DNA of 64,000 nt from Cyanobium sp. PCC 7001 (GTDB lineage: Bacteria > Cyanobacteriota > Cyanobacteriia > PCC-6307 > Cyanobiaceae). The DNA is taken from positions 1,990,670 through 2,054,669 of the forward strand of contig NZ_DS990556.1 in NCBI RefSeq assembly GCF_000155635.1. Reading direction: 5' to 3'. The notes under the pieces are model-generated. The model did no database searches. It worked only from the letters and a program-made list of their open reading frames with translations, and was not told where the DNA came from. A program made the translations under genes and the position numbers. Position 1 is the stretch's first letter. Each line of letters starts with the position of its first letter. Below, one piece after another: positions 1 through 64,000 of this stretch.

Positions 1-242
1 AGGGCGGCGCCCGCCTGCTGGTGAGCGTGCCGGCATCGCAGGCCTCGGCCTGGGAAGAGGCCCTGGCCGGTGCCGGTACGGCCGTGCCCGCCCAGCGTCT
101 GGGTGCGGTGAGCGCCGAGCCCCTCCTCTGCATCGCCCAGGGCGGTGAGGATCTGATCCGCTTGCCGGTGGCAGAGCTGCGGGAGCGGTTCGAGCAGGCC
201 ATCCCGCGCCGCATGGGGGTGGATCTCCCTCCCACGGCCTGA
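1..242 (+). CDS. purL: Phosphoribosylformylglycinamidine synthase II, C-terminal end (partial)
   Basis: Only the last 79 codons are in the window; the frame is already open at base 3 (reads GGARLLVSV). The tail looks like the C-terminal AIR-synthase-like domain of PurL, the ATP-dependent enzyme converting FGAR to FGAM in purine synthesis. The assignment rests on this tail and on purF, the usual cyanobacterial partner, starting 49 bases downstream on the same strand. No catalytic motif lies in the visible part. Confidence 0.75.
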   Translation, partial: GGARLLVSVPASQASAWEEALAGAGTAVPAQRLGAVSAEPLLCIAQGGEDLIRLPVAELRERFEQAIPRRMGVDLPPTA

Positions 243-291
243 CCACAGCCCTCGTGCAGAATGATGACCCGACGTCTGTGGTGATGGGCTT

Positions 292-1803
292 GTGGTGGTA
301 GAGCATCCGGAGCCCGCCCACGAGCCCTCGACCACCCCATCAACCCTGCCGGACCGGCCTGACAAGCCCGAGGAAGCCTGCGGCGTCTACGCGGTGCTCG
401 CGCCTGGTCAGCAGGTGGCCAACCTCACCTATTTCGGCCTCTACGCCCTGCAGCACCGGGGCCAGGAGTCGGCCGGCATCGCCGTCTTCGACGCCGAGCA
501 GCATGTGCGGCTCCACAAGGACATGGGCCTGGTGAGCCAGGTGTTCGACCAGGAGGTGCTGGAGCGGATGCCGGGCGATCTGGCCATCGGCCACAACCGC
601 TACTCCACCACCGGCAGCAGCAAGGTGTGCAATGCCCAGCCCGTGGTGCTCAACACCCGGCTCGGTCCCTTCGCCCTGGCCCACAACGGCAACCTGGTGA
701 ATGCGTCCCAGCTGCGGGAAGACCTCGGTGCCATCGCCAGCGAGCTCACCTCCACGACCGATTCGGAGCTGATCGCCTTCGCCCTGCAGCGTGCCGTGAA
801 TGCCGGCGGCGACTGGGAGGCCGCCATCCGGGAGGCTGCCGGGCTGTGCCGCGGCGCCTTCAGCCTGGTGATCGGCACCCCGGGTGCCCTGTTCGCCCTG
901 CGCGATGGTCACGGCATCCGTCCACTGGTGTTCGGCCATCTGGGGGAACCGGGCCAGGCCCAGTGGGTGGTGAGCAGCGAGACGTGTGGCCTCGACATCA
1001 TCGGCGCCACCTACGAAGACGACGTGCAGCCCGGGGAGATCATCCGGTTCGTGCAGGGAGAACCCACACCCCAGCGCAGCCGCTGGTGCGACGAGCCGGC
1101 CAAGCTGTGCGTGTTCGAGATGATCTACTTCGCCCGGCCCGACAGCCGTTTCTTCGGCGAGTCGCTCTACAGCTACCGGGTGCGGATCGGTGAGGTGCTG
1201 GCTCGCGAAACTCCGGTGGAGGCCGACATCGTGATCGGCGTTCCCGACTCCGGCATCCCGGCTGCGATCGGCTTTTCCCAGGTGAGCGGCATCCATTACG
1301 CCGATGGCCTGATCAAGAACCGCTACGTGGGCCGCACCTTCATTCAGCCCACCCAGGCGATGCGGGAGGCGGGCATCCGCGTGAAGCTCAACCCCCTGCC
1401 GGATGTGCTGGCCGGTCAGCGGGTGGTGGTGATCGACGACTCGATCGTGCGCGGCACCACCAGCCGCAAGCTGGTGGCGGCCCTGCGGGAGGCGGGTGCC
1501 CGGGAGGTGCACATGCGGATCAGTTCCCCCGCTGTCACCCATCCCTGCTTCTACGGTATCGACACCGACAGCCAGGACCATCTGATCGCCGCCCGGCTCA
1601 CCCTGGAGGAGATCTCGGCCCACCTGGGTGTGGATTCCCTCGCCTACCTCAGCAAGGAGGGCATGGTGGAGGCGGCCCAGGCCAACTCCTCCCATTTCTG
1701 CACGGCCTGCTTCGACGGCCAGTACCCGATCGAGATGGATGAGGCCGTGCGCTCCAGCAAGCTCATGCTGGAGCCCGCCGGCATCGCCGCCAGCGTGCGC
1801 TGA
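292..1803 (+). CDS. purF: Amidophosphoribosyltransferase
   Basis: First committed step of purine synthesis: PRPP plus glutamine to phosphoribosylamine. The 503-residue protein begins at GTG and has a propeptide of about 29 residues before the expected nucleophile Cys30 (ACGVYAV), as in the B. subtilis-type processed enzyme. The Ntn glutaminase domain follows (HRGQESAG, GHNRYSTTGSS). The phosphoribosyltransferase domain carries the PRPP loop VIDDSIVRGTTSRK. C-terminal cysteines (FCTACFDGQYP), with an earlier one in CVFEMIYFARPD, fit the 4Fe-4S ligands of this class. It follows purL closely and is probably co-transcribed with it. Confidence 0.95.
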   Translation: MVVEHPEPAHEPSTTPSTLPDRPDKPEEACGVYAVLAPGQQVANLTYFGLYALQHRGQESAGIAVFDAEQHVRLHKDMGLVSQVFDQEVLERMPGDLAIGHNRYSTTGSSKVCNAQPVVLNTRLGPFALAHNGNLVNASQLREDLGAIASELTSTTDSELIAFALQRAVNAGGDWEAAIREAAGLCRGAFSLVIGTPGALFALRDGHGIRPLVFGHLGEPGQAQWVVSSETCGLDIIGATYEDDVQPGEIIRFVQGEPTPQRSRWCDEPAKLCVFEMIYFARPDSRFFGESLYSYRVRIGEVLARETPVEADIVIGVPDSGIPAAIGFSQVSGIHYADGLIKNRYVGRTFIQPTQAMREAGIRVKLNPLPDVLAGQRVVVIDDSIVRGTTSRKLVAALREAGAREVHMRISSPAVTHPCFYGIDTDSQDHLIAARLTLEEISAHLGVDSLAYLSKEGMVEAAQANSSHFCTACFDGQYPIEMDEAVRSSKLMLEPAGIAASVR

Positions 1804-1849
1804 GGCTGCCCCCCGATCTCGCCGCTTGGTTCGGCGCTCGGCTCCGCGC

Positions 1850-4354
1850 TCAGGTCAGCAGCGGCACCAGATCCCGCAGGCTCTCGCCTGGGCGCAGCTC
1901 GAGGGTGAGGCCGCTGCCGTTGGCATCTTCCAGCGCCAGGCTGCCGCTGCTGAGGCGGGCACTTCGGTTCTCCCCCGCCAGCACCGCCACCAGTGGATGC
2001 TCGCCGCTGCTGAGGGCCACCAGGGCGTCACCCCGCTGGCTGAAGCGGATGCCGATCAGGCCCAGATCGCCCCGCTCACAGCGCCGCAGGCTCTCCACCG
2101 CCAGTTTCTTCACCTGCCCCTGGCGGCTGGCCAGCAGCACGCTGCCACTGGCCGGCACGCAGGCCGCCCCGACGATCTGTTCATCGGGCAGCAGGCGCAT
2201 CAGCACCGGACCCTGGGCGGTGCGTCCCATCAGCGGAACCTGCTCTTCATTCGCCTCCAGCCGCAGCATGCGGCCCGTGCTGCTCGCCACCACCAGCTCA
2301 GCGCCGCTGCGGCAGGGCACCACCCGCTGCAGGGTCACCCCCTCCTTGAGCTTGAGCACGGTGGCGGCCCGGCCGGAGAGGTCCTGCAGATCGTCCAGGG
2401 GCAGCCGCTTGAAGCGCCCATCACTGCTCAACAGGCCGATGCTGAGGTGCGGGTCGCTGCCCTCCTGCAGCGGCAGCACCTGCATCACCGAAGCCCCTTC
2501 GAGGCTGTCCGGCAGGAACCGCTCCAGGGGACCGGGCTGCTGACCCGCGAACTCCCAGCGCAGCACCGCCACACGCCCGTCAGTGGTGAAGGCCAGCACC
2601 TGGGGCTGGCTGGCCACCGTCAGCAGCAGCTGGGCCGGAGCGGGATGCTCCCCCAGCGGTGCCGGTTCCTCCAGATGGAGCCGGCCCAGCACCTGGGGCG
2701 TGACGATCTTCACCGCCCGGTCGGCCTGGATCAGCACACGGCTGTCGCTGGCCAGGGCCTCCAGCGCCTGCTGGCGCTGCAGCTCCGCATTCGGACGGGC
2801 GGCGGCGGCGCGCTGGGCCACCAGGTCGTCACCGCCCTCCACCAGGCGGGTGCGGCGGGGGGTGCCGTAGCGCTTCTTCAGGGCCCTGAACTCGGCCACC
2901 ATCGCCTCGAGAAGGCTGTCGCGGTCGTCGAGCAGGTGGCGCAGCCGGGTGCGTTCCGTGCGCAGCTCCTCCGACTCCTGGCGCAGGCTCTCCTGCTCCA
3001 GGCCGGTGAGGCGGCGCAGCGGCATGGCCAGCACCGCGTCGGCCTGGCGTTCGCTCAGGTCGAGGCGCACCTGCAGGCTCGCCCTGGCGCTGGCCGCATC
3101 GGCCGCCGCCGTGATCATGGCGATCACCTCCTGCAGGGCATCGAGGGCCTTGATCAGCCCCTCCACCACCTCCAGGCGGTCCTCGCAGCGCCGCAGGGCG
3201 TGACGGGTGCGCCGGATCAGGGTGAGCTCCCGGTAGTCAAGGAACTCCTGCAGCAGGCGCCGCAGGCTCAGCTGCACCGGCTGACCGTTCACCAGGGCCA
3301 GCAGGATGGCGCCGAAATTGCTCTGCAGGGCGGTGCGGCGCTGCAGCTCGGCCAGCACCGTGTCCGCGTTGGCGTCCCGGCGCAGCTCCACCACCACCCG
3401 CATGCCCTCCCGGTCGGATTCGTCGCGGATGTCGGCGATACCGCCGATCTTGCCGTCGTTCACCTGCTCGGCCAGCTTCTCGATCCAGCCCGCCTTGCTG
3501 AGCTGGTAGGGCAGCTCGGTGATCACAACGGCGCTGCGCCGGTGGCGGCCCTTGCCGGGCTGCACCTCCTCGATGTGGGCCACCCCCCGCATCGGGATGC
3601 TGCCCCGTCCCAGCCGGTAGGTGTCGCGCACGCCGCTGCTGAGCAGCACCTCACCGCCGGTGGGGAAGTCGGGCCCAGGCACGAGGGCGAACAGCTTCTC
3701 GTCGCTGAGGTCGGGCTTGCGGATCAGAGCGATCATGGCGTCCACCACTTCGCCCAGGTTGTGGGGGGGGATGTTGGTGGCCATCCCCACGGCGATGCCG
3801 GTGCAGCCGTTCAGCAGCAGGAACGGCAGCTGGGCCGGAAGCACGGTCGGCTCCTGCTGGGAGCCGTCGAAGTTGGGGGCGAAGTCGACGGTGTCGTTGC
3901 CGATCTCGTCGAGCAGGCCCTCGTGGGCGATCGGGGCCAGGCGCGTCTCGGTGTACCGCATCGCGGCCGGTGGATCGTCGTCCACCGAGCCGAAATTGCC
4001 GTGGCCGTCCAGCAGCGGATGGCGGCTGGCGAAGGTCTGCACCAGCCGCACCAGCGCGTCATACACGGCCTGATCGCCATGGGGGTGGTACTTGCCGAGC
4101 ACATCCCCCACCACGCGGGCGCACTTGCGATAGGGCCGGTCGGGGGTGAGACCCAGCTCGTGCATCGCGAAAAGGATGCGGCGCTGCACTGGCTTGAGAC
4201 CATCGCGGGCATCGGGAAGGGCCCGGCCCACGATCACGCTCATCGCGTACTCGAGGTAGGAACGCTGCATCTCCTGATGCAGGGCGATCGGCTGGATCCG
4301 GCCGTCGCCGCCCGGATCACCGCCGTTGCGTTCGTTGCCGCGCTCCTCGGCCAT
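1850..4354 (-). CDS. DNA gyrase / topoisomerase IV subunit A-type protein
   Basis: Type IIA topoisomerase breakage-rejoining subunit, 834 residues with an ATG start. The N-terminal winged-helix/tower region is intact ([28 protein letters not shown]), with the DNA-linking tyrosine at about Tyr134 (AMRYTETR). The C-terminal third shows about four degenerate pinwheel blades (for example [36 protein letters not shown]) but no recognisable GyrA-box (QRRGGKG). That makes it ParC-like or a second GyrA-type paralogue, so no symbol is given. It converges on purF and is followed on the same strand by no related B subunit in this window. Confidence 0.85.
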
Positions 4355-4445
4355 CCGGTGCTGGGGTCTGGGGGCGAGAGGTGCGGCTCAGCCTACCGAT
4401 GGGCTTTTCGAGGCGGCCTTTCGCCGCCGGCCGTCCCGCTGCCCC

Positions 4446-5333
4446 CTAGAGGCCGGTGTCCCCATCCGGGCTGGCGTTGGCCAGGGCGCGGTCCACGTAG
4501 GTCTTCAGTTCTGCCTGCTGCAGCAGCTCCTGGGTGGTGGTGCGCAGCTTCGGGCCCCAGAGCTGTTCCTTCTGGTAGCTGTCCAGCACGTAGTTGGGTT
4601 CGGTATCCAGGGCCCTGCTGGCCCGTTCGAGCGCCTCGGCCCTGGCTTCACCGCCGCGGTCGAACAGGCTGGCCGCCAGGGCGAGGTTGGGTTCGGCGGC
4701 ATCGGGCTGGATCTTGAGCACCCGTCGCCAGCGGGCGATCGCTTCGTTGGTCTTGCCCTGCTCGTAGAGCACCAGGGCCTGGTTGTTGATCGCCTCCCAG
4801 AAGTCCCGCCGCAGATCGCTGGCCCGCTCGAAGGCCTTGAGGGCCAGGGACGGCTGGCTCAGCAGGATGTGGGCGTTGCCCAGGTCGAAATGGGCGCTGG
4901 CGTTGCGGCTGTCCAGCCGCAGCCCCTCCTGCAGCAGGCCAACGGCCTGTTCGGGCCGTCCGTCCCGCAGCGCCAGAGACCCCTCGGCGAACCAGATGCC
5001 GGCATTGCGCGGATCCAGCTCCTTGGCCCTGGCCAGGGACTCGGCCGCGGCCTTGAGCTGGCTGCTGCGCAGCTGGGCCTCGGCCAGCAGCATCCAGCCC
5101 CTGGGGTCCGCCGGCAGGAGTTGCACCGTCAGGGCCGCCAGCCGGGCGGCATCGTCAGGCTGCCCCAGCCGCAGCAGCCGGGCGGCCGCCTGGGCGATGC
5201 CCAGGCCCGCACCCTGCAGCTCCTCGCTCGGGGGCACATAGACGTAGGGCACCAGGGCGTTGGCCGGTAAGGTCTGGCTGAGGCTCAGTCCCAGGGCGAC
5301 GAGTGGAAAGGCGCGCAGCCAGCGCGAAGCCAT
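4446..5333 (-). CDS. Exported TPR-repeat protein
   Basis: A 295-residue protein if started at the ATG MASRWLRAF; an upstream in-frame extension to 5486 lacks coding character and runs antisense to queG. The N-terminus is a plausible signal peptide (hydrophobic FPLVALGLSLSQ, then PANALV). The rest is TPR-like helical repeats, for example residues around WFAEGSLALRDGRPEQAVGLL and AHFDLGNAHILLSQPSLALKAF. It lies head-to-tail downstream of queG on the same strand with a gap of only 25 bases. It is probably a lumenal or periplasmic scaffold; the partner is unknown. Confidence 0.75.
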   Translation of the reverse strand: MASRWLRAFPLVALGLSLSQTLPANALVPYVYVPPSEELQGAGLGIAQAAARLLRLGQPDDAARLAALTVQLLPADPRGWMLLAEAQLRSSQLKAAAESLARAKELDPRNAGIWFAEGSLALRDGRPEQAVGLLQEGLRLDSRNASAHFDLGNAHILLSQPSLALKAFERASDLRRDFWEAINNQALVLYEQGKTNEAIARWRRVLKIQPDAAEPNLALAASLFDRGGEARAEALERASRALDTEPNYVLDSYQKEQLWGPKLRTTTQELLQQAELKTYVDRALANASPDGDTGL

Positions 5334-5358
5334 TGAAACGGATCGGTTCCCTTCCACC

Positions 5359-6327
5359 CTAGGGAGTGGCTCCCCCTCCGGTACCGCCCGCGTGACGGTG
5401 GAGAGCCTGGAGATTGCGCCGCCACATCCAGGGTTTGATGCGCCGCAGGGCCGAGGCCCGCAGCCGCTCATCCCAGGTGGCGTCATCCCAGTGGAGGGCT
5501 TCGGCGGCGGGCAGATCCAGCATCCAGCTCCGCGGGGTCATGTCCGGATCGGTGGAACTCTCCAGGGGTTGCCGGTTCCAGGGGCAGACGTCCTGGCAGA
5601 TGTCGCAGCCCGCCACCCACCCCTGCAGGTGCCGGCTGATCGCGGAGGGCAGGACAGGCTCCCGGCTCTCGATCGTGTGAAAGGCGATGCAGCGGCGGCT
5701 GTCCACAACGAAGGGTTCGCGGATCGCCTGGGTGGGACAGGCGGCCATGCAGAGGCTGCAACGGCCGCAGAGGGCTGGTGCGGGTGCATCCGCCGGCAGC
5801 GGCACGGTGGTGAGCAGGTGTCCCAGCAGCAGCCACGAGCCACGCCGCCGGTGAATCAGGTTGCCGTGCTTGCCGATCCACCCCAGTCCGGCCTCCTCGG
5901 CCCAGGCCTTGTCCATCAGGGGGGCGCTGTCCACGCAGGCCCGCCAGCGGCTTCCGGGCATCTGGTTCTCCAGCCAGCGACCGAGTTGGCGCAGCCGGCC
6001 ATCGATCACCCGGTGGTAATCCCGCCCCCAGCCGTAACGGGCCACTTTCGGAGCACCGGCACGCCGCTCCACCGCCACGAAGTAGTTGAGTCCCACCGCG
6101 AGCACGCTCCGCACCCCGGGCAGCAGCGCCTCCACCTGCCGCCGCCGGGGGTCGGCCATCCAGGCCATCTCCGCCTGGTAGCCGCGGGCCAGCCAGCGCT
6201 CGAGCGCTGCGCTGCGCAGCCGCAGCCGGGCTCCGCCCGGCACGGCGGCCAGGCCCACCGGATCGAACCCCAGCGCCCTCGCCCTCCGTTTCAGGCTGGC
6301 CGCCAGCTCGGCGGCGGCGTCGCTCAT
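5359..6327 (-). CDS. queG: Epoxyqueuosine reductase
   Basis: Last step of queuosine synthesis in tRNA (epoxyqueuosine to queuosine), a cobalamin and iron-sulfur enzyme. The 322-residue product has both ferredoxin-like clusters: CGRCSLCMAACPTQAI and GCDICQDVCPWNR. Upstream family motifs include AWAEEAGLGWIGKHGNL and the VGLNYFV segment. Length and motif order match the family, and the ATG start is unambiguous. It is divergent from the HpsJ-like gene, sharing a 45-base intergenic gap. Confidence 0.93.
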   Translation of the reverse strand: MSDAAAELAASLKRRARALGFDPVGLAAVPGGARLRLRSAALERWLARGYQAEMAWMADPRRRQVEALLPGVRSVLAVGLNYFVAVERRAGAPKVARYGWGRDYHRVIDGRLRQLGRWLENQMPGSRWRACVDSAPLMDKAWAEEAGLGWIGKHGNLIHRRRGSWLLLGHLLTTVPLPADAPAPALCGRCSLCMAACPTQAIREPFVVDSRRCIAFHTIESREPVLPSAISRHLQGWVAGCDICQDVCPWNRQPLESSTDPDMTPRSWMLDLPAAEALHWDDATWDERLRASALRRIKPWMWRRNLQALHRHAGGTGGGATP

Positions 6328-6372
6328 GGCCCGTACAGTTGCCGCACAACCTCAGTTTGCGGCGCACAGCCT

Positions 6373-7041
6373 GTGAGTACAGCCACCTCCGGCCGTCTGG
6401 CCTTCCTCTCCCGCTGGATCGGGCTCACCCTGGTGGTGCTGATGGCCCTGCAGGTCATGGCGCTGGTGGCCGCCTGGAACTGGTCGCTGGAGCCATTCCG
6501 CCAGGTGTTCGTGGACCGGCTGGTGGCCGATGCGCCGCTGGCCCTGGTGGGTCTGCTGCTGATGCTGATCGGCAGCCGCCTCGAAGCTCCGGCGGGCCGC
6601 ACGCCGCTGCGCTGGGTCACGGGTCTTCTCGGCGTCGTGCTGGCGATCACGATGGTGGTGGTGGTGCCCCTGGCCATCGATGCTGAGGCGGCCCTGGCCG
6701 CCCAGATGCAGCAATCCGAGTCGTCCATCGCCCAGCAGACGGCCCAGCTGCAGATGCAGCAGCAGCAACTTCAGGATCCCGCCTTCGTGGACCAGTTGAT
6801 CGCCGAGGCTGAGAAGGAGGGGCGGATCCCCGCCGGCGCCACCGATGAACTGAAGCGCCAGAAGGCCCAGGAGTTCATCGATGCCCAGCTCAAGCCCCAG
6901 CTGGCCCAGGCCCAGGCCCAGCTCGACCAGGCCCGTCTCGGTCGGGATCTCTCCCTGCAGCAGCGCCGTTTCGGGGTCACCGCCCGGGCGGCCGTGCTGG
7001 CCATCGGCTTTGCTCTGCTCGCCCTGGCGGCACTGGTCTGA
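6373..7041 (+). CDS. HpsJ-like membrane protein
   Basis: A 222-residue protein starting at GTG (VSTATSGRL). Predicted membrane spans lie at about residues 14-34, 53-69, 81-101 and 201-222, with a Gln/Ala-rich coiled coil of about 85 residues (SSIAQQTAQLQMQQQQLQ onward) between spans 3 and 4. This three-plus-one layout with a hydrophilic coil resembles cyanobacterial HpsJ-family proteins, which have been linked to polysaccharide export or motility in filamentous species. That link is by resemblance only; the function here is not established. Confidence 0.7.
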   Translation: MSTATSGRLAFLSRWIGLTLVVLMALQVMALVAAWNWSLEPFRQVFVDRLVADAPLALVGLLLMLIGSRLEAPAGRTPLRWVTGLLGVVLAITMVVVVPLAIDAEAALAAQMQQSESSIAQQTAQLQMQQQQLQDPAFVDQLIAEAEKEGRIPAGATDELKRQKAQEFIDAQLKPQLAQAQAQLDQARLGRDLSLQQRRFGVTARAAVLAIGFALLALAALV

Positions 7042-7111
7042 CAGACCGGCCTGGGACGCGGCTGGCTAAGTTGCCCGGTGGTAGCTGTCGGCCGGATCGC
7101 CGGGTTTCGCC

Positions 7112-7837
7112 TTGGTTCAATCCAGTCCCAGACCTGACCTGCCCCTGGGCAACCGCCTGCAGCAGGACCTCAAGAACGACCTGATCGCCGGGCTTCTTGT
7201 GGTCATTCCCCTGGCCACCACGATCTGGCTGGCCACCACGGTGAGCCGCTTCGTGCTGGCGTTCCTCACCTCCATCCCCAAGCAGTTCAACCCGTTCAAC
7301 ACCCTCAACCCGGTGTTGCAGGAGCTGATCAACCTCGGGGTGGGTCTGCTGGTTCCCCTGCTGGCCATCCTGCTGATCGGCCTGATGGCCCGCAACATCG
7401 TGGGCCGCTGGCTGCTGGAATTCGGTGAGGGCACCCTGCTGCGGATTCCCCTGGCGGGATCGGTGTACAAGACCCTCAAGCAGCTGCTGGAAACGTTCCT
7501 GCAGGGCAATTCCTCCCGCTTTCGTCGGGTGGTGCTGGTGGAATACCCCCGCGAAGGCCTGTTCGCCCTCGGCTTCGTCACCGGTGTGCTCGGCACCGCC
7601 CTGCAGGCCGGCTTCAACGAGCCCATGCTCAGCGTGTTCATCCCCACCGCACCCAACCCCACCACCGGCTGGTATGCGGTGGTGCCCGAGCGGTCGGTCC
7701 GCGACCTCAACCTCTCGGTGGAGGATGCCTTCCGCACCATCATTTCCGCCGGCATCGTCAACCCGGACGAGCGCGAAACTCCCAACCGCAGCTTCTCCAG
7801 CCTTCTGGCCCAGCTGCGTGCCCCCCAGATGTCCTGA
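7112..7837 (+). CDS. DUF502-family integral membrane protein
   Basis: A 241-residue protein, TTG start (VQSSPRPDLPLGNRLQQDL). Two long hydrophobic segments at about residues 24-52 and 72-95 are followed by a soluble domain with the DUF502 pattern IPLAGSVYKTLKQLLE and later VFIPTAPNPTTGWY. Function is unknown; relatives occur across bacteria and plant plastids. Its TGA overlaps the nusB ATG by one base, so the two are probably translationally coupled. Confidence 0.85.
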   Translation: MVQSSPRPDLPLGNRLQQDLKNDLIAGLLVVIPLATTIWLATTVSRFVLAFLTSIPKQFNPFNTLNPVLQELINLGVGLLVPLLAILLIGLMARNIVGRWLLEFGEGTLLRIPLAGSVYKTLKQLLETFLQGNSSRFRRVVLVEYPREGLFALGFVTGVLGTALQAGFNEPMLSVFIPTAPNPTTGWYAVVPERSVRDLNLSVEDAFRTIISAGIVNPDERETPNRSFSSLLAQLRAPQMS

Positions 7838-8472
7838 TGCAGAGCCGCACCCTTTCCCGCGAACTGGCCCTGCTGATGCTTGGCCAGATCAGTGACCGCG
7901 GCGACGGTGGCGCCGCCGGAGCGGACCTCCCCCTCGATCAGCTCCTCAACCAGGCCCTGGCGAGCCTCGGTCAGCACGTTCGTGAAGCCCTCGACCGTTC
8001 CGCTGAGGATCTCCAGACAGCCCAGCAGCACCTGCTCGACAGCGAGCTGCAGGAGCAGGGGGCCGCGCAGCTGCCGCGGGTGCGGCAGCATCTGCAGGAG
8101 GGCCTGGCGGCGGCGGAACAGGCCCTCAACCGCCTCTCGGCCGGTCTGGAGTTGCCCAGGTTGCTGCTGCTCGCCGATCAGGAGGAGGTGCGCCGCGATG
8201 CCCTGGCCCGCGCCGCTGCCGTGGTGCGCCAGCGTGAAGCGATCGACCGCCGCCTCGATGCGGTGATGGAGGGCTGGCGCCTGACCCGTCTGCCGCGCAT
8301 CGATCGGGACATCCTGCGCCTGGCCGCCGTTGATCTGGCTGATTTCCACACTCCAGCGCCGGTGGCCTGCAACGAGGCCGTTGACCTGGCCAACCGCTAC
8401 AGCGACGAGCGGGGCCGGCGCATGATCAATGGCGTGTTGCGGCGCTACACCGACGCGGTCACGGCTTCCTGA
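7837..8472 (+). CDS. nusB: Transcription antitermination factor NusB
   Basis: RNA-binding, all-helical partner of NusE (S10) in rRNA antitermination. The 211-residue protein starts with the family opening MQSRTLSRELALLMLGQIS and ends with the conserved helix pattern PVACNEAVDLANRYSDERG. It is longer than E. coli NusB (about 140) because of an inserted helical stretch around residues 30-110, which is common in cyanobacteria. It overlaps the preceding and following genes by one base each, making a DUF502-nusB-ftsY operon. Confidence 0.9.
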   Translation: MQSRTLSRELALLMLGQISDRGDGGAAGADLPLDQLLNQALASLGQHVREALDRSAEDLQTAQQHLLDSELQEQGAAQLPRVRQHLQEGLAAAEQALNRLSAGLELPRLLLLADQEEVRRDALARAAAVVRQREAIDRRLDAVMEGWRLTRLPRIDRDILRLAAVDLADFHTPAPVACNEAVDLANRYSDERGRRMINGVLRRYTDAVTAS

Positions 8473-10061
8473 TGGTGTTCGACTGGTTCCGGCGAAAGAT
8501 CGCCGCTGCGGAAACCCCCGCAGCCGACAGTGCCGCCCCGACTGCCCCGCCGACTGCGGCTCCGCCCGCGGCGCTTAAGGAGGATGTGGCGGCATCGCCA
8601 TCCGCAGAGACAGCCCCGCAGGCGGCTGCAGAGGATGCCCGCCCGCCTGCCAGTGGTGGCGACCAGGACGCCCTGGCCTGGGCCCGCGAGGCCTACGCCA
8701 GGCTCAAGGCCCAGCAGGAGGCGGCCAAGGCCGCGGCCACTCCAGCTCAGCCCGAAGCGCCCGCCTCAGATTCCCAGCAGCAAGCCGCCCCCCAATCCGA
8801 GGCGGTGCCGGAAGCCGAGGCGGTGCCGGAAGCCGAGGCGGTGCCGGAAGCCGAGGCGGTGCCGGAAGCGCCCCCCCAGCCAGCCACCACGCCCTCCCCC
8901 GGTCCGTCGCTCCTCGAGCAGGCCGCTGCCCAGCGGGCCGAGCGGCAGCAGGCGATCACGGCCGCCGCGACCCCGGCTCCGTCGGCCCCCCCAGCTCCGG
9001 AACTCCCGGCTCAGCCAGCGGCCCCGGCAGACATGGCCGAGCCCCAGCTCGGTGCCTTCGACGACACCTTCACCTGGTCGGCCGAGGTGCTCGCTGCCCA
9101 GGGCAAACGGGTGGACGAGGTGTCGCTGGAGGAGATCGACTGGCTGGGCCGCCTGCGCCAGGGCCTCGAGAAGACCCGCCAGGGCTTCGTCACCCAGCTG
9201 CTGGAGAAGCTCGGCGACGACCCCCTCAGCCCCGAACAGCTCGACGATCTGGAGACCACCCTGCTGCGGGCCGATGTGGGGGTCACCGCCACGGATCAGG
9301 TGCTCGATGCCCTGCGCGAGCGTCTCAACCGCGAGGTGGTGGATCCCGCCGAGGGGATCCGCTTCCTCAAGGAACAGCTGCGGGACATCCTCGAGCAGCC
9401 GATCCAGACCAGTGCCTCGCCGCTGCTGGCTCCTGAGCGCGGCCGCCTCAACGTGTGGCTGCTGGTGGGGGTGAATGGGGTGGGCAAGACCACCACCCTC
9501 GGCAAGCTGGCCAACCTGGCGGTGCGCAGCGGCTACAGCTGTCTGATCGCCGCCGCCGACACCTTCCGGGCCGCGGCGGTGCAGCAGGTGCAGGTGTGGG
9601 GCGAGCGCAGCGGGGTGCCCGTGATCGCCAATCCCAGTGCCAACGCCGATCCCGCCGCCGTGGTCTACGACGCCCTGGGGGCGGCCAAGGCCCAGGGCAC
9701 CGAGCTGGTGCTGGTGGATACGGCCGGTCGGCTGCAGACCAAGCACAACCTCATGGAGGAACTGGCCAAGGTGCGCCGCATCGTCGACAAGCTGGCCCCC
9801 GATGCCGCCGTGGAGTCGCTGCTGGTGCTCGATTCGAGCCAGGGCCAGAACGGCCTGCGTCAGGCCATGGCCTTCGCCTCCGCTGCCGGCCTCACCGGCG
9901 TGGTGATCACCAAGCTGGATGGCAGCGCCCGGGGGGGCGTGGCTCTGGCGGTGGCCTCGGAGGCCAACCTGCCCATTCGCTTCATCGGCGCCGGCGAGGG
10001 GATCCGGGATCTGCGCCCCTTCAACAGCTTCGAGTTCGTGGAGGCCCTGCTCGCCGGCTGA
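8472..10061 (+). CDS. ftsY: Signal recognition particle receptor FtsY
   Basis: SRP-receptor GTPase that docks ribosome-nascent-chain complexes on the membrane. The 529-residue product has a long Ala/Pro/Glu-rich N-terminal region of about 200 residues, then the NG domain: P-loop GVNGVGKTTTLGKLA, DTFRAAA, DTAGR and TKLDGSARGG. The acidic linker contains four EAVPEA units encoded by an exact DNA tandem repeat (see 8799-8870). The start ATG overlaps the nusB stop. The phosphatase gene follows 35 bases downstream. Confidence 0.95.
   Translation: MVFDWFRRKIAAAETPAADSAAPTAPPTAAPPAALKEDVAASPSAETAPQAAAEDARPPASGGDQDALAWAREAYARLKAQQEAAKAAATPAQPEAPASDSQQQAAPQSEAVPEAEAVPEAEAVPEAEAVPEAPPQPATTPSPGPSLLEQAAAQRAERQQAITAAATPAPSAPPAPELPAQPAAPADMAEPQLGAFDDTFTWSAEVLAAQGKRVDEVSLEEIDWLGRLRQGLEKTRQGFVTQLLEKLGDDPLSPEQLDDLETTLLRADVGVTATDQVLDALRERLNREVVDPAEGIRFLKEQLRDILEQPIQTSASPLLAPERGRLNVWLLVGVNGVGKTTTLGKLANLAVRSGYSCLIAAADTFRAAAVQQVQVWGERSGVPVIANPSANADPAAVVYDALGAAKAQGTELVLVDTAGRLQTKHNLMEELAKVRRIVDKLAPDAAVESLLVLDSSQGQNGLRQAMAFASAAGLTGVVITKLDGSARGGVALAVASEANLPIRFIGAGEGIRDLRPFNSFEFVEALLAG
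8799..8870 (+). repeat. Four tandem copies of an 18-bp unit inside ftsY
   Basis: The unit GAGGCGGTGCCGGAAGCC is repeated four times head to tail (8799, 8817, 8835, 8853), exact apart from the final base of the last copy. It is in frame and encodes EAVPEA repeats in the disordered acidic linker of FtsY. The near-perfect identity suggests recent expansion by slippage; copy number probably varies among strains. Confidence 0.95.
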
Positions 10062-10096
10062 TCGCGGCTACCCTGCGGATCCCCTGCGGCTGCGCG

Positions 10097-11509
10097 TTGA
10101 GCCAGACGCCGCCTGCCCGTCCTGCCTCCGCTCCGGCCTCAGCCTCGGCTTCCGCCGCCGCCTCGGTGCGTCAACTGCTCGACAGTCTCAACCGGGAGCA
10201 GCGCAGGAACCAGGAACTGCTGGCCTCCCTGGGCTTTGCCCTGCGCAGCGTCACCAACCTGGGCCGGCTGCTGGAGCTGGTGCCCCTGGTGGCCTCACGC
10301 CTGGTGGAGGCGGAGGGTGCCGTGCTGCTGGTGTTTCGCGAGGACGGCCGCCTGTGGCGGGAGCAGCTCCAGGCCACCCCCTACGACCGCTGCCGCGCAC
10401 TCCTGCGTCAGCTGGCGTCCCAGCCGGAGGATGAGACCGCGGCCATCGGCAGCGATCCCGCGGCGGCGGCCCTGCTGGATCAACGGGTGGCGCGCCTCCT
10501 CGACGGAGCCCAGGTGTTCGCCACCTCGGTGGTGTGCCGCAGCCATCAGCGCGGACGCCTCTACGTGTTCAGCCAGCGGCCGGGGTTCAGCTGGAGCGAG
10601 GCCCACCGCCGCCATGTGCAGCTGGTGGCGGATCTGGTGGGGGTGGCCCTGGAGAACGACACCCTGCTCCAGGACATGCGCCGGCATGAGCGGGTGGACC
10701 GTCAGCTGAGCATCGGCGCGGAGGTGCAGGGCCAGCTGCTGCCGGATCACTGTCCGGTGATCGAGGGGATCGAGCTCGCCGCCCGCTGCCGGCCGGCCTT
10801 CCAGGTGGGGGGCGATTATTACGACTTCATCCCCACCCGCCCGATGCGCCAGGGCCGGCCCCGGGAGAAGGAGCGCTGGGCGCTGGTGATGGGGGATGTG
10901 ATGGGCAAGGGGGTGCCCGCCGGTCTGCTGATGTCCCTGCTGCGCGGCATGCTGCGGGCCGAGGTGCTGAGCGGCCATCCGCCCGATCGCATCCTGCATG
11001 ACCTCAACCAGCTCGCCCAGGAGGATCTGGCCCACTCCCACCGCTTCGTCACGCTCTTCTATTCCGACTACGACCCCCGCACGCGCCTGCTGCGCTACGG
11101 CAATGCCGCCCACAATCCACCGCTGCTGTGGCGCCGGCACGGAGATCGCATCCAGCGGCTCGATGCGCCCGGCCTGCTGATCGGTCTGCAGAGCGAGGCG
11201 GAGTACGGGGTCGATGCCACCGTGCTGGATCCGGGGGATGTGGTGCTGTATTACACCGATGGCCTCACGGAAGCCACGGGTCTGAATGGGGAGCGCTACG
11301 AAGAAGCGCGGCTGGTGGAGAGTTTCCGCAGTGCCTGCAGGGCCGGCCTCGGTGCCCAGCAGATCCTCGAGCGGCTGTTCGAGCGCCTCGATCGCTTCGT
11401 GGGGGCCCAGCGCCACCTCGAGGACGACGCCTCGATCGTGGTGCTGAAGGTGCGCGAGGAGCTGGTGCTGCCCACCCTGCCGCCGCCCGGGAGCCGAGTG
11501 GCAAGCTGA
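10097..11509 (+). CDS. GAF-SpoIIE (RsbU-type) serine/threonine phosphatase
   Basis: A 470-residue PP2C-type phosphatase if started at TTG (LSQTPPARP); GTG at 10166 is an alternative that drops the low-complexity leader. Residues roughly 35-200 form a GAF-like sensory domain ([20 protein letters not shown] ...). The SpoIIE domain shows the metal-binding set [31 protein letters not shown] and DDAS. Such proteins usually act on anti-sigma-factor antagonists in partner-switching; no such antagonist is encoded nearby. It is on the same strand as ftsY, 35 bases downstream, and is followed by argH. Confidence 0.85.
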
Positions 11510-11531
11510 CTGCTTGCCTGCTCCCGCCGCG

Positions 11532-13001
11532 ATGGCCGCCGCACCCTCCCCCTCCCCTGACAACGGCGGCACAGCTGGTGTCAGGGGGGCTGGTGTCGCC
11601 GGGTCGGGTGTCACGGGTGGGGAGGCCGCCGGCTGGAGCAACCGCTTCGAGCAGGGTCTGCATCCGGCGATCGAGCGCTTCAACGCCTCGATCGGGTTCG
11701 ACATCGCCCTGCTGCAGGAAGACCTGGATGGCTCGATCGCCCATGCCCGCATGCTCGGCCGCTGCGGCGTGGTCAGCCCCGGTGAGGCGGAGCAGCTGAT
11801 CGCAGGCCTGGAGCGGGTGCGCGCCGAGGCGGCTGCCGGCAGCTTCAGCCCCGGGGTGGAAGCCGAGGACGTCCACTTCGCGGTGGAACGCCGCCTGATC
11901 GAGCTGCTCGGGCCCCTGGGCAAGAAGCTCCACACCGGCCGCTCCCGCAACGACCAGGTGGGTACCGACCTGCGGCTGTGGCTCCGCCGCCACATCGACG
12001 CCATCGATGCCGCCCTGGTGCGCTACGAGCGGGCCCTGCTGGCCCAGGCCGAGCGCCACGCCGACACCCTGATCCCCGGTTACACCCATCTGCAACGGGC
12101 CCAGCCACTCTGTCTGGCCCACCATCTGCTCGCTTACATCGCCATGGCGGAGCGCGACCGGGAGCGGCTGCAGGACGTGCGCCGCCGGGTGAACATCTGC
12201 CCGCTCGGTGCCGCGGCCCTGGCCGGCACCCCCGTGCCCATCGACCGGCGTCAGACCGCCGAGGAACTCGGCTTCGGCGCGATCTACGGCAACAGCCTCG
12301 ATGCGGTGAGCGACCGTGACTTCACGGTGGAGTTCATGGCGGCAGCCTCCCTCGTGCTGGCGCACCTGAGCCGCCTCAGCGAGGAGGTGATTCTCTGGGC
12401 CAGCGAGGAATTCGGCTTCATCGGCCTCACCGACCGCTGCGCCACCGGCAGCAGCCTGATGCCGCAGAAGAAGAATCCCGACGTGCCCGAGCTGGTGCGC
12501 GGCAAGAGTGGCCGGGTGTTCGGCCATCTGGTGGGCCTGCTCACCATGATCAAGGGTCTGCCCCTGGCCTACAACAAGGACTTCCAGGAAGACAAGGAGG
12601 CTCTCTTCGATGGGGTGGCCACCGTGCTGGGCTGCCTCGAAGCGATGGCGATCCTGTTCGAGGAGGGGTTGGAGTTCCGTCCCCAGCGGCTGGAGTCCGC
12701 CGTGGCGGCCGATTTCTCCAACGCCACCGACGTGGCCGATTACCTGGTGGCTCGGGGGGTGCCCTTCCGGGAGGCCTACCAGCTGGTGGGAGGCCTGGTG
12801 AAGGCCTGCCTGCAGGAGGGAGTGCTGCTGAGGGAGCTGCCGCTGGAGCGCTGGCAGGCCCTGCACCCCGCCTTTGCCGAGGACATCTACGCGGCGATCG
12901 ATCCGCGCCAGGTGGTGGCGGCCCGCCGCAGCGAAGGGGGAACGGCCTTCGATCAGGTGGCGGCGCAGCTCGCGGCGGCGCGCCGCCGGTTGCTGCCCTG
13001 A
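11532..13001 (+). CDS. argH: Argininosuccinate lyase
   Basis: Last step of arginine synthesis: argininosuccinate to arginine plus fumarate. The 489-residue product carries the fumarase-superfamily signature [12 protein letters not shown] with the catalytic serine loop, plus [10 protein letters not shown] and YTHLQRAQP. The ATG at 11532 is preferred over a TTG six codons earlier. The first 30 residues are a Gly/Ala-rich leader; the conserved start is at [10 protein letters not shown]. It lies 22 bases after the phosphatase gene. Confidence 0.95.
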
Positions 13002-13084
13002 ACGGGGCCTGCTGCCCAGCGGGCGCCGGCGTCAGCCGGGCCTAGGCTTGGGCCGTTCGAGGCCCGAGTGCCTACCCCTGGTTC

Positions 13085-13594
13085 GTGAGCATCTTTGTCG
13101 GCAATCTGCCCTTCCGCGCGGAGCAGGAGGATGTGGCGGAGCTGTTTGCACCGTTTGGTGAGGTGGTGAGCTGTGCGCTGCCCCTGGAGCGCGACACCGG
13201 CCGCAAGCGGGGCTTCGCCTTTGTGGAGATGGCCGATCCCGAGGCCGAAAGCCGTGCCATCGAGGCCCTGCAGGGCAGCGAACTGATGGGACGCCCCCTG
13301 CGGATCAACAAGGCCGAGCCCCGGGGCGCCGCGCCGCGCCGCGGCGGCTACGGCGGTGGAGGTGGTTCCGGTGGTGGCTACGGCGGCGGCTATGCGCCGG
13401 GCGGAGCCGGCGGCGGCGGTGGATACAGCCGTCCGGGGGGTGGTGCGGCCGGCCAGGATCGAGGCTCCGGGGCACGGGGCTGGGAAGACCGCAGCTATGG
13501 CGGCAACGCCGACGGCTTTGAGGCCGGCCGCACCCGGCGGCGGCGCAGCAGCGGTTACGGCGCCGGCGAGGGCAGCGGCGACGTCCACTCCTGA
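13085..13594 (+). CDS. Glycine-rich RNA-recognition-motif protein (Rbp type)
   Basis: A 169-residue protein with a GTG start. A single RRM covers residues 1-80, with RNP2 IFVGNL and RNP1 KRGFAFVEM clearly visible. The remainder is a Gly/Tyr/Arg-rich tail (GGYGGGGGSGGGYGGG and similar), typical of cyanobacterial cold- or stress-responsive Rbp proteins that bind mRNA. It stands alone between argH and the convergent dusA, with an upstream gap of 83 bases. Confidence 0.9.
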   Translation: MSIFVGNLPFRAEQEDVAELFAPFGEVVSCALPLERDTGRKRGFAFVEMADPEAESRAIEALQGSELMGRPLRINKAEPRGAAPRRGGYGGGGGSGGGYGGGYAPGGAGGGGGYSRPGGGAAGQDRGSGARGWEDRSYGGNADGFEAGRTRRRRSSGYGAGEGSGDVHS

Positions 13595-13613
13595 TCGGCG
13601 CCGCAGGCCCCGG

Positions 13614-14651
13614 TCAGTGGCCGGCGTCCTCCAGCTGCCGGGCCGCCAGCTCCAGCACCTCGGGCCCTGCGCCCGGCCGGCTGGCGGCCTCGGTGAGCGC
13701 TTGACGCCAGCGGCGAGCCCCGGGCACGCCTTCCACCACATGCACGAGGTGGCGGGCGATGGGCCAGAGGCGACCGCCGCGGCCGCACCAGCGCTCGGCG
13801 TGGGGCACCAGGCCCCGCACCACGTCGGAGGCTTGGGGTTCCCCGCGGCTGGGGTCGCCATGGAGGCTGCGATCCACCCCCGCCCAGCGCAGGGGGTGGG
13901 CGTAGGCGGCCCGGCCCACCATGGCGCCATCCACGTGATCGAGCTGCTGGCGGCAGGCTTCCGGCGTCTCCAGCCCGCCGTTGAGCTCCACGATCAGCTG
14001 GGGTCTGTCCCGCTTGAGGCGGTGAACCCAGTCGTAGCGCAGGGGCGGGATCGTGCGGTTCTGCTTGGGATCGAGGCCCTCGAGCCAGGCCTTGCGGGCG
14101 TGCACGCTGAAGCGGCAGGCACCGGCGGCCGCCACCGTGTCCACGAAGCCCAGCAGCTCGGGGTAGGAGTCGTGGTGGTCGATCCCGATCCGATGCTTCA
14201 CCGTCACCGGCAGCGAGCAGGCCGCGGCCATGGCGGCCACGCAGGCGGCCACCTGCTCGGGGTGGGCCATCAGGCAGGCTCCGAAGCGCCCCTTGCGCAC
14301 CCTGTCGCTGGGGCAGCCCACGTTGAGGTTGACCTCGTCATAGCCCCAGGCCTCCGCCAGGCGGCAGGCCTCCGCCAGCAGGGCGGGATCGTCACCGCCC
14401 AGTTGCAGGGCGATGGGCTTCTCGATCCGATCGAAGCCCAGCAGCCGCTCCAGCCGGCCGCCCGGGGCCTCGGCCCCCGGCGCCTGCCGGGCGTGGTGCA
14501 GGGCCAAAGCCACCACCATCTCCGTGTAGAGGAGGCTGTGCCGGGTGATCTGCCGCATCAGCACCCGGAAGTGCCGATCGGTGCAGTCCATCATCGGCGC
14601 CACGCTGAAGCGGTAGCTGCACCTCTCGACCTGCCGCATCGCTCCATCCAT
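13614..14651 (-). CDS. dusA: tRNA-dihydrouridine synthase, DusA type
   Basis: FMN-dependent reduction of uridine in the tRNA D-loop. The 345-residue product has the family opening FSVAPMMDCTDRHFR, the active-site cysteine in NLNVGCPSDRV, and VTVKHRIGID. The length is close to the DusA norm of about 330. ATG at 14651 or 14639 (MRQVERC) could be the start; an upstream in-frame extension is not DusA-like. It converges on the RRM gene with a 19-base gap. Confidence 0.92.
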   Translation of the reverse strand: MDGAMRQVERCSYRFSVAPMMDCTDRHFRVLMRQITRHSLLYTEMVVALALHHARQAPGAEAPGGRLERLLGFDRIEKPIALQLGGDDPALLAEACRLAEAWGYDEVNLNVGCPSDRVRKGRFGACLMAHPEQVAACVAAMAAACSLPVTVKHRIGIDHHDSYPELLGFVDTVAAAGACRFSVHARKAWLEGLDPKQNRTIPPLRYDWVHRLKRDRPQLIVELNGGLETPEACRQQLDHVDGAMVGRAAYAHPLRWAGVDRSLHGDPSRGEPQASDVVRGLVPHAERWCGRGGRLWPIARHLVHVVEGVPGARRWRQALTEAASRPGAGPEVLELAARQLEDAGH

Positions 14652-14736
14652 GGCGTCCAGCTTCGCAACGGCCGGGTCCAGTCCGCCGCAACGCCAGACT
14701 TTCCAGCAGCCGCATCGATGAGCATGGCCGCGCCGG

Positions 14737-16014
14737 GTGAACCGCTTGCTTCCTGATCGGGTGGCCGTGGCGGTGGTGGGCGGTGGTCCGGCGGGCTTCA
14801 TGGCCGCCATCACCGCCGCCGAGGCCGGAGTGCGGGACATCCACGTGCTCGAGGCCACCCAGGAGCCGCTGCAGAAGGTGCGGATCAGCGGTGGCGGCCG
14901 CTGCAACGTGACCCATGCCTGCTGGGATCCGCGCGAGCTGGTGGGCCACTACCCCCGCGGACAGCGGGCCCTGCGGGGTCCCTTCTCCCGCTTCGCCTGT
15001 GGCGACGCGGTGGCCTGGTTCGACGCCCATGGCCTCGAGCTGGTGGAGGAGGCCGATGGGCGCCTCTTCCCCCGCTCCAACCGCTCCAGCTCCGTGGTGG
15101 CCACCCTGCGCTCGGCCGCGGCGGCGGCCGGGGTGACGGTGCACCGCGGCATGGGCGTGCAGGCCGTGCAGGCGGAGGGCGGCGACTTCCTGCTGCAGGT
15201 GCGCTGCAGCGGAGCCCAGGGGAACACCCGGCGCCTTGTGGCCGGGCAGGTGGTTCTGGCCACCGGCGGACATCCCAGTGGCCGACGTCTCGCCAGCAGC
15301 CTGGGCCACACCACGGTGCCGCCCGTGCCGTCCCTGTTCACCCTGGCCCTGGCGGATGACCCCCTGGTGGCCCTGGCCGGCGTGACGATGGATCCGGTGC
15401 AGCTCACCCTGGAGCTTCCCGATGGCCACCGCGAGCGCCAACGTGGCCCGCTGCTGATCACCCACTGGGGGGTGAGCGGTCCGGTCACCCTGCGGCTCAC
15501 GGCCTTCGCGGCGCGCTCGCTGCATGCGGCCCGCTACCAGGCCGAGCTGATCGTGGATTGGACCGATGGTGGCTCCGAGTCAGAGCTGGCCGCGCGGTTT
15601 CAGGAGGCCCGCCGGGTTCAGGCCCGCCGCCAGCTGGCGAACGCGCGCCCCTGGCCGGCCCTGGGCCGTCGCCTCTGGCTGCATCTGCTCCAGGCCGGGG
15701 GAGTGGACCCGGCTCTGCGCTGGGCCGACCTCTCCAAGCACCATCAGCAAGCGTTGGTGGAGGCACTGCGGCGCTCCCGCTACCGGGTGCGGGGGCGTGG
15801 ACCGTTCGGGGAGGAGTTCGTCACGGCCGGGGGGGTTGCCCTGGGGGAGGTGAACATGGCGTCGATGGAGAGCCGCCGGCAGCCAGGTCTCTACCTCGTG
15901 GGAGAACTGCTGGATGTGGACGGTGTGACAGGAGGATTCAACTTCCAGCACTGCTGGAGCTCTGGTTGGCTGGCCGGGGAGGCCATCGCCAGAGCAAAGG
16001 GTGCAGCAGGTTAG
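14737..16014 (+). CDS. HI0933-family (YhiN-like) flavoprotein
   Basis: A 425-residue NAD(P)/FAD-dependent oxidoreductase. GTG start; dinucleotide-binding loop VVGGGPAGFMAAITAAEAG near the N-terminus, the family signature RISGGGRCNVTH, ATGGHPSG, and the C-terminal FAD-contact segment GGFNFQHCWSSGWLAG. The physiological substrate of the family is not known. It is divergent from dusA (85-base gap) and convergent with pilC. Confidence 0.88.
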   Translation: MNRLLPDRVAVAVVGGGPAGFMAAITAAEAGVRDIHVLEATQEPLQKVRISGGGRCNVTHACWDPRELVGHYPRGQRALRGPFSRFACGDAVAWFDAHGLELVEEADGRLFPRSNRSSSVVATLRSAAAAAGVTVHRGMGVQAVQAEGGDFLLQVRCSGAQGNTRRLVAGQVVLATGGHPSGRRLASSLGHTTVPPVPSLFTLALADDPLVALAGVTMDPVQLTLELPDGHRERQRGPLLITHWGVSGPVTLRLTAFAARSLHAARYQAELIVDWTDGGSESELAARFQEARRVQARRQLANARPWPALGRRLWLHLLQAGGVDPALRWADLSKHHQQALVEALRRSRYRVRGRGPFGEEFVTAGGVALGEVNMASMESRRQPGLYLVGELLDVDGVTGGFNFQHCWSSGWLAGEAIARAKGAAG

Positions 16015-16040
16015 TGCAGATCGCTTCCTTCAGGTGCTGC

Positions 16041-17297
16041 TTACTTGATCTGGTCGAAGATCGAGAACATCGGCAGGTACATGGCGATGAGGATCGCACC
16101 CACGATGCCGCCCACCAGAACGATCATCATGGGCTCCAATAGTGACGTGAGGGCTTTCACAGCCGTTTCTACTTCGTCTTCATAGAAGTCCGCCACCTTG
16201 GAGAGCATGGCATCCATTTCACCGGTTTCCTCGCCGATGGAGAGCATGCTGATGGCCATTTCGGGTAATACATTTTTGCGTCCAATAGCAATACTCAAAG
16301 GGATGCCCTGGATGAGATCATCCCGGCTGCTTTGGATGGCATCAGAGATGATGGAATTGGATGTGATGTCCCTCACCACATCCAGAGCCTGGAGAATCGG
16401 TACACCAGCTCTGGTGAGGGAACTGAAGGTGCGACTGAACTGGGCCGTAGCTGTTTTCTGGATCAGCTCACCGAACAGTGGCAGCTTCAGCGCCAGGGCG
16501 TCGACGCGGCGCCTGCCGATGGGGGTCTGGTAAAACTTGATGGCCACGATGGCCAGGATCACCAGCGCCGCCAGGAGAATCAACGCAAAGGGGGATCGCA
16601 GCAGTTTGCTCAGATCCACCATAAACTGGGTGAACCAGGGCAGCTCAGCCCCAAGATCCTCGAAGATCTTGGCGAATGTGGGGATGATGAAGATTGTCAT
16701 GCCCAGAAATACCAGGATGGCGATCGTGAACACCGCCAAGGGGTAGGCCATGGCCCCCTTAATCTGGTTCTGCAGCTTGGCGTTCGCTTCTAGCAGTTTT
16801 GCCAGCCGCCGCAGCGATTCGTCGAGAACGCCACCCGCCTCGCCGGCCTCCACCATGGCGATGGTGAGCCTGTCGAACACCTTGGGCCAGCGCCGCATCG
16901 AATCCCCGAAGCTCACCCCTTGGTTCAACTCCAGGCTCACCGATTCGAGCGCCCGTTTGAACAGCGGCATCTTCTGTTGGCTTGCCATCAGATCGATGCT
17001 GCGCACGATCGGCACGCCCGCATTCACCAGGGCCGCGAGCTTGCTGGCGAACACCGCCTTGGCCTTCACCCCGGGGCGTGCCTCGAATCGGCTGAGGATG
17101 CTGGAAGTTCTGAGCTTCTGAGCCAGTTCGCTCTGGGCTTTGCGACTGCTGGCTGAGCCGATGCTCGAGACCTTGATGTCGGTGACCCGGATCCCCCGCA
17201 ACCGCAGGGTGCGCTTGGCCTGAATCAGATCAGGGGCATCGACGTTGACCGAGGCTTCCTTGCCGTTGTTGAGGTAGTTGGCGGTGAAGGTGGGCAT
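16041..17297 (-). CDS. pilC: Type IV pilus inner-membrane platform protein PilC
   Basis: GspF/PilC platform protein that couples the PilB and PilT motors to pilus assembly. The 418-residue product has two GspF repeats, each ending in hydrophobic spans (TIAILVFLGMTIFIIPTFA; MMIVLVGGIVGAILIAMYLP), and the conserved VEAGEAGGVLDESLRRLA. The ATG start lies 17 bases after the pilT stop. The coding DNA is visibly AT-richer than its neighbours, especially 16,250-16,400 (about 43% G+C in 16,261-16,320, counted by hand). Confidence 0.93.
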   Translation of the reverse strand: MPTFTANYLNNGKEASVNVDAPDLIQAKRTLRLRGIRVTDIKVSSIGSASSRKAQSELAQKLRTSSILSRFEARPGVKAKAVFASKLAALVNAGVPIVRSIDLMASQQKMPLFKRALESVSLELNQGVSFGDSMRRWPKVFDRLTIAMVEAGEAGGVLDESLRRLAKLLEANAKLQNQIKGAMAYPLAVFTIAILVFLGMTIFIIPTFAKIFEDLGAELPWFTQFMVDLSKLLRSPFALILLAALVILAIVAIKFYQTPIGRRRVDALALKLPLFGELIQKTATAQFSRTFSSLTRAGVPILQALDVVRDITSNSIISDAIQSSRDDLIQGIPLSIAIGRKNVLPEMAISMLSIGEETGEMDAMLSKVADFYEDEVETAVKALTSLLEPMMIVLVGGIVGAILIAMYLPMFSIFDQIK

Positions 17298-17314
17298 GGC
17301 GGTGGCGGGAGGCT

Positions 17315-18394
17315 TCAGTTGAGCTGGCTCAGCAGGCGCTTGAGTTCCTCGGGTTTGCCCGTCTTGGCAACGGCCTCATCCATCAGGATCTGGTTGCTCA
17401 TCACCAGATCGGCGAGGGACTTCTCCAGGGTCTGCATGGCCATCTGCCCGCCCATCTGCATTTGGGAATAGAGCTGGGCCGTTTTGCCTTCGCGGATCAG
17501 GTTGGCGATGGCGGGGGTGTTGATCATGATCTCCTGGGCCATCACTCGGCCGTACTCGCCCGGCACGGGGTTGTGACGCTTGCACAGGGTCTGGGCGAAC
17601 ACCGCCACCAGGCTGGTGCTCAGCTGCACCCGGATCTGGGTCTGCTGGCCTGCGGGGAACACATCCACCATGCGGTCCACTGTCTGGGCAGCCGAGCTCG
17701 TGTGCAGGGTGGCGAACACGAGGTGGCCGGTTTCCGCCGCCGTGATCGCCAACTGGATGGTTTCCAGATCCCGCAGTTCCCCCACCAGAATCACATCCGG
17801 ATCCTCCCGAAGGGCGGCGCGCAGGGCATTGGCGAAGCTGCGGGTGTCGTCGTTGAGCTGACGTTGATGGATCACGCTCTTGTCGGAGCGGTAGGTGAAT
17901 TCAATTGGATCTTCGATCGTGAGGATGTGTTCGGAGCGGGTGTGATTGATGTGATCCAGAACCGCCGCCAGAGTGGTGGTTTTCCCCGATCCCGTAGGAC
18001 CGGTGACCAGCACCAGACCTTTGGGGGAACGGCTGATTTCCTCCACGATGGGGGGGAGGTGCAGGGCTTCCAGGGTGGGAATGGAATTGCCAAGCGCCCG
18101 CAGGCAGGCGGCATAGGTGCCGCGCTGGCGGTAGACATTGACCCTGAATCGCGCCACGCCCTTCAGGCCATAGGAGCAGTCCAGCTCCCAGTTCTGTTCG
18201 AGCTGCTTGCGCTGGGCGTTGTTCAGCAAGGAGAAGATCAGCTTGTTGCAGGCCTCCTCCTCCAGCCGGTCGTCGAGGATCGGGCGCAGCTGACCGTTGA
18301 AGCGTCCATAGGGGGGCAGTCCGGCGCTGAGATGGAGATCACTTCCTCCATCGGCCACCAGCTGGCTCATCAGATCTTCGATAATCACGGCCAT
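17315..18394 (-). CDS. pilT: Type IV pilus retraction ATPase PilT
   Basis: Hexameric ATPase that drives pilus retraction, twitching and DNA uptake. The 359-residue product has Walker A GPTGSGKTTT, the Asp box EDPIEF, the Walker B region DVILVGELRDLET, the His box TLHTSSA, and AIANLIREGK, close to the PilT-specific AIRNLIRE motif. ATG start. It lies between pilB (48 bases upstream) and pilC on the same strand. Confidence 0.94.
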   Translation of the reverse strand: MAVIIEDLMSQLVADGGSDLHLSAGLPPYGRFNGQLRPILDDRLEEEACNKLIFSLLNNAQRKQLEQNWELDCSYGLKGVARFRVNVYRQRGTYAACLRALGNSIPTLEALHLPPIVEEISRSPKGLVLVTGPTGSGKTTTLAAVLDHINHTRSEHILTIEDPIEFTYRSDKSVIHQRQLNDDTRSFANALRAALREDPDVILVGELRDLETIQLAITAAETGHLVFATLHTSSAAQTVDRMVDVFPAGQQTQIRVQLSTSLVAVFAQTLCKRHNPVPGEYGRVMAQEIMINTPAIANLIREGKTAQLYSQMQMGGQMAMQTLEKSLADLVMSNQILMDEAVAKTGKPEELKRLLSQLN

Positions 18395-18442
18395 GGTGTC
18401 TCGAGAGCGCGAGCTGGTTCAGCGGTACCGGGATTGTCCGTC

Positions 18443-20362
18443 TCAGCGCTCGGTGAGGCAATAGGGGCATTGCAGCCAGTCGTCATGGAGCCCCGCTCCG
18501 CATCCGCTGCAGGTGAGTGAGCTGAGGGCCTTGGAGCGCCGCTCACTCTCCAGGCCGGAGTCGGTGAGAAGCATCCGTTCCACCTCGGTGAGGGTGGTGT
18601 GGCCTTCGCGCACCAGTTGAAGGCCGTAGCCGAGCAGGGTCTTCATGCCGCTCTCCAGTGCCAGCCGGCGGATCACATCGGTGGTCTGGCGTTTGGCGAT
18701 CGCCGCCGCGATGGTGTCGTTCATGCGCAGCACTTCGTAGACCCCGACCCTGCCCTTGTAGCCGCTGCCGTTGCAGGCGGGACAGCAGTCTTCGCTGCCG
18801 GGCGTGTTTGACTTGGCGCGGTAGAAGGTGACGTCGCTTTCCTTGCTGCTCAGCAATCCGAAACGGCTCAGTTCCTCGGGTTCCGGGCGGTAACTGATCC
18901 GGCAGCGGCTGCAGACGCGTCGTAGCAGCCGCTGCGACACGATCCCGAGCAAGGAGGCGCTGACCATGAAGGGCTCCACCCCCATCTCGTCGAGACGGGC
19001 GATGGCACTGGCCGCGTCGTTGCAGTGCAGGGTGGTGAGCACCAGGTGGCCGGTGAGTGCGGCTTCGATGGCCGTCTTGGCGGTCTCGAGGTCGCGGGTC
19101 TCACCCACCAGCAGCACGTCGGGATCCTGCCGCATGAAGGCGCGCAGGGCGGTGGAGAAATCGAGGCCCTTGTCCCGGTTCACCTGGGTCTGGGTGATGC
19201 CGTGGAGGGTGTATTCGATCGGATCCTCCACCGTGGAAATGTTGATGTGCTGGTCGTTGCGCTCCGACAGCAGGGCGTACAGGGTGGTGGACTTACCGGA
19301 ACCGGTCGGTCCGGTCACCAGAATCATTCCGTAGGGCCGTGCTCCCAGTTCCCGCAGGCTCTGCCGGGCGTTCGCATCGGTGATGAGGGTGTCCAGCCCG
19401 AGCTGGGTGGCGCCGCTGTCGAGCAGACGCAGCACGACCTTTTCACCGTTGCGCGTCGGCAGGGTGCTGACGCGGAAATCCATCTTCCGTCCCCGGAACA
19501 TGCGGCGGATGCGTCCGTCCTGGGGCATGCGCCGCTCGGCGATGTCCAGGTCGGCCATGATCTTCACCCGTGAGGTGACTGCCGGCACCAGGCTCCTCGG
19601 CAGATCCTCGAAATGTTTCTGCAGAACCCCGTCGATCCGGAAGCGGATCTCCATGGTGGTGTCCTGCGGCTCGATGTGGATGTCGCTGGCGCCGCTGGTG
19701 AGGGCCTCGATCAGAATCCGGTCCACCAGACTCACGATCGGTGAGGCGTTGGCCGTGGAGCTGGCCTCGGCCTCGCTGACCTCCAGATCCTCCAGGTCGT
19801 TGACCTCCTGCAGCTCCCCGATGGCCGTGGGGATGGCGAGGTCACGGGTGAGGGAGCGGGGCCTGGGAGGGGTGGCGTCCTCGGGCTCCTGGCTCGCCTC
19901 AGGCTCCGCGTCCCAGCTGGCGATGGTGTCCGAGCCCAAGGCATCGGTTGGGCCAGGGGCCGTGGGGGGGGGCGTGCCGATGTGCTCCTGCGCTGCGGCG
20001 ATGTCGGCCGCCAGAGCCAGCACCAGCCGGCTGCCGGTGCCCCGGGAGGCCAGCTTGGTGGCCACGGCCTGGCGGGGTTCCGATCCCCAGTGACTCGGCA
20101 CCGCCACCACGAGCGTGTCGCCGTCCCGGGCCACCGGACAGGCCCCCAGCTCCCGCCATTCCTCGACGCTGAGCACCGGGTCCTCCGGCCGCTGCTGCAG
20201 GAGATCCTCCTGGCTCAGCACGGGCTGGCCCAGCAGCAATTCCACCTCGAGACGCTGCTGCTCGGTGCTCAGCGCGTCGGGCACGGGTCTGGAGGGGCTC
20301 AGAGTCATGGTCCCGAGGTGCGGGCTTCCGCCGTTGTGAGCGCTCCGTTGGAGCTCCAACAT
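18443..20362 (-). CDS. pilB: Type IV pilus extension ATPase PilB (GspE family)
   Basis: Motor for pilus polymerisation. From ATG 20362 it is 639 residues; ATG 20308 (MTLSPSRP) is an alternative and fits the usual start of the MshEN-like N-domain (EQQRLEVELLLGQPVLS). Core motifs: GPTGSGKSTT, VEDPIEYTL, LVGETRDLETA, TLHCNDA, and the four-cysteine zinc site CSRC ... CPAC. An extra C-terminal zinc-ribbon-like tail (CSGCGAGL ... CPYCLTER) ends the protein. First gene of pilB-pilT-pilC, divergent from grpE with about 30 bases between starts. Confidence 0.93.
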   Translation of the reverse strand: MLELQRSAHNGGSPHLGTMTLSPSRPVPDALSTEQQRLEVELLLGQPVLSQEDLLQQRPEDPVLSVEEWRELGACPVARDGDTLVVAVPSHWGSEPRQAVATKLASRGTGSRLVLALAADIAAAQEHIGTPPPTAPGPTDALGSDTIASWDAEPEASQEPEDATPPRPRSLTRDLAIPTAIGELQEVNDLEDLEVSEAEASSTANASPIVSLVDRILIEALTSGASDIHIEPQDTTMEIRFRIDGVLQKHFEDLPRSLVPAVTSRVKIMADLDIAERRMPQDGRIRRMFRGRKMDFRVSTLPTRNGEKVVLRLLDSGATQLGLDTLITDANARQSLRELGARPYGMILVTGPTGSGKSTTLYALLSERNDQHINISTVEDPIEYTLHGITQTQVNRDKGLDFSTALRAFMRQDPDVLLVGETRDLETAKTAIEAALTGHLVLTTLHCNDAASAIARLDEMGVEPFMVSASLLGIVSQRLLRRVCSRCRISYRPEPEELSRFGLLSSKESDVTFYRAKSNTPGSEDCCPACNGSGYKGRVGVYEVLRMNDTIAAAIAKRQTTDVIRRLALESGMKTLLGYGLQLVREGHTTLTEVERMLLTDSGLESERRSKALSSLTCSGCGAGLHDDWLQCPYCLTER

Positions 20363-20392
20363 GTTTAGATCCAAAGTTGCTGGTTGTCACTC

Positions 20393-21166
20393 ATGAGCGG
20401 TGAACCTGTGGTCGGTCCTGAGACCAACCCCGGACAGGATCTTCAGCCTGAGGTGCAACCCGGGGACGGGACCGGTGGCCCCATGGGCTCCGAGGGTTCC
20501 GTCTCCGGAACCGACGGAGCGGATCTCGATGCCGGTGGGACCGCTCCGGAGGTGACCCCCGAGGGAGACAGCCCGTCGCCGGCCGATCCCCAACAGCAGG
20601 GCTACGACGCCAGGGTCGCCGAGATGGAGCAGGAACTGGCCACCCTGCGGGCCCAGCACGAGGCCCTCAACGGCCAGTACATGCGCCTGGCCGCCGACTT
20701 CGACAACTTCCGCAAGCGCCAGAGCCGCGACAGCGAGGACCAGCGTCTGCAGATCACCTGCTCCACCCTCGGCGAAATCCTGCCGGTGCTGGACAACTTC
20801 GATCGGGCCCGCCAGCAGCTCAATCCCCAGCACGAGGAGGCCCAGAGCCTGCACCGCAGCTACCAGGGCCTCTACCGCCAGCTGGTGGATGTGTTCAAGC
20901 AGCTGGGGGTGTCGCCGATGCGGGTGGAGGGTGAGCCCTTCGACCCGACCCTGCACGAGGCGGTGCTGCGGGAACCCAGCGACGTCCACGCCGAAGACGT
21001 CGTGATCGAGGAGCTGCAGCGGGGCTATCACCTCAACGGCCGGGTTCTGCGCCATGCCCTGGTCAAGGTGTCGATGGGGCCCGGTCCCACCGGTGCGCCG
21101 TCCCAGCCTCCGGCCGGTCAGGCCCCAGGACCTGAGGACCAGCCCGCCCCACCCCCCGGGGCCTGA
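20393..21166 (+). CDS. grpE: Nucleotide exchange factor GrpE
   Basis: Releases ADP from DnaK. The 257-residue product starts at ATG ([10 protein letters not shown]). A long acidic, Gly/Pro-rich N-terminal arm is followed by a coiled coil (residues about 65-105) and the beta domain with [10 protein letters not shown] and [17 protein letters not shown]. It is immediately upstream of dnaJ (2-base gap). Its 5' end lies only about 30 bases from the pilB start, so the two promoters must be interleaved or within coding DNA. Confidence 0.93.
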
Positions 21167-21168
21167 CC

Positions 21169-22293
21169 ATGGCGGATTACTACGACCTCCTCGGCGTCAG
21201 TCGTGACGCCGATGCCGACAGCCTCAAGCGGGCCTACCGCCGGCTCGCCCGCCAGTACCACCCCGACATCAACAAGGAACCCGGTGCTGAGGACCGGTTC
21301 AAGGAGATCGGCCGGGCCTACGAGGTGCTCAGCGATCCCCAGACGCGGGCCCGCTACGACCAGTTCGGCGAAGCCGGGCTGGGGGGCGGCGGCATGCCGG
21401 ACATGGCCGACATGGGTGGCTTCGCCGACCTGTTCGAGACCTTCTTCAGCGGCTTCGGAGGAGCGGCCGGTGCCGGAGGCCCGCGGCGCCGCGGGCCCCG
21501 CCAAGGCGACGACCTGCGGCTCGATCTCACCATCAGCTTCAAGGAGGCCGTGTTCGGCATCGAGAAGGAGGTGCAGATCCGCCATCTTGAAACCTGCAGC
21601 ACCTGCAAGGGCTCGGGAGCGCGGGAGGGGGCCGGCCCCACCACCTGCGGCACCTGCTCCGGCGTGGGCCAGGTGCGCCGCGCCACCCGCACACCCTTCG
21701 GCAGCTTCACCCAGGTGGCCCCCTGCCCCACCTGCGAGGGCACGGGCCAGGTGATCGCCGACCCCTGCAGCGCCTGCGGCGGGCAGGGGCTGCAGCAGGT
21801 GCGCAAGAAGCTGCGCATCAACATTCCCGCCGGAGTCGATTCCGGCACGCGCCTGCGGGTGGGCCAGGAGGGCAACGCCGGCCAGCGGGGCGGGCCGCCT
21901 GGGGATCTCTACGTGTTCCTCTCCGTGCAGCCCCACCCCCACCTGCGTCGGGACGGTATCCATGTGCAGTCGGACGTGGTGCTGAACTACCTCCAGGCGA
22001 TCCTCGGGGACACCATCGAGGTGGAGACGGTGGATGGCCCCGAGCCGCTCGAGATCCCTCCGGGCACCCAGCCGGGTGCCGTGCTGACCCTCCAGGGCAA
22101 GGGGGTGCCCAAGCTGGGCAATCCCGTGGCTCGCGGCAACCACCAGTTCAGCGTGAAGGTGCAGCTGCCCACGCGGCTCAACAGCGAGGAGAAGGACCTG
22201 CTGGAGCAGCTGGCCGGCCATCACACCAGCAGGGGGCACAAGCACCACCACAAGAGCGGTCTGTTCGGCGGCCTGTTCGGCCATCGCGACTAG
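21169..22293 (+). CDS. dnaJ: Chaperone DnaJ
   Basis: Hsp40 co-chaperone, 374 residues, full-length type I. J domain ([15 protein letters not shown]) with HPD in QYHPDINKE, a Gly/Phe region, and four zinc-binding CxxCxGxG repeats ([32 protein letters not shown]). These precede the C-terminal substrate-binding domain. ATG start. It forms an operon with grpE and the following tusA-like and rsgA genes. Confidence 0.96.
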
Positions 22294-22297
22294 CCCC

Positions 22298-22552
22298 GTG
22301 CCCTCTCCCGCCGAGCCCAGCGCCTGCCTCGATCTGCGCGGCACACCCTGCCCGCTGAACTACATCCGGGCGACCCTGGCCCTGGAGACCCTGGACCCCG
22401 GGGCCTGGCTGCAGCTGGATCTCGATCGGGGCGAGCCGGAGGACATGGTGATCGCAGGCCTGAGGCAGGCGGGTCACCCCGTGGTGAGCGGGCCCCACCC
22501 CGAAGCCGCCGATGCGGCGGTCCGCCTTCTGGTCTGCCGTGATGGCGGCTGA
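22298..22552 (+). CDS. TusA/SirA-family sulfurtransferase-like protein
   Basis: An 84-residue protein with a GTG start. The family core LDLRGTPCPLNYIRA is present, with the candidate persulfide cysteine at Cys18. The usual CPxP is CPLN here, so the second proline is replaced by Asn21. The fold and length fit TusA-type sulfur carriers, but the sulfur acceptor is unknown. It sits 4 bases after dnaJ and its end overlaps the rsgA start by 11 bases. Confidence 0.8.
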   Translation: MPSPAEPSACLDLRGTPCPLNYIRATLALETLDPGAWLQLDLDRGEPEDMVIAGLRQAGHPVVSGPHPEAADAAVRLLVCRDGG

Positions 22553-23651
22553 GCAGGACGCCGACGCGCCGCTGGCATGGAGCACCAGCGCCACCGGTCT
22601 GGTGGTGGCCATGCAGGCCAACTACGCCATGGTGGGCCTCGACCAGCCGGGGCCTGAAGCCCGCACCCGCCTGCTCTGCACCCGCCGCACCCGGCTCGCC
22701 AAGAGCGGGCTGGCCATCTGCGTGGGTGATCGGGTCAGGGTCGATGGCATCGACTGGCGGGCCGGCCGCGGTGCCGTGGCGGCGGTCCACCCCCGCCACG
22801 GCAGGCTGGAGCGCCCCGCGGTGGCCAATGTCTCCCGCATCGTGGTGGTGGCCTCCCTGGCGGAACCGGCCCTAGATCCCCTGCAGCTCACCCGCTTCCT
22901 GATCACCGCCGAGGCCTGCGGGTCTCCGGTGCTTCTGGTGCTCTCCAAGGCCGACCTGGTGCCACCGGCCGAGAGGGACGCCTGGTGTCGCAGGGTGCGT
23001 GGCTGGGGCTATCCACCCGTGGCCCTGGCGGTCCCCAGCGGCGAAGGGCTCGAGGCGCTGCGTCGGGAGCTGAGCCAGCCCGGCATCGCCGTGCTCTGCG
23101 GGCCCTCCGGGGTGGGCAAGAGCAGCCTCCTCAATGCCCTGGTGCCTGAACTGGCGCTGCGGGTGGCCGCCGTGTCCGGCCGGCTGCAACGGGGGCGCCA
23201 CACCACCCGCCATGTGGAGCTGTTCGGCATCGGTCCCCAGGCTCTGGTGGCGGACACACCCGGCTTCAACCGGCCTGCGCTGCCCCGGCAACCCGAGCTG
23301 CTCGGACCCCTCTTCCCGGAAGTGCGCCGCCAGCTGGCCCGGGCGGGCTCCTGCCGCTTCAGCGATTGCCTGCACCGGGGCGAGCCCGGCTGCTCCGTCG
23401 GGATGGACTGGGAGCGGTGGCCGCACTACAGCCAGTGCCTCGAGGCCATCGAGCAGGAGCAGCATCGGGACCCGCGCGGTTCGGCCGCTGCTCCCCAGTC
23501 CGCTGTGCGGCGGCGCGGGGATGGCCTGGAACCGAGGCTGGCCCCGCGGCTGCGCCGGCTCTCCCGCCGCTCCCAGCGCCAGCGGGCCGCGGCCGAGGCG
23601 GAAGTCCTTGCACCCGAGGAGGCGGAGGGCGGTCCCCCCGCATCAGGCTGA
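22542..23651 (+). CDS. rsgA: Ribosome small-subunit GTPase RsgA
   Basis: Circularly permuted GTPase for late 30S maturation. The 369-residue product starts at ATG (MAAEQDADAP). It has an OB fold (GDRVRVDGIDW), then G4 LSKADLV before G1 GPSGVGKSSLLN, then DTPG, which is the permuted order expected. The C-terminal zinc knuckle is CRFSDCLHRGEPGC. The last about 50 residues are an Arg/Ala-rich extension. It is last in the grpE-dnaJ-tusA-like-rsgA run and converges on ybaB. Confidence 0.94.
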   Translation: MAAEQDADAPLAWSTSATGLVVAMQANYAMVGLDQPGPEARTRLLCTRRTRLAKSGLAICVGDRVRVDGIDWRAGRGAVAAVHPRHGRLERPAVANVSRIVVVASLAEPALDPLQLTRFLITAEACGSPVLLVLSKADLVPPAERDAWCRRVRGWGYPPVALAVPSGEGLEALRRELSQPGIAVLCGPSGVGKSSLLNALVPELALRVAAVSGRLQRGRHTTRHVELFGIGPQALVADTPGFNRPALPRQPELLGPLFPEVRRQLARAGSCRFSDCLHRGEPGCSVGMDWERWPHYSQCLEAIEQEQHRDPRGSAAAPQSAVRRRGDGLEPRLAPRLRRLSRRSQRQRAAAEAEVLAPEEAEGGPPASG

Positions 23652-23659
23652 GCTCTGGC

Positions 23660-24001
23660 TCAGCCGCCCAGCCCGGGCAGGTTGAGGTTCAGTCCACCGG
23701 TGAGTTCCTCCATGCGGCCCTTCATCGTGCCGGTGGAGTTGGCATAGGCCGCCTGAAGCGCTTCCAGCACGGCCGCTTCGCAGGCCTCGGCACCGTCGGC
23801 CATCAGCTCCGGTGCCAGCCGTACCCGCAGGGGCTGCTGGTTGCCCGACAGCCACACGCTGGCCCGACCATCGGCGCTGCTCCCCTCGAGCTCCATCGCA
23901 TCGAGCTCCTCCTGGAGCTTCTGGGCGTTCTGCTGCAGTTCCTGGGCCTTCTTGAAGGCCTCGGTGAGCTGACCGAAATTGGGGAGTCCGAAGCCGGCCA
24001 T
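23660..24001 (-). CDS. YbaB/EbfC-family nucleoid-associated protein
   Basis: A 113-residue protein with an ATG start. It has the typical helical hairpin ([18 protein letters not shown]) and the beta segment [19 protein letters not shown]. Family members are small dimeric DNA-binding proteins. It lies upstream of nothing on its own strand and ends 8 bases from the rsgA stop. MurB is 63 bases away on the same strand. Confidence 0.9.
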
Positions 24002-24064
24002 GCCGTCACGAAAGCAGTCCCCAGGCTAAGCGGCACCTCATAGCAGCCTGCGCCTGGCGTCGGG

Positions 24065-24964
24065 CTAGAAGCCGAGCCGTTTCACTTCCGGATGCAGGGC
24101 GATGCCGTGGTGGGCCAACACGCGCCGCTGAACCTCGCGGATCAGGGTGTCGATGTCAGCGGCGCTGGCGTCGCCGGTGTTCACGATGAAGTTGGCGTGG
24201 AGGGTGGACACCTCCGCGGCGCCGATGCGCAGGCCCTTGAGACCCAGCTCCTCGATCAGCCGTCCGGCCTTCTGCGGTTCGGGATTGCGGAACACGCTGC
24301 CGCAGCTCGGCTGCTGGTAGGGCTGGGTGCTGGTGCGGCTGTGGAGGTTGCTGCTGGTGCGCTGGCTGATGGCGGCCGGGTCGTGGCCCGGTTCGAGCCG
24401 GAAGCGGGCCGAGAGCACGATCAACGGTTCCTGCTGCAGCCGGCTGTGGCGGTAGGCGAATTCCAGCTCCCGCGCCTCCAGCTCGAAGGGCTGCTCCGGC
24501 CGGGCTGGATCCAGCACCCGCACCGAGTGCAGCCACTCCGCCGTGCAGCCTCCCTGGGCGCCCGCATTCATCACGGCGGCACCACCCACGGTGCCTGGAA
24601 TGCCCACCGCCCACTCCAGGCCGCTCAGGCCCCCCCGGGCCGCCTTGCGGGCCAGGGTGGGAATCGGTTCCCCCGCCGCCGCCTCCACCCAGCCACTGCC
24701 GGCCTCGATCCAGCTGCCCTGCAGGCGGCGGTTGCAGAGGGTGAGACCCTCCAGGCCGGAATCGGCGATCAGAAGGTTGGAGCCGGCGCCGATGCAGCGC
24801 AGCACCAGCCCTTCCCGCCAGGCCCAGGCGGCCATGGCCACCAGCTCCTCATCCGAGGCAGGCTCGCCGAACCATTCAGCCGCCCCCCCCACCTTCCAGG
24901 TGGTGTAGGGCTGCAACGGAATGGCCTGGCGCAGACCCGAGGGAGGGGCGCAGGGGGCGATCAT
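24065..24964 (-). CDS. murB: UDP-N-acetylenolpyruvoylglucosamine reductase
   Basis: FAD/NADPH enzyme that makes UDP-MurNAc. The 299-residue product has the FAD-binding segments [10 protein letters not shown] and [16 protein letters not shown], and the catalytic serine in [10 protein letters not shown]. The short EFAYRHSRL segment fits a type IIa-like MurB. ATG start, 4 bases after the murC stop, so murC-murB is an operon. Confidence 0.95.
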
Positions 24965-24968
24965 CGCG

Positions 24969-26405
24969 CTAAGCGACCAGCTCGAGGCTTGGATCCGGCA
25001 GCTGGCCGAGCCTGTCCCAGAGGCTGTTCACATCGCCGGCCCCCATGGCCAGCACCAGATCCCCCTCCACGCTGCAGCCGGCCACCTGCACGGCGAGTTC
25101 GTCGAGGCTGCTCGCCACCATCACGGGCAAGGTGGGGTCGAGAGCTCGAATCGCCTCGGCCAGGGCCTGGCTGCTCACTCCGTCGATCGGGGCCTCGCCG
25201 GCGGCGTAGAGCGGAGCGATCAGCACCGTATGGGCGTTGCGCAACGCTTCGGCGAAGCCCGGCAGGAACTGGGCCGTGCGGCTGTAGCGATGGGGCTGGA
25301 ACACGGCTACCAGGCGGCGCGGCACCTGGGGCAAGGGACTGCGGCCGCTGCCCACCATCAGCTGGGCCATGCCGAGGGTGGCCGCCACCTCGCTGGGATG
25401 ATGGGCGTAGTCGTCCACCACGAGGCGGCCGTTCCAGATGCCGCGGAAATCGAAGCGGCGCCCCGGTGGCTTGAGCCCGGCCACGGCCCGCTGCAGCTCC
25501 GCGAAGGCCACGCCCTCGAGGCGGCAGGCCGCCAGGGCGGCCACGGCGTTGCTCAGGTTGTGGCGGCCCGGCAGGGGCAGGCAGATCCTCCCGACCGGCT
25601 GACCCTGCTCGTAGAACTCGGCGGTGGTGCCGTCGCCCCGTTCCTCCAGGGCGACGGCCGCGAAGTCGATCCCCTCGGTGGTGGTGATCGACCACCAGTG
25701 CTGGGCGTCGAAATGCTCCCGCAGGATCGCGCAGTCGTGGTTGGCCAGCAGCCGGCCGGAACGGCCGGCGAAACGGCGCAGCGTGCCGATCAGGGCCTCC
25801 AGGTCGGGGTAGTGGTCCGTGTGGTCCAGTTCCACGTTGGTGAGCACACCCAGCCCGGGCTTGAACTTCACCAGCGAGCCGTCCGACTCATCGGCCTCGG
25901 CCACCAGCAGCCGCCCCTTGCCGCTGCGGCCGTTGCTGCCGAAGGCGGGCACGATGCCCCCGATCACGGCGGTGGGATCGTGCCCCGTGGCTGCCAGCAG
26001 GGTGGCGATCAGGCTGCTGGTGGTGGTCTTGCCGTGGCTGCCGGCCACGGCGATCGAGGCCTGGTTCTGGATCAGGGCTGCCAGCACGTCGGAGCGGTGG
26101 CAGATCTTCAGCCCCACCCGGCGCGCTTCCTTCAGTTCGGGATTGGTTTCCGGCACGGCGGAACTGATCACCACCAGGGGCGCCATGGAGGTGCCGCTGC
26201 AGATGGCCGCCACCGTGCTGCCGCTCTGCTCCCGGAACACGCGCACACCGAGCCGGCGCAGGTTGGAGAGCACCGCGTTGTCACGGGGATCGGAGCCGCT
26301 CACCGCGAAGCCCCGCTCGGCCAGGATCCCCGCCAGGGCCGACATGCCGATGCCCCCGACCCCGATGAAGTGCAGCGGTTGGTGGCGATCAAGCTGGGGG
26401 ATCAA
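24969..26405 (-). CDS. murC: UDP-N-acetylmuramate-L-alanine ligase
   Basis: ATP-dependent addition of L-Ala to UDP-MurNAc. The 478-residue product starts at TTG (reading [12 protein letters not shown]). N-terminal Rossmann loop [13 protein letters not shown] loop [11 protein letters not shown], central EADESDGS, and DDYAHHPSE. It is upstream of murB and divergent from gap2 across a 192-base gap that holds the gap2 promoter candidate. Confidence 0.95.
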
Positions 26406-26545
26406 GGTCGTCTCCGAACCGGGAAGCTGCTCCAGGCGAAATTAGGTCGCCCGGGGCCCGTCGCACCATTACGAGATGCTGCGTCTGCGGCCATCGTCGA
26501 TCCGGTGTCCAGGCGCCGCAAGGGGGGGTGAGCAGGTGATTTCTG

Positions 26546-26551
26546 TATGAT
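26546..26551 (+). promoter_or_regulatory. Candidate -10 element of gap2
   Basis: TATGAT lies 46 bases before the gap2 ATG and is preceded directly by TG. I see no convincing -35 hexamer at 16-18 bases upstream; that stretch is a G-run. This is the only promoter-like hexamer standing out in the murC-gap2 gap. Confidence 0.4.
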
Positions 26552-26597
26552 CGGCAGCCAAATCTCCCCTGACTAGCGGTTTTTCCGCTCATTTGCC

Positions 26598-27620
26598 ATG
26601 ACATTGAAGGTTGCGATCAATGGATTCGGCCGGATCGGTCGCAACTTCATGCGCTGCTGGCTGAGCCGTGGGGCCAACACCGGCATCGAGGTGGTGGGCC
26701 TGAACGACACCTCCGATCCCCGCACCAATTCCCACCTGCTCCAGTACGACTCGATGCTGGGGCGCATCCGGGACGCCGAGGTGAGCTACACCGATGACGC
26801 CATCGTCGTCAACGGCCGCACGATCAAGTGCTTCTCGGACCGGAACCCCCTCAACCTCCCCTGGAAGGAGTGGGGTGTGGACCTGGTGATCGAATCGACC
26901 GGCGTGTTCATCGACAAGGCCGGGGCCGGCAAGCACATCGAGGCCGGGGCCAAGAAGGTGCTGATCACCGCTCCCGGCAAGGGCGAGGGCGTGGGCACCT
27001 TCGTGGTGGGTGTGAACGACCACGAATACCGCCACGACGACTGGGACATCGTCTCCAACGCCAGCTGCACCACCAACTGCATGGCGCCGATCGTGAAGAC
27101 CCTCGATCAGGCCTTCGGCATCGTCAAGGGCACGATGACCACCACCCACAGCTACACGGGTGATCAGCGCATCCTCGACGCGTCCCACCGCGATCTGCGT
27201 CGTGCCCGCGCCGCCGCCATCAACATCGTGCCCACCAGCACCGGTGCCGCCAAGGCCGTGGCCCTGGTCTATCCGCCGATGAAGGGCAAGCTCAACGGCA
27301 TCGCCCTGCGGGTGCCCACCCCCAACGTCTCGGTGGTCGACCTGGTGCTGGAAGTGAGCCGCTCCACCACCCGGGAGGAGGTGAACGCCACCCTCAAGGC
27401 CGCCTCCGAGAACGGCATGAAGGGCATCATCAAGTACTCCGATCTGCCGCTGGTGTCCAGCGACCACGCCGGCACCGACGAGTCGACGATCGTGGACTCC
27501 GACCTCACCCTGGTGATGGGCGACAACATGGTGAAGGTGATCTGCTGGTACGACAACGAGTGGGGCTACAGCCAGCGGGTGGTGGACCTGGCTGAAGTGG
27601 TGGCCCGCAACTGGAAGTGA
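26598..27620 (+). CDS. gap2: Glyceraldehyde-3-phosphate dehydrogenase, photosynthetic type
   Basis: NAD(P)-using GAPDH of the Calvin cycle. The 340-residue product has the nucleotide fold [10 protein letters not shown] and the catalytic Cys157 in [12 protein letters not shown]. The segment LNDTSDPRT at the second strand fits the dual-cofactor Gap2 type rather than the glycolytic Gap1 type. ATG start. Downstream thiL is convergent, with a 37-base gap. Confidence 0.95.
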
Positions 27621-27657
27621 GCCCTGGCGGCGCTGTCCGCCTGGCTCAGACGTGCCG

Positions 27658-28737
27658 TCAGCCTTCTTCGGCGTAGTGCCTGAACCCCCGCTCCTGAAGC
27701 GGGGCAGCATCCCCGCCGTCCCAGCTCAGGCCCGGTTCCGCAGCGGCGGCCGGGGCCAGGTGCCCGATGCGACGCGATCCGGCCACCAGCTGCAGCAGGC
27801 CGTCCGCCCAGTGGGGATCGAGGGCCAGCACCAGCTCGAAGTCCTCCCCCCCGTTCAGGCACCAGGTCTCTGCCTTGCCGAGGGGCGCCATCGCCGGCTC
27901 GATCGGCAGGTTTCCCCGTTGCAGCACGGCCTGGCAGCCGCTGGCCGTCGCCACGGCCCGGGCGGCGGCCGCCAGCCCATCACTGCTGTCGGTGCCTCCC
28001 ACGCGCCAGGGCAGCCAGGCAGGCTGGCTGGCCGCCAGGGCCTGCACGGCATCGAAGCGGGGCTCGGGCATCCGGTGGGCGCGCACGGCCCGATCCAGCA
28101 GCTGCGCCGGCAGCATGCCCAGCTCGGACGGCGTCAGCTCCTGCCGCAGCACGGCCAGCCCGAGGCGGCTGAGCCCGTGGGGCCCTGTGCACACCAGGGC
28201 ATCGCCCGGGCGGCCATCGGTCCGGCGAATGGGTCCTGCGGCTGCCAGGGTGCCGAGGGCCGTGACCGCCAGGATGCGCTGCCGGCCTGAACTGCAGTCT
28301 CCCCCCAGCAGGTTCCCGCCCCCATGGGCGCTCAGACAGCGACCCAGTCCCCCGTAGACCGCCTCGACCCAGCTCCAACGGGTGCTGGCGGGGGCAATCA
28401 GCCCCACCGTGAGTCCACTGGCGCCGGTGCAGCCCATTGCCGCCAGATCCGAGAGGTTGGCCGCGGCCGCGCGCCAGCCCACGTGGAAGGGTTCGGTGGT
28501 GGCGGCACTGAAATGCACGTCCTCCACCAGCACATCGGTGTTCACCACCAGGCCATGGCCCCGGCTGTCGCCGAGATCCAGCACGGCCGCATCATCCTGA
28601 AACTGGCCGGGGGGCGCGAAGGCCGCCAGCCGTTCGATCAGCCCTGCCTCGCCCAGCTCTGCCAGGGTCGGGTCCCCTGACGGATCGGACGGAGGATCAG
28701 GCCGAGGATCAGGCGTGGGGTTGCAGGTTCTCGGCAC
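27658..28737 (-). CDS. thiL: Thiamine-monophosphate kinase
   Basis: Phosphorylates TMP to TPP. From the GTG at 28737 it is 359 residues. Family motifs: DDAAVLDLG, NTDVLVEDVHF, NLSDLAAMG, GGDCSSG and GTDSSDGLAA. The start is uncertain: GTG 28737 overlaps the end of the upstream cyclophilin gene by 29 bases, and the first about 20 residues are a Pro/Asp-rich leader ([12 protein letters not shown]) before the conserved LAELGEAGLIERL. Confidence 0.9.
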   Translation of the reverse strand: MPRTCNPTPDPRPDPPSDPSGDPTLAELGEAGLIERLAAFAPPGQFQDDAAVLDLGDSRGHGLVVNTDVLVEDVHFSAATTEPFHVGWRAAAANLSDLAAMGCTGASGLTVGLIAPASTRWSWVEAVYGGLGRCLSAHGGGNLLGGDCSSGRQRILAVTALGTLAAAGPIRRTDGRPGDALVCTGPHGLSRLGLAVLRQELTPSELGMLPAQLLDRAVRAHRMPEPRFDAVQALAASQPAWLPWRVGGTDSSDGLAAAARAVATASGCQAVLQRGNLPIEPAMAPLGKAETWCLNGGEDFELVLALDPHWADGLLQLVAGSRRIGHLAPAAAAEPGLSWDGGDAAPLQERGFRHYAEEG

Positions 28738-29800
28738 CCTCCACCACCCGGGCGTGCAGGATCCTGTCATCGACGCCCAGTTCCTCCAGCACCTCGCCGC
28801 CCTCCACCACGTAGCCGAACGCGGCATAGCGGCCATCCACCAGATTCAGGCCCGCCGGGGTGAGTTCCGCCTCGTAGAGGAAGAAGAAGAACTGGGAGGA
28901 ACCGTCATCGAGATGCTGGTCCGAGTGAGCCCAGCCGAGGGTCCCGAGGGTGGCGAAGGGGAGCACCGGGGTGGCCTTGTAGCGGCCCAGATCCTCGAAG
29001 GTCTGGTTGTAGAAGGGGGCCGACTCGCCGGGAATCATGATCTCGAGCGGCACCCTCCGCACCTGCTGGGTGGCGGGGTCGGTGTAGCCGTCGGCCGGAC
29101 CGTCGGGATCGCCGGTCTGGAGCACGTAGAAGTCCTCGGCGCGGATGAAGGGCAGCCCGTCGTAGAAGCGCTTCTGCACGAGATCCACGAACGCGCCCGC
29201 GGTGAGGGGAGCGTTGTAGCCATCCACCACCGCCGTGAGGGATCCCCTGGTGGTTTCCAGCTCCACGGTGGCGCGTCCCAGCAGCCGTGGCAGGGCGTCG
29301 AATTCGCTGGGGATGGCGAACGGGAAGGGTCCCACCAGCAGGGCTTCGGCAGTCCCGATCGTGGCGAGTGCCTCGCGCCGCGAGCTCAGGAAGGCCTCCC
29401 GGTCCTGGGCCTGGGCGCCGGCGGCCAGGCTCTGCAGCTCCACCTCGAGCTGGTCGAGCAGGGCCTCCGCCCGGTCGGCATCCTCCGGCGCGAAGCGCGC
29501 CAGGATGTCGCTGCGGCGGCTGGTCAGCAGCGACTGGCTGCGTTGCACGGTGGAGTTCAGGGCTGACCACCGCTTCGCCCGCAGATCGGTGCTGGTGTCT
29601 TCCAGCCGGTGTTGCAGCTCCTGCAACTGCGGCGCCTCCACCGGCAGTGCATTGCGCAGGATCGCGGCCGGATCCTTCACCGCATTGCCCTGGGGCAGGG
29701 CGGCCCCGGCGGGCGTGGGGGCCAGTGGAAGACTCAGGCAGAGAGCCAGCACCCAGGCCACCCAGCCAATGACCCGAGCTGATGCCATGCGCGCCACCAT
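28709..29800 (-). CDS. Lumenal cyclophilin-type peptidyl-prolyl isomerase (TLP40/CYP38-like)
   Basis: A 363-residue product from ATG 29800 (ATG 29788 possible). A signal peptide ([21 protein letters not shown], then AGA) points to export. Residues about 35-155 are helical, with the [17 protein letters not shown] type of helix seen in TLP40/CYP38. The C-terminal half is a divergent cyclophilin ([32 protein letters not shown]). The plant orthologue assists photosystem II assembly; a similar role here is inference. It runs into thiL and is divergent from efp. Confidence 0.85.
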
Positions 29801-29896
29801 CGCAGCCCCATCACGCTTGCCGGACTTTGGCACAGCTCCCCGGCGCCACGGGCCGCTGGACAGGAAGGTTTCAGGGTCGTGGCCGGTAGCCAGCCG

Positions 29897-29902
29897 TACA
29901 AT
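29897..29902 (+). promoter_or_regulatory. Candidate -10 element of efp
   Basis: TACAAT sits 22 bases before the efp ATG in the 124-base gap between the divergent cyclophilin and efp genes. There is no good -35 hexamer at the expected spacing, so support is limited. Confidence 0.35.
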
Positions 29903-29924
29903 CCGCCAGATCCGAACCGCCGGA

Positions 29925-30485
29925 ATGATCTCCAGCAACGACTTTCGTACCGGTACCTCGATTGAGCTGGATGGCCAGGTCTGGCGGGTCGTTGAATTCC
30001 TGCACGTGAAGCCCGGCAAGGGCTCGGCCTTCGTGCGCACCAAGCTCAAGGCTGTGCAGAGCGGCAACGTGGTGGAGAAGACCTTCCGGGCCGGCGAGAT
30101 GGTGCCCCAGGCCGTGCTTGAGAAGAGCACCCTGCAGCACACCTACATGGAGGGTGACGACTACGTGTTCATGGACATGGCCAGCTTCGAGGAAACCCGG
30201 CTCACCGCCAAACAGATCGGTGACAGCCGCAAGTACCTCAAGGAGGGCATGGAAGTGAACGTGGTGTCCTGGAACGGCAAACCCCTGGAGGTGGAGCTGC
30301 CCAACTCGGTGGTTCTGGAGATCACCCAGACCGATCCCGGCGTGAAGGGCGACACCGCCACCGGCGGCACCAAGCCCGCCATCGTGGAGACCGGAGCCCA
30401 GGTGATGGTGCCCCTGTTCCTCTCCATCGGCGAGAAGATCAAGATCGACACCCGGACCGACAGCTATCTCGGGCGGGAGAACTGA
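29925..30485 (+). CDS. efp: Elongation factor P
   Basis: Relieves ribosome stalling at polyproline. The 186-residue product is full length with three beta domains. The loop that reaches the peptidyl-transferase centre is [12 protein letters not shown], with Lys32 at the tip, the position modified in lysine-type EF-P. C-terminal signature: [16 protein letters not shown]. The ATG start lies 5 bases upstream of the accB intergenic gap, so efp-accB form an operon as in other cyanobacteria. Confidence 0.96.
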
Positions 30486-30490
30486 TCGCC

Positions 30491-30976
30491 ATGCAGCTTG
30501 ACCACGATCAGCTCCACAAGCTCCTCGCCCTGCTCGGCGACAGCGACATTCAGGAACTCAGGCTCGAAGGCGACGACTTCCGTCTGGAGGTGCGCCGCAA
30601 CCTGCCCGGATCGGCTCCGGTGGCGGTGATGGCCCCGGCTCCGGCCGTGCAGACCCAGCCCCCCGCCCCGGCGCCCGCCGCCGCCCCGCCGTCGCCGTCG
30701 GCTCCCCCACCGGCGGCCGCCGCCAGCCGCAGCGACCTGGTGGAGATCACGGCGCCGATGGTGGCCACCTTCTACCGCGCCCCTGCTCCCGGCGAACCCA
30801 ACTTCGTTGAGCTGGGCGCCCGCATCAAGGTGGGCCAGACCATCTGCATCCTCGAGGCCATGAAGCTGATGAACGAGCTGGAGGCCGAGGTGAGTGGGGA
30901 GGTGGTGGAGATCCTGGTGGAGAACGGCACCCCGGTGGAGTTCGGCCAGGTGCTCATGCGCGTCAAACCCGCCTGA
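30491..30976 (+). CDS. accB: Biotin carboxyl carrier protein of acetyl-CoA carboxylase
   Basis: Carries carboxybiotin for malonyl-CoA synthesis. The 161-residue product has an N-terminal helical domain, an Ala/Pro linker (residues about 40-80) and the biotinyl domain, with the biotin lysine at Lys125 in EAMKLMNE. ATG start, 5 bases after efp. It converges on pdxA with a 6-base gap. Confidence 0.96.
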   Translation: MQLDHDQLHKLLALLGDSDIQELRLEGDDFRLEVRRNLPGSAPVAVMAPAPAVQTQPPAPAPAAAPPSPSAPPPAAAASRSDLVEITAPMVATFYRAPAPGEPNFVELGARIKVGQTICILEAMKLMNELEAEVSGEVVEILVENGTPVEFGQVLMRVKPA

Positions 30977-30982
30977 GCTGGC

Positions 30983-32023
30983 TCATCCCAGCTCGAAGGC
31001 GGTGCTGAGGGCTGCGCGCATGCTTTCGGCTCTGGCCACGCCGGCTCCGGCGATGTCGAAGCCGGTGCCGTGATCCGGTGAGGTGCGCAGGAACGGCAGC
31101 CCCAGGCTGGTGTTCACGGCGGCGTCGAAGGCCAGGAGCTTCACTGGAATCAGGCCCTGGTCGTGGTAGAGAGCCAGGTACCCATCCGGTCCAGTGCCCT
31201 GTCCCTGCCAGGCGGCTGCCGCGCTGAGCCAGCAGGTGTCCGGTGGCAGAGGGCCGACCAGCTCGGCCTCCGGATGCCGTTCCTGCCATTCGGCCAGTGC
31301 CGGGATGATCCAGCCGATCTCCTCTTGCCCCAGTTGGCCCCCTTCTCCGGCGTGGGGGTTGAGCCCCGCCACCACCAGCCTGGGGCGTGGCCGAAAGCGC
31401 CGGCAGAAGGCCAGCAGCCGGTCCAGCTGCTGCTGCAGGCGCTGGGGCGTGAGCGCATCGGCCACTGACGCCAGCGGGATATGGGTGGTGGCCAGCAGCG
31501 TGTTGAAGCGCCAGTGGCCGTGGGGAGCCCGGGCCGTGAACAGCATCGAGGCCTCATCGACCCCGGCCAGCTCCGCCAGGCGTTCGGTCTGGCCGGGGTA
31601 GACGTGCCCGGCCGCGTGCCAGCTGGCTTTGGAGATCGGTGCGGTCACCAGAGCCCGGCAGGAGCCCTGCTGCACCAGCTCAGCCGCGGCCGTGAGCCAG
31701 TGGAAGGCGGCGTCGCCGCAGGCTGGGGTGCTCTGTCCCGCCCGGGCCGGCTCCGTCAGCGGCAGGTCGAGGACTTCCAGCTCGGCCGGGTCGCGCAGGG
31801 GAACGGTGCTGCGCTGGCGCAGGGTGGCGTAGTCCTGTTCGAGCCAGCGCCGGCACCCCACCAGCACCGGCTCGAGGCCGCGGGCCGCCGGATGGGCCAG
31901 GGCCTTGAGGGTTACCTCGGCCCCGATCCCCGCCGGATCTCCCAGGGCGATGGCGAGACGGCCGGAATGGGAGTTGGATGGGACGGGAAAGAGGGTCTGC
32001 ACGCCCATGCTGCGCTGGTTCAT
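30983..32023 (-). CDS. pdxA: 4-hydroxythreonine-4-phosphate dehydrogenase
   Basis: Vitamin B6 synthesis. From ATG 32023 it is 346 residues; ATG 32008 is five codons shorter. Family motifs: ALGDPAGIGAEV, TAPISKASWHAAG, GQTERLA, VAGLNPHAGEGG and ALYHDQGLIPVK. C-terminal FLRTSPDHGTGFDIAG completes the domain. The start region overlaps a divergent 62-residue reading frame (see 32007-32195). Confidence 0.93.
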   Translation of the reverse strand: MNQRSMGVQTLFPVPSNSHSGRLAIALGDPAGIGAEVTLKALAHPAARGLEPVLVGCRRWLEQDYATLRQRSTVPLRDPAELEVLDLPLTEPARAGQSTPACGDAAFHWLTAAAELVQQGSCRALVTAPISKASWHAAGHVYPGQTERLAELAGVDEASMLFTARAPHGHWRFNTLLATTHIPLASVADALTPQRLQQQLDRLLAFCRRFRPRPRLVVAGLNPHAGEGGQLGQEEIGWIIPALAEWQERHPEAELVGPLPPDTCWLSAAAAWQGQGTGPDGYLALYHDQGLIPVKLLAFDAAVNTSLGLPFLRTSPDHGTGFDIAGAGVARAESMRAALSTAFELG

Positions 32024-32195
32024 GCTCGGGTTGCTGTTGTTCGGCCTCGGCACGGGGTTCAACCGGGGGTGGTTGCAGCTGCGCTGGGGCCTGATGATGC
32101 GGGATCTGGGCATGCCCTTCGACTGCGACCCCGAGGAGCCCACCAAGTGTTATCCCAAGGGTTCACCCTTGCTGGAGGACAAGCAGTCCCGGTAA
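32007..32195 (+). CDS. Small membrane-anchored protein, unknown function
   Basis: A 62-residue frame (MLRWFMLGLLLFGLGTGF...) with one N-terminal hydrophobic segment of about 17 residues, then a polar tail with CDPEEPTKCYPKG. Its ATG shares the palindrome CATG with a possible pdxA start on the other strand. Its last 46 bases overlap the end of the convergent epimerase-like gene. I believe similar short proteins occur beside pdxA in related Synechococcus, but I cannot verify this. ATG at 32022 is an alternative start. Confidence 0.5.
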   Translation: MLRWFMLGLLLFGLGTGFNRGWLQLRWGLMMRDLGMPFDCDPEEPTKCYPKGSPLLEDKQSR

Positions 32196-33079
32196 CCCTC
32201 GCGGTAGCTGGGGTAGCGCAGCCGGTAGCCCAGCTCCCGGCACAGCCGCCGGTTGCTGACGCGTCGATTCTCCTGCCAGAAGCTGCGGGCCATCGGGCTC
32301 AGGCTGGCTTCGATGCTGCTGAAGCGCTCCAGGGGCGGCAAGGGGCAGCCCAGGAGATGGGCCGCGTAGGCCAGCGTTTCGCTGGAGGAGCTGGGCTCGT
32401 CATCCGCCACGTTGAGCAGGGTGGGGCGGCGCTCCGCCGGCAGGGCCAGGCAGTGCAGCACGGCCCCCACGATGTCGTCCACGTGGACGCGGGAGAACAC
32501 CTGGCCAGGCTTGTGGATCAGCCGGCTGGTGCCGGAGCGCAGGGCCTCGAACGGGGTCCGGCCCGGCCCATAGATCGCCGGCAGTCGGAAGATCTGCAGG
32601 GGCAGCCCGCTGGCCAGCCAGGCCTGTTCCGCCTCCAGCCTGGCCTGGCTGCGCCCGGGCCGCGCCGGGGTGGGAGCGCTCTCGTCGACCCAGGCGCCGG
32701 CCGTGTCGCCGTAGACCCCGGTGGTGGAGAGATAGCCGGCCCAGACCAGGGGCAGAGCGCCCAGCCTTGACTCCAGCAGCCGCAGCACCGGATCACCCCC
32801 CTGCCCATCCGGTGGCACCGACACGAACAGGTGGGTGATTCTCTGCAGGTCGGCCGGTTCAGGAATCACTCCTCCCTGGGTGTCGAACCGGAGCCAGGGG
32901 CCCGGCGTTGCGCCCGAAGGAGGCCGGCGGCTGGTCTGCACCACCTCGAACCCCTGCCGGGCAGCGGCCGCGGCCAGCCGCCGGCCGGTGTAGCCGGCCC
33001 CGACCACCAGCAGCCGGCCCACGGGGTTGACAGGCGAGCCTGCCGTCAGTACATCTGTATCACTCTCCATCGTCTCCAT
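32150..33079 (-). CDS. NAD(P)-binding epimerase/dehydratase-like protein (SDR family)
   Basis: A 309-residue product from ATG 33079 (METMESD), with a second ATG at 33070. The N-terminal Rossmann loop VVGAGYTGRRLAAAAA, STTGVYGD and the later IYGPGRTPFEAL are extended-SDR features. The usual YxxxK is not obvious; the region reads RSQARLEAEQAWL, like the YeeZ-type sugar-nucleotide epimerase subgroup. Substrate unknown. The 3' end overlaps the convergent small gene by 46 bases. Confidence 0.8.
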   Translation of the reverse strand: METMESDTDVLTAGSPVNPVGRLLVVGAGYTGRRLAAAAARQGFEVVQTSRRPPSGATPGPWLRFDTQGGVIPEPADLQRITHLFVSVPPDGQGGDPVLRLLESRLGALPLVWAGYLSTTGVYGDTAGAWVDESAPTPARPGRSQARLEAEQAWLASGLPLQIFRLPAIYGPGRTPFEALRSGTSRLIHKPGQVFSRVHVDDIVGAVLHCLALPAERRPTLLNVADDEPSSSSETLAYAAHLLGCPLPPLERFSSIEASLSPMARSFWQENRRVSNRRLCRELGYRLRYPSYREGYRDCLSSSKGEPLG

Positions 33080-33191
33080 GGCACTCCGTTCCCCCCTGGT
33101 GGCTCCGCCCCATGCTGGCCTTCCATCTGCGCGGGCCTGCCGCACCTGCCAGTCCAGCCTCTCTGCCCCGATCCGGCTCCCCGGCCAGGGG

Positions 33192-33365
33192 ATGAAGGCC
33201 TCGGCCGCCATGCTTCCCGTGGTGGGCCGGTGGGAGCGGGCCCTGCCTGGCCTGCTCGCCGGGTGCATGCTCACGGCGGCGCTGCTGGCCGCCCCGGAGG
33301 CTGCTCAGGATCAGGCCGCCATCTGCCAGCGCCACAACGGCCCTGTGGCCTGCCGGGTCTGGTGA
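33192..33365 (+). CDS. Small exported protein with CRVW C-terminus
   Basis: A 57-residue frame starting at ATG ([12 protein letters not shown]). A hydrophobic segment ([20 protein letters not shown]) resembles a signal peptide, leaving a mature tail of about 20 residues with two cysteines ([15 protein letters not shown]). The pattern resembles short cysteine-pair exported proteins I associate with picocyanobacteria. It overlaps the convergent HNH gene by 55 bases. Function unknown. Confidence 0.5.
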
Positions 33366-33796
33366 GGCTCCTGCCCGTCGGCGGGCGACTCCGCGCAGGA
33401 CCCGTTCTGGCCATCGGCGGGGTCTGGGGCCGTCCACTCCAGCAGCCGCGCAGCCAGCTTCATGTCGCCCTGGGTCCAGGCCCGGATGGCCACGGCACGC
33501 CTGGGGTCGTAGAAGGACTGCTGGCGGTACCAGCTGAACGCCTCGCTGTCTCCCTTGCGGCCGTTGCAGGCCAGGCAGGCGGGCACGCAGTTCTCGTTCA
33601 CGCTCGGACCACCCCGGCTCTTGGGCAGCACGTGGTCGATGGATTCGGAGCGGCAGCCGCAGTAGATGCAGCGTTGCTGGGTGAGCTGGTGGAGGGATTG
33701 GCGCCAGCGGCGCGCTCGCAATTTGGGACAGAGTTCATCCAGAAACACCGCGTCTCTGGTTGGTGCGTGACGTGACGCCCAATCCCTGGCCTGCAT
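33311..33796 (-). CDS. HNH endonuclease
   Basis: A 161-residue protein. Zinc cysteines in CIYCG (Cys43, Cys46) pair with CLACN (Cys74, Cys77). The HNH core has Asp54-His55 in [12 protein letters not shown] and Asn78, with [16 protein letters not shown]. The first about 110 residues are the compact, conserved-looking part; the C-terminal about 45 residues are Pro/Gln-rich and may be dispensable. It is divergent from the SNF2-type helicase gene with at most about 75 bases between the starts. Role likely in DNA cleavage, but its target is unknown. Confidence 0.85.
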
Positions 33797-33870
33797 TCGC
33801 GTGGCTCGGTTGACGGGAGTTTGCCGGCAGTGTCCAGGGTGGCAATGTGTCGTGGACTGCCATTCCGCGC

Positions 33871-35457
33871 ATGCGTTGCCTGTTGCGGTTGGGGGCCTCC
33901 GGACGGATCGAGGTGATCAGCCCCTTCGATGCGGTCACGAGTGCCCAGCTGCGGGCGATTCGTCCGCGGGGCACCTGGTTGCCGCAGCGCCGCTGCTGGG
34001 AGTTTCCCCTCGAGGCTGCGGCGGCCCTGCAGGCCCAGCTGGCCGGCCGCTTTCCCCTGGAGCCCGAGCTGGAGCGCTGGTTGTCCTGGCTGGCCCAGCC
34101 GCTGCCGCCGCTGCCCCCCCATCGGGAGCTCGTGCGGGCGGCAGCCGCGGATCAGCCCCTGGCCGACGGCCGCACCCTCTTCGCCCACCAGCGGGCCGCC
34201 GTGCGCTGGCTGCTGGCCCGGCGCGGCGCCGTACTGGCCGATGCCATGGGCCTGGGCAAGACGCTCTCCTCCCTGGTGGCCGCCCGGGCGATGGTGCGCT
34301 GCGCCGATTGCCGCATCCTGGTGGTGGCTCCGGCCGGTCTCCATGACCACTGGCGCGCCGAGGGCCTGGCGCTGGGGCTCCAGCTGGAACTGCACAGCTG
34401 GGCGCGGCTGCCGCCGGAGCTGCCCCCCGCCGGCACCGTGCTGATCGTGGATGAGGCTCACTACGCCCAGAACGCCCGCACGGCCCGCAGCCAGGGCCTG
34501 CTGCGGCTGGCGCGCCACCCGCGGCTGCGGGCCATCTGGCTGCTCACCGGCACCCCGATGAAGAATGGCCGGCCGGCCCAGCTCTTCCCCCTGCTGGCGG
34601 CCATCGACCATCCCCTGGCACGGCAGCAGCGCGCCTACGAGGAGCTGTTCTGCCAAGGGCACTGGCGCGACCAGGGTGGCCGCCGGGTGTGGCAGGCCAC
34701 GGGCGCCAGCAACCTCGCCGAGCTGCATCGCCTCACCCGGCCGCTGCTGCTGCATCGCCTCAAGCAGGACTGTCTGGATCTGCCTCCCAAGCAGCGCCGC
34801 TGCATCCCCGTTGAGCTGGACACCGCCGCCGCCAGGGGGTTCCAGCATCGCCTCCAGCGCAAGGTGGAGGACTACCGCCGCCGGGCCGCCCGGGGGGAGG
34901 TGCGCCGTGACGCCGAAGTGCTGGCCGTGCTGACGGCCCTGCGCCAGATTGCATCGGACTACAAGCTGCCGGCGGCCCGGACCCTGATCAGCACCCTGTT
35001 GGCCCGGGGGGAACCGGTGGTGGTGTTCACCGCGTTCCGCAGCACCGCCAGCCTGCTGCACGCCCAACTGGGCGGGGTTCTGCTCACCGGTGCCCTGCCC
35101 CCGGCCCAGCGGCAGGGCCTGGTCGATGGATTTCAGGCTGGCCGGCAGCCGCTGCTGGTGGCCACCTTCGGCACCGGCGGCCTCGGATTCACCCTGCACC
35201 GGGCCCGTCATGTGGTGCTGATCGAGCGTCCCTGGACCCCGGGCGATGCGGAACAGGCCGAAGACCGCTGCCACCGGATCGGCATGGGGGCGCCCCTGTG
35301 CTGCCACTGGTTGCAGCTGGGTGTGGCCGATCAGCTGGTGGATGGTCTGATCGCCAGCAAGGCCGAACGGATCGCCCTGCTGCTGCAGCGGGGTGAGCAG
35401 CAGCTGCGCCGCCGGAGTCTGGCGGCGATGGTGCGGCAGCTGATGCGGGAGTGGTGA
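33871..35457 (+). CDS. HARP-like SNF2-family DNA helicase/translocase
   Basis: A 528-residue product from ATG 33871; GTG 33847 is eight codons longer. The N-terminal about 60 residues ([21 protein letters not shown]) resemble a HARP domain, the annealing module of SMARCAL1. The SNF2 core follows: DAMGLGKT (motif I), VDEAHYAQ (II), LTGTPMKN (III), then the second lobe with [19 protein letters not shown] and EDRCHRIG. Such enzymes move on double-stranded or branched DNA and can rewind or regress forks. It is divergent from the HNH gene. Confidence 0.88.
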
Positions 35458-35482
35458 GCTCCGCTCCCGATGCGGGGCAGGC

Positions 35483-35953
35483 TCAGGGCGCAGGCGCACC
35501 AGCGGGCCCGGCCGGATCGCAGAGCTGCTGCCGCACCTCCAGATCACTGCGCAGCTGGGGATCGAGCCGCTCGGCCGGTATCGCCTTCGCTAGCTTCGCC
35601 GCCTGGCGCAGGTCCTGGCAGGCGGCCTTGTCGTTGCCGGCCAGGCTGTGGAGCAGGTAGCGGTCGTTGCGGGGTGCAGGGTCGTCGGGGAAAGCCTCCA
35701 CCACGGCGTCGCAGCGCTTGATCTGCTCCTGCAGCTGCTCCAGCCGCACATTGCGCAGGCAGGCATCACGGCGGATGGCCTCCACGGGCAGTGGCTGTTC
35801 GGCGCAACCGGCAACGAGGCAGGCCAACCCCCAGGCCAGGAGCGTTCCGGAGCGGGGAAGGCCGTCAGTAGGTGCCCAGCCGCTCGCTGCGGGTGCTGCC
35901 CTGGACCGGAGCCGGGGCCACCTCGACGGGGTCGGGTTTTGTGAACAGGTCAC
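35483..35953 (-). CDS. Probable lipoprotein, unknown function
   Basis: A 156-codon frame from GTG 35953. A lipobox-like LVAGC preceded by a hydrophobic run (TLLAWGLACLVAGC) suggests a lipoprotein with a mature part of about 107 residues, containing two further cysteine pairs (DACLRN, RCDAVV, AACQDL, QLCDPAG). The first about 35 residues overlap the end of the upstream DUF-like gene, so the true start may be a TTG/CTG nearer 35860. It ends 25 bases from the convergent helicase gene. Confidence 0.55.
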   Translation of the reverse strand: MTCSQNPTPSRWPRLRSRAAPAASGWAPTDGLPRSGTLLAWGLACLVAGCAEQPLPVEAIRRDACLRNVRLEQLQEQIKRCDAVVEAFPDDPAPRNDRYLLHSLAGNDKAACQDLRQAAKLAKAIPAERLDPQLRSDLEVRQQLCDPAGPAGAPAP

Positions 35954-36290
35954 CGAGGTAGCGGCCGCAGTCGGGGAAGGAGCCGGGGTTCTGCACCACG
36001 GCTTCCGTGATCATCACTGCAGCATGCTCCGGGGAGGTCTTGAACAGCTGGTCGCTCTGGCGCTTGATCACCGCGTAGGACGCATCCCAGCTCACCTGGT
36101 GGTTGTTGCCGTTGCCGCGCATGAAGCAATAGATCTGGGCCCCCTTGGGCCCGGCCCCCTCCAGGCCGCCGCCGCCATCCCCCATCTGTGCCAACGCTCC
36201 GCCTGCCGGGACCACCGCCAGGACCAGGCCGAGCGGCAGCCACCAGGGCCGCGGGCGGAGGGGAAGGACGAACCGAAGGCGCAGGGCCAT
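35865..36290 (-). CDS. Conserved exported protein of picocyanobacterial type, unknown function
   Basis: A 141-residue product from ATG 36290 (MALRLRFVLPLR). A signal peptide (WWLPLGLVLAVVPAGGALA) is followed by a compact domain with GAQIYCFMRGNGNNHQVSWDA and HAAVMITEAVV, ending CGRYLGDLF. I recognise this pattern from uncharacterised marine Synechococcus proteins (possibly DUF6554) but cannot confirm the family name. It overlaps the downstream lipoprotein frame by up to 89 bases. Confidence 0.7.
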   Translation of the reverse strand: MALRLRFVLPLRPRPWWLPLGLVLAVVPAGGALAQMGDGGGGLEGAGPKGAQIYCFMRGNGNNHQVSWDASYAVIKRQSDQLFKTSPEHAAVMITEAVVQNPGSFPDCGRYLGDLFTKPDPVEVAPAPVQGSTRSERLGTY

Positions 36291-36355
36291 GGCTTCAGGT
36301 CTGGTCAGCAGGGCCCAACGTATCGATCGGGGCGGGGTGCGTCGAGAGCCGGGCG

Positions 36356-36871
36356 TCAGGGGGCGCCCGGGCTGTCCGGCAGCATCAGCCGCACCACCAG
36401 CGGCAGCACCAGCAGCACCGTGATCAGGCGGATCGCGTGCAGGGCCGCCACCGCCGCCCCCACCCCGAACTCGGCCCCCACCAGGCTCATGCCGCTGATC
36501 CCCCCCGGAGCCGCTCCCAGCAGGGCCACGGTGGGATCCACTCCGAGCAGGCGGCTGCACAGCAGCCCGATCGCCAGACCCGCGAGCACCAGGGTGAGGG
36601 TGATGACCAGCGCCGGCCGCCAGAGCTGCTGCAGCTGCTCCAGAACGGCGCTGCTGAGGCCCGCCCCGATCACGGTGCCGATGCCGATCTCCAGCACGGT
36701 GCGGGTGCCCACCGGCCATGCGGCGGGCTCGAGCCGGCCACTCATGCTCACCAGACCCACCGCCAGCAGGGCGCCGGCCAGTGGGGCGGCAGGGATGCCG
36801 GTGCGGAGGGCCAGCAGACCCCCGGCCATCCCGACACAGGCGTAGAGAATCAGGTTCCAGGGATGGCTCAT
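36356..36871 (-). CDS. AbrB-type (Gneg_AbrB_dup) membrane protein, half size
   Basis: A 171-residue, very hydrophobic product from ATG 36871 (MSHPWNLILYACVGM). About five or six membrane segments with the AbrB-type motif GAAPGGISGMSLVGAEFG and RLITVLLVLPLVVRL. Typical members have two such units in about 340-360 residues; this has one. It is distinct from the small DNA-binding AbrB regulators despite the name. Substrate unknown. It is divergent from the coiled-coil gene at 36936. Confidence 0.78.
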   Translation of the reverse strand: MSHPWNLILYACVGMAGGLLALRTGIPAAPLAGALLAVGLVSMSGRLEPAAWPVGTRTVLEIGIGTVIGAGLSSAVLEQLQQLWRPALVITLTLVLAGLAIGLLCSRLLGVDPTVALLGAAPGGISGMSLVGAEFGVGAAVAALHAIRLITVLLVLPLVVRLMLPDSPGAP

Positions 36872-36935
36872 CGGCCCAGTCTGACCTTGGCTGGGCCTGG
36901 AATGTGTGCTCTCATCGGGGCCCGTGTCTCTCGTC

Positions 36936-37352
36936 ATGGCACCCGACTCGGTCTCCTTCCGGATCACCCGCAACACGGAAGATCTGGCCCAGACCATTCA
37001 CGCCCTCTCCCAAAGGTTGGTGGTGATGGAACAGCGGCTTCAGGCCATGGAGCTGCAGCTCAGCAGCCGTCTGAAGCAGGACGCCGAGCCCGATCTGCGC
37101 GAGGTGAGCAGTCTCGACAACGTGGAGCGCCTGCTCTTCGACTGCCGCGCCCTGCTTGGCTTGGATGAGACCGGAGTGGAGGAGCCGGAGCAGGACACCG
37201 CTGCCCTGGGCAGCGAACCCCCGAGCGAATCCCCGAGTGAACCCCTCCTGGAGGGCCCCTCGGAGGAGGCCCCCTTCATGCAGGCGGAAACCGATGCCGC
37301 TCCGGACAGTGAACTGTTCACGCCATCGGAGCCGTTCCAGCGGGCGGCTTAG
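36936..37352 (+). CDS. Coiled-coil hypothetical protein
   Basis: A 138-residue product from ATG 36936 (MAPDSVSFRITRNTEDL). Residues about 15-45 form a coiled coil (LAQTIHALSQRLVVMEQRLQ), followed by LREVSSLDNVERLLFDCRALLG and a Glu/Pro/Ser-rich acidic tail. No enzyme motif. The first 75 residues look conserved-type; the tail is low complexity. Confidence 0.65.
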   Translation: MAPDSVSFRITRNTEDLAQTIHALSQRLVVMEQRLQAMELQLSSRLKQDAEPDLREVSSLDNVERLLFDCRALLGLDETGVEEPEQDTAALGSEPPSESPSEPLLEGPSEEAPFMQAETDAAPDSELFTPSEPFQRAA

Positions 37353-37407
37353 GAACCACCCTCAGCATGCACTGGTGGGTGGTGGCAGAATGGAAAGAAA
37401 GTGAAAC

Positions 37408-37635
37408 ATGGCTTTCCCCGCTCCTTCTCACTCAGACTCCACCCATGCGGTGCCGTCCGCCGCGCACCGCGCCGGAGGCCGCCCGCGAGCTGCCAGCGTC
37501 GAGGGTGACCATCAGCGTGAAAAGCTCGAATTCGCCCTCGCCGTCGCCCTGAGCCAGGGTGATCGTGAGCGTTGCACGGCGCTCAGAGCCCAGATCGCCA
37601 TGCTCGGAGAAGGCGGGGTCGAGCCGGGCACCTGA
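37408..37635 (+). CDS. Small hypothetical protein
   Basis: A 75-residue frame from ATG 37408. The C-terminal helix KLEFALAVALSQGDRERCTALRAQIAMLG (only its core EFALAVALSQGD is quoted as most distinctive) resembles a small helical-repeat motif seen in short picocyanobacterial proteins. The N-terminal 35 residues are not informative, so the true start may be GTG or TTG farther in. Function unknown. Confidence 0.5.
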   Translation: MAFPAPSHSDSTHAVPSAAHRAGGRPRAASVEGDHQREKLEFALAVALSQGDRERCTALRAQIAMLGEGGVEPGT

Positions 37636-38268
37636 GCGCCCTGTTGGCCCCGTGCTCTGGCTGACCTGCCTGGAGCCACGCCGTTGCCGTGTGTCCCGGG
37701 GCCCCTGGATCTCTGGTGACGGTGCCCGCCGGCAGGCCAGCGTCGGGGCCGTGGCTGAGAGGCATGGCTTCAAGCGGTGATGGACGGTGTCGCTCACTCA
37801 TGGGTGGTGAGTTCACCGCAGGCGAGACGTTGGTTCTGATGCCGCCGTGGCTCCAGAGAACCAAGGCCTGGAACGAGTGCCTAAACGACTGTCTGGATGA
37901 AGCAAAGGCCTGTGACATGCCGACACAGCCATAGGCAAGAGATGCTTGAAAAGGGTACACTTCAACTCAAAGACCAATGGCCTTCGGGTTGAATCACATG
38001 GCCTCCAATGCCCTGTGCCTCCAATCCGAGCCAGCTTCGATCACGACCACGTCGCTGATCACGGCTCCCACGCCCGGCGGTCGAGCGGGATACTCCACGA
38101 TCCTTCCGCCATCCCTGTGATTCACAGCACTGGGTCGGCAATCACGCCCTGGCGATTGGCTCTCCCCACCCTGCAGCTTGTTGAAGATTCAGGCACCGTT
38201 CAGCGCTCTGTTCAGATCCCAGCTTCACTCCGATCCCATCGGATCCCATTGACGTTCGCGTCCCTTCG
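37636..38268. other. Poorly coding 633-base stretch
   Basis: No confident gene. Around 37,860-38,010 the composition falls (about 47% G+C in 37,921-37,980, counted by hand) against the GC-rich surroundings. A 44-codon frame (37800-37934) is listed separately. Near 38230-38242 there is a short inverted repeat, CCGAT-ccc-ATCGG, just before the next gene. A non-coding RNA or promoter region is possible, but I see no known RNA family. Confidence 0.5.
37800..37934 (+). CDS. Possible 44-residue small protein with cysteine pair
   Basis: ATG frame encoding MGGEFTAGETLVLMPPWL then a helical-looking segment WNECLNDCLDEAKACDM with three cysteines. The cysteine spacing and helix periodicity give some coding character, in a region where composition drops. 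There is no clear ribosome-binding site and no family that I recognise. It could equally be chance. Confidence 0.3.
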   Translation: MGGEFTAGETLVLMPPWLQRTKAWNECLNDCLDEAKACDMPTQP

Positions 38269-38541
38269 ATGACCCCGAGCCTCGCTTCCCCTCCGCGATC
38301 GAGTCACGCCACCACTGCCGGCGCCCCACCCGTGTCCCGATCCCTGCGGCTGCCCACCAACCCCGAACCTCGGCTGTCCCTGCAGCAGCAGATCTCCCAT
38401 CACGACAGTCAGGCCAGGCAAGCTGCCGCCCTTGGTCAGCTCGACGAAGCCGCCCGCGCGATCCTCCAGGCGCTCCGATGTGAACGTCGTCTCGCCAACA
38501 CAGGCCCCCAGGTGCTGCAGCTGATCAAGCCCCGCGCGTGA
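38269..38541 (+). CDS. Conserved small helical protein (GPQVLQLIK type)
   Basis: A 90-residue product from ATG 38269. After a Ser/Pro-rich leader, residues about 35-90 read as two helices (ARQAAALGQLDEAARAIL, QALRCERR) ending GPQVLQLIKPRA. I associate this terminal motif with small uncharacterised proteins of marine Synechococcus. Cytoplasmic; role unknown. Confidence 0.65.
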   Translation: MTPSLASPPRSSHATTAGAPPVSRSLRLPTNPEPRLSLQQQISHHDSQARQAAALGQLDEAARAILQALRCERRLANTGPQVLQLIKPRA

Positions 38542-38681
38542 GCCGGAACGCCTGAAGCACCTGAAGCAGGATGCTGGAAGCACCGGCGGTATCCCCCGGG
38601 ATACCGGACGCATGCTCTCCGTACGGCGAGCTCTAATCTCGCGAACTCGATGTTCTGAGGTTGTTGTGAGGGCTGAACGGA

Positions 38682-38753
38682 AGCGGGTGACCGGACTCGA
38701 ACCGGCGACGTTCAGCTTGGGAAGCTGACATTCTACCACTGAATTACACCCGC
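38682..38753 (-). tRNA. tRNA-Gly (anticodon CCC)
   Basis: A 72-nt cloverleaf on the reverse strand. Acceptor GCGGGTG pairs with CACCCGC, discriminator T; D-arm region TAATTCAGTGGTAGAA; anticodon stem TCAGC/GCTGA with loop TTCCCAA, giving CCC; T-arm CCGGTTCGAGTCCGG. The 3' CCA is not encoded. It reads GGG codons, which are frequent in so GC-rich a genome. Confidence 0.93.
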
Positions 38754-38873
38754 AAGGTGTAGAAAACGGGCTCCTGAGGTGGGGTTGATTCCCCCGCTGA
38801 GGCCAGCGGCGTGAGGCTAGCAAGGGGCTGCGCCGGTCAGGCCAGCCCCCAATGGTGGTTGTGCCCTGCCGGC

Positions 38874-40025
38874 TCAGCCTGCCAGCACGGCCGCACAGGC
38901 GGCCACGCCGGCCCCCACCGTTCCTTTGTGCTGGCCCAAGCCCTGCAGGGTGGCCTCGATGGCTGCCACGGCGGTGAGCACATCCCGGTCGCACACGAAG
39001 CCCAGGTGGCCGATGCGGAACACCTTGCCCTTGAGGTGGTCCTGGCCGCCGGCCAGCAGGATGTCGAAGCGCTCCTTCACGGCCTTGCGCAACACCTCGG
39101 CGTCGAGGCCCTCGGGCGCCACGGCGGTGATGGCGGGGCTGCCATGGCCCTCGGCGGCGTAGAGCGGCAGGCCCATGGCCTTCATGCCGGCCTGGGCAGC
39201 GGCCCGGTGACGGGCATGGCGGGCGAAGATCGCCTCCAGCCCCTCCTGCTGCATCATGTCGAGGGCGGCCTCCATGGCGAAGTAGAGGTTCACCGGCGGC
39301 GTGAAGGGATTGCTGTCGCCTGCGGCCGATTTCCGGTACTTGCCCAGGTCCAGATAGAACTTGGGCAGGTCGGAGCGGTCGTAGGCCGCCCAGGCCCGCT
39401 CGCTCATGGCCACGAAGCCGAGGCCCGGCGGCATCATGTAGCCCTTCTGGGAGCCGGAGCCCACCACATCCAGACCCCAGCGCTCCATGGGCACATCGCA
39501 CGCGCCCAGGCTGGTGACGCAATCGGCGATGGTGAGCGCGGTGCCATGGGCGCGCACGTGGCCGGCAATGGTCTCCAGGTCGTTGATCACGCCGGTGGAG
39601 GTTTCCGAGTGGGTGAGGATCACGGCCCGGATCCGCTTGCCGGTGTCGGCCTCGAGGGCGCTGCGGAAGGCCTCCGGATCGAGGGGCTGCCCCCACTCCG
39701 CCTTGATCACCTGCACGTCGAGCCCGTAGGCCTTCGCCACCTTCACCCAGCGCTCACCGAACTTGCCGTTGTCGCCGCACAGCACCGTGTCGCCCCGGCT
39801 GAGCACGTTCACGATGCCGGCCTCCATGGCGGCCGTGCCGCTGCCCGCCAGCACCAGCACGTTGCCGCTGGTCTGGTGCAGCCACTGCAGCTGCTCGGTG
39901 GTGCGCTTGACGATCGTCTGGAAATCGGCGCTGCGATGGCCGATCGGATGGCGGCTCATGGCCAGCAGCACGCTCTCCGGCACCGGGGTGGGGCCGGGAA
40001 TCATCAGGGTGAGCTTGTCCTGCAT
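38874..40025 (-). CDS. Class V aminotransferase (serine/alanine-glyoxylate type)
   Basis: PLP enzyme, 383 residues from ATG 40025 (MQDKLTLMIPGPTPVP). The PLP lysine is in GSGSQKGYMMPPGLG; other family features are LAGSGTAAMEAG, THSETSTGV and VFRIGHLGF. Likely transaminates glyoxylate in photorespiration with serine or alanine as donor; the exact donor cannot be read from sequence. The sequence upstream of 40025 in frame is not conserved. Divergent from cbiD (89-base gap); the tRNA-Gly gene lies downstream. Confidence 0.92.
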   Translation of the reverse strand: MQDKLTLMIPGPTPVPESVLLAMSRHPIGHRSADFQTIVKRTTEQLQWLHQTSGNVLVLAGSGTAAMEAGIVNVLSRGDTVLCGDNGKFGERWVKVAKAYGLDVQVIKAEWGQPLDPEAFRSALEADTGKRIRAVILTHSETSTGVINDLETIAGHVRAHGTALTIADCVTSLGACDVPMERWGLDVVGSGSQKGYMMPPGLGFVAMSERAWAAYDRSDLPKFYLDLGKYRKSAAGDSNPFTPPVNLYFAMEAALDMMQQEGLEAIFARHARHRAAAQAGMKAMGLPLYAAEGHGSPAITAVAPEGLDAEVLRKAVKERFDILLAGGQDHLKGKVFRIGHLGFVCDRDVLTAVAAIEATLQGLGQHKGTVGAGVAACAAVLAG

Positions 40026-40114
40026 GGGTGCTGCGGTGTCGAGGGAGGGCGCGGCGGCAGAGCGGCGCGATCGACCAATGTAAAAAACGGTCTCCTGGCC
40101 AACCGGCTCCACTG

Positions 40115-41248
40115 ATGGTCGACGGTTCCTCGCCTCCGCCCCCATCCGGTTTCATCCTGCCGGTGTGGCTGGCGGCGGCGGCACGGGCCGCGGTGCAGGC
40201 TCTGCTTGGCGAGCCGTTCGCAGCCCACCAGCCGCTGGAGCTGGAGCCGGGAGCCTCGCCCACGCCGGTGCCGGTGGAGGCCGTGGCCCCCTTGGCCGGT
40301 GGCTGGGTGCTGGCGGCCGCCCGCGCGGATCCCGGTCCAGAGGTGCTCGACCTCACCCGCGATCAGCCCGTGTGGGTGCAGGCCCGCTGGCGGCAGGATC
40401 CCGGGGAGCGGCTGGAGCTGGTGGCCGGCGAGGGGGTGGGTGTGGTGGCCTCCGGCGCCCCGTGCCTGTCCACCTATGCCAGGGAACTGCTGCAGCGCAC
40501 ACTCGAACCCCTGCTGCCGGCCGATCGGCGTTTGGAGCTCCATCTGCTGATTCCGGCGGGTCGCCGCCTGGCGGAGCGCACCAGCAATGCGGCCTTCGGG
40601 GTGGTGGATGGCCTGGCCCTGATCGGCACCCAGGCTGTGGTGCAGAGGAGTGCCGCTCCCGACCAGCTGCAGGCGGCCCTCGACACCCTGCGCGATCGTG
40701 TGCGATCCCCGGACTTCGATGGCGCCCTGGTGCTGGTGATCGGGGAGAACGGCCTGGATCTGGCGCCGCGGCTGGGGGTGAGCCCAGACCGGCTGGTGAA
40801 GGCCGGCAACTGGCTCGGGCCGCTGCTGGTGGCAGCCGCCGAGGGCGGCGTGGCCGACCTGCTTCTCTTCGGCTACCAGGGCAAGCTGCTGAAACTGGCC
40901 GGCGGCATCTTTCACACCCATCACCACCTGGCCGACGGGCGGGCCGAAGTGCTCACCGCCCTGGCGGCACTGGAAGGGCTGAGCGGCCCCGCCCTCGAGG
41001 CGCTCCATCAGGCGGCCACGGTGGAGGCGGCCCTCGCCGGCCTGCAGCGGCGCGATGCCGCCCTGGCCGGGCGGCTGCGTTGCCGCATCGCCGCAGCGAT
41101 CGAGGAGCGCAGCGGTGCCTACCTGGCCCGCTATGGCCAGGAGGGCATGGCGGTGGGAGCCGTGCTGTTCGACCGCAGCCGCCGGATCTGCGCCCAGGGC
41201 CCAAAGGGTGGAGCGCTGCTGCACCGTCTGGCGGCGCCCTCGCGCTGA
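40115..41248 (+). CDS. cbiD: Cobalt-precorrin-5B C1-methyltransferase
   Basis: Anaerobic-type corrin ring methylation at C1. The 377-residue product from ATG 40115 (MVDGSSPPPP) has the family features SGFILPVWLAAAARAAV, IPAGRRLAERTSNAAFGVV, FGYQGKLLKLAGGIFHTHHH and GNWLGPLLV. It implies a cobalamin or pseudocobalamin pathway. It lies just upstream of guaA on the same strand, with a 69-base gap. Confidence 0.92.
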   Translation: MVDGSSPPPPSGFILPVWLAAAARAAVQALLGEPFAAHQPLELEPGASPTPVPVEAVAPLAGGWVLAAARADPGPEVLDLTRDQPVWVQARWRQDPGERLELVAGEGVGVVASGAPCLSTYARELLQRTLEPLLPADRRLELHLLIPAGRRLAERTSNAAFGVVDGLALIGTQAVVQRSAAPDQLQAALDTLRDRVRSPDFDGALVLVIGENGLDLAPRLGVSPDRLVKAGNWLGPLLVAAAEGGVADLLLFGYQGKLLKLAGGIFHTHHHLADGRAEVLTALAALEGLSGPALEALHQAATVEAALAGLQRRDAALAGRLRCRIAAAIEERSGAYLARYGQEGMAVGAVLFDRSRRICAQGPKGGALLHRLAAPSR

Positions 41249-41317
41249 TGCCGCCGGCCTGATGGCTCTCAGGGAGGCCCCTAGGCTGGCTCGAATGACC
41301 CGGGCCCCGTGCTGCCG

Positions 41318-42955
41318 ATGACCGCCGCTCCCCCGACCCCGCCTGCGGATGCGGTGCTGGAAGCCACCCGTCCCGTCGATGCGGCGTCCCAGTCCAGCCG
41401 CCCGCCGGCCATCGTGATCCTCGATTTCGGCTCCCAGTATTCGGAGCTGATCGCCCGGCGGGTGCGCGAAACCGAGGTGTTCTCCCTGGTGATGAGCTAC
41501 ACCACCAGCGCCGAGGAGCTGCGGGCGATCGGCCCCAAGGGCATCATCCTCAGCGGCGGGCCCGGCTCGGTGTACGAGCCCGGGGCTCCCGTGTGCGATC
41601 CCGGGCTCTGGGATCTCGGCATTCCCGTGCTGGGGGTCTGCTACGGCATGCAGCTGATGGTGCAGCAGCTCGGCGGCTCAGTGGTGGCAGCCGGCAGGGC
41701 CGAGTACGGCAAGGCCCCCCTGCACGTGGATGACCCGGTCGACCTGCTCACCAACGTGGAACCCGGCTCCACGATGTGGATGAGCCATGGCGATTCGGTG
41801 GAACAGCTGCCGGATGGCTTCGTGCGGCTGGCCCACACCGACAACACCCCCGAAGCGGCGGTGGCGCACCACGGTCGCCAGCTCTACGGCGTGCAGTTCC
41901 ATCCAGAGGTGGTGCACTCCACCTGCGGCATGGCCCTGATCCGCAATTTCGTTTACCACATCTGTGGTTGCGAAGCCGACTGGACCACGGCCGCCTTCAT
42001 CGAGGAGGCGGTGAGCGACGTGCGACGTCAGGTGGGCGAGAAGCGGGTGCTGCTGGCCCTCTCCGGCGGCGTGGATTCCTCCACCCTCGCCTTCCTGCTG
42101 CACAAGGCGATCGGTGACCAGCTCACCTGCATGTTCATCGACCAGGGCTTCATGCGCAAAGGGGAGCCCGAGTTCCTGGTGGAGTTCTTCGACAAGCGGT
42201 TCCACATCAATGTGGAATACATCAATGCCCGCGAGCGCTTCCTCGCCCGACTGGAGGGCGTCACCGATCCGGAGGAGAAGCGCAAGCTGATCGGCACCGA
42301 GTTCATCCGGGTGTTCGAGGAGGAGAGCAAGCGCCTCGGGCCGTTCGATTACCTCGCCCAGGGAACGCTGTATCCCGATGTGATCGAGAGCGCGGGCACC
42401 AACGTGGATCCCAAGACCGGTGAGCGCGTGGCGGTGAAGATCAAGAGCCACCACAACGTGGGCGGGCTGCCCAAGGATCTGCAGTTCAAGCTGGTGGAGC
42501 CGCTGCGCAAGCTGTTCAAGGACGAAGTGCGCAAGGTGGGGCGTTCGCTTGGCCTGCCCGAGGAGATCGTGGGTCGCCATCCGTTCCCGGGGCCCGGGCT
42601 GGCCATCCGCATCCTCGGCGAGGTGACCAACGAGAAGCTCAACATCCTGCGCGATGCCGATCTGATCGTGCGCGAGGAAATCCGTGATGCCGGGCTCTAC
42701 AACAGCATCTGGCAGGCCTTCGCGGTGCTGCTGCCGGTGCGCAGTGTGGGGGTGATGGGCGACAAGCGCACCTATGCCTTCCCGGTGGTGCTGCGCTGCG
42801 TGTCCTCCGAAGACGGCATGACCGCCGACTGGTCGCGCCTGCCCTATGACCTGCTGGAAACGATCTCCAACCGCATCGTCAACGAGGTGAAGGGGGTGAA
42901 CCGGGTGGTGCTGGACATCACCAGCAAGCCCCCGGGCACGATCGAGTGGGAGTGA
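41318..42955 (+). CDS. guaA: GMP synthase (glutamine-hydrolysing)
   Basis: XMP to GMP. The 545-residue product from ATG 41318 (MTAAPPTPP) has a class I glutaminase domain with nucleophile cysteine in GVCYGMQ and HPEV, then the ATP-pyrophosphatase loop SGGVDSST, and the C-terminal dimerisation domain ending KPPGTIEWE. The N-terminal about 35 residues are a non-conserved leader. Full length. Confidence 0.96.
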
Positions 42956-43014
42956 GACCCCGGTAGCCGGCGCCATGGGCCTCCGTTACCCTCGGGGCCC
43001 CATCCAGCTCCGCC

Positions 43015-43641
43015 GTGACGGCCGCTCCTGCGACATCCAGCGATCCCGACCTGCAGCGCCGTCTGCAGCAGGACAGCATCCAGCTGGGCGGCAAGACCGT
43101 CTACCTCAATCCCTTCCTCTACTGGCGGCGTTTCGATGCCAACACCGACCGCTGGCTGCGGGAACCCGGCCAGCTGCCGGAGGAGCAGATCGCCGCGAAC
43201 CGCCGCCGCTTCTACCCCGAACTCGACTGGGAGCAGCTCGATCCCCAGGAGCGCCTGGCCAAGGACGGGGCGGTGGAGATGTTCCTCAAGAGCCTGGAGC
43301 TGATCAGCACCTTCAATCCCGACCTCACGGCCGGCCACCTGCTGGAGGTGGAGCGCAAGATGGCCGTCACCAAGAAGAAGGCCTTCGAGCGCTGGGTGAT
43401 GAAGGCCCTGCGTCGCCGGCAGCAGGAGGAGGCCCGGGAGCGGAACCGCTTCGAGCGGGACCGCAGCCTGCGGGCCTGGCGCGAGTGGCTGGGACTGGAG
43501 GTGACCCGCCAGGCCCTGGTGCCCGTGGCGATGCTGGTGGTGCTGGCCGTGGGCGGCGGCTGGTGGTGGGGCAGCCAGCAGAGCTGCCGGCAGGTGATCG
43601 TTGATCCCGGCCTGCCGATGTCGGGCAGCCCCAGCCCCTGA
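43015..43641 (+). CDS. Conserved hypothetical protein with C-terminal membrane anchor
   Basis: A 208-residue product, GTG start. The N-terminal 100 residues are conserved-looking (KTVYLNPFLYWRRFDANTDRW, FYPELDWEQLDPQERLAKDG). A charged coil of about 50 residues (RRRQQEEARERNRFERDRS) precedes a single membrane span (LVPVAMLVVLAVGGGWWWG). Seems tail-anchored with a cytoplasmic domain. No family function known to me. Confidence 0.75.
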   Translation: MTAAPATSSDPDLQRRLQQDSIQLGGKTVYLNPFLYWRRFDANTDRWLREPGQLPEEQIAANRRRFYPELDWEQLDPQERLAKDGAVEMFLKSLELISTFNPDLTAGHLLEVERKMAVTKKKAFERWVMKALRRRQQEEARERNRFERDRSLRAWREWLGLEVTRQALVPVAMLVVLAVGGGWWWGSQQSCRQVIVDPGLPMSGSPSP

Positions 43642-43693
43642 GCCCGCCCCCAGCCCGGGGCGCGGCAGACTGGAGAGGCCCAAGCCTCGAACC

Positions 43694-44077
43694 ATGGCCG
43701 CCGATCCGCTCGACAGCCTGCGGCTCACCCTGATGCAGGATGTGTTGCCGCTGGGCCTTGCCGCCGTGGAGCGGGTGCGCAAAGGGGGGCCGCAGGAACT
43801 GATCGCCGCCTTCGACGGCTCAACTCCCGATCCCCTGGCCCAGCTGCGCGAGGAGGGTGAGACGGCGGCCACCCAGGTGCGGGAGCAGCTCGATCGGGTC
43901 AGCCCCGGCCTCGGCAATCCGGTGATGAAGGTGGAGGTGCGGGATGTGAATCCCGAGCCGGCGGCAGCTCCGGCCCACGACGCCGATCCGGCCGAGCTGC
44001 AGCGGCGCCTGGCGGCCGTGGCCGATCGCCTCACCTTGTTGGAGCAGCGGCTGGCCGCAGGCAGGGAGGCGGACTAG
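43694..44077 (+). CDS. Small hypothetical protein upstream of PBP2
   Basis: A 127-residue product from ATG 43694 (MAADPLDSLRLTLMQD). The N-terminal half is helical and conserved-looking (DVLPLGLAAVERVRKGGPQELI); the C-terminal half is an Ala/Glu-rich coiled coil (LQRRLAAVADRLTLLEQRL). It ends only 2 bases before the PBP2 ATG, so the two are likely co-translated; a cell-wall link is inference from this position. Confidence 0.7.
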   Translation: MAADPLDSLRLTLMQDVLPLGLAAVERVRKGGPQELIAAFDGSTPDPLAQLREEGETAATQVREQLDRVSPGLGNPVMKVEVRDVNPEPAAAPAHDADPAELQRRLAAVADRLTLLEQRLAAGREAD

Positions 44078-44079
44078 GG

Positions 44080-45831
44080 ATGGCCTACGGCCAGGCCGGA
44101 CGCCACAGCGGCATGGGCCAGCAGCCTGCGCTGCTGCTGGTGGTGGTGCTGCTGTTCAGTGGCGCGATGGTGGCCCGGCTGGCCTGGCTGCAGCTGGTGC
44201 ATGGCGCCGAGAACCGCGAGCGGGCGGATGACAACCGCATCCGGCTGATGCCGCGCAACCCGATCCGGGGGCGTCTGCTCGATCGCAACGGCCAGGTGCT
44301 GGCCACCAGCCGGCTCACCTACAACCTCTACATCCAGCCCCGGGAGGTGTCCGATGCCGCCTGGCCGGACTTGCGGGACCGCCTGGCGGGCCTGCTGGGG
44401 CTCCCTGCCAGCGCCCTCGATGAGAGGCGCACCAGCGGCAACAACGCCGAGGGATTCCGGATCCAGCTGGCGGAGGGCCTGCGGCCCGAGCAGGTGCTGC
44501 GCTTCCGCGAGCAGGCCAGCGGCCTGCGGGGCGCCGAGGTGGATGTGGACGTGCTGCGCAGCTACCCCCACGGCCGCCTCGGTGCCCATGTGCTCGGCTA
44601 CACCAGCGGCATCACCGAGGAGGAGTACGCCCGGCTGCGCGACAAGGGGTACCGCATCCGCGACCGGGTGGGCCGCAGCGGTCTGGAGAAGGTGTACGAG
44701 ACCCACCTGCGCGGCGAGTGGGGCGGCCAGCAGGTGGAGGTGAACGCCGCCGGACAGGTGCAGCGGGTGCTGGGGGACAAGCCGGCCAAGGCGGGCAAGG
44801 ACCTGCGGCTCACCCTCGATCTTCCCCTGCAACAGGCGGCCGAGAAAGCCCTCGATGGGGTGCGCAAGGGGGCGATCGTGGCGATGGATCCCCAGACCGG
44901 GGCCATCCGGGCCCTGGCCAGCCGACCCACGTTCGATCCCAATGTCTTCTCACCTGCGCCCTCCAGCAAGGAGTGGGCGGCGCTCAACGGACCCAACGCT
45001 CCGCTGCTGAACCGGGCCTTCCAGGGCTTCCCCCCGGCCAGCACCTTCAAGATCGTCACCTCCGCCGCCGCCCTCGAATCGGGCATCTACAGCCCCGATG
45101 ACAAGGTGCTGACCACCAACTCCTTCTGCTACGCCGGCCTCTGTTACGGCGACCACGGTGCCCACGGCATGGTGGGCTTCCCCTTCGCGCTGGCAGTCAG
45201 CAGCAACACCTTCTATTACCGGGTGGGCCTGAAGATCGGCCCGGATGCCCTGTTCAAGACGGCCCGGCGCCTCGGCTACGGCAGCGTCACCGGCATCGAG
45301 CTCACCGAGGAGGAGACCCCCGGTCTGCTGGGGGATCAGGCCTGGAAGAAGGAGGTGCTCGGCGAGCCCTGGACACCGGTGGACACGATCACCTCCTCCA
45401 TCGGCCAGGGGGCCCTGCTGGTGACGCCGCTGCAGATGGCGCGCCTGTACGCGGCGGTGGCGAACGGTGGCTGGCTGGTCACGCCGCACCTGGTGGAGCG
45501 GCCTGTTCCCCGCAGCCGCATCAACCTCAAGCCCTCCACCCTGGCGGTGCTGCAGAAGGGTCTGCGCATGGTGGTGACCGAGGGCACGGCCCGCCTGCTC
45601 AACGATCCCAAGCTGCCGCCGGTGTCCGGCAAGACCGGCACCGGCGAGGATCCGCCCCGCCCGGACCATGCCTGGTTCGGTGGCTATGCCCCTGCCGACG
45701 ATCCCACCCTGGTGATCGTGGCCTTCGGCGAGAACTCCGGGGGCTACGGAGGCACGGTGGCGGCTCCGATGGTGAAGGCGCTGATGACCACCTGGTTCCG
45801 GGGCACCACGGCGGCCGCCGCTGCGGGCTGA
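44080..45831 (+). CDS. mrdA: Penicillin-binding protein 2 (transpeptidase)
   Basis: Elongation-type peptidoglycan transpeptidase, 583 residues. One N-terminal membrane span (ALLLVVVLLFSGAMVARLAW), then the dimerisation domain (RNPIRGRLLDRNG). The transpeptidase domain has SxxK in ASTFK, SxN in VSSNTF and KTG in SGKTGTGE. ATG start, no RodA partner in the window. It converges on sqdX. Confidence 0.9.
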   Translation: MAYGQAGRHSGMGQQPALLLVVVLLFSGAMVARLAWLQLVHGAENRERADDNRIRLMPRNPIRGRLLDRNGQVLATSRLTYNLYIQPREVSDAAWPDLRDRLAGLLGLPASALDERRTSGNNAEGFRIQLAEGLRPEQVLRFREQASGLRGAEVDVDVLRSYPHGRLGAHVLGYTSGITEEEYARLRDKGYRIRDRVGRSGLEKVYETHLRGEWGGQQVEVNAAGQVQRVLGDKPAKAGKDLRLTLDLPLQQAAEKALDGVRKGAIVAMDPQTGAIRALASRPTFDPNVFSPAPSSKEWAALNGPNAPLLNRAFQGFPPASTFKIVTSAAALESGIYSPDDKVLTTNSFCYAGLCYGDHGAHGMVGFPFALAVSSNTFYYRVGLKIGPDALFKTARRLGYGSVTGIELTEEETPGLLGDQAWKKEVLGEPWTPVDTITSSIGQGALLVTPLQMARLYAAVANGGWLVTPHLVERPVPRSRINLKPSTLAVLQKGLRMVVTEGTARLLNDPKLPPVSGKTGTGEDPPRPDHAWFGGYAPADDPTLVIVAFGENSGGYGGTVAAPMVKALMTTWFRGTTAAAAAG

Positions 45832-45861
45832 CGCCTGGCGGATGTGTTTCGCCGCTGCCGC

Positions 45862-47010
45862 TCAGGCCGCCAGTTGCAGCTGGGGCTGGTCCAGCAGCCG
45901 GCTGTAGAACCCGCGCAGCTGCCGGGTGGCCGAGGCCCATCCCCAGCGCTCCGCTTCCTGGCGGGCCGCCTGGCGCAGCTGCTGGCGCTCGGCGTCGTCG
46001 CCCAGCAGGCGCTGCACCGCCGCCGTCAGGCTGGCGGATCCTCCATCGATGCCGTCCGGGTCGTAGAGACAGCCGTTGATGCCGTCGGTGACGATGTCGG
46101 GGATGCCGCCGCGGTTGGCCCCCACCACCGGACAGCCGGCGGCCATCGCTTCCAGCAGCACCAGGCCGAGGGTTTCGGTGCTGCTGGGGAACACGAAGGC
46201 ATCGCCGCTGGCGTAGGCGCTGGCCAGCTCCTCTCCCGCCAGATACCCCACGAAGGTGGTGGGGGTGCCGGTGAAGACCTTTTCCAGGGTCTGGCGGTGG
46301 GGACCGTCACCCACCAGGGCCAGGCGGGCATCCGGCAGGGCATCGAGCACGGGGAGGATGCGCTCGATCTGTTTTTCGGCCGAGAGACGGCCGATGTAGA
46401 GCAGCAGCTTGCCGGTGTCGCTGTGGCCCCCCAGCAGCCGCTGGCGCATGCCGGCGTTGCGCAGGGCCGGGCGGAACAGCTCGGTGTCCACGCCCCGCTG
46501 CCACAGGTCGGTGTGCTGGATCCCCTTCTCGCTCAGCTCCTGCACCATGGCCGTGGAGGTGCAGAGGTTGAGGCGGGCCTGGTTGTGGGCCGCCTTGAGC
46601 AGTTCCCACAGCAGGGGTTCGAGCATGCCCATGCCGTAGTGCTCGAGATACTTCGGCAGGTGGGTGTGGTAGCTGGCCACCAGCGGGTAGCTGCGCGTGC
46701 GGGCCAGCCAGATCCCCCCCAGGCCCAGCACGGCGGGGTTCACCACATGGACCAGATCGGGCTGGAACTCCTCCAGGGCCTCCGCCACGGCGGGGCGCGG
46801 CAGCGCCAGCTTCAGTTCGGGGTAAAGGGGCAGCGGCATCGCCGGCACGCCCACCACCCGGGCGCCCATGTAGGCCTCGGGTGCCCCCTCGGGACAGAAG
46901 ATCAGCACCTCATCCCCGAGGGCCACCAGGTGCTGCACCGTCTTGGTGAGGCGGGTGACGATGCCGTCGACCTTGGGCAGGAAGGTCTCGGTGAAGAAGG
47001 CGATCTTCAA
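45862..47010 (-). CDS. sqdX: Sulfoquinovosyldiacylglycerol synthase (GT4 glycosyltransferase)
   Basis: Transfers sulfoquinovose from UDP-sulfoquinovose to diacylglycerol, giving the thylakoid sulfolipid SQDG. The 382-residue product starts at TTG (KIAFFTETFLPKVDG). GT4 features: LVASYHTHLPKYLEHYGMG, LYIGRLSAEKQIE and the C-terminal FPSSTETLGLVLLEAMAAG (E-x7-E loop). It lies 13 bases after sqdB on the same strand, the standard cyanobacterial pair. Confidence 0.93.
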   Translation of the reverse strand: MKIAFFTETFLPKVDGIVTRLTKTVQHLVALGDEVLIFCPEGAPEAYMGARVVGVPAMPLPLYPELKLALPRPAVAEALEEFQPDLVHVVNPAVLGLGGIWLARTRSYPLVASYHTHLPKYLEHYGMGMLEPLLWELLKAAHNQARLNLCTSTAMVQELSEKGIQHTDLWQRGVDTELFRPALRNAGMRQRLLGGHSDTGKLLLYIGRLSAEKQIERILPVLDALPDARLALVGDGPHRQTLEKVFTGTPTTFVGYLAGEELASAYASGDAFVFPSSTETLGLVLLEAMAAGCPVVGANRGGIPDIVTDGINGCLYDPDGIDGGSASLTAAVQRLLGDDAERQQLRQAARQEAERWGWASATRQLRGFYSRLLDQPQLQLAA

Positions 47011-47023
47011 GGAAGGGGCCGGC

Positions 47024-48217
47024 TCAGGCGGTCTGGATGGCTGCGGCCTGCCGGCTGGTCCAGGCCGACACACAGGGAATGCGGCTGCGGTCGCAGCGGT
47101 CGGCCCAGCGGCGGGCCACATCCACCACTTCCGCCATCAGCCCCTCGTCGAGGGTGGTGGGCTTGAGGCCCAGTTCGATGAAGCAGCGGTTGTCCACGAT
47201 CAGATCGTTCTCGATCGCCTCCTTGCGGGGGTTGGGGAGGTGGTTGATCGAGGCGCCGGTGAGGGCCGCCACCTTCTCAGCCAGTTGGCCCACCTGGTGG
47301 CTCTCGGTCATCTGGTTGAAGATCTTCACCTTCTCGCCCGACTGGGGCGGGTGCTCGAGGGCCAGCTGCACGCAGCGCACCGAATCGCGGATGTGGATGA
47401 AGGCGCGGGTCTGGCCGCCGGTGCCGTGCACGGTGAGGGGATAGCCGATCGCCGCCTGCATCAGGAAGCGGTTCAGCACCGTGCCGTAGTCACCGTCGTA
47501 GTCGAAGCGGTTGGTGAGACGGGGATCCTTCTCGGTGAGGGCGGTGTTGGTGCCCCAGACGATCCCCTGGTGCAGATCGGTGACGCGGATGCCGTCGTTC
47601 TTGTTGTAGTAGTAGAAAAGCAGTTGATCGAGCGTCTTCGTCATGTGGTAGACGCTGCCGGGATCCGCCGGGTGCAGGATCTTCTCGGTGAAGCGGCTGC
47701 CATCGGGCTGGGGCACCTCCACGGTGAGATAGCCCTCGGGGATCGTGGCGCCGCGGTGGGAGCCGTAGCCGTACACCCCCATGGTGCCGAGGTGCACGAT
47801 GTGCACGTCCAGCCCGCTTTCCACGATCGCGGCCAGCAGGTTGTGGGTGCCGTTGACGTTGTTGTCCACCGTGTAGCGCTTGGTGGCACTGCTCTTCATC
47901 GAGTAGGGCGCCGCCCGCTGCTCGGCGAAGTGCACCACCGCCGTCGGGCGCTCATCCCGCAGCAGGTCGAGCAGGCGGGTGTACTCCTTGGCGATGTCGA
48001 GGTGGACGAAGCGCATGGGCTTGCCGCCCACCTGCTCCCAGGCCCGCAGGCGCTCGCTGATGGTGGCGATCGGGGTGAGTGACTCCACCTCCAGGTCCAC
48101 GTCGATCTTGCGCCGGCTGAGGTTGTCGACGATCACCACGTCGTGGCCGGCGTCGGCGAGGTTGACCGCACAGGGCCAGCCGCAGAAGCCATCGCCGCCG
48201 AGAACGAACACCTTCAT
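47024..48217 (-). CDS. sqdB: UDP-sulfoquinovose synthase
   Basis: Extended SDR making UDP-sulfoquinovose from UDP-glucose and sulfite. The 397-residue product from ATG 48217 has NAD-binding loop LGGDGFCGWP, VDNLSRRKID, HFAEQRAAPYS and the catalytic Tyr-Lys pair in SVYHMTKTLDQ. Length and motifs match SQD1/SqdB. Two short reading frames are chained to its start codon by ATGA overlaps (see 48214-48245). Confidence 0.95.
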   Translation of the reverse strand: MKVFVLGGDGFCGWPCAVNLADAGHDVVIVDNLSRRKIDVDLEVESLTPIATISERLRAWEQVGGKPMRFVHLDIAKEYTRLLDLLRDERPTAVVHFAEQRAAPYSMKSSATKRYTVDNNVNGTHNLLAAIVESGLDVHIVHLGTMGVYGYGSHRGATIPEGYLTVEVPQPDGSRFTEKILHPADPGSVYHMTKTLDQLLFYYYNKNDGIRVTDLHQGIVWGTNTALTEKDPRLTNRFDYDGDYGTVLNRFLMQAAIGYPLTVHGTGGQTRAFIHIRDSVRCVQLALEHPPQSGEKVKIFNQMTESHQVGQLAEKVAALTGASINHLPNPRKEAIENDLIVDNRCFIELGLKPTTLDEGLMAEVVDVARRWADRCDRSRIPCVSAWTSRQAAAIQTA

Positions 48218-48245
48218 GCCGAAACCCTCATGGCGAAACCCTCAT
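48214..48245 (-). promoter_or_regulatory. Tandem 14-bp repeat with two five-codon upstream reading frames before sqdB
   Basis: Three ATGs lie exactly 14 bases apart (48245, 48231, 48217; the last is the sqdB start). Each of the first two opens a frame, MRVSP and MRVSA, whose TGA overlaps the next ATG as ATGA. Each repeat also carries GAGGG about 8-10 bases before the next ATG, usable as a Shine-Dalgarno site. Seen directly in the sequence; regulatory meaning is inference. Confidence 0.6.
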
Positions 48246-48317
48246 GCCGAAAACCCCAGACCCCGCAGGATGAGCGGCTGCTCATCCAGGCAAGCTACTA
48301 CAGGCGTTCCGGCCGTC

Positions 48318-48488
48318 TCAGCCGCTGATTCCGGCAGCCAGGCCCACCAGGGCCAGCACCAGCACGGCCCCGCCGATCAGCAGCAGTTTGGTCTGGCTGG
48401 TGCTGCGCTCCCCCTCCTCCATCACCACCATGCGGGGCTCCCGGGCGAAGGCATTGAGCTTGCCGCCGTCTTCTTCGGTGACCTGCAT
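48318..48488 (-). CDS. psb34: Psb34 / Ssl1498-family light-harvesting-like small protein
   Basis: A 56-residue protein from ATG 48488. Conserved N-terminus VTEEDGGKLNAFAREPRM, then one membrane helix (LLLIGGAVLVLALVGLAAG). This is the layout of Ssl1498/Psb34, a thylakoid protein that binds late photosystem II assembly intermediates. It sits between thiG (upstream) and sqdB (downstream) on the same strand. Confidence 0.82.
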   Translation of the reverse strand: MQVTEEDGGKLNAFAREPRMVVMEEGERSTSQTKLLLIGGAVLVLALVGLAAGISG

Positions 48489-48602
48489 GAAAAGGGAAAG
48501 CACAAGGGCCACACCCTATGGAGTGAAATCGGCGCAGTCTTCGACAGGCGGGGGGAACGTCAACGGAAGTTCACGTGCCGGCCGAGGTCCTTCAGGAGGC
48601 GT

Positions 48603-49448
48603 TCAGCCGCCCACCCGTCCCTGGAGCGGGGAACTGGGGCTGGCCTGGGCGCGACGCGGCAGCCGGCCGGCCAGGAACGCGGTGCGGCCCGCCTGACAGG
48701 CCTGTGCCATGGCACCCGCCATGGCCGCGGGGTTCCCCGCCAGGGCGATGGCGCTGTTGATCAGCAGCGCATCGGCGCCCATCTCCATGGCCTGGGCCGC
48801 TTCGCTGGGCACGCCGATGCCCGCGTCCACCACCACGGGAACGGTGGCGTTCTCGATGATCAGGGCGATGTTGGCGGCATTGCGGATCCCCTGGCCCGAA
48901 CCGATGGGCGAGCCGAGCGGCATCACGGTGGCGCAGCCGGCCTCCTCGAGCCGACGGGCCAGCAGCGGGTCGGCGTTGATGTAGGGCAGCACGGTGAAGC
49001 CCTCATTCACCAGCTGCTCCGCAGCCTCCAGCGTGCCGATGGGATCCGGCAGCAGGTGTCGCGTGTCGGGGATCACCTCCAGCTTCACGAAGGTGTTGTC
49101 CTCCTGCCCGGCCAGCTTGGCCAGTTCGCGTCCGAGCCGGGCCACCCGCACCGCCTCCTCCGCCGTGGCGCAGCCGGCGGTGTTGGGCAGCATCCAGACC
49201 CGCTGCCAGTCGATGGCCTCCATCAGACCCTCATGCCCCGCCGCCAGGCTCTGCACGCGCCGCACGGCCACGGTGACGATCTCGCAGGCGCTGGCGCGGA
49301 GGCTGGCCTGCATGCTGGCCAGGCTTGGGTACTTGCCCGTGCCGGTCATCAGGCGGCTGTGGAAGCGACGGCCGCCGATGGTGAGCGGCTCGTCCGGGGG
49401 GTCGAGGTGTTGCGGCTCCTGCAGGAGCGGGGCTGGCTGCGGCACCAC
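48603..49448 (-). CDS. thiG: Thiazole synthase
   Basis: Makes the thiazole phosphate of thiamin. The 281-residue product starts at GTG. Family motifs: [21 protein letters not shown], a Schiff-base lysine in [22 protein letters not shown] and [12 protein letters not shown]. The last about 25 residues are a non-conserved tail. I see no TPP riboswitch in the short gap to the divergent gene at 49464. Its partner gene thiS is not in the window. Confidence 0.94.
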
Positions 49449-49463
49449 GGTGGATTCCGGCGC

Positions 49464-50153
49464 ATGGATGACAATCCATCTAGCCTCCCATCAGCCACCG
49501 CCGTTGCCGTGACCATCGCCGCGCCCACCGACGCGCCAGCCGACGCGCCCCTCGCCGCGCTTCGCCCGCTCCTGCTCATGGCGCTCCCCCTGCTGGCCAT
49601 TCCCCTGCTGCCAGGCCGTGCCATGGCCGCCACGCCGCTGGCCAGCGACGGCTTCCTGCCGTTCAATCCGCCGGCATCCGCCACCTTCCAGGTCGACACC
49701 TACGGCGCCGGCGCCGGCGCCGTGGAAACCTTCGATCCGGTGGGCCGTGCCCAGCTGCTGGCCCGCGACATTCCCCGGGAGTGGGTGGGCACCTACCAGC
49801 CCTTCGACACCAACCGGGCCGTACCCGCCGAGCTGCGGCTCACCGCCGTCACCGCCTTCGGCCAGATCGTGGATCTGCGCGGTGACATCACGATCGATGG
49901 CACCGCCACGCCGATCCAGGGCAACCTGAATGCCGAATCCGACCAGCTCGACCTGTTGCTGCTCTGCCGCTGCAACGTCGGCGGTCTCGAGATGGGCGGC
50001 GCGTTCTCCGGGCAGCAGGGGTTCCTGCTCTCCGGCTGGAACGCGCCCCGGCTGACCAACCCCGGCGGCCGCCTCGACCTGCGCCCGCGCACCGCCTTCG
50101 TGCCGGCCCCGGCCCCAGTGCCCGCCGGCGTGCCGGTGCGGGGTATGTGGTGA
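49464..50153 (+). CDS. Exported hypothetical protein
   Basis: A 229-residue product from ATG 49464; GTG 49509 is an alternative. After a Ser/Ala-rich leader comes a hydrophobic signal-like stretch ([21 protein letters not shown]). The mature domain of about 160 residues has [40 protein letters not shown] and a Pro/Ala-rich end. No motif I can name. Divergent from thiG, convergent with ycf37 (6-base gap). Confidence 0.7.
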
Positions 50154-50159
50154 ACGGAT

Positions 50160-50711
50160 TCAGGCGGCTGTGGTGCCCAGGGTGCGCTCCAGCCGGCTGA
50201 GCCGCCGCTGGGCCGTGCGGTTGCCGCTGTCCAGCTCCAGCACCTTGCGGTAGGTGCTGGCGGCCTCTTCGGCGTTCTGGAGTTTCTCGAGGGCGTAGGC
50301 CAGATTGTTCAGCGCCACCGGATAGTCGGGCTTGGCCTTCAGTGCGGCGCGGTAGTGCTTGAGAGCCGGCTTGTACTTGGTCTGGGCGGCAAGGGAGAAG
50401 CCAAGGGCATTCTCGATCAGGGCCACCGCTTCGGGGGGATCCTCCTGGGCGATGGCCAGCTGCAGGGCCCGGGTGAGGCTGTCGGCCGCCTGGCTGTAGA
50501 GGCGCTTGCGCAGCTGCACCGATCCGAGCTCATAGAGGCTGGCCGCATCGGCCGACCCCTTCACCTCGCCCGGAGCGAGGTCGCGCTCCAGGCGCGCCAG
50601 GGTGACCTCGTCGCTTCGCACCCTCCAGATCTGGCGGGCCACCACCACAGCGGCACCGCCCAGGAGAACGACCAGGCCGATCAGATAGGCCTGGGGAAGC
50701 AGGGTGTCCAA
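50160..50711 (-). CDS. ycf37: Ycf37-like photosystem I assembly TPR protein
   Basis: A 183-residue product with a TTG start. One N-terminal membrane anchor (LIGLVVLLGGAAVVVARQIW), then about three TPRs (ASLYELGSVQLRKRLYSQA, ALGFSLAAQTKYKPALKHY, ALNNLAYALEKLQNAEEA). This matches the layout of cyanobacterial and plastid Ycf37, implicated in photosystem I assembly and stability. It lies 29 bases downstream of rplT on the same strand. Confidence 0.82.
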   Translation of the reverse strand: MDTLLPQAYLIGLVVLLGGAAVVVARQIWRVRSDEVTLARLERDLAPGEVKGSADAASLYELGSVQLRKRLYSQAADSLTRALQLAIAQEDPPEAVALIENALGFSLAAQTKYKPALKHYRAALKAKPDYPVALNNLAYALEKLQNAEEAASTYRKVLELDSGNRTAQRRLSRLERTLGTTAA

Positions 50712-50740
50712 GGTGGCGGTGAGTGGTACGAGGGGACGAT

Positions 50741-51088
50741 TCAGTTCTTGGCGGTGCCGACCACGCTGGTGAAGCTGCCGGGATCGACCACGGCGAGCTG
50801 GGCCAGCATCTTGCGGTTCAGGCGCACATCGGCCTTCTTCAGACCACCCATCAGACGGCTGTAGCTCACGCCGTTCAGGCGGGCCGCAGCGTTGATGCGG
50901 GCGATCCAGAGACGGCGGAAGTCCCGCTTGCGGCGGCGACGGTCGCGGTAGGCGTTGCAGAGGGCCTTCATCACCCGCTGGTTGGCGGTGCGGAACAGGG
51001 AACCGTTGCCGCCCCTGAAGCCACGGGCCAGCCGCAGGATCTTGTTACGACGCTTGCGGGCAACGTTGCCCCTCTTGACGCGGGCCAT
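50741..51088 (-). CDS. rplT: 50S ribosomal protein L20
   Basis: The 115-residue product has the L20 N-terminal basic arm ([18 protein letters not shown]) and [17 protein letters not shown]. Structural protein of 50S assembly. ATG start, 51 bases after rpmI; the standard rpmI-rplT pair. No infC gene is next to it here. Confidence 0.97.
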
Positions 51089-51139
51089 GGAAGGAAATCA
51101 GGTGGTGATGGATCGGAACGGAACCGGCTGCCGGGAAGC

Positions 51140-51337
51140 TCAGGCGTAGGGGAGCATGGCGCTCACGTTGTCGGCGTCGCGCTCGTCGACGACGGCCATG
51201 GTGCCCAGGTAGCGCTTCCGTTTCGGGCTCTTGTGGTCCAGCAGGTGGTTACGGAAGGCCCGGCGACGCAGGAACTTGCCACTGCCGGTGGCCTTGAACC
51301 GCTTGGCGGCTGCTTTGCGGGTCTTGAGCTTCGGCAT
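51140..51337 (-). CDS. rpmI: 50S ribosomal protein L35
   Basis: The 65-residue product is full length: [20 protein letters not shown] at the N-terminus and [15 protein letters not shown] in the middle. ATG start at 51337. First gene of the rpmI-rplT-ycf37 run; divergent from the SpoIID-like gene across about 80 bases, which must contain both promoters. Confidence 0.97.
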
Positions 51338-51419
51338 GTCTCCCCAACGCGGGCACAAACGAGCAGAGTACGACGCGGCCCCGCCTTCCACCAAGCTCCC
51401 GTTGCCAGTGCCCCTGCCG

Positions 51420-52997
51420 ATGCCCAGCGCCCGTCCCCGCCATCCCCGGCCGCCTGCGGTCCGCCCGGCCCTGGGTGCCTTCGGGGTGAGCCTTCTGCTG
51501 GCCGCCTCGGGCTGCCAGGCCGCGCCCATGGCGGCGCCCCCCGCCCCGCCTGCCCCTGCCCGGCTGGGCTGGCCGGTGCCGGCACCGCCGGAGCTCGACG
51601 CCAGCAACCCGGTGCTGTGGGTGGGGCTCGCCTCCCATCTCCGGCCCGACACCCCGCTGGAGCTGCGCAGCGGTGAGGGCCTGATCACCCTGGTGACGCC
51701 TGAAGGGGCCCGCTACAGCTCGCCGCGGCTGGTGCTGCACTGGCGCACCGTGCCGGTGGACCCGCCCCTGCGGATCCGTCGTCAGGTGCTGGGACCCTTC
51801 GCCAGCTACGAGAGCGCTGAGGAGGCGGCCGGCCGCTGGAAGGCGGCCGGGGTGGAGCCGCGCATCGCCAACCCCCGCGACTGGGAGGTGTGGGCGCCCC
51901 TCTCAGCTCCCCTGCCCCCGAGCCTCGGTCCCTCCCGGCAGGTGGAGCAGCAGCTGGAGCAGCGGGCTGTGCTGGAGCTGCGTCGCGATGCCGGGCCGGT
52001 GCTGCTGGACGGGCCCCTGCGGCTGGAGACGCCGGGCGGCCTGCGCTGGCAGGGAGGTCTGTTCCAGGGGCCCTTCCGGCTCCAGCCCGATGCCTACGGC
52101 AGCTGGACCCTGGTGGAGGAGGTGCCCCTCGAGCGCTACCTCCAGGGCGTGGTGCCCCATGAGATCGGGGCCGCCTCGCCCCCGGCCGCTCTGGCGGCCC
52201 AGGCCGTCCTGGCCCGCACCTGGGCGGTGCGCAACCGGGTGCGCTTCGCGGTGGACGGCTACCACCTGTGTGCCGACACCCAGTGCCAGGTCTACGCCGA
52301 CCCGCGCCAGGCCGGTTCCGGGGTGCGCCAGGCCATCGCGGCCACCCGCTCCCAGGTGCTCACCTGGCAGGGGCAGCCGATCCACGCCGTGTACCACGCC
52401 ACCAATGGCGGGGTGTCCGCCGGTTTCGAGGAGGTGTGGAGCGGTGCTCCGTTGCCCTACCTGCGCTCCGCGGTGGATGGTTCCCAGGCCCTGAAGGCGC
52501 GGTTCCCCCTGCCGCTGGCGAGCGGTCAGGTGCCGCAGCTGCTGGCCACCGGCAACGGCTTCCATGGCGTCGACCATCCCCGCTTCCGCTGGACCCGCAC
52601 CCTCACGGCGGGCCAGATCGCCCAGGCCCTGCAGCGGCTGGAGCCCCAGCTCGGGACCCCCGAGCGGGTCACGGTGCTGGAGCGGGGCATGAGCGGTCGG
52701 GTGCTGGCCCTGCAGGTCCAGGGCACAGGCGGTGCCACGGTGCTCCGTCTGGATGCGATCCGCCGCAACCTGCGCCAGCTGCCGAGCACGCTGTTCGTGG
52801 TGAGCCCGAGCGGCCCGGGCAGCTGGCGCTTCGAGGGCGGTGGCTTCGGCCACGGCGCCGGACTCTCCCAGGCCGGTGCCATCGATCTGGCCAGGCGCGG
52901 CTGGCCCCTGCAGCGGATTCTCGAGCTCTACTACCCCGGCACCACCCTGCAGCCCCTGTCAGCACTGGACACCAATCCTCCCGGGAGTGCCCCTTAG
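51420..52997 (+). CDS. SpoIID/LytB-domain exported protein
   Basis: A 525-residue product from ATG 51420 (MPSARPRHP); GTG 51408 also possible. A lipobox-like LLLAASGC closes the signal peptide. The SpoIID core appears at [39 protein letters not shown] and AVYHATNGG; the C-terminal [19 protein letters not shown] is characteristic. SpoIID relatives are peptidoglycan lytic transglycosylases or their amidase enhancers. It is 24 bases before mgdA. Confidence 0.86.
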
Positions 52998-53021
52998 AGT
53001 CCGGGAACTTCCGGGAACGCC

Positions 53022-54413
53022 ATGGCCGCGGACGGCAGTACCACCGATGGCCACAGGGAGGCTGGCCCCGGCGGGCGCCGAGGCAAATCGGCTCTCTTCG
53101 TGATCGCCTGCGGCTGGGCAGGGCTCATGCCCCACTGGCTGGAGCCGGGGCTGCGGCTCTGGCCGGCCACGGGCATGGCCCTGCTGCTGGGGGGCTACAG
53201 CCTCTACACGGTGCTGGTGCCGGCCCTGGATCGCGGCCGGCCCGGGGATCGTGAGGGCAGTCCTTCGCCCGGCCCTAAACCGCAGGACCCAGGTCCGGAT
53301 GGGGTGGATGTGGTTGTGGCCGCCCGCGATGAGCAGGCCGTGATCGCCCGTCTGGTGGAACGCATCGGCATGCTGCGCCCCACCGCCGGGGACCTGCGGC
53401 TCTGGGTGGTGGACGACGGCAGCTCCGACCGCACCCCCGAAGTGCTGCAGGAGCTGCGTGGCCGCTTCCCCTTCCTGCAGGTGCTGCGCCGGGAAGCGGA
53501 TGCCGGTGGCGGCAAGTCCGGGGCCCTCAACATGGCTCTGCCCCATCTACGCGCCCGCTGGATGCTCGTGCTCGATGCCGACGCAGACCTGCAGCCCGAC
53601 ACGCTCGAGCGCCTCCTGCCCAGGGCCGAGGCGCTCGGCTGGTCTGCCGTGCAGATGCGCAAGGCCGTGGCCAACCCCCTCACCAACTGGCTCACCCGGG
53701 CCCAGGCCATGGAGATGGCGCTTGATGCGGTGATCCAGGAGGGTCGGCTGGAACAGGGCGGCGTGGTGGAGCTGCGGGGCAACGGTCAGCTGCTGCGGCG
53801 GGATGCGCTCCTGGCGGCCGGGGGCTTCAACGAGGCCACCGTCACCGACGATCTGGACCTGAGCTTCCGGCTCCTGCTGCAGGAGCAGCCGATCGGCATC
53901 GTCTGGGATCCGCCGGTGCGGGAGGAAGCGGTGCTCAGCCTGGCGGCCCTCTGGCGCCAGCGCCAGCGCTGGGCCGAGGGGGGCCTGCAGCGCTTCTTCG
54001 ACTACGCCCCGGGCCTGCTCTCCGAGCGGGTGAGCGGCCGCCGCAAGCTGGATCTCCTCTGCTTCTTCCTGCTGCAGTACGCCATGCCCATGGTGGCCAT
54101 GGCTGATCTGGTGGGGGCTCTGGTCACCCTCACCGCCCCCACGATCTGGCCCCTCTCCTTCGTGGCCTTCGGGCTCTCCGGCTGTTCAATCCTGCTGGGC
54201 TGCCGCCGCAGCAGCGAGGGGCCCGTGTTCCCGCGGATGACCCCCTGGAACCTCGCCCTGGGCATCGCCTACCTCGGCCACTGGTTCCTGGTGATTCCCT
54301 GGACCAGCGTGCGCATGGCTCTGTTCCCGAAGCGTCTGGTGTGGGCCAAGACCCTCCACCTCGGAGAAGCCGGCTGCGAGGACGCCGCCGTGGAGGAATC
54401 GGCCATCGCCTGA
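53022..54413 (+). CDS. mgdA: Beta-monoglucosyldiacylglycerol synthase (GT2)
   Basis: Glucosyl transfer from UDP-glucose to diacylglycerol, first step of cyanobacterial galactolipid synthesis. The 463-residue product has N-terminal hydrophobic spans, GT2 motifs VVDDGSSDRTPE, GGKSGALNMAL, DADADLQPD, TDDLDLSF and QRQRWAEGG, then C-terminal spans ending FPKRLVWAKTLHLGE. These blocks match my memory of Synechocystis Sll1377 closely (RGNGQ, AEGG, PKRL segments). A different GT2 specificity cannot be excluded. Confidence 0.8.
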   Translation: MAADGSTTDGHREAGPGGRRGKSALFVIACGWAGLMPHWLEPGLRLWPATGMALLLGGYSLYTVLVPALDRGRPGDREGSPSPGPKPQDPGPDGVDVVVAARDEQAVIARLVERIGMLRPTAGDLRLWVVDDGSSDRTPEVLQELRGRFPFLQVLRREADAGGGKSGALNMALPHLRARWMLVLDADADLQPDTLERLLPRAEALGWSAVQMRKAVANPLTNWLTRAQAMEMALDAVIQEGRLEQGGVVELRGNGQLLRRDALLAAGGFNEATVTDDLDLSFRLLLQEQPIGIVWDPPVREEAVLSLAALWRQRQRWAEGGLQRFFDYAPGLLSERVSGRRKLDLLCFFLLQYAMPMVAMADLVGALVTLTAPTIWPLSFVAFGLSGCSILLGCRRSSEGPVFPRMTPWNLALGIAYLGHWFLVIPWTSVRMALFPKRLVWAKTLHLGEAGCEDAAVEESAIA

Positions 54414-54449
54414 CGGCGGAGCGGTTCGTGCCGCTGCGCTGGTCCCTGC

Positions 54450-56387
54450 TCAGGCCACGCCGCGATCGAGGTCCTCCAGCGGTCCATCCAGATCGACCAC
54501 CTCCCCGTTGAAGAATTCCGCCAGTCGGCGGGCCCTGTCATCGAGCAGGGAGGGGTCCGGGGGTGTCGGCGCAGCGGGGGCTGAGGCGGCCGAGGCGGTG
54601 GCGGAACCCGGTTGCTCCCGAACGCCCGCAGCGGCGGTGGATACGTGAGGGTGAGCGGCAGGGATCCCGGGAGCCGGAGCCGCAGCTGGTGCCGGAGAAG
54701 CCGTGGCCGTGACTGCCCCGCTGACGGGCGAGGCTGCTGGTGCTGGTGCTGGTGCTGGTGCTGGAGCGGCCAGGGGCGGAGGCGCCGGCTGGGGAGGTTC
54801 GCTGCCGGCCTCCAGCACCATCTGCCTCGGGCTTCCGAGCGCCTTGGCGATGGCCTGCTCCACCAGGGCCTGGCGGCTCTGCACCATGGCGATCCAGTTG
54901 GCGCTCACCTGCACGACGGCCCGGCGGCCATCCAGCCGCACCAGATGGGCCTGCTGGGACAGCAGCATGCGTGTGGAGGGCAGCTCCAGACAGGCCAGGA
55001 TCTGCTGCCAGAGCTCGTGCAGGTCAGGGGTGGTGTCCGCCGGCTCGGTCGGGGGCGCTGGCCGTGGGTCCGGCCCAGCCCCGGCTGCCGCGGCGACCCC
55101 AGGGGCCGTGACAGGCGCCGTCACAGGGTTAGGGACAGGCGCAGGCGCGGGGATGGGAGAGGGCTTGGCAGACGGGGCTTCCTCCCGCGGCGGTGGGGGG
55201 TCGGCGAGACGTCGCGGCAGGGTGGCCGGGACCGCGGTCGATGCCGCCGTCGGGGCCGCGGCCGGTGTGGGCTGGGCGCCAGCGACCGGCTCCGGGCCTG
55301 CCAGCAGCCCCAGCAGGAGCACTTCCAGCCAGAGCCGCGGGTTGACGCTGTGGCGCAACTGCTGCTCACTGCCCTTGAGCTGGGCCTGCCACTGCAGCAG
55401 CCTGGCCTTGCCGAGGCTGCGGGCCAGACCAGGCAGCTGCGGACGGAACTGGGGGGACACGGCCGTGAGCTCCAGCCGGTCGGGGGCGGTGCCCGCCAGC
55501 ACCAGGTCGCGCAACAGGCTGGTGAGGCCCTGCAGCACCGCCGCCGGCTCCCGGCCCCGCTCCAGCAGGTGCCGCGTCGCCTCGATCAGGGCGATCGGCT
55601 CGGCCCCGGCCAGGGCGCCGGCCAGCTGCAGGAGTTCCTGCTCGGGCACCGCCCCCAGCAGGTCCCACACGGCGTCCACCTCGACCGGTGGTGGCAGCAG
55701 GCTGAGCTGATCGAGCAGGCTCTCGGCATCCCGCAGGCCCCCTTGGGCCCGCTGGGCCACCACGTGCAGCGCCTCGGGGGTGATGGCGATGGCCTCCTCC
55801 GCGGCGATCCAGCGCAGGTGCCCTTCCAGGGACTCCAGGGGGATGCGACGGAAATCGAACCGCTGGCAGCGGCTGAGGATGGTGGGCAGCACCCGCTGGG
55901 GGTCGGTGGTGGCGAGCACGAACACCACCTGGGGCGGCGGCTCCTCCAGGGTCTTGAGCAGGGCGTTGAAGGCCGCCGTGGAGAGCATGTGGCATTCGTC
56001 CACCACGTACACCTTCCAGCGCGCCTGCACGGGGGCGAAGCGGGAGCGCTCGATCAGCTCCCGGATGTTGTCCACGCCGGTGTTGGAGGCGGCGTCGATC
56101 TCGATCACGTCGAGGGCGTTGCCCGCCGCGATCGTCGTGCAGAGCTCGCAGCGGCCGCAGGGGTCGGGGGTGGGTCCCGCTGCGGCGGTGCAGTTGAGGG
56201 AACGCGCCAGGATGCGGGCGCTGGAGGTCTTGCCGGTGCCGCGGGGTCCGCTGAACAGGTAGGCCGGCGCGATCCGCCCGGAGCGCAGGGCGTTGGCCAT
56301 GGTGGCGGCGATCGCCTCCTGACCCACGAGCTGGTCGAACCGCTGGGGCCGGTACTTGTGGTGGAGGGGCTGGTAGGCCTGTCCCAT
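54450..56387 (-). CDS. dnaX: DNA polymerase III subunit gamma/tau
   Basis: Clamp-loader ATPase, 645 residues. Walker A GPRGTGKTSSARI, zinc site CGRCELC, VDECHMLSTAAFNALLKTLEE, and sensor 1 ATTDPQRVLPTILSRCQRF. The second half is a Pro/Ala-rich linker (including a 5x6-bp repeat) and a C-terminal tau-like part. No intein interrupts the P-loop, and I see no slippery A-run for programmed frameshifting. ATG start; its 3' end faces mgdA. Confidence 0.95.
   Translation of the reverse strand: MGQAYQPLHHKYRPQRFDQLVGQEAIAATMANALRSGRIAPAYLFSGPRGTGKTSSARILARSLNCTAAAGPTPDPCGRCELCTTIAAGNALDVIEIDAASNTGVDNIRELIERSRFAPVQARWKVYVVDECHMLSTAAFNALLKTLEEPPPQVVFVLATTDPQRVLPTILSRCQRFDFRRIPLESLEGHLRWIAAEEAIAITPEALHVVAQRAQGGLRDAESLLDQLSLLPPPVEVDAVWDLLGAVPEQELLQLAGALAGAEPIALIEATRHLLERGREPAAVLQGLTSLLRDLVLAGTAPDRLELTAVSPQFRPQLPGLARSLGKARLLQWQAQLKGSEQQLRHSVNPRLWLEVLLLGLLAGPEPVAGAQPTPAAAPTAASTAVPATLPRRLADPPPPREEAPSAKPSPIPAPAPVPNPVTAPVTAPGVAAAAGAGPDPRPAPPTEPADTTPDLHELWQQILACLELPSTRMLLSQQAHLVRLDGRRAVVQVSANWIAMVQSRQALVEQAIAKALGSPRQMVLEAGSEPPQPAPPPLAAPAPAPAPAPAASPVSGAVTATASPAPAAAPAPGIPAAHPHVSTAAAGVREQPGSATASAASAPAAPTPPDPSLLDDRARRLAEFFNGEVVDLDGPLEDLDRGVA
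54735..54764 (-). repeat. Five tandem copies of a 6-bp unit in dnaX
   Basis: TGCTGG (plus strand) is repeated five times exactly, encoding Pro-Ala alternation in the DnaX linker on the reverse strand. A slippage-prone microsatellite; copy-number changes keep the frame. Confidence 0.9.
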
Positions 56388-56418
56388 GGGGCGGCCTCAG
56401 ACGGGCGGGATGTCGAGG

Positions 56419-57153
56419 TTACTGGTCGTCCCCGGGTTCCAGCAGTCCATGCAGTCGGGTCTCCAGGGCGGCCTCGAGATCCTCCACTTCGGCGAGCTGG
56501 TCGGCCAGGGACTGGGCCGATCGCCGCAGGCTCTCGAACTGGCCCTCGCCCCAGCGGGCTTCGGCTCTGGCCAGGGCGTCGTCGAGGCCCGCCTGCAGTT
56601 TCTGGCGCAGCCCCTCCAGCTGGGCGAGGGTCTGCCGGGCCAGATCCAGGCCCTTCTCCAGCTGGGCCGGATCCAGGTTGAGCCCCTCCAGGTTGAACCC
56701 GTCCAGGCGGAGGCCATCGAGCTTGAGGCCATCCAGCCGGCTGCCCTGGCGCAGCAGGAGTCTGGCGGCGGTGAGCACGGCGGCTGGCATCCACTGGCCG
56801 AAGGCCAGGGCGCCGAGGCTGCCGGAGTGCAGCCATCCCTCCACCTGGGCGCTGCGGTGCCGGCCGGTCTTGCACCAGTGGGCGAAGTGCTCGCAGTTGT
56901 TGAACAGCAGGTTGTAGTTCTGTTCCCCCAGCCGGCCCATGGCACGGCGCAGGCAGACCCCGGCGGGGGAACAGCTGCCCTCCGGGTAGTCCACCACACT
57001 CACCGGCTGGCCGCGGCTGAAGTCGTCGGTGCTGCTGCGCAGGATCTCCCGACCCTCCAGATAGTGGGCCACCGTGCCGTCGCCGAGGTCGATGCCGTGA
57101 TGGCTGAACAGGCCGTGCTGGCGCGGAACCTGCAGATGGTCGGCTGCGGCCAA
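56419..57153 (-). CDS. LRAT/NC-domain protein with leucine-rich repeat patch
   Basis: A 244-residue product starting at TTG (AAADHLQVP). The N-terminal about 95 residues are an LRAT/NC-like NlpC/P60-superfamily fold: His18-His19 in FSHHGIDLGDG and the cysteine in NNCEHFAHW (Cys87). Residues 138-171 hold a repeat of five-residue periodicity (LDGLKLDGLRLDGFNLEGLN). A C-terminal coiled coil (residues about 175-235) follows. It is 10 bases after clpX... actually between clpX and dnaX on the same strand. Acyltransferase or cysteine-peptidase chemistry possible; substrate unknown. Confidence 0.75.
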   Translation of the reverse strand: MAAADHLQVPRQHGLFSHHGIDLGDGTVAHYLEGREILRSSTDDFSRGQPVSVVDYPEGSCSPAGVCLRRAMGRLGEQNYNLLFNNCEHFAHWCKTGRHRSAQVEGWLHSGSLGALAFGQWMPAAVLTAARLLLRQGSRLDGLKLDGLRLDGFNLEGLNLDPAQLEKGLDLARQTLAQLEGLRQKLQAGLDDALARAEARWGEGQFESLRRSAQSLADQLAEVEDLEAALETRLHGLLEPGDDQ

Positions 57154-57163
57154 GAGGCTTTCG

Positions 57164-58525
57164 TCAGGCGCTGGCCTGGGCGTCTTCGTGGCTGGATCCC
57201 AGCGGCACCACCTTGGCCTGGCTGCGCTGCTCCACCAGCTCCTGGGTCACCGTGAAGGTCTTGACGTTGCGGCGCGACGGCAGGTCGTACATCAGCTCCA
57301 GCATCAGCTCCTCGAGGATGCCGCGCAGGGCGCGGGCGCCGGTCTTGCGCCGATGGGCCTCGGCGGCGATGGCTTCGATCGCCCCCTGCTCGAAGTGGAG
57401 CTGCACGTCGTCCATGCTCAGCAGGGTCTGGAACTGCTTCACCAGGGCATCGCGCGGTTCCGTGAGGATGGCTTCGAGGGCGTGGATGTCGAGGGGTTCC
57501 AGCACCGCGGTCACAGGCAGCCGGCCGATGAATTCCGGGATGAGCCCGTACTTCACCAGGTCGTCCGGTTCCAGATGGCGCAGCACGTCGGCGGCCAGCC
57601 GCTCCCGGGCGCTGCGGGGGCGGTTGTTGCCCTCCGGGTTGATGAAGCCGATGGCGTTGCGTCCCATCCGCTTCTGCACCACATCGTCGAGGCCGACGAA
57701 GGCGCCGCCGCAGATGAACAGGATCTGGCTGGTGTCGATCTGGATGCAGTCCTGGTAGGGATGCTTGCGTCCCCCCTGGGGCGGCACGTTGGCGGTGGTG
57801 CCTTCCAGCAGTTTGAGCAGGGCCTGCTGCACCCCCTCGCCGGACACATCGCGGGTGATGGAGGGGTTCTCGCTCTTGCGGGCGATCTTGTCGATCTCGT
57901 CGATGTAGATGATGCCCCGCTGGGCCAGCTCCACATCCATGTCGGCCTTCTGCAGCAGCCGCAGCAGGATGTTCTCCACGTCTTCCCCCACGTAGCCGGC
58001 TTCGGTGAGGGTGGTGGCGTCGGCGACGGCGAAGGGCACCTCGAGGATCTCGGCCAGGGTCTGTGCCAGCAGGGTCTTGCCGCAGCCGGTGGGACCGATC
58101 AGCAGGATGTTGCTCTTGTGGAGCCGGGTGGCCGTCTCGTCGGTTTCACCCTTGCCGTCCCCCTGCCAGGCGAGCCGTTTGTAATGGTTGTAGACCGCCA
58201 CGGAGAGCGACTTCTTGGCCTCCTCCTGGCCCACCACCTGGCGATCGAGGAAGGCCTTGATCTCCTGGGGCTTGGGCACCTCCGCCAGGGTGGGAACGGG
58301 TTTGGCGGGCTTCTTGGTGCCGGACTTGCCCCGGGCAGGCTCCGCGGCGTGACGGGCACCGCCGCCGCTGCCGTGGGTGTCCACCAGTTCCTCGTCGAGG
58401 ATCTCGTTGCAGAGATCGATGCACTCGTCGCAGATGTAGACCCCGGGGCCGGCGATCAGCTTGCGGACCTGCTCCTGGGACTTGCCGCAGAACGAGCACT
58501 TCAGGTGGGCGTCGAACTTGGCCAT
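57164..58525 (-). CDS. clpX: ATP-dependent Clp protease ATPase subunit ClpX
   Basis: AAA+ unfoldase partnering ClpP. The 453-residue product has the N-terminal zinc domain [11 protein letters not shown] ... ICDECIDLC, Walker A GPTGCGKT, Walker [12 protein letters not shown], pore-loop region and sensor 2 [14 protein letters not shown] start. It is downstream of clpP on the same strand, with a 199-base gap between them. Confidence 0.96.
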
Positions 58526-58724
58526 CGGCAGGATCGGCGGGACGAAACGTCCGGGGAGGGGAGGTCAGAGGCACTGGGCCCTGGGGTCAGCATTGACCCA
58601 CAGGCTGGATCCGGCAGCTTTCCTTAAGGATCAAACAGGATCGACAAGGGGGACAGGGCAGTTCCGGGGCCTCACCATCCCACAGATCGGAGCGATGCAC
58701 CATCGCCCGATGCCAGCTGGGGGG

Positions 58725-59432
58725 TCAGCTGCTGGCGACGGCCGTGCGGGTCGTTTCGTTGACCACCCGGTCGATCAGGCCGTAGTCCACCGCCTCGGCG
58801 GGGGAGAGGAAGTAGTCGCGGTCGGTATCCTCGGCGATCTTCTCGAGGGGTTGGCCGGTGTGTTCGGCCATCAGGCCGTTGAGGGTGTCCTTGAGGAAGA
58901 GGATCTCCTTGGCCTGGATCTCGATGTCCACGGCCTGGCCCTGGGCGCCGCCCAGCGGCTGGTGGATCATGATCCGGGCGCTGGGCAGGGCCAGCCGTTT
59001 GCCCTTGGTGCCTCCCGAGAGCAGGAACGCCCCCATCGAGGCCGCCAGGCCGTAGCAGATGGTCACCACGTCAGGGGCCACCTGCTGCATGGTGTCGTAG
59101 ATGGCCAGCCCTGCCGTGACCGAGCCACCGGGGGAGTTGATGTAGATCTGGATGTCCTTCTCCGGATCCTCCGCTTCCAGGAAGAGAAGCTGGGCCACCA
59201 GGGCATCGGCCACGGCGTCATCGATGCCCGTGCCCAGGAAGATGATCCGCTCGCGCAGCAGGCGCGAATAGATGTCGAAGGCGCGCTCCCCCTTGCCGGA
59301 CTGCTCCACCACGGTGGGCAGCACGCCCGGGGCCGCCATCGGCATGCCGATCGTGGCCTCGGGGCGGGGCCCCGCCCAGAGGTTCTGGACGGGGTGGGAC
59401 CGCTGAGCGATGGGCTGATGGGCGTGGATCAC
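58725..59432 (-). CDS. clpP: ATP-dependent Clp protease proteolytic subunit
   Basis: Serine peptidase of the ClpXP machine. The 235-residue product from GTG 59432 ([15 protein letters not shown]); an internal ATG ([10 protein letters not shown]) would give about 206 residues. Catalytic triad: Ser in [11 protein letters not shown], His in [11 protein letters not shown] and Asp in EDTDRDYFL. Cyanobacteria have several ClpP copies; this one sits between tig and clpX, the usual order. Confidence 0.94.
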
Positions 59433-59495
59433 GCGAGCGGGTCGGGGCTGGTGTGGATGCAATCTATGGGGATCGGCGCGACGACCGCCGCCGGC

Positions 59496-61010
59496 TCAGG
59501 ACTCGGAAGCGGCCGGCTTCTCCTTGCTCTTGGCCTTGGCGGGCTTGGCGGCCTTCTCCGCCTTGGCCTCCCCCGTCGCCTGGCCCTGCGCGTCGTCCTT
59601 GTCCGATGCGGCGGCTGATTCGGCCTCGGGCGCCTTCTCGGTGATGCTGCTGTTGCCTTCGAGCCAGTCGAGCAGCTTTTCCTGCAGCAGATCGTCGGCC
59701 ACCACCTGGCGCAGCCGGTTCGGGTCGATGTTGCCCTGCTGGCTGAGGCCGCGGCTGATCTCCTTCACCTTGGCCTCGATCTCCCCATCCTCCAGGGCGA
59801 TGGCCTCGGCCTTGGCCAGGGCCTGCAGGGCCAGGCTGCGGCGCAGGCGCTGCTCGGCCTCGGGGCGGGAGGTGTCCATCAGGCTGCGCACCAGATCGGG
59901 GGTGAAGAGCTTCTTCACATCCATGCCCTGCTGGGCGATCTGGCCGGCAGTCTGTTCGATCAGATTGCGGATCTCCTGCTGCACCAGGGTTTCGGGCAGC
60001 TCCACCTCCAGCTCGGCCACGAGGGCATTGAGAAGGGCCTCGTGGCGGGCCGCCCGGGCCCGGCGCTCGGCGTCCTCCTTCAGGCGGGTCTCCAGATCGG
60101 CCCGCAGTTCGGCCAGGGTCTGCTTGTCGCTGGCCTGCTGGGCGAAGGCGTCATCCAGGGCCGGCAGCTCGCGGGTCTTGAGGTCCTTGAGGCTGATCTC
60201 GAAGCGGGCGGGCCGACCGGCGGCGTCCTCCTGGGGATAGCTCTCGGGGAACTGGCAGTCCACGCTGCGGCTCTCGCCCACCGCCATGCCGATCACCCCC
60301 TCCACGAAGCCGGGGATCATGCGGCCCTCCTCCAGCTCCACCTCCGTGGCCTCGCTGCTGCCACCGCTGATCGCTTCCCCGGTGTCGGTGAAGGTTCCGC
60401 TGAATGCGAGCACGGCCACGTCGCCGCTGGCGGCGCTGCGGTCCTCCACCGGCACCAGCGTGGCCAGCTGCTTGCGCGACTGCTCGATCAGCTCGTCGAC
60501 CCGGGCCGGGTCATAGCGGATGGCTTCGGCCTCGGCCTGGAGGCCGCGGGTCTTCTTGAGGCTGGGCGTGGGCTCCACATCCAGCTCCAGGGTGAAGCTG
60601 AGGTCGGTGCCGGGCTGGAAGCGCTCCAGCACGGCCTCAAAGGCCTCGCTCAGCTCCGGGCGGCCGATCGGGGCCACCTCCTCCAAGGCCAGGGCGTCGC
60701 GGAAGGCGGCATCCACCAGCTCCTCCAGCGCGGTGGCCCGCAGCCGCAGGGGGCCGATCTGCTGCAGCAGCACGGGGCGGGGCACCTTGCCCTTGCGGAA
60801 TCCAGGCAGCTTCACGCTGCGGCTGAGCTTCTCGAGGGCAGCGTCGTAGCTGGCCTGGCTGCGGGCGCCGCTGATCGCCACCTCGAGGGCCATCCGGCTC
60901 CCCGGCCTGGGGCTGGCTTTCACCGTGAGCGCCTCCCTGGACGCCTCGCTGGACGCCGGATCGGCGCTGGAGGGGCTGGTGGGGGCGGGGGAGGCGGCAG
61001 CAGGACTCAT
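59496..61010 (-). CDS. tig: Trigger factor
   Basis: Ribosome-bound peptidyl-prolyl isomerase and chaperone. The 504-residue product from ATG 61010 has a ribosome-binding loop with GFRKGKVP (preceded by LPGFRKG), an FKBP domain ([11 protein letters not shown] region after DLKTRELP) and a C-terminal helical arm domain ending in a Lys/Ala-rich tail. The N-terminal about 35 residues are a Ser/Ala/Pro-rich extension before [17 protein letters not shown]. Upstream of clpP-clpX. Confidence 0.93.
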
Positions 61011-61030
61011 GGGGGCTCGATGCAGCCCCC
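61011..61030 (-). promoter_or_regulatory. Hairpin abutting the tig start codon
   Basis: A perfect 7-bp inverted repeat (GGGGGCT-cgatgc-AGCCCCC) lies directly before the tig ATG, with no base between stem and start codon. In the mRNA it would fold over the ribosome-binding region. Seen directly; a translational regulatory role is inference. Confidence 0.5.
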
Positions 61031-61492
61031 CATCCTAAGAAAGTGGCTGGTCGGGCCCGGTTCCCGGTAGTCTGCGCTGCATTGACCCCGACATCCGGCC
61101 GACTGTGCCGGGTGGCCACATCCTCGATCCGGGACCTTCCCGCCAGGTCCGCCCCCATCCCTCCGGTCGATGCGGGCCGCCAACCTGAGCCCACTGGAAG
61201 CGCCGCGCCGCCACCGCCGGAACCCTGCCCGTCGAGCCCAGCCACCGTCGACTCCAGCTTTCAACCTTCCCTCTCTCAGGCCGATCCCGACCCACCTCCC
61301 CGTTTCCCCAACACCCCACCGCCTGGCGCCCCATCGCTTCGCGCCCGCCCGAGCTCAGTGAGCCAACGTCCTAGGCCAGCCTGACCGCCGTCCAGCCAGA
61401 CCTCGGCACACGCCAGACCTCAGCCCAGCAGAAGGCCCCGTTCGCCGCGCAACCCCGACGTTTCGCCCCACCCTTCGTTCCCTGCCCCTTCC
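61031..61492. other. Non-coding gap between divergent tig and asd
   Basis: About 460 bases of C-rich sequence with no convincing gene. A TAGGAT hexamer (reverse strand, near 61,032-61,037) could be a -10 element for tig but lacks a clear -35. No RNA family recognised. Confidence 0.6.
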
Positions 61493-62599
61493 TTGACCAC
61501 CGCCCCATCCACCGCAGCCACCTCCAGCCCGTCCGAGGCCCAGTCCTGGACCTCCGCAGCCCCGGCGACCCTGCCGCGTCGCCCTCTGCGGGTGGCGATC
61601 CTTGGCGCCACCGGCGCCGTGGGTCAGGAGCTGCTGCAGCTGCTGGAGGAGCGGGCCTTCCCGGTGGGGGACCTGCTGCCGCTGGCCTCAGCCCGCTCCG
61701 CCGGGCAGGCCCTCCGCTGGCAGGACCGCACGCTCACGGTCGAGCCGGTGGACGCGACCGTGTTCGAGGGGGTGGATCTGGTGCTGGCCTCCGCCGGCGG
61801 TTCGGTGTCACGCCGCTGGGCGCCGGTGGCGGCGGCGGCGGGTGCCGTGGTGATTGACAACTCCAGCGCCTTCCGCCTCAATCCCGCCGTGCCGCTGGTG
61901 GTGCCCGAGGTGAATCCCGGGAGCGCCCTGGCCCACCAGGGCATCATCGCCAACCCCAACTGCACCACGATCCTGCTCACCCTGGCCCTGGCGCCCCTCC
62001 AGGCCCGGCGCCCGATCGAACGGGTGGTGGTGAGCACGTACCAGTCGGCCAGCGGGGCCGGGGCGCGGGCGATGGAGGAGCTGCGGCAACTCAGCCGCAC
62101 CGTGCTGGATGGGGGCGAGCCGGTGAGCACCGTGCTGCCCCACTCGCTGGCGTTCAACCTGTTCCTCCACAACTCGCCGCTCCAGCCCAACGGCTACTGC
62201 GAGGAGGAGCTCAAGATGCTCCACGAAACCCGCAAGATCATGGGCCTGCCGGAGCTGCGGCTGTCGGCCACCTGCGTGCGGGTGCCGGTGCTGCGGGCCC
62301 ATTCCGAGGCGGTGAACATCCGCTTCGCGGAGCCGTTCCCGGTGGACGAGGCCCGGGCCTTGCTGGCCCAGGCTCCAGGGGTTGAACTGATCGAGAACTT
62401 CGAGACCAACCGCTTCCCCATGCCCACCGATGTGACCGGTCGCGACCCGGTGGCGGTGGGCCGCATCCGTCAGGACCTCAGCGACCCCAATGCGCTCGAG
62501 CTCTGGCTCTGCGGCGATCAGATCCGCAAGGGCGCCGCCCTCAATGCCGTGCAGATCGCCGAACTCCTGCTGCAACCCCAGCCTGGAGGTGACGCTTGA
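61493..62599 (+). CDS. asd: Aspartate-semialdehyde dehydrogenase
   Basis: Reduces aspartyl phosphate toward lysine, threonine and methionine. The 368-residue product has a TTG start and a non-conserved leader of about 30 residues before [20 protein letters not shown]. The active-site cysteine is in NPNCTTILL; later [11 protein letters not shown] and [14 protein letters not shown]. Its TGA overlaps the dapA start as TTGA. Confidence 0.94.
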
Positions 62600-63513
62600 G
62601 CGCAGCCGTCCAGTCGCCGCCCTGGAGCCGGGCCCCCTTCGGCCGGGTGGTGACGGCCATGGTCACGCCGTTCCGGCCGGATGGGCAGGTGGACCTGGAG
62701 CTGGCCGCCCGGCTGGCCGACCACCTGGTGAGCCATGGATCCGATGGGCTGGTGATCTGCGGCACCACCGGTGAATCCCCCACCCTCAGCTGGGAGGAGC
62801 AGCACGCCCTGTTCGCTGCGGTGAAGCAGGCGGTGGGCGAGCGGGCCCGCCTGGTGGCCGGCAGCGGCAGCAACTGCACCGCCGAGGCGATCGAGGCCAC
62901 CCGGGAGGCCGCGGCCCTCGGGGCCGACGGAGCCCTGGTGGTGGTGCCGTACTACAACAAGCCTCCCCAGGACGGGCTGGAGGCCCACTTCCGTGCCATC
63001 GCCCAGGCGGCGCCGGACCTGCCTCTGATGCTCTACAACATCCCGGGGCGCACCGGCACCAGCCTGGCGCCGGAGACCGTGGCACGGCTGGTGGAGCTGC
63101 CCAACGTGGTGGCGTTCAAGGCCGCCAGTGGCAGCACCGATGAGGTGAGCGCCCTGAGGCTCTGCTGCGGCGACCGGCTGGCGATCTACTCCGGCGACGA
63201 TGCCCTCACCCTGCCGATGCTGGCCGTGGGCGCCGTGGGTGTGGTGAGCGTGGCCAGCCACGTGGCCGGTCCCCAGATCGCCCGTCTGGTGCACGCCTTC
63301 CTGGATGGCGATCCGGCCCTGGCCCTGGCGCTGCATGAGCAGCTCCTGCCCCTGACCCGGGCCCTCTTCTGCACCACCAACCCGGTGCCTGTGAAAGCGG
63401 CCCTCGAGCTGCAGGGCTGGCCGGTGGGTGCCCCAAGACTTCCCCTTCTCGCTGCGAGTGAAGCCGTGAAACAACGCCTCTCCGAAACCCTGGCTGCCCT
63501 GCGTCCCACCTGA
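62596..63513 (+). CDS. dapA: 4-hydroxy-tetrahydrodipicolinate synthase
   Basis: Condenses pyruvate with aspartate semialdehyde. The 305-residue product starts at TTG within the asd stop (TTGA overlap), indicating coupled translation. TIM-barrel family motifs: [26 protein letters not shown] with the catalytic tyrosine, YNIPGRTG, and the Schiff-base lysine in [10 protein letters not shown]. Confidence 0.95.
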
Positions 63514-63585
63514 CGCCAAGGCTGACTTGCTGACGTGCTGTCAGCGCCATCCAGTTGATCCACTGAATTCTTCGATTTCTCCTAC

Positions 63586-64000
63586 ATGTCCAGTTCCAAC
63601 GGCCGCAGCAGTTCCCCCGACAAGCAGCCCGCCCTGCGGGTGATTCCTCTCGGCGGCCTCCACGAGATCGGCAAGAACACCTGTGTGTTCGAGTACGGCG
63701 ACGACATCATGCTGGTGGATGCCGGCCTGGCTTTCCCCAGCGACGGCATGCACGGCGTCAATGTGGTGATGCCGGACACCAGCTATCTGAAGGAAAACCA
63801 GAAGCGCATCCGCGGCATGATCGTGACCCACGGTCACGAAGATCACATCGGTGGCATTGCCCACCATCTCAAGAACTTCAACATCCCGGTGATCCATGGG
63901 CCGCGGCTGGCGCTCTCCATGCTCACGGGCAAGATGGAGGAAGCCGGGGTGATGGACCGCACCATCCTCCAGACGGTGGCCCCCCGCGATGTGGTGAAGG
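63586..64000 (+). CDS. rnj: Ribonuclease J (N-terminal part; runs off the window)
   Basis: The first 138 codons of a metallo-beta-lactamase/beta-CASP nuclease. ATG start (MSSSNGRSS); PLGGLHEIGKNTCVFEYGDD, then the metal-binding motif THGHEDHIGG. RNase J processes and degrades RNA. The gene is truncated by the window end. It follows dapA by 72 bases, the order seen in marine Synechococcus. Confidence 0.92.
   Translation, partial: MSSSNGRSSSPDKQPALRVIPLGGLHEIGKNTCVFEYGDDIMLVDAGLAFPSDGMHGVNVVMPDTSYLKENQKRIRGMIVTHGHEDHIGGIAHHLKNFNIPVIHGPRLALSMLTGKMEEAGVMDRTILQTVAPRDVVK

Follow-up and report, generated by a model that had tools for sequence, protein, structure and literature searches.

The stretch of picocyanobacterial DNA analysed here (the window: 64,000 nucleotides, G000:C1:1990670-2054669, of the 2.83 Mb genome of Cyanobium sp. 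PCC 7001) carries a gene pair that is ordinary in kind, an HNH nuclease beside a SNF2 protein that is probably SMARCAL1/ZRANB3-like; the more striking fact is a lone, highly conserved HNH nuclease. The explanation we prefer, and to which we give about an even chance of being correct, is that two genome-maintenance enzymes share a divergent intergenic region, one a core HNH nuclease and the other an accessory SMARCAL1/ZRANB3-like translocase. Because the HNH gene is kept where SNF2 has been lost, these are probably two tools at one spot, not one split machine. The original prediction of a fork-remodelling module thus described a true and deeply conserved neighbourhood, with a largely sound reading of the domains, and overreached in its functional claim.

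The HNH gene occupies positions 33311..33796 on the reverse strand and encodes a predicted stand-alone endonuclease of 161 residues, recognised through PF01844, HNH_5 and a family alignment of 44 sequences (A2). The SNF2 gene runs forward from 33871 to 35457 and encodes, read from its ATG, a predicted double-strand DNA translocase of 528 residues, as indicated by PF00176, PF00271, its motifs and an AF2 model; an alternative in-frame GTG start lies upstream of the ATG, at 33847. Open reading frames and Pfam matches bear out both genes at the coordinates and on the strands first proposed, and the predicted head-to-head layout with at most about 75 bases between them agrees with the measured gap of 74 bp from ATG to ATG (50 bp with the GTG start). 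To judge from their sequences, both genes look active.

Of 119 relatives searched, 73 belong to the same family (Cyanobiaceae-type picocyanobacteria), and these comprise 55 genomes with both genes, eight with HNH only, ten with neither and none with SNF2 only. The pair stands head to head in 54 genomes, with 64-225 bp between match ends, and in the fifty-fifth (G030) a contig break inside the HNH gene splits it. One of the eight HNH-only genomes (G013) has its locus at a contig end, and seven of the ten genomes without either gene are assemblies that are 53-77% complete, six of them also without the neighbouring epimerase and one cut within it. Three near-complete genomes (G020, G037 and G060; 94-99%) keep the epimerase and lack both HNH and SNF2; this joint absence, together with the count of 0/55 for SNF2 without HNH, would be compatible with SNF2 depending on HNH but not the reverse. 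Among 338 genomes sampled from the class, all 48 that belong to the family have HNH and 29 have SNF2, leaving 19/48 with HNH and no SNF2; outside the family the same sample yields a single genome (G254) with SNF2 at E <= 1e-40, and a single HNH match at E <= 1e-14, to a different protein.

A similar pattern of loss is seen among 80 named HNH loci, taken from 585 matches. A divergent SNF2 gene accompanies 65 of them, four are cut off and 11 are SNF2-less, all 11 being titled Prochlorococcus and having about 5 kb of upstream sequence present. The Prochlorococcus-like genus g18 lacks SNF2 and has HNH in two or three copies in 14/14 genomes. It groups with a named Prochlorococcus in a quick PdxA tree, in which the HNH-only labels of L091, L120, L136 and L157 mark contig-end cases and do not by themselves amount to absence.

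A survey across relatives, of the kind that the original prediction called for, finds the head-to-head arrangement kept family-wide, far beyond close strains. The genes are embedded in a largely syntenic block in the order pdxA - epimerase - small ORF - HNH - SNF2 - lipoprotein - abrB; among 40 longer loci, which were chosen around HNH or SNF2, the epimerase is present in 39 and pdxA in 38. Unrelated neighbours are, on this comparison of gene order, as faithful to HNH as SNF2 is, and because the flanking housekeeping genes are equally syntenic, adjacency is not specific to SNF2 and HNH.

The assignment of the smaller protein to the zinc-type HNH nucleases is upheld by the profile check against Pfam, in which PF01844 is matched at E 3.7e-9 (37 bits, above the curated cut-off of 21.4) and HNH_5 at E 7.9e-7. 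The protein has the zinc-type CxxC...CxxC arrangement and catalytic-type residues D54, H55, N69 and N78, and C43, C46, D54, H55, N69, C74, C77, N78 and K81 are invariant in 44/44 aligned members. It has its zinc-type core in common with the PF01844 nuclease of PDB 4h9d (phmmer E 6.4e-7), whereas it differs from such nucleases in adding a conserved N-terminal flank and a C-terminal flank (FYDPRRAMAIRAW). The predicted structure (pLDDT 57.3) is too poor for use. The best match outside the family (E 2.3e-16), in G393, turned out to be a distinct protein; its contig is 58.7 kb long, and none of the open reading frames in the 9 kb examined there is a SNF2 gene.

Rates of change set the nuclease apart from PdxA and SNF2. 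Measured against 14 marine Synechococcus, the HNH distance amounts to 0.35 of the PdxA distance in 17 SNF2-bearing Prochlorococcus loci (17 of the 19 so titled, L139 and L151 being omitted) and to 0.42 in the 11 SNF2-less Prochlorococcus loci, so that, relative to PdxA, HNH evolves somewhat faster where SNF2 is missing (p 0.013, a value not corrected for phylogeny). The active site is intact in all 11 SNF2-less loci. SNF2 evolves at the pace of PdxA, with a ratio of 1.03. The HNH gene is thus strongly conserved after loss of SNF2, and its own candidate promoter is retained.

That candidate promoter emerged from a comparison of 147 HNH upstream regions, 118 of them distinct and of at least 60 bases, with patterns written after the data had been viewed; for counting, the contig-end loci L120 and L136 were placed among the SNF2-bearing loci and the second HNH copy L096 among the SNF2-less. 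On the reverse strand of the window, a candidate -35 element (TTGCCA here, TTGAC in most relatives) lies at 33840..33845 and a candidate -10 element (CAAACT, picked out by eye in the window) at 33818..33823. A -35 of the form TTGAC or TTGCC is present in 92/99 SNF2-bearing and 18/19 SNF2-less distinct upstream regions, and the paired -35 and -10 in 87/99 and 14/19, respectively. Directly upstream of the -35, at 33846..33867 of the same strand, is a box that reads TGCAnnnnTCGAcACA in many relatives and here overlaps the SNF2 leader; a loose version of the pattern is found in 46/99 SNF2-bearing and 9/19 SNF2-less regions, and the box also occurs in some SNF2-less Prochlorococcus. The HNH gene is thus driven by what appears to be a conserved candidate promoter of its own. 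The shared promoter region originally proposed is real as a shared region, whereas the clearest signals within it serve HNH.

Other signals in the region were also considered. An inverted repeat at the start codon, for example CCGAG-GTA-CTCGG, occurs in 49/99 SNF2-bearing loci, against a mean of 6.2 and a maximum of 14 in shuffles, and in 5/19 SNF2-less loci, where there is no clear enrichment (mean of 2.7 and maximum of 8 in shuffles); a repeat of this type is absent from the window. A regulon built on the HNH box is unsupported. When up to two mismatches were allowed, a search of 20 genomes produced 30 matches: 11 at the HNH locus, including all six perfect ones, and 19 elsewhere, against nine for a reversed control pattern. 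Of the 19, the two best have one mismatch and fall within unrelated genes or at their starts, and the other 17 have two mismatches each. No match came from five of the 20 genomes, nor from the window's own box, which departs from the search pattern by three bases. A LexA-like pattern was absent from all 58 SNF2-HNH intergenic regions searched, and SOS control of the pair was accordingly set aside.

The larger protein is a SNF2-type superfamily II ATPase, as first proposed: PF00176 (E 6.9e-26, 91.5 bits) and PF00271 (E 1.5e-13, 51.4 bits) are both matched above cut-off, and motifs I, II (DEAH), III (GTP) and VI (QAxDRxHRxG) are intact in 33-34 of 34 (A1) and 42-43 of 43 (A4) aligned members. 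The AF2 model is confident (pLDDT 88.5, pTM 0.84). In phmmer comparisons the window motor scores 138.6 bits to human ZRANB3 and 116.4 bits to human SMARCAL1, both as provisional sequences not taken from a database record, and the best PDB chain scores 66.7 bits when the GTG-start version of the protein is the query; with a family profile the margin is smaller, at 173.7 and 141.1 bits for the provisional ZRANB3 and SMARCAL1 against 116.7 bits for Ino80. These scores, resting as they do on provisional sequences, point to the SMARCAL1/ZRANB3-like group.

The ZRANB3 motor carries the signatures GTP..RP and QAEDR.HRIG, and the picocyanobacterial locus likewise has a SNF2 motor with both signatures and an HNH nuclease nearby. 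In ZRANB3, SNF2 and HNH form one polypeptide, whereas here they are separate divergent open reading frames, in the window and in 55/55 SNF2-bearing family genomes, and HNH persists alone. ZRANB3 also has PIP, NZF, SRD and APIM parts, according to sections of PMC12841045, and these have no counterpart among the Pfam matches of the window. The same sections describe a functional interconnection of the ATPase core and HNH of ZRANB3, along with some mutants from which HNH alone appears sufficient to cleave; for the picocyanobacterial pair, no comparable observation was found.

Resemblance to SMARCAL1/HARP extends to architecture, both proteins having a compact N-terminal unit with a W-x-F motif, followed by the SNF2 motor. 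The N-terminal unit here comprises residues 1-62 (33871..34056, forward strand). In the AF2 model the first 57 residues form a beta-beta-alpha-beta-beta-alpha unit, with the 14-letter pattern that had suggested HARP on its second hairpin. That pattern is real and partly conserved, G34, W43, F45 and P46 being invariant in 34/34 members. The formal domain call fares differently and is rejected: the profile check of the N-terminus proposed at the outset gave no significant match, and Pfam HARP (PF07443) has no match in the window genome, the SNF2 protein, 34 family members, two isolated N-termini or the 338 class genomes. The search itself works, since a human HARP2 segment, used as positive control, scored 88 bits against PF07443.

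Comparisons by profile give weak similarity to the HARP fragment of PDB 4o66. A profile of 15 N-termini (family, plasmid and phage) scores 11.3 bits against it, a value reached by 0/2000 shuffles, and a profile of the family alone scores 3.5 bits, reached by 9/2000; a provisional HARP2 sequence scores 1.7 and 1.8 bits against the N-terminus profiles (10 and 21 of 2000 shuffles as high), and hhalign assigns the 15-sequence and family-only profiles probabilities of 8.4% and 1.5%, respectively. In the reverse direction, a two-sequence HARP profile gives 2.3 bits with the window N-terminus (4/1000 shuffles as high) and -1.2 to 2.7 bits with ten other members (2 to 59 of 1000 shuffles), and with a Thermus phage N-terminus it performs no better than chance (259/1000 shuffles). 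When the 15-sequence profile was run against the PDB, the three matches up to E 10 included no HARP entry. With the whole SNF2 model, Foldseek and VIA-align returned SNF2 motors (CSB, INO80, ISW1, Chd1), with no HARP-only or UvsW entry in the top 50 rows of each; this says little, because the motor fills the lists. Given the absence of a Pfam match, the weak profile scores and the lack of HARP in the PDB search, the N-terminal unit is at most HARP-like in sequence and model.

Outside the family, relatives of the SNF2 protein are found on mobile elements. Helicases on plasmids of Microcystis, Nostoc and Synechococcus PCC 7502 are 39-44% identical to it (five relatives, the best of 152 matched plasmid records); identity to these DEAD/DEAH (SNF2) helicases spans the motor and in some also the N-terminal unit, and, unlike the protein here, they are extended at the N-terminus by a region of about 125-230 residues. 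The three best relatives on IMG/VR viral contigs (among the best 80 of 570) show 41-44% identity, and the best PHROG match is phrog_62, phage DNA helicases (E 2.7e-68), from which the gene here differs in being chromosomal and inside a conserved block; annotated phage records contributed a further 20 matches, which are weaker and each span less than 80% of the protein. Because the nearest relatives found beyond the family are plasmid- and phage-borne, SNF2 is probably a domesticated mobile-element helicase. No HNH gene was found within about 4 kb of the five plasmid relatives by annotation and pattern, in gene tables that are incomplete; among the best 80 of 570 viral loci, an HNH pattern, as a regular expression that recovers 80/80 known family HNHs, occurs at one, about 4.7 kb away.

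How the two proteins relate can be read in several ways. A split ZRANB3-like module, in which SNF2 regresses or opens a fork, HNH cuts the branch and the divergent promoter region co-expresses both, is rather unlikely in our estimation. It draws on the deep divergent adjacency in family genomes and named loci, on the finding that SNF2 never occurs without HNH, on a motor nearest to the provisional ZRANB3 sequence and on joint absence from three near-complete genomes. Block synteny can account for that adjacency, however, Pfam HARP is unmatched, no HNH was found beside the five plasmid relatives and an HNH pattern at one of 80 viral loci, and the paired module is weakened because genomes that lack the motor retain the nuclease, conserved and even multiplied. 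The idea of a functional pair is therefore partly supported by gene content and order, as deep adjacency with no obligate partnership. A bolder form of it, which we regard as quite improbable, would make the locus a split modular counterpart of ZRANB3, with a core HNH structure-specific nuclease and an optional mobile-element SNF2 fork remodeller, the motor having been discarded by some streamlined Prochlorococcus while one genus has extra nuclease copies instead. Kinship with mobile-element helicases and a housekeeping neighbourhood would also suit a helicase domesticated from a phage or plasmid for work other than repair, such as RapA-like clearing of DNA from RNA polymerase or other bound proteins, placed beside HNH by an accident of synteny; this is doubtful to us, as the motor is closer to the provisional ZRANB3 and SMARCAL1 sequences than to the SNF2 remodellers of the PDB, and the RapA model gives 20.9 bits against a cut-off of 576.

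An anti-phage or restriction-type locus, the defence role that the original prediction had offered beside repair, finds little support and is in our judgement very improbable. With PADLOC the motor partially matches models of ZorD, DpdE and DrmD (best 81.9 bits) and HNH partially matches PDC-M01B and PtuB (best 33.5 bits), but the NCBIfam models for ZorD, DrmD and DpdE reach 35.8-48.5 bits against cut-offs of 500-1500, no companion defence gene was seen among the housekeeping neighbours examined, and presence in the family is near-universal and core-like. Membership in Zorya, DISARM or Dpd systems was rejected on these grounds. A SNF2 helicase of an Antarctic Synechococcus-like organism has been named drmD, with a complete DISARM system absent, in a passage of PMC9716671.

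In the preferred explanation of two genome-maintenance enzymes at a shared intergenic region, HNH would be a core picocyanobacterial DNA nuclease, metal-dependent and specific to the family, able to work alone and independent of the motor, which may nick or cut damaged or branched DNA in genome maintenance. SNF2 would be an accessory ATP-driven double-strand DNA translocase resembling SMARCAL1/ZRANB3 that moves along duplex DNA to remodel branch points; its N-terminal unit would probably grip branched DNA while the motor re-anneals or regresses that DNA, or pushes bound proteins off. Where a genome has both, the two enzymes may share stalled forks or recombination intermediates as substrates. 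In the open-licence literature on HARP/SMARCAL1, picocyanobacterial SNF2 and HNH, we found no biochemical evidence for either protein and no description of this SNF2-HNH pair.

If this explanation is right, an uncharacterised HNH nuclease, better conserved than PdxA encoded nearby, is retained by nearly all sampled picocyanobacteria. Two or three copies of its gene are present in some genomes of 1.6-1.7 Mb, among the smallest sampled, and this conservation, together with the extra copies, makes the nuclease a good target for work on DNA-damage handling in abundant picocyanobacteria. Its SNF2 neighbour would offer biochemistry a small bacterial motor of the SMARCAL1/ZRANB3-like kind, and, should the split modular reading prove true, what the motor contributes to the nuclease could be asked within one bacterial family. 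An HNH gene of Prochlorococcus, PMM1528, is a better candidate for the widespread HNH paralogue than for the HNH gene studied here, judging by relative genome position, with the paralogue placed as in G022. Expression of PMM1528 is raised under UV in Prochlorococcus PCC9511, as stated in a section of PMC2921402.

Comparison with relatives places a conserved HNH promoter and an upstream box at positions 33797-33867, between the divergent nuclease (HNH) and translocase (SNF2) genes; in many relatives, the box reads TGCAnnnnTCGAcACA. An inverted repeat (CCGAG...CTCGG) touches the start codon in about half of the SNF2-bearing relatives, and none is found at the HNH start codon in the window. At its other end, HNH is overlapped by a convergent small ORF (33210-33365, forward strand; MLPVVGRW...), counterparts of which are present in 33 of 40 picocyanobacterial family loci at E <= 1e-3, and whose product looks like a short secreted peptide.

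Two near-complete family genomes, G020 and G037, have neither HNH nor SNF2; there, the epimerase gene adjoins a weak match to the lipoprotein gene (loci L231, L232, L239, and L240).

HNH-type genes also occur elsewhere. Every genome of g18, a Prochlorococcus-like genus, carries an additional, more divergent HNH copy at another location (14/14), and SNF2 is absent from all 14. The one such copy inspected (L096, 4149-4490) is missing the conserved HNH promoter. A second HNH protein (MGHVLVLNASYEPLN...) is encoded in the window's own genome (locus L235), with 48% identity to the window HNH across 54 residues of the HNH core; matches resembling it appear in nearly all genomes of the HNH search among relatives.

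Plasmid-borne SNF2 relatives (L061-L064) possess an extra N-terminal region, whereas chromosomal SNF2 does not; this region shares a CD(G/Y)...DGxGFNxxDxxxGHWLA-like motif and gave no significant match in a Pfam search. An IMG/VR “viral” contig (L333) bears HNH and abrB arranged as in the picocyanobacterial block and is probably host DNA.
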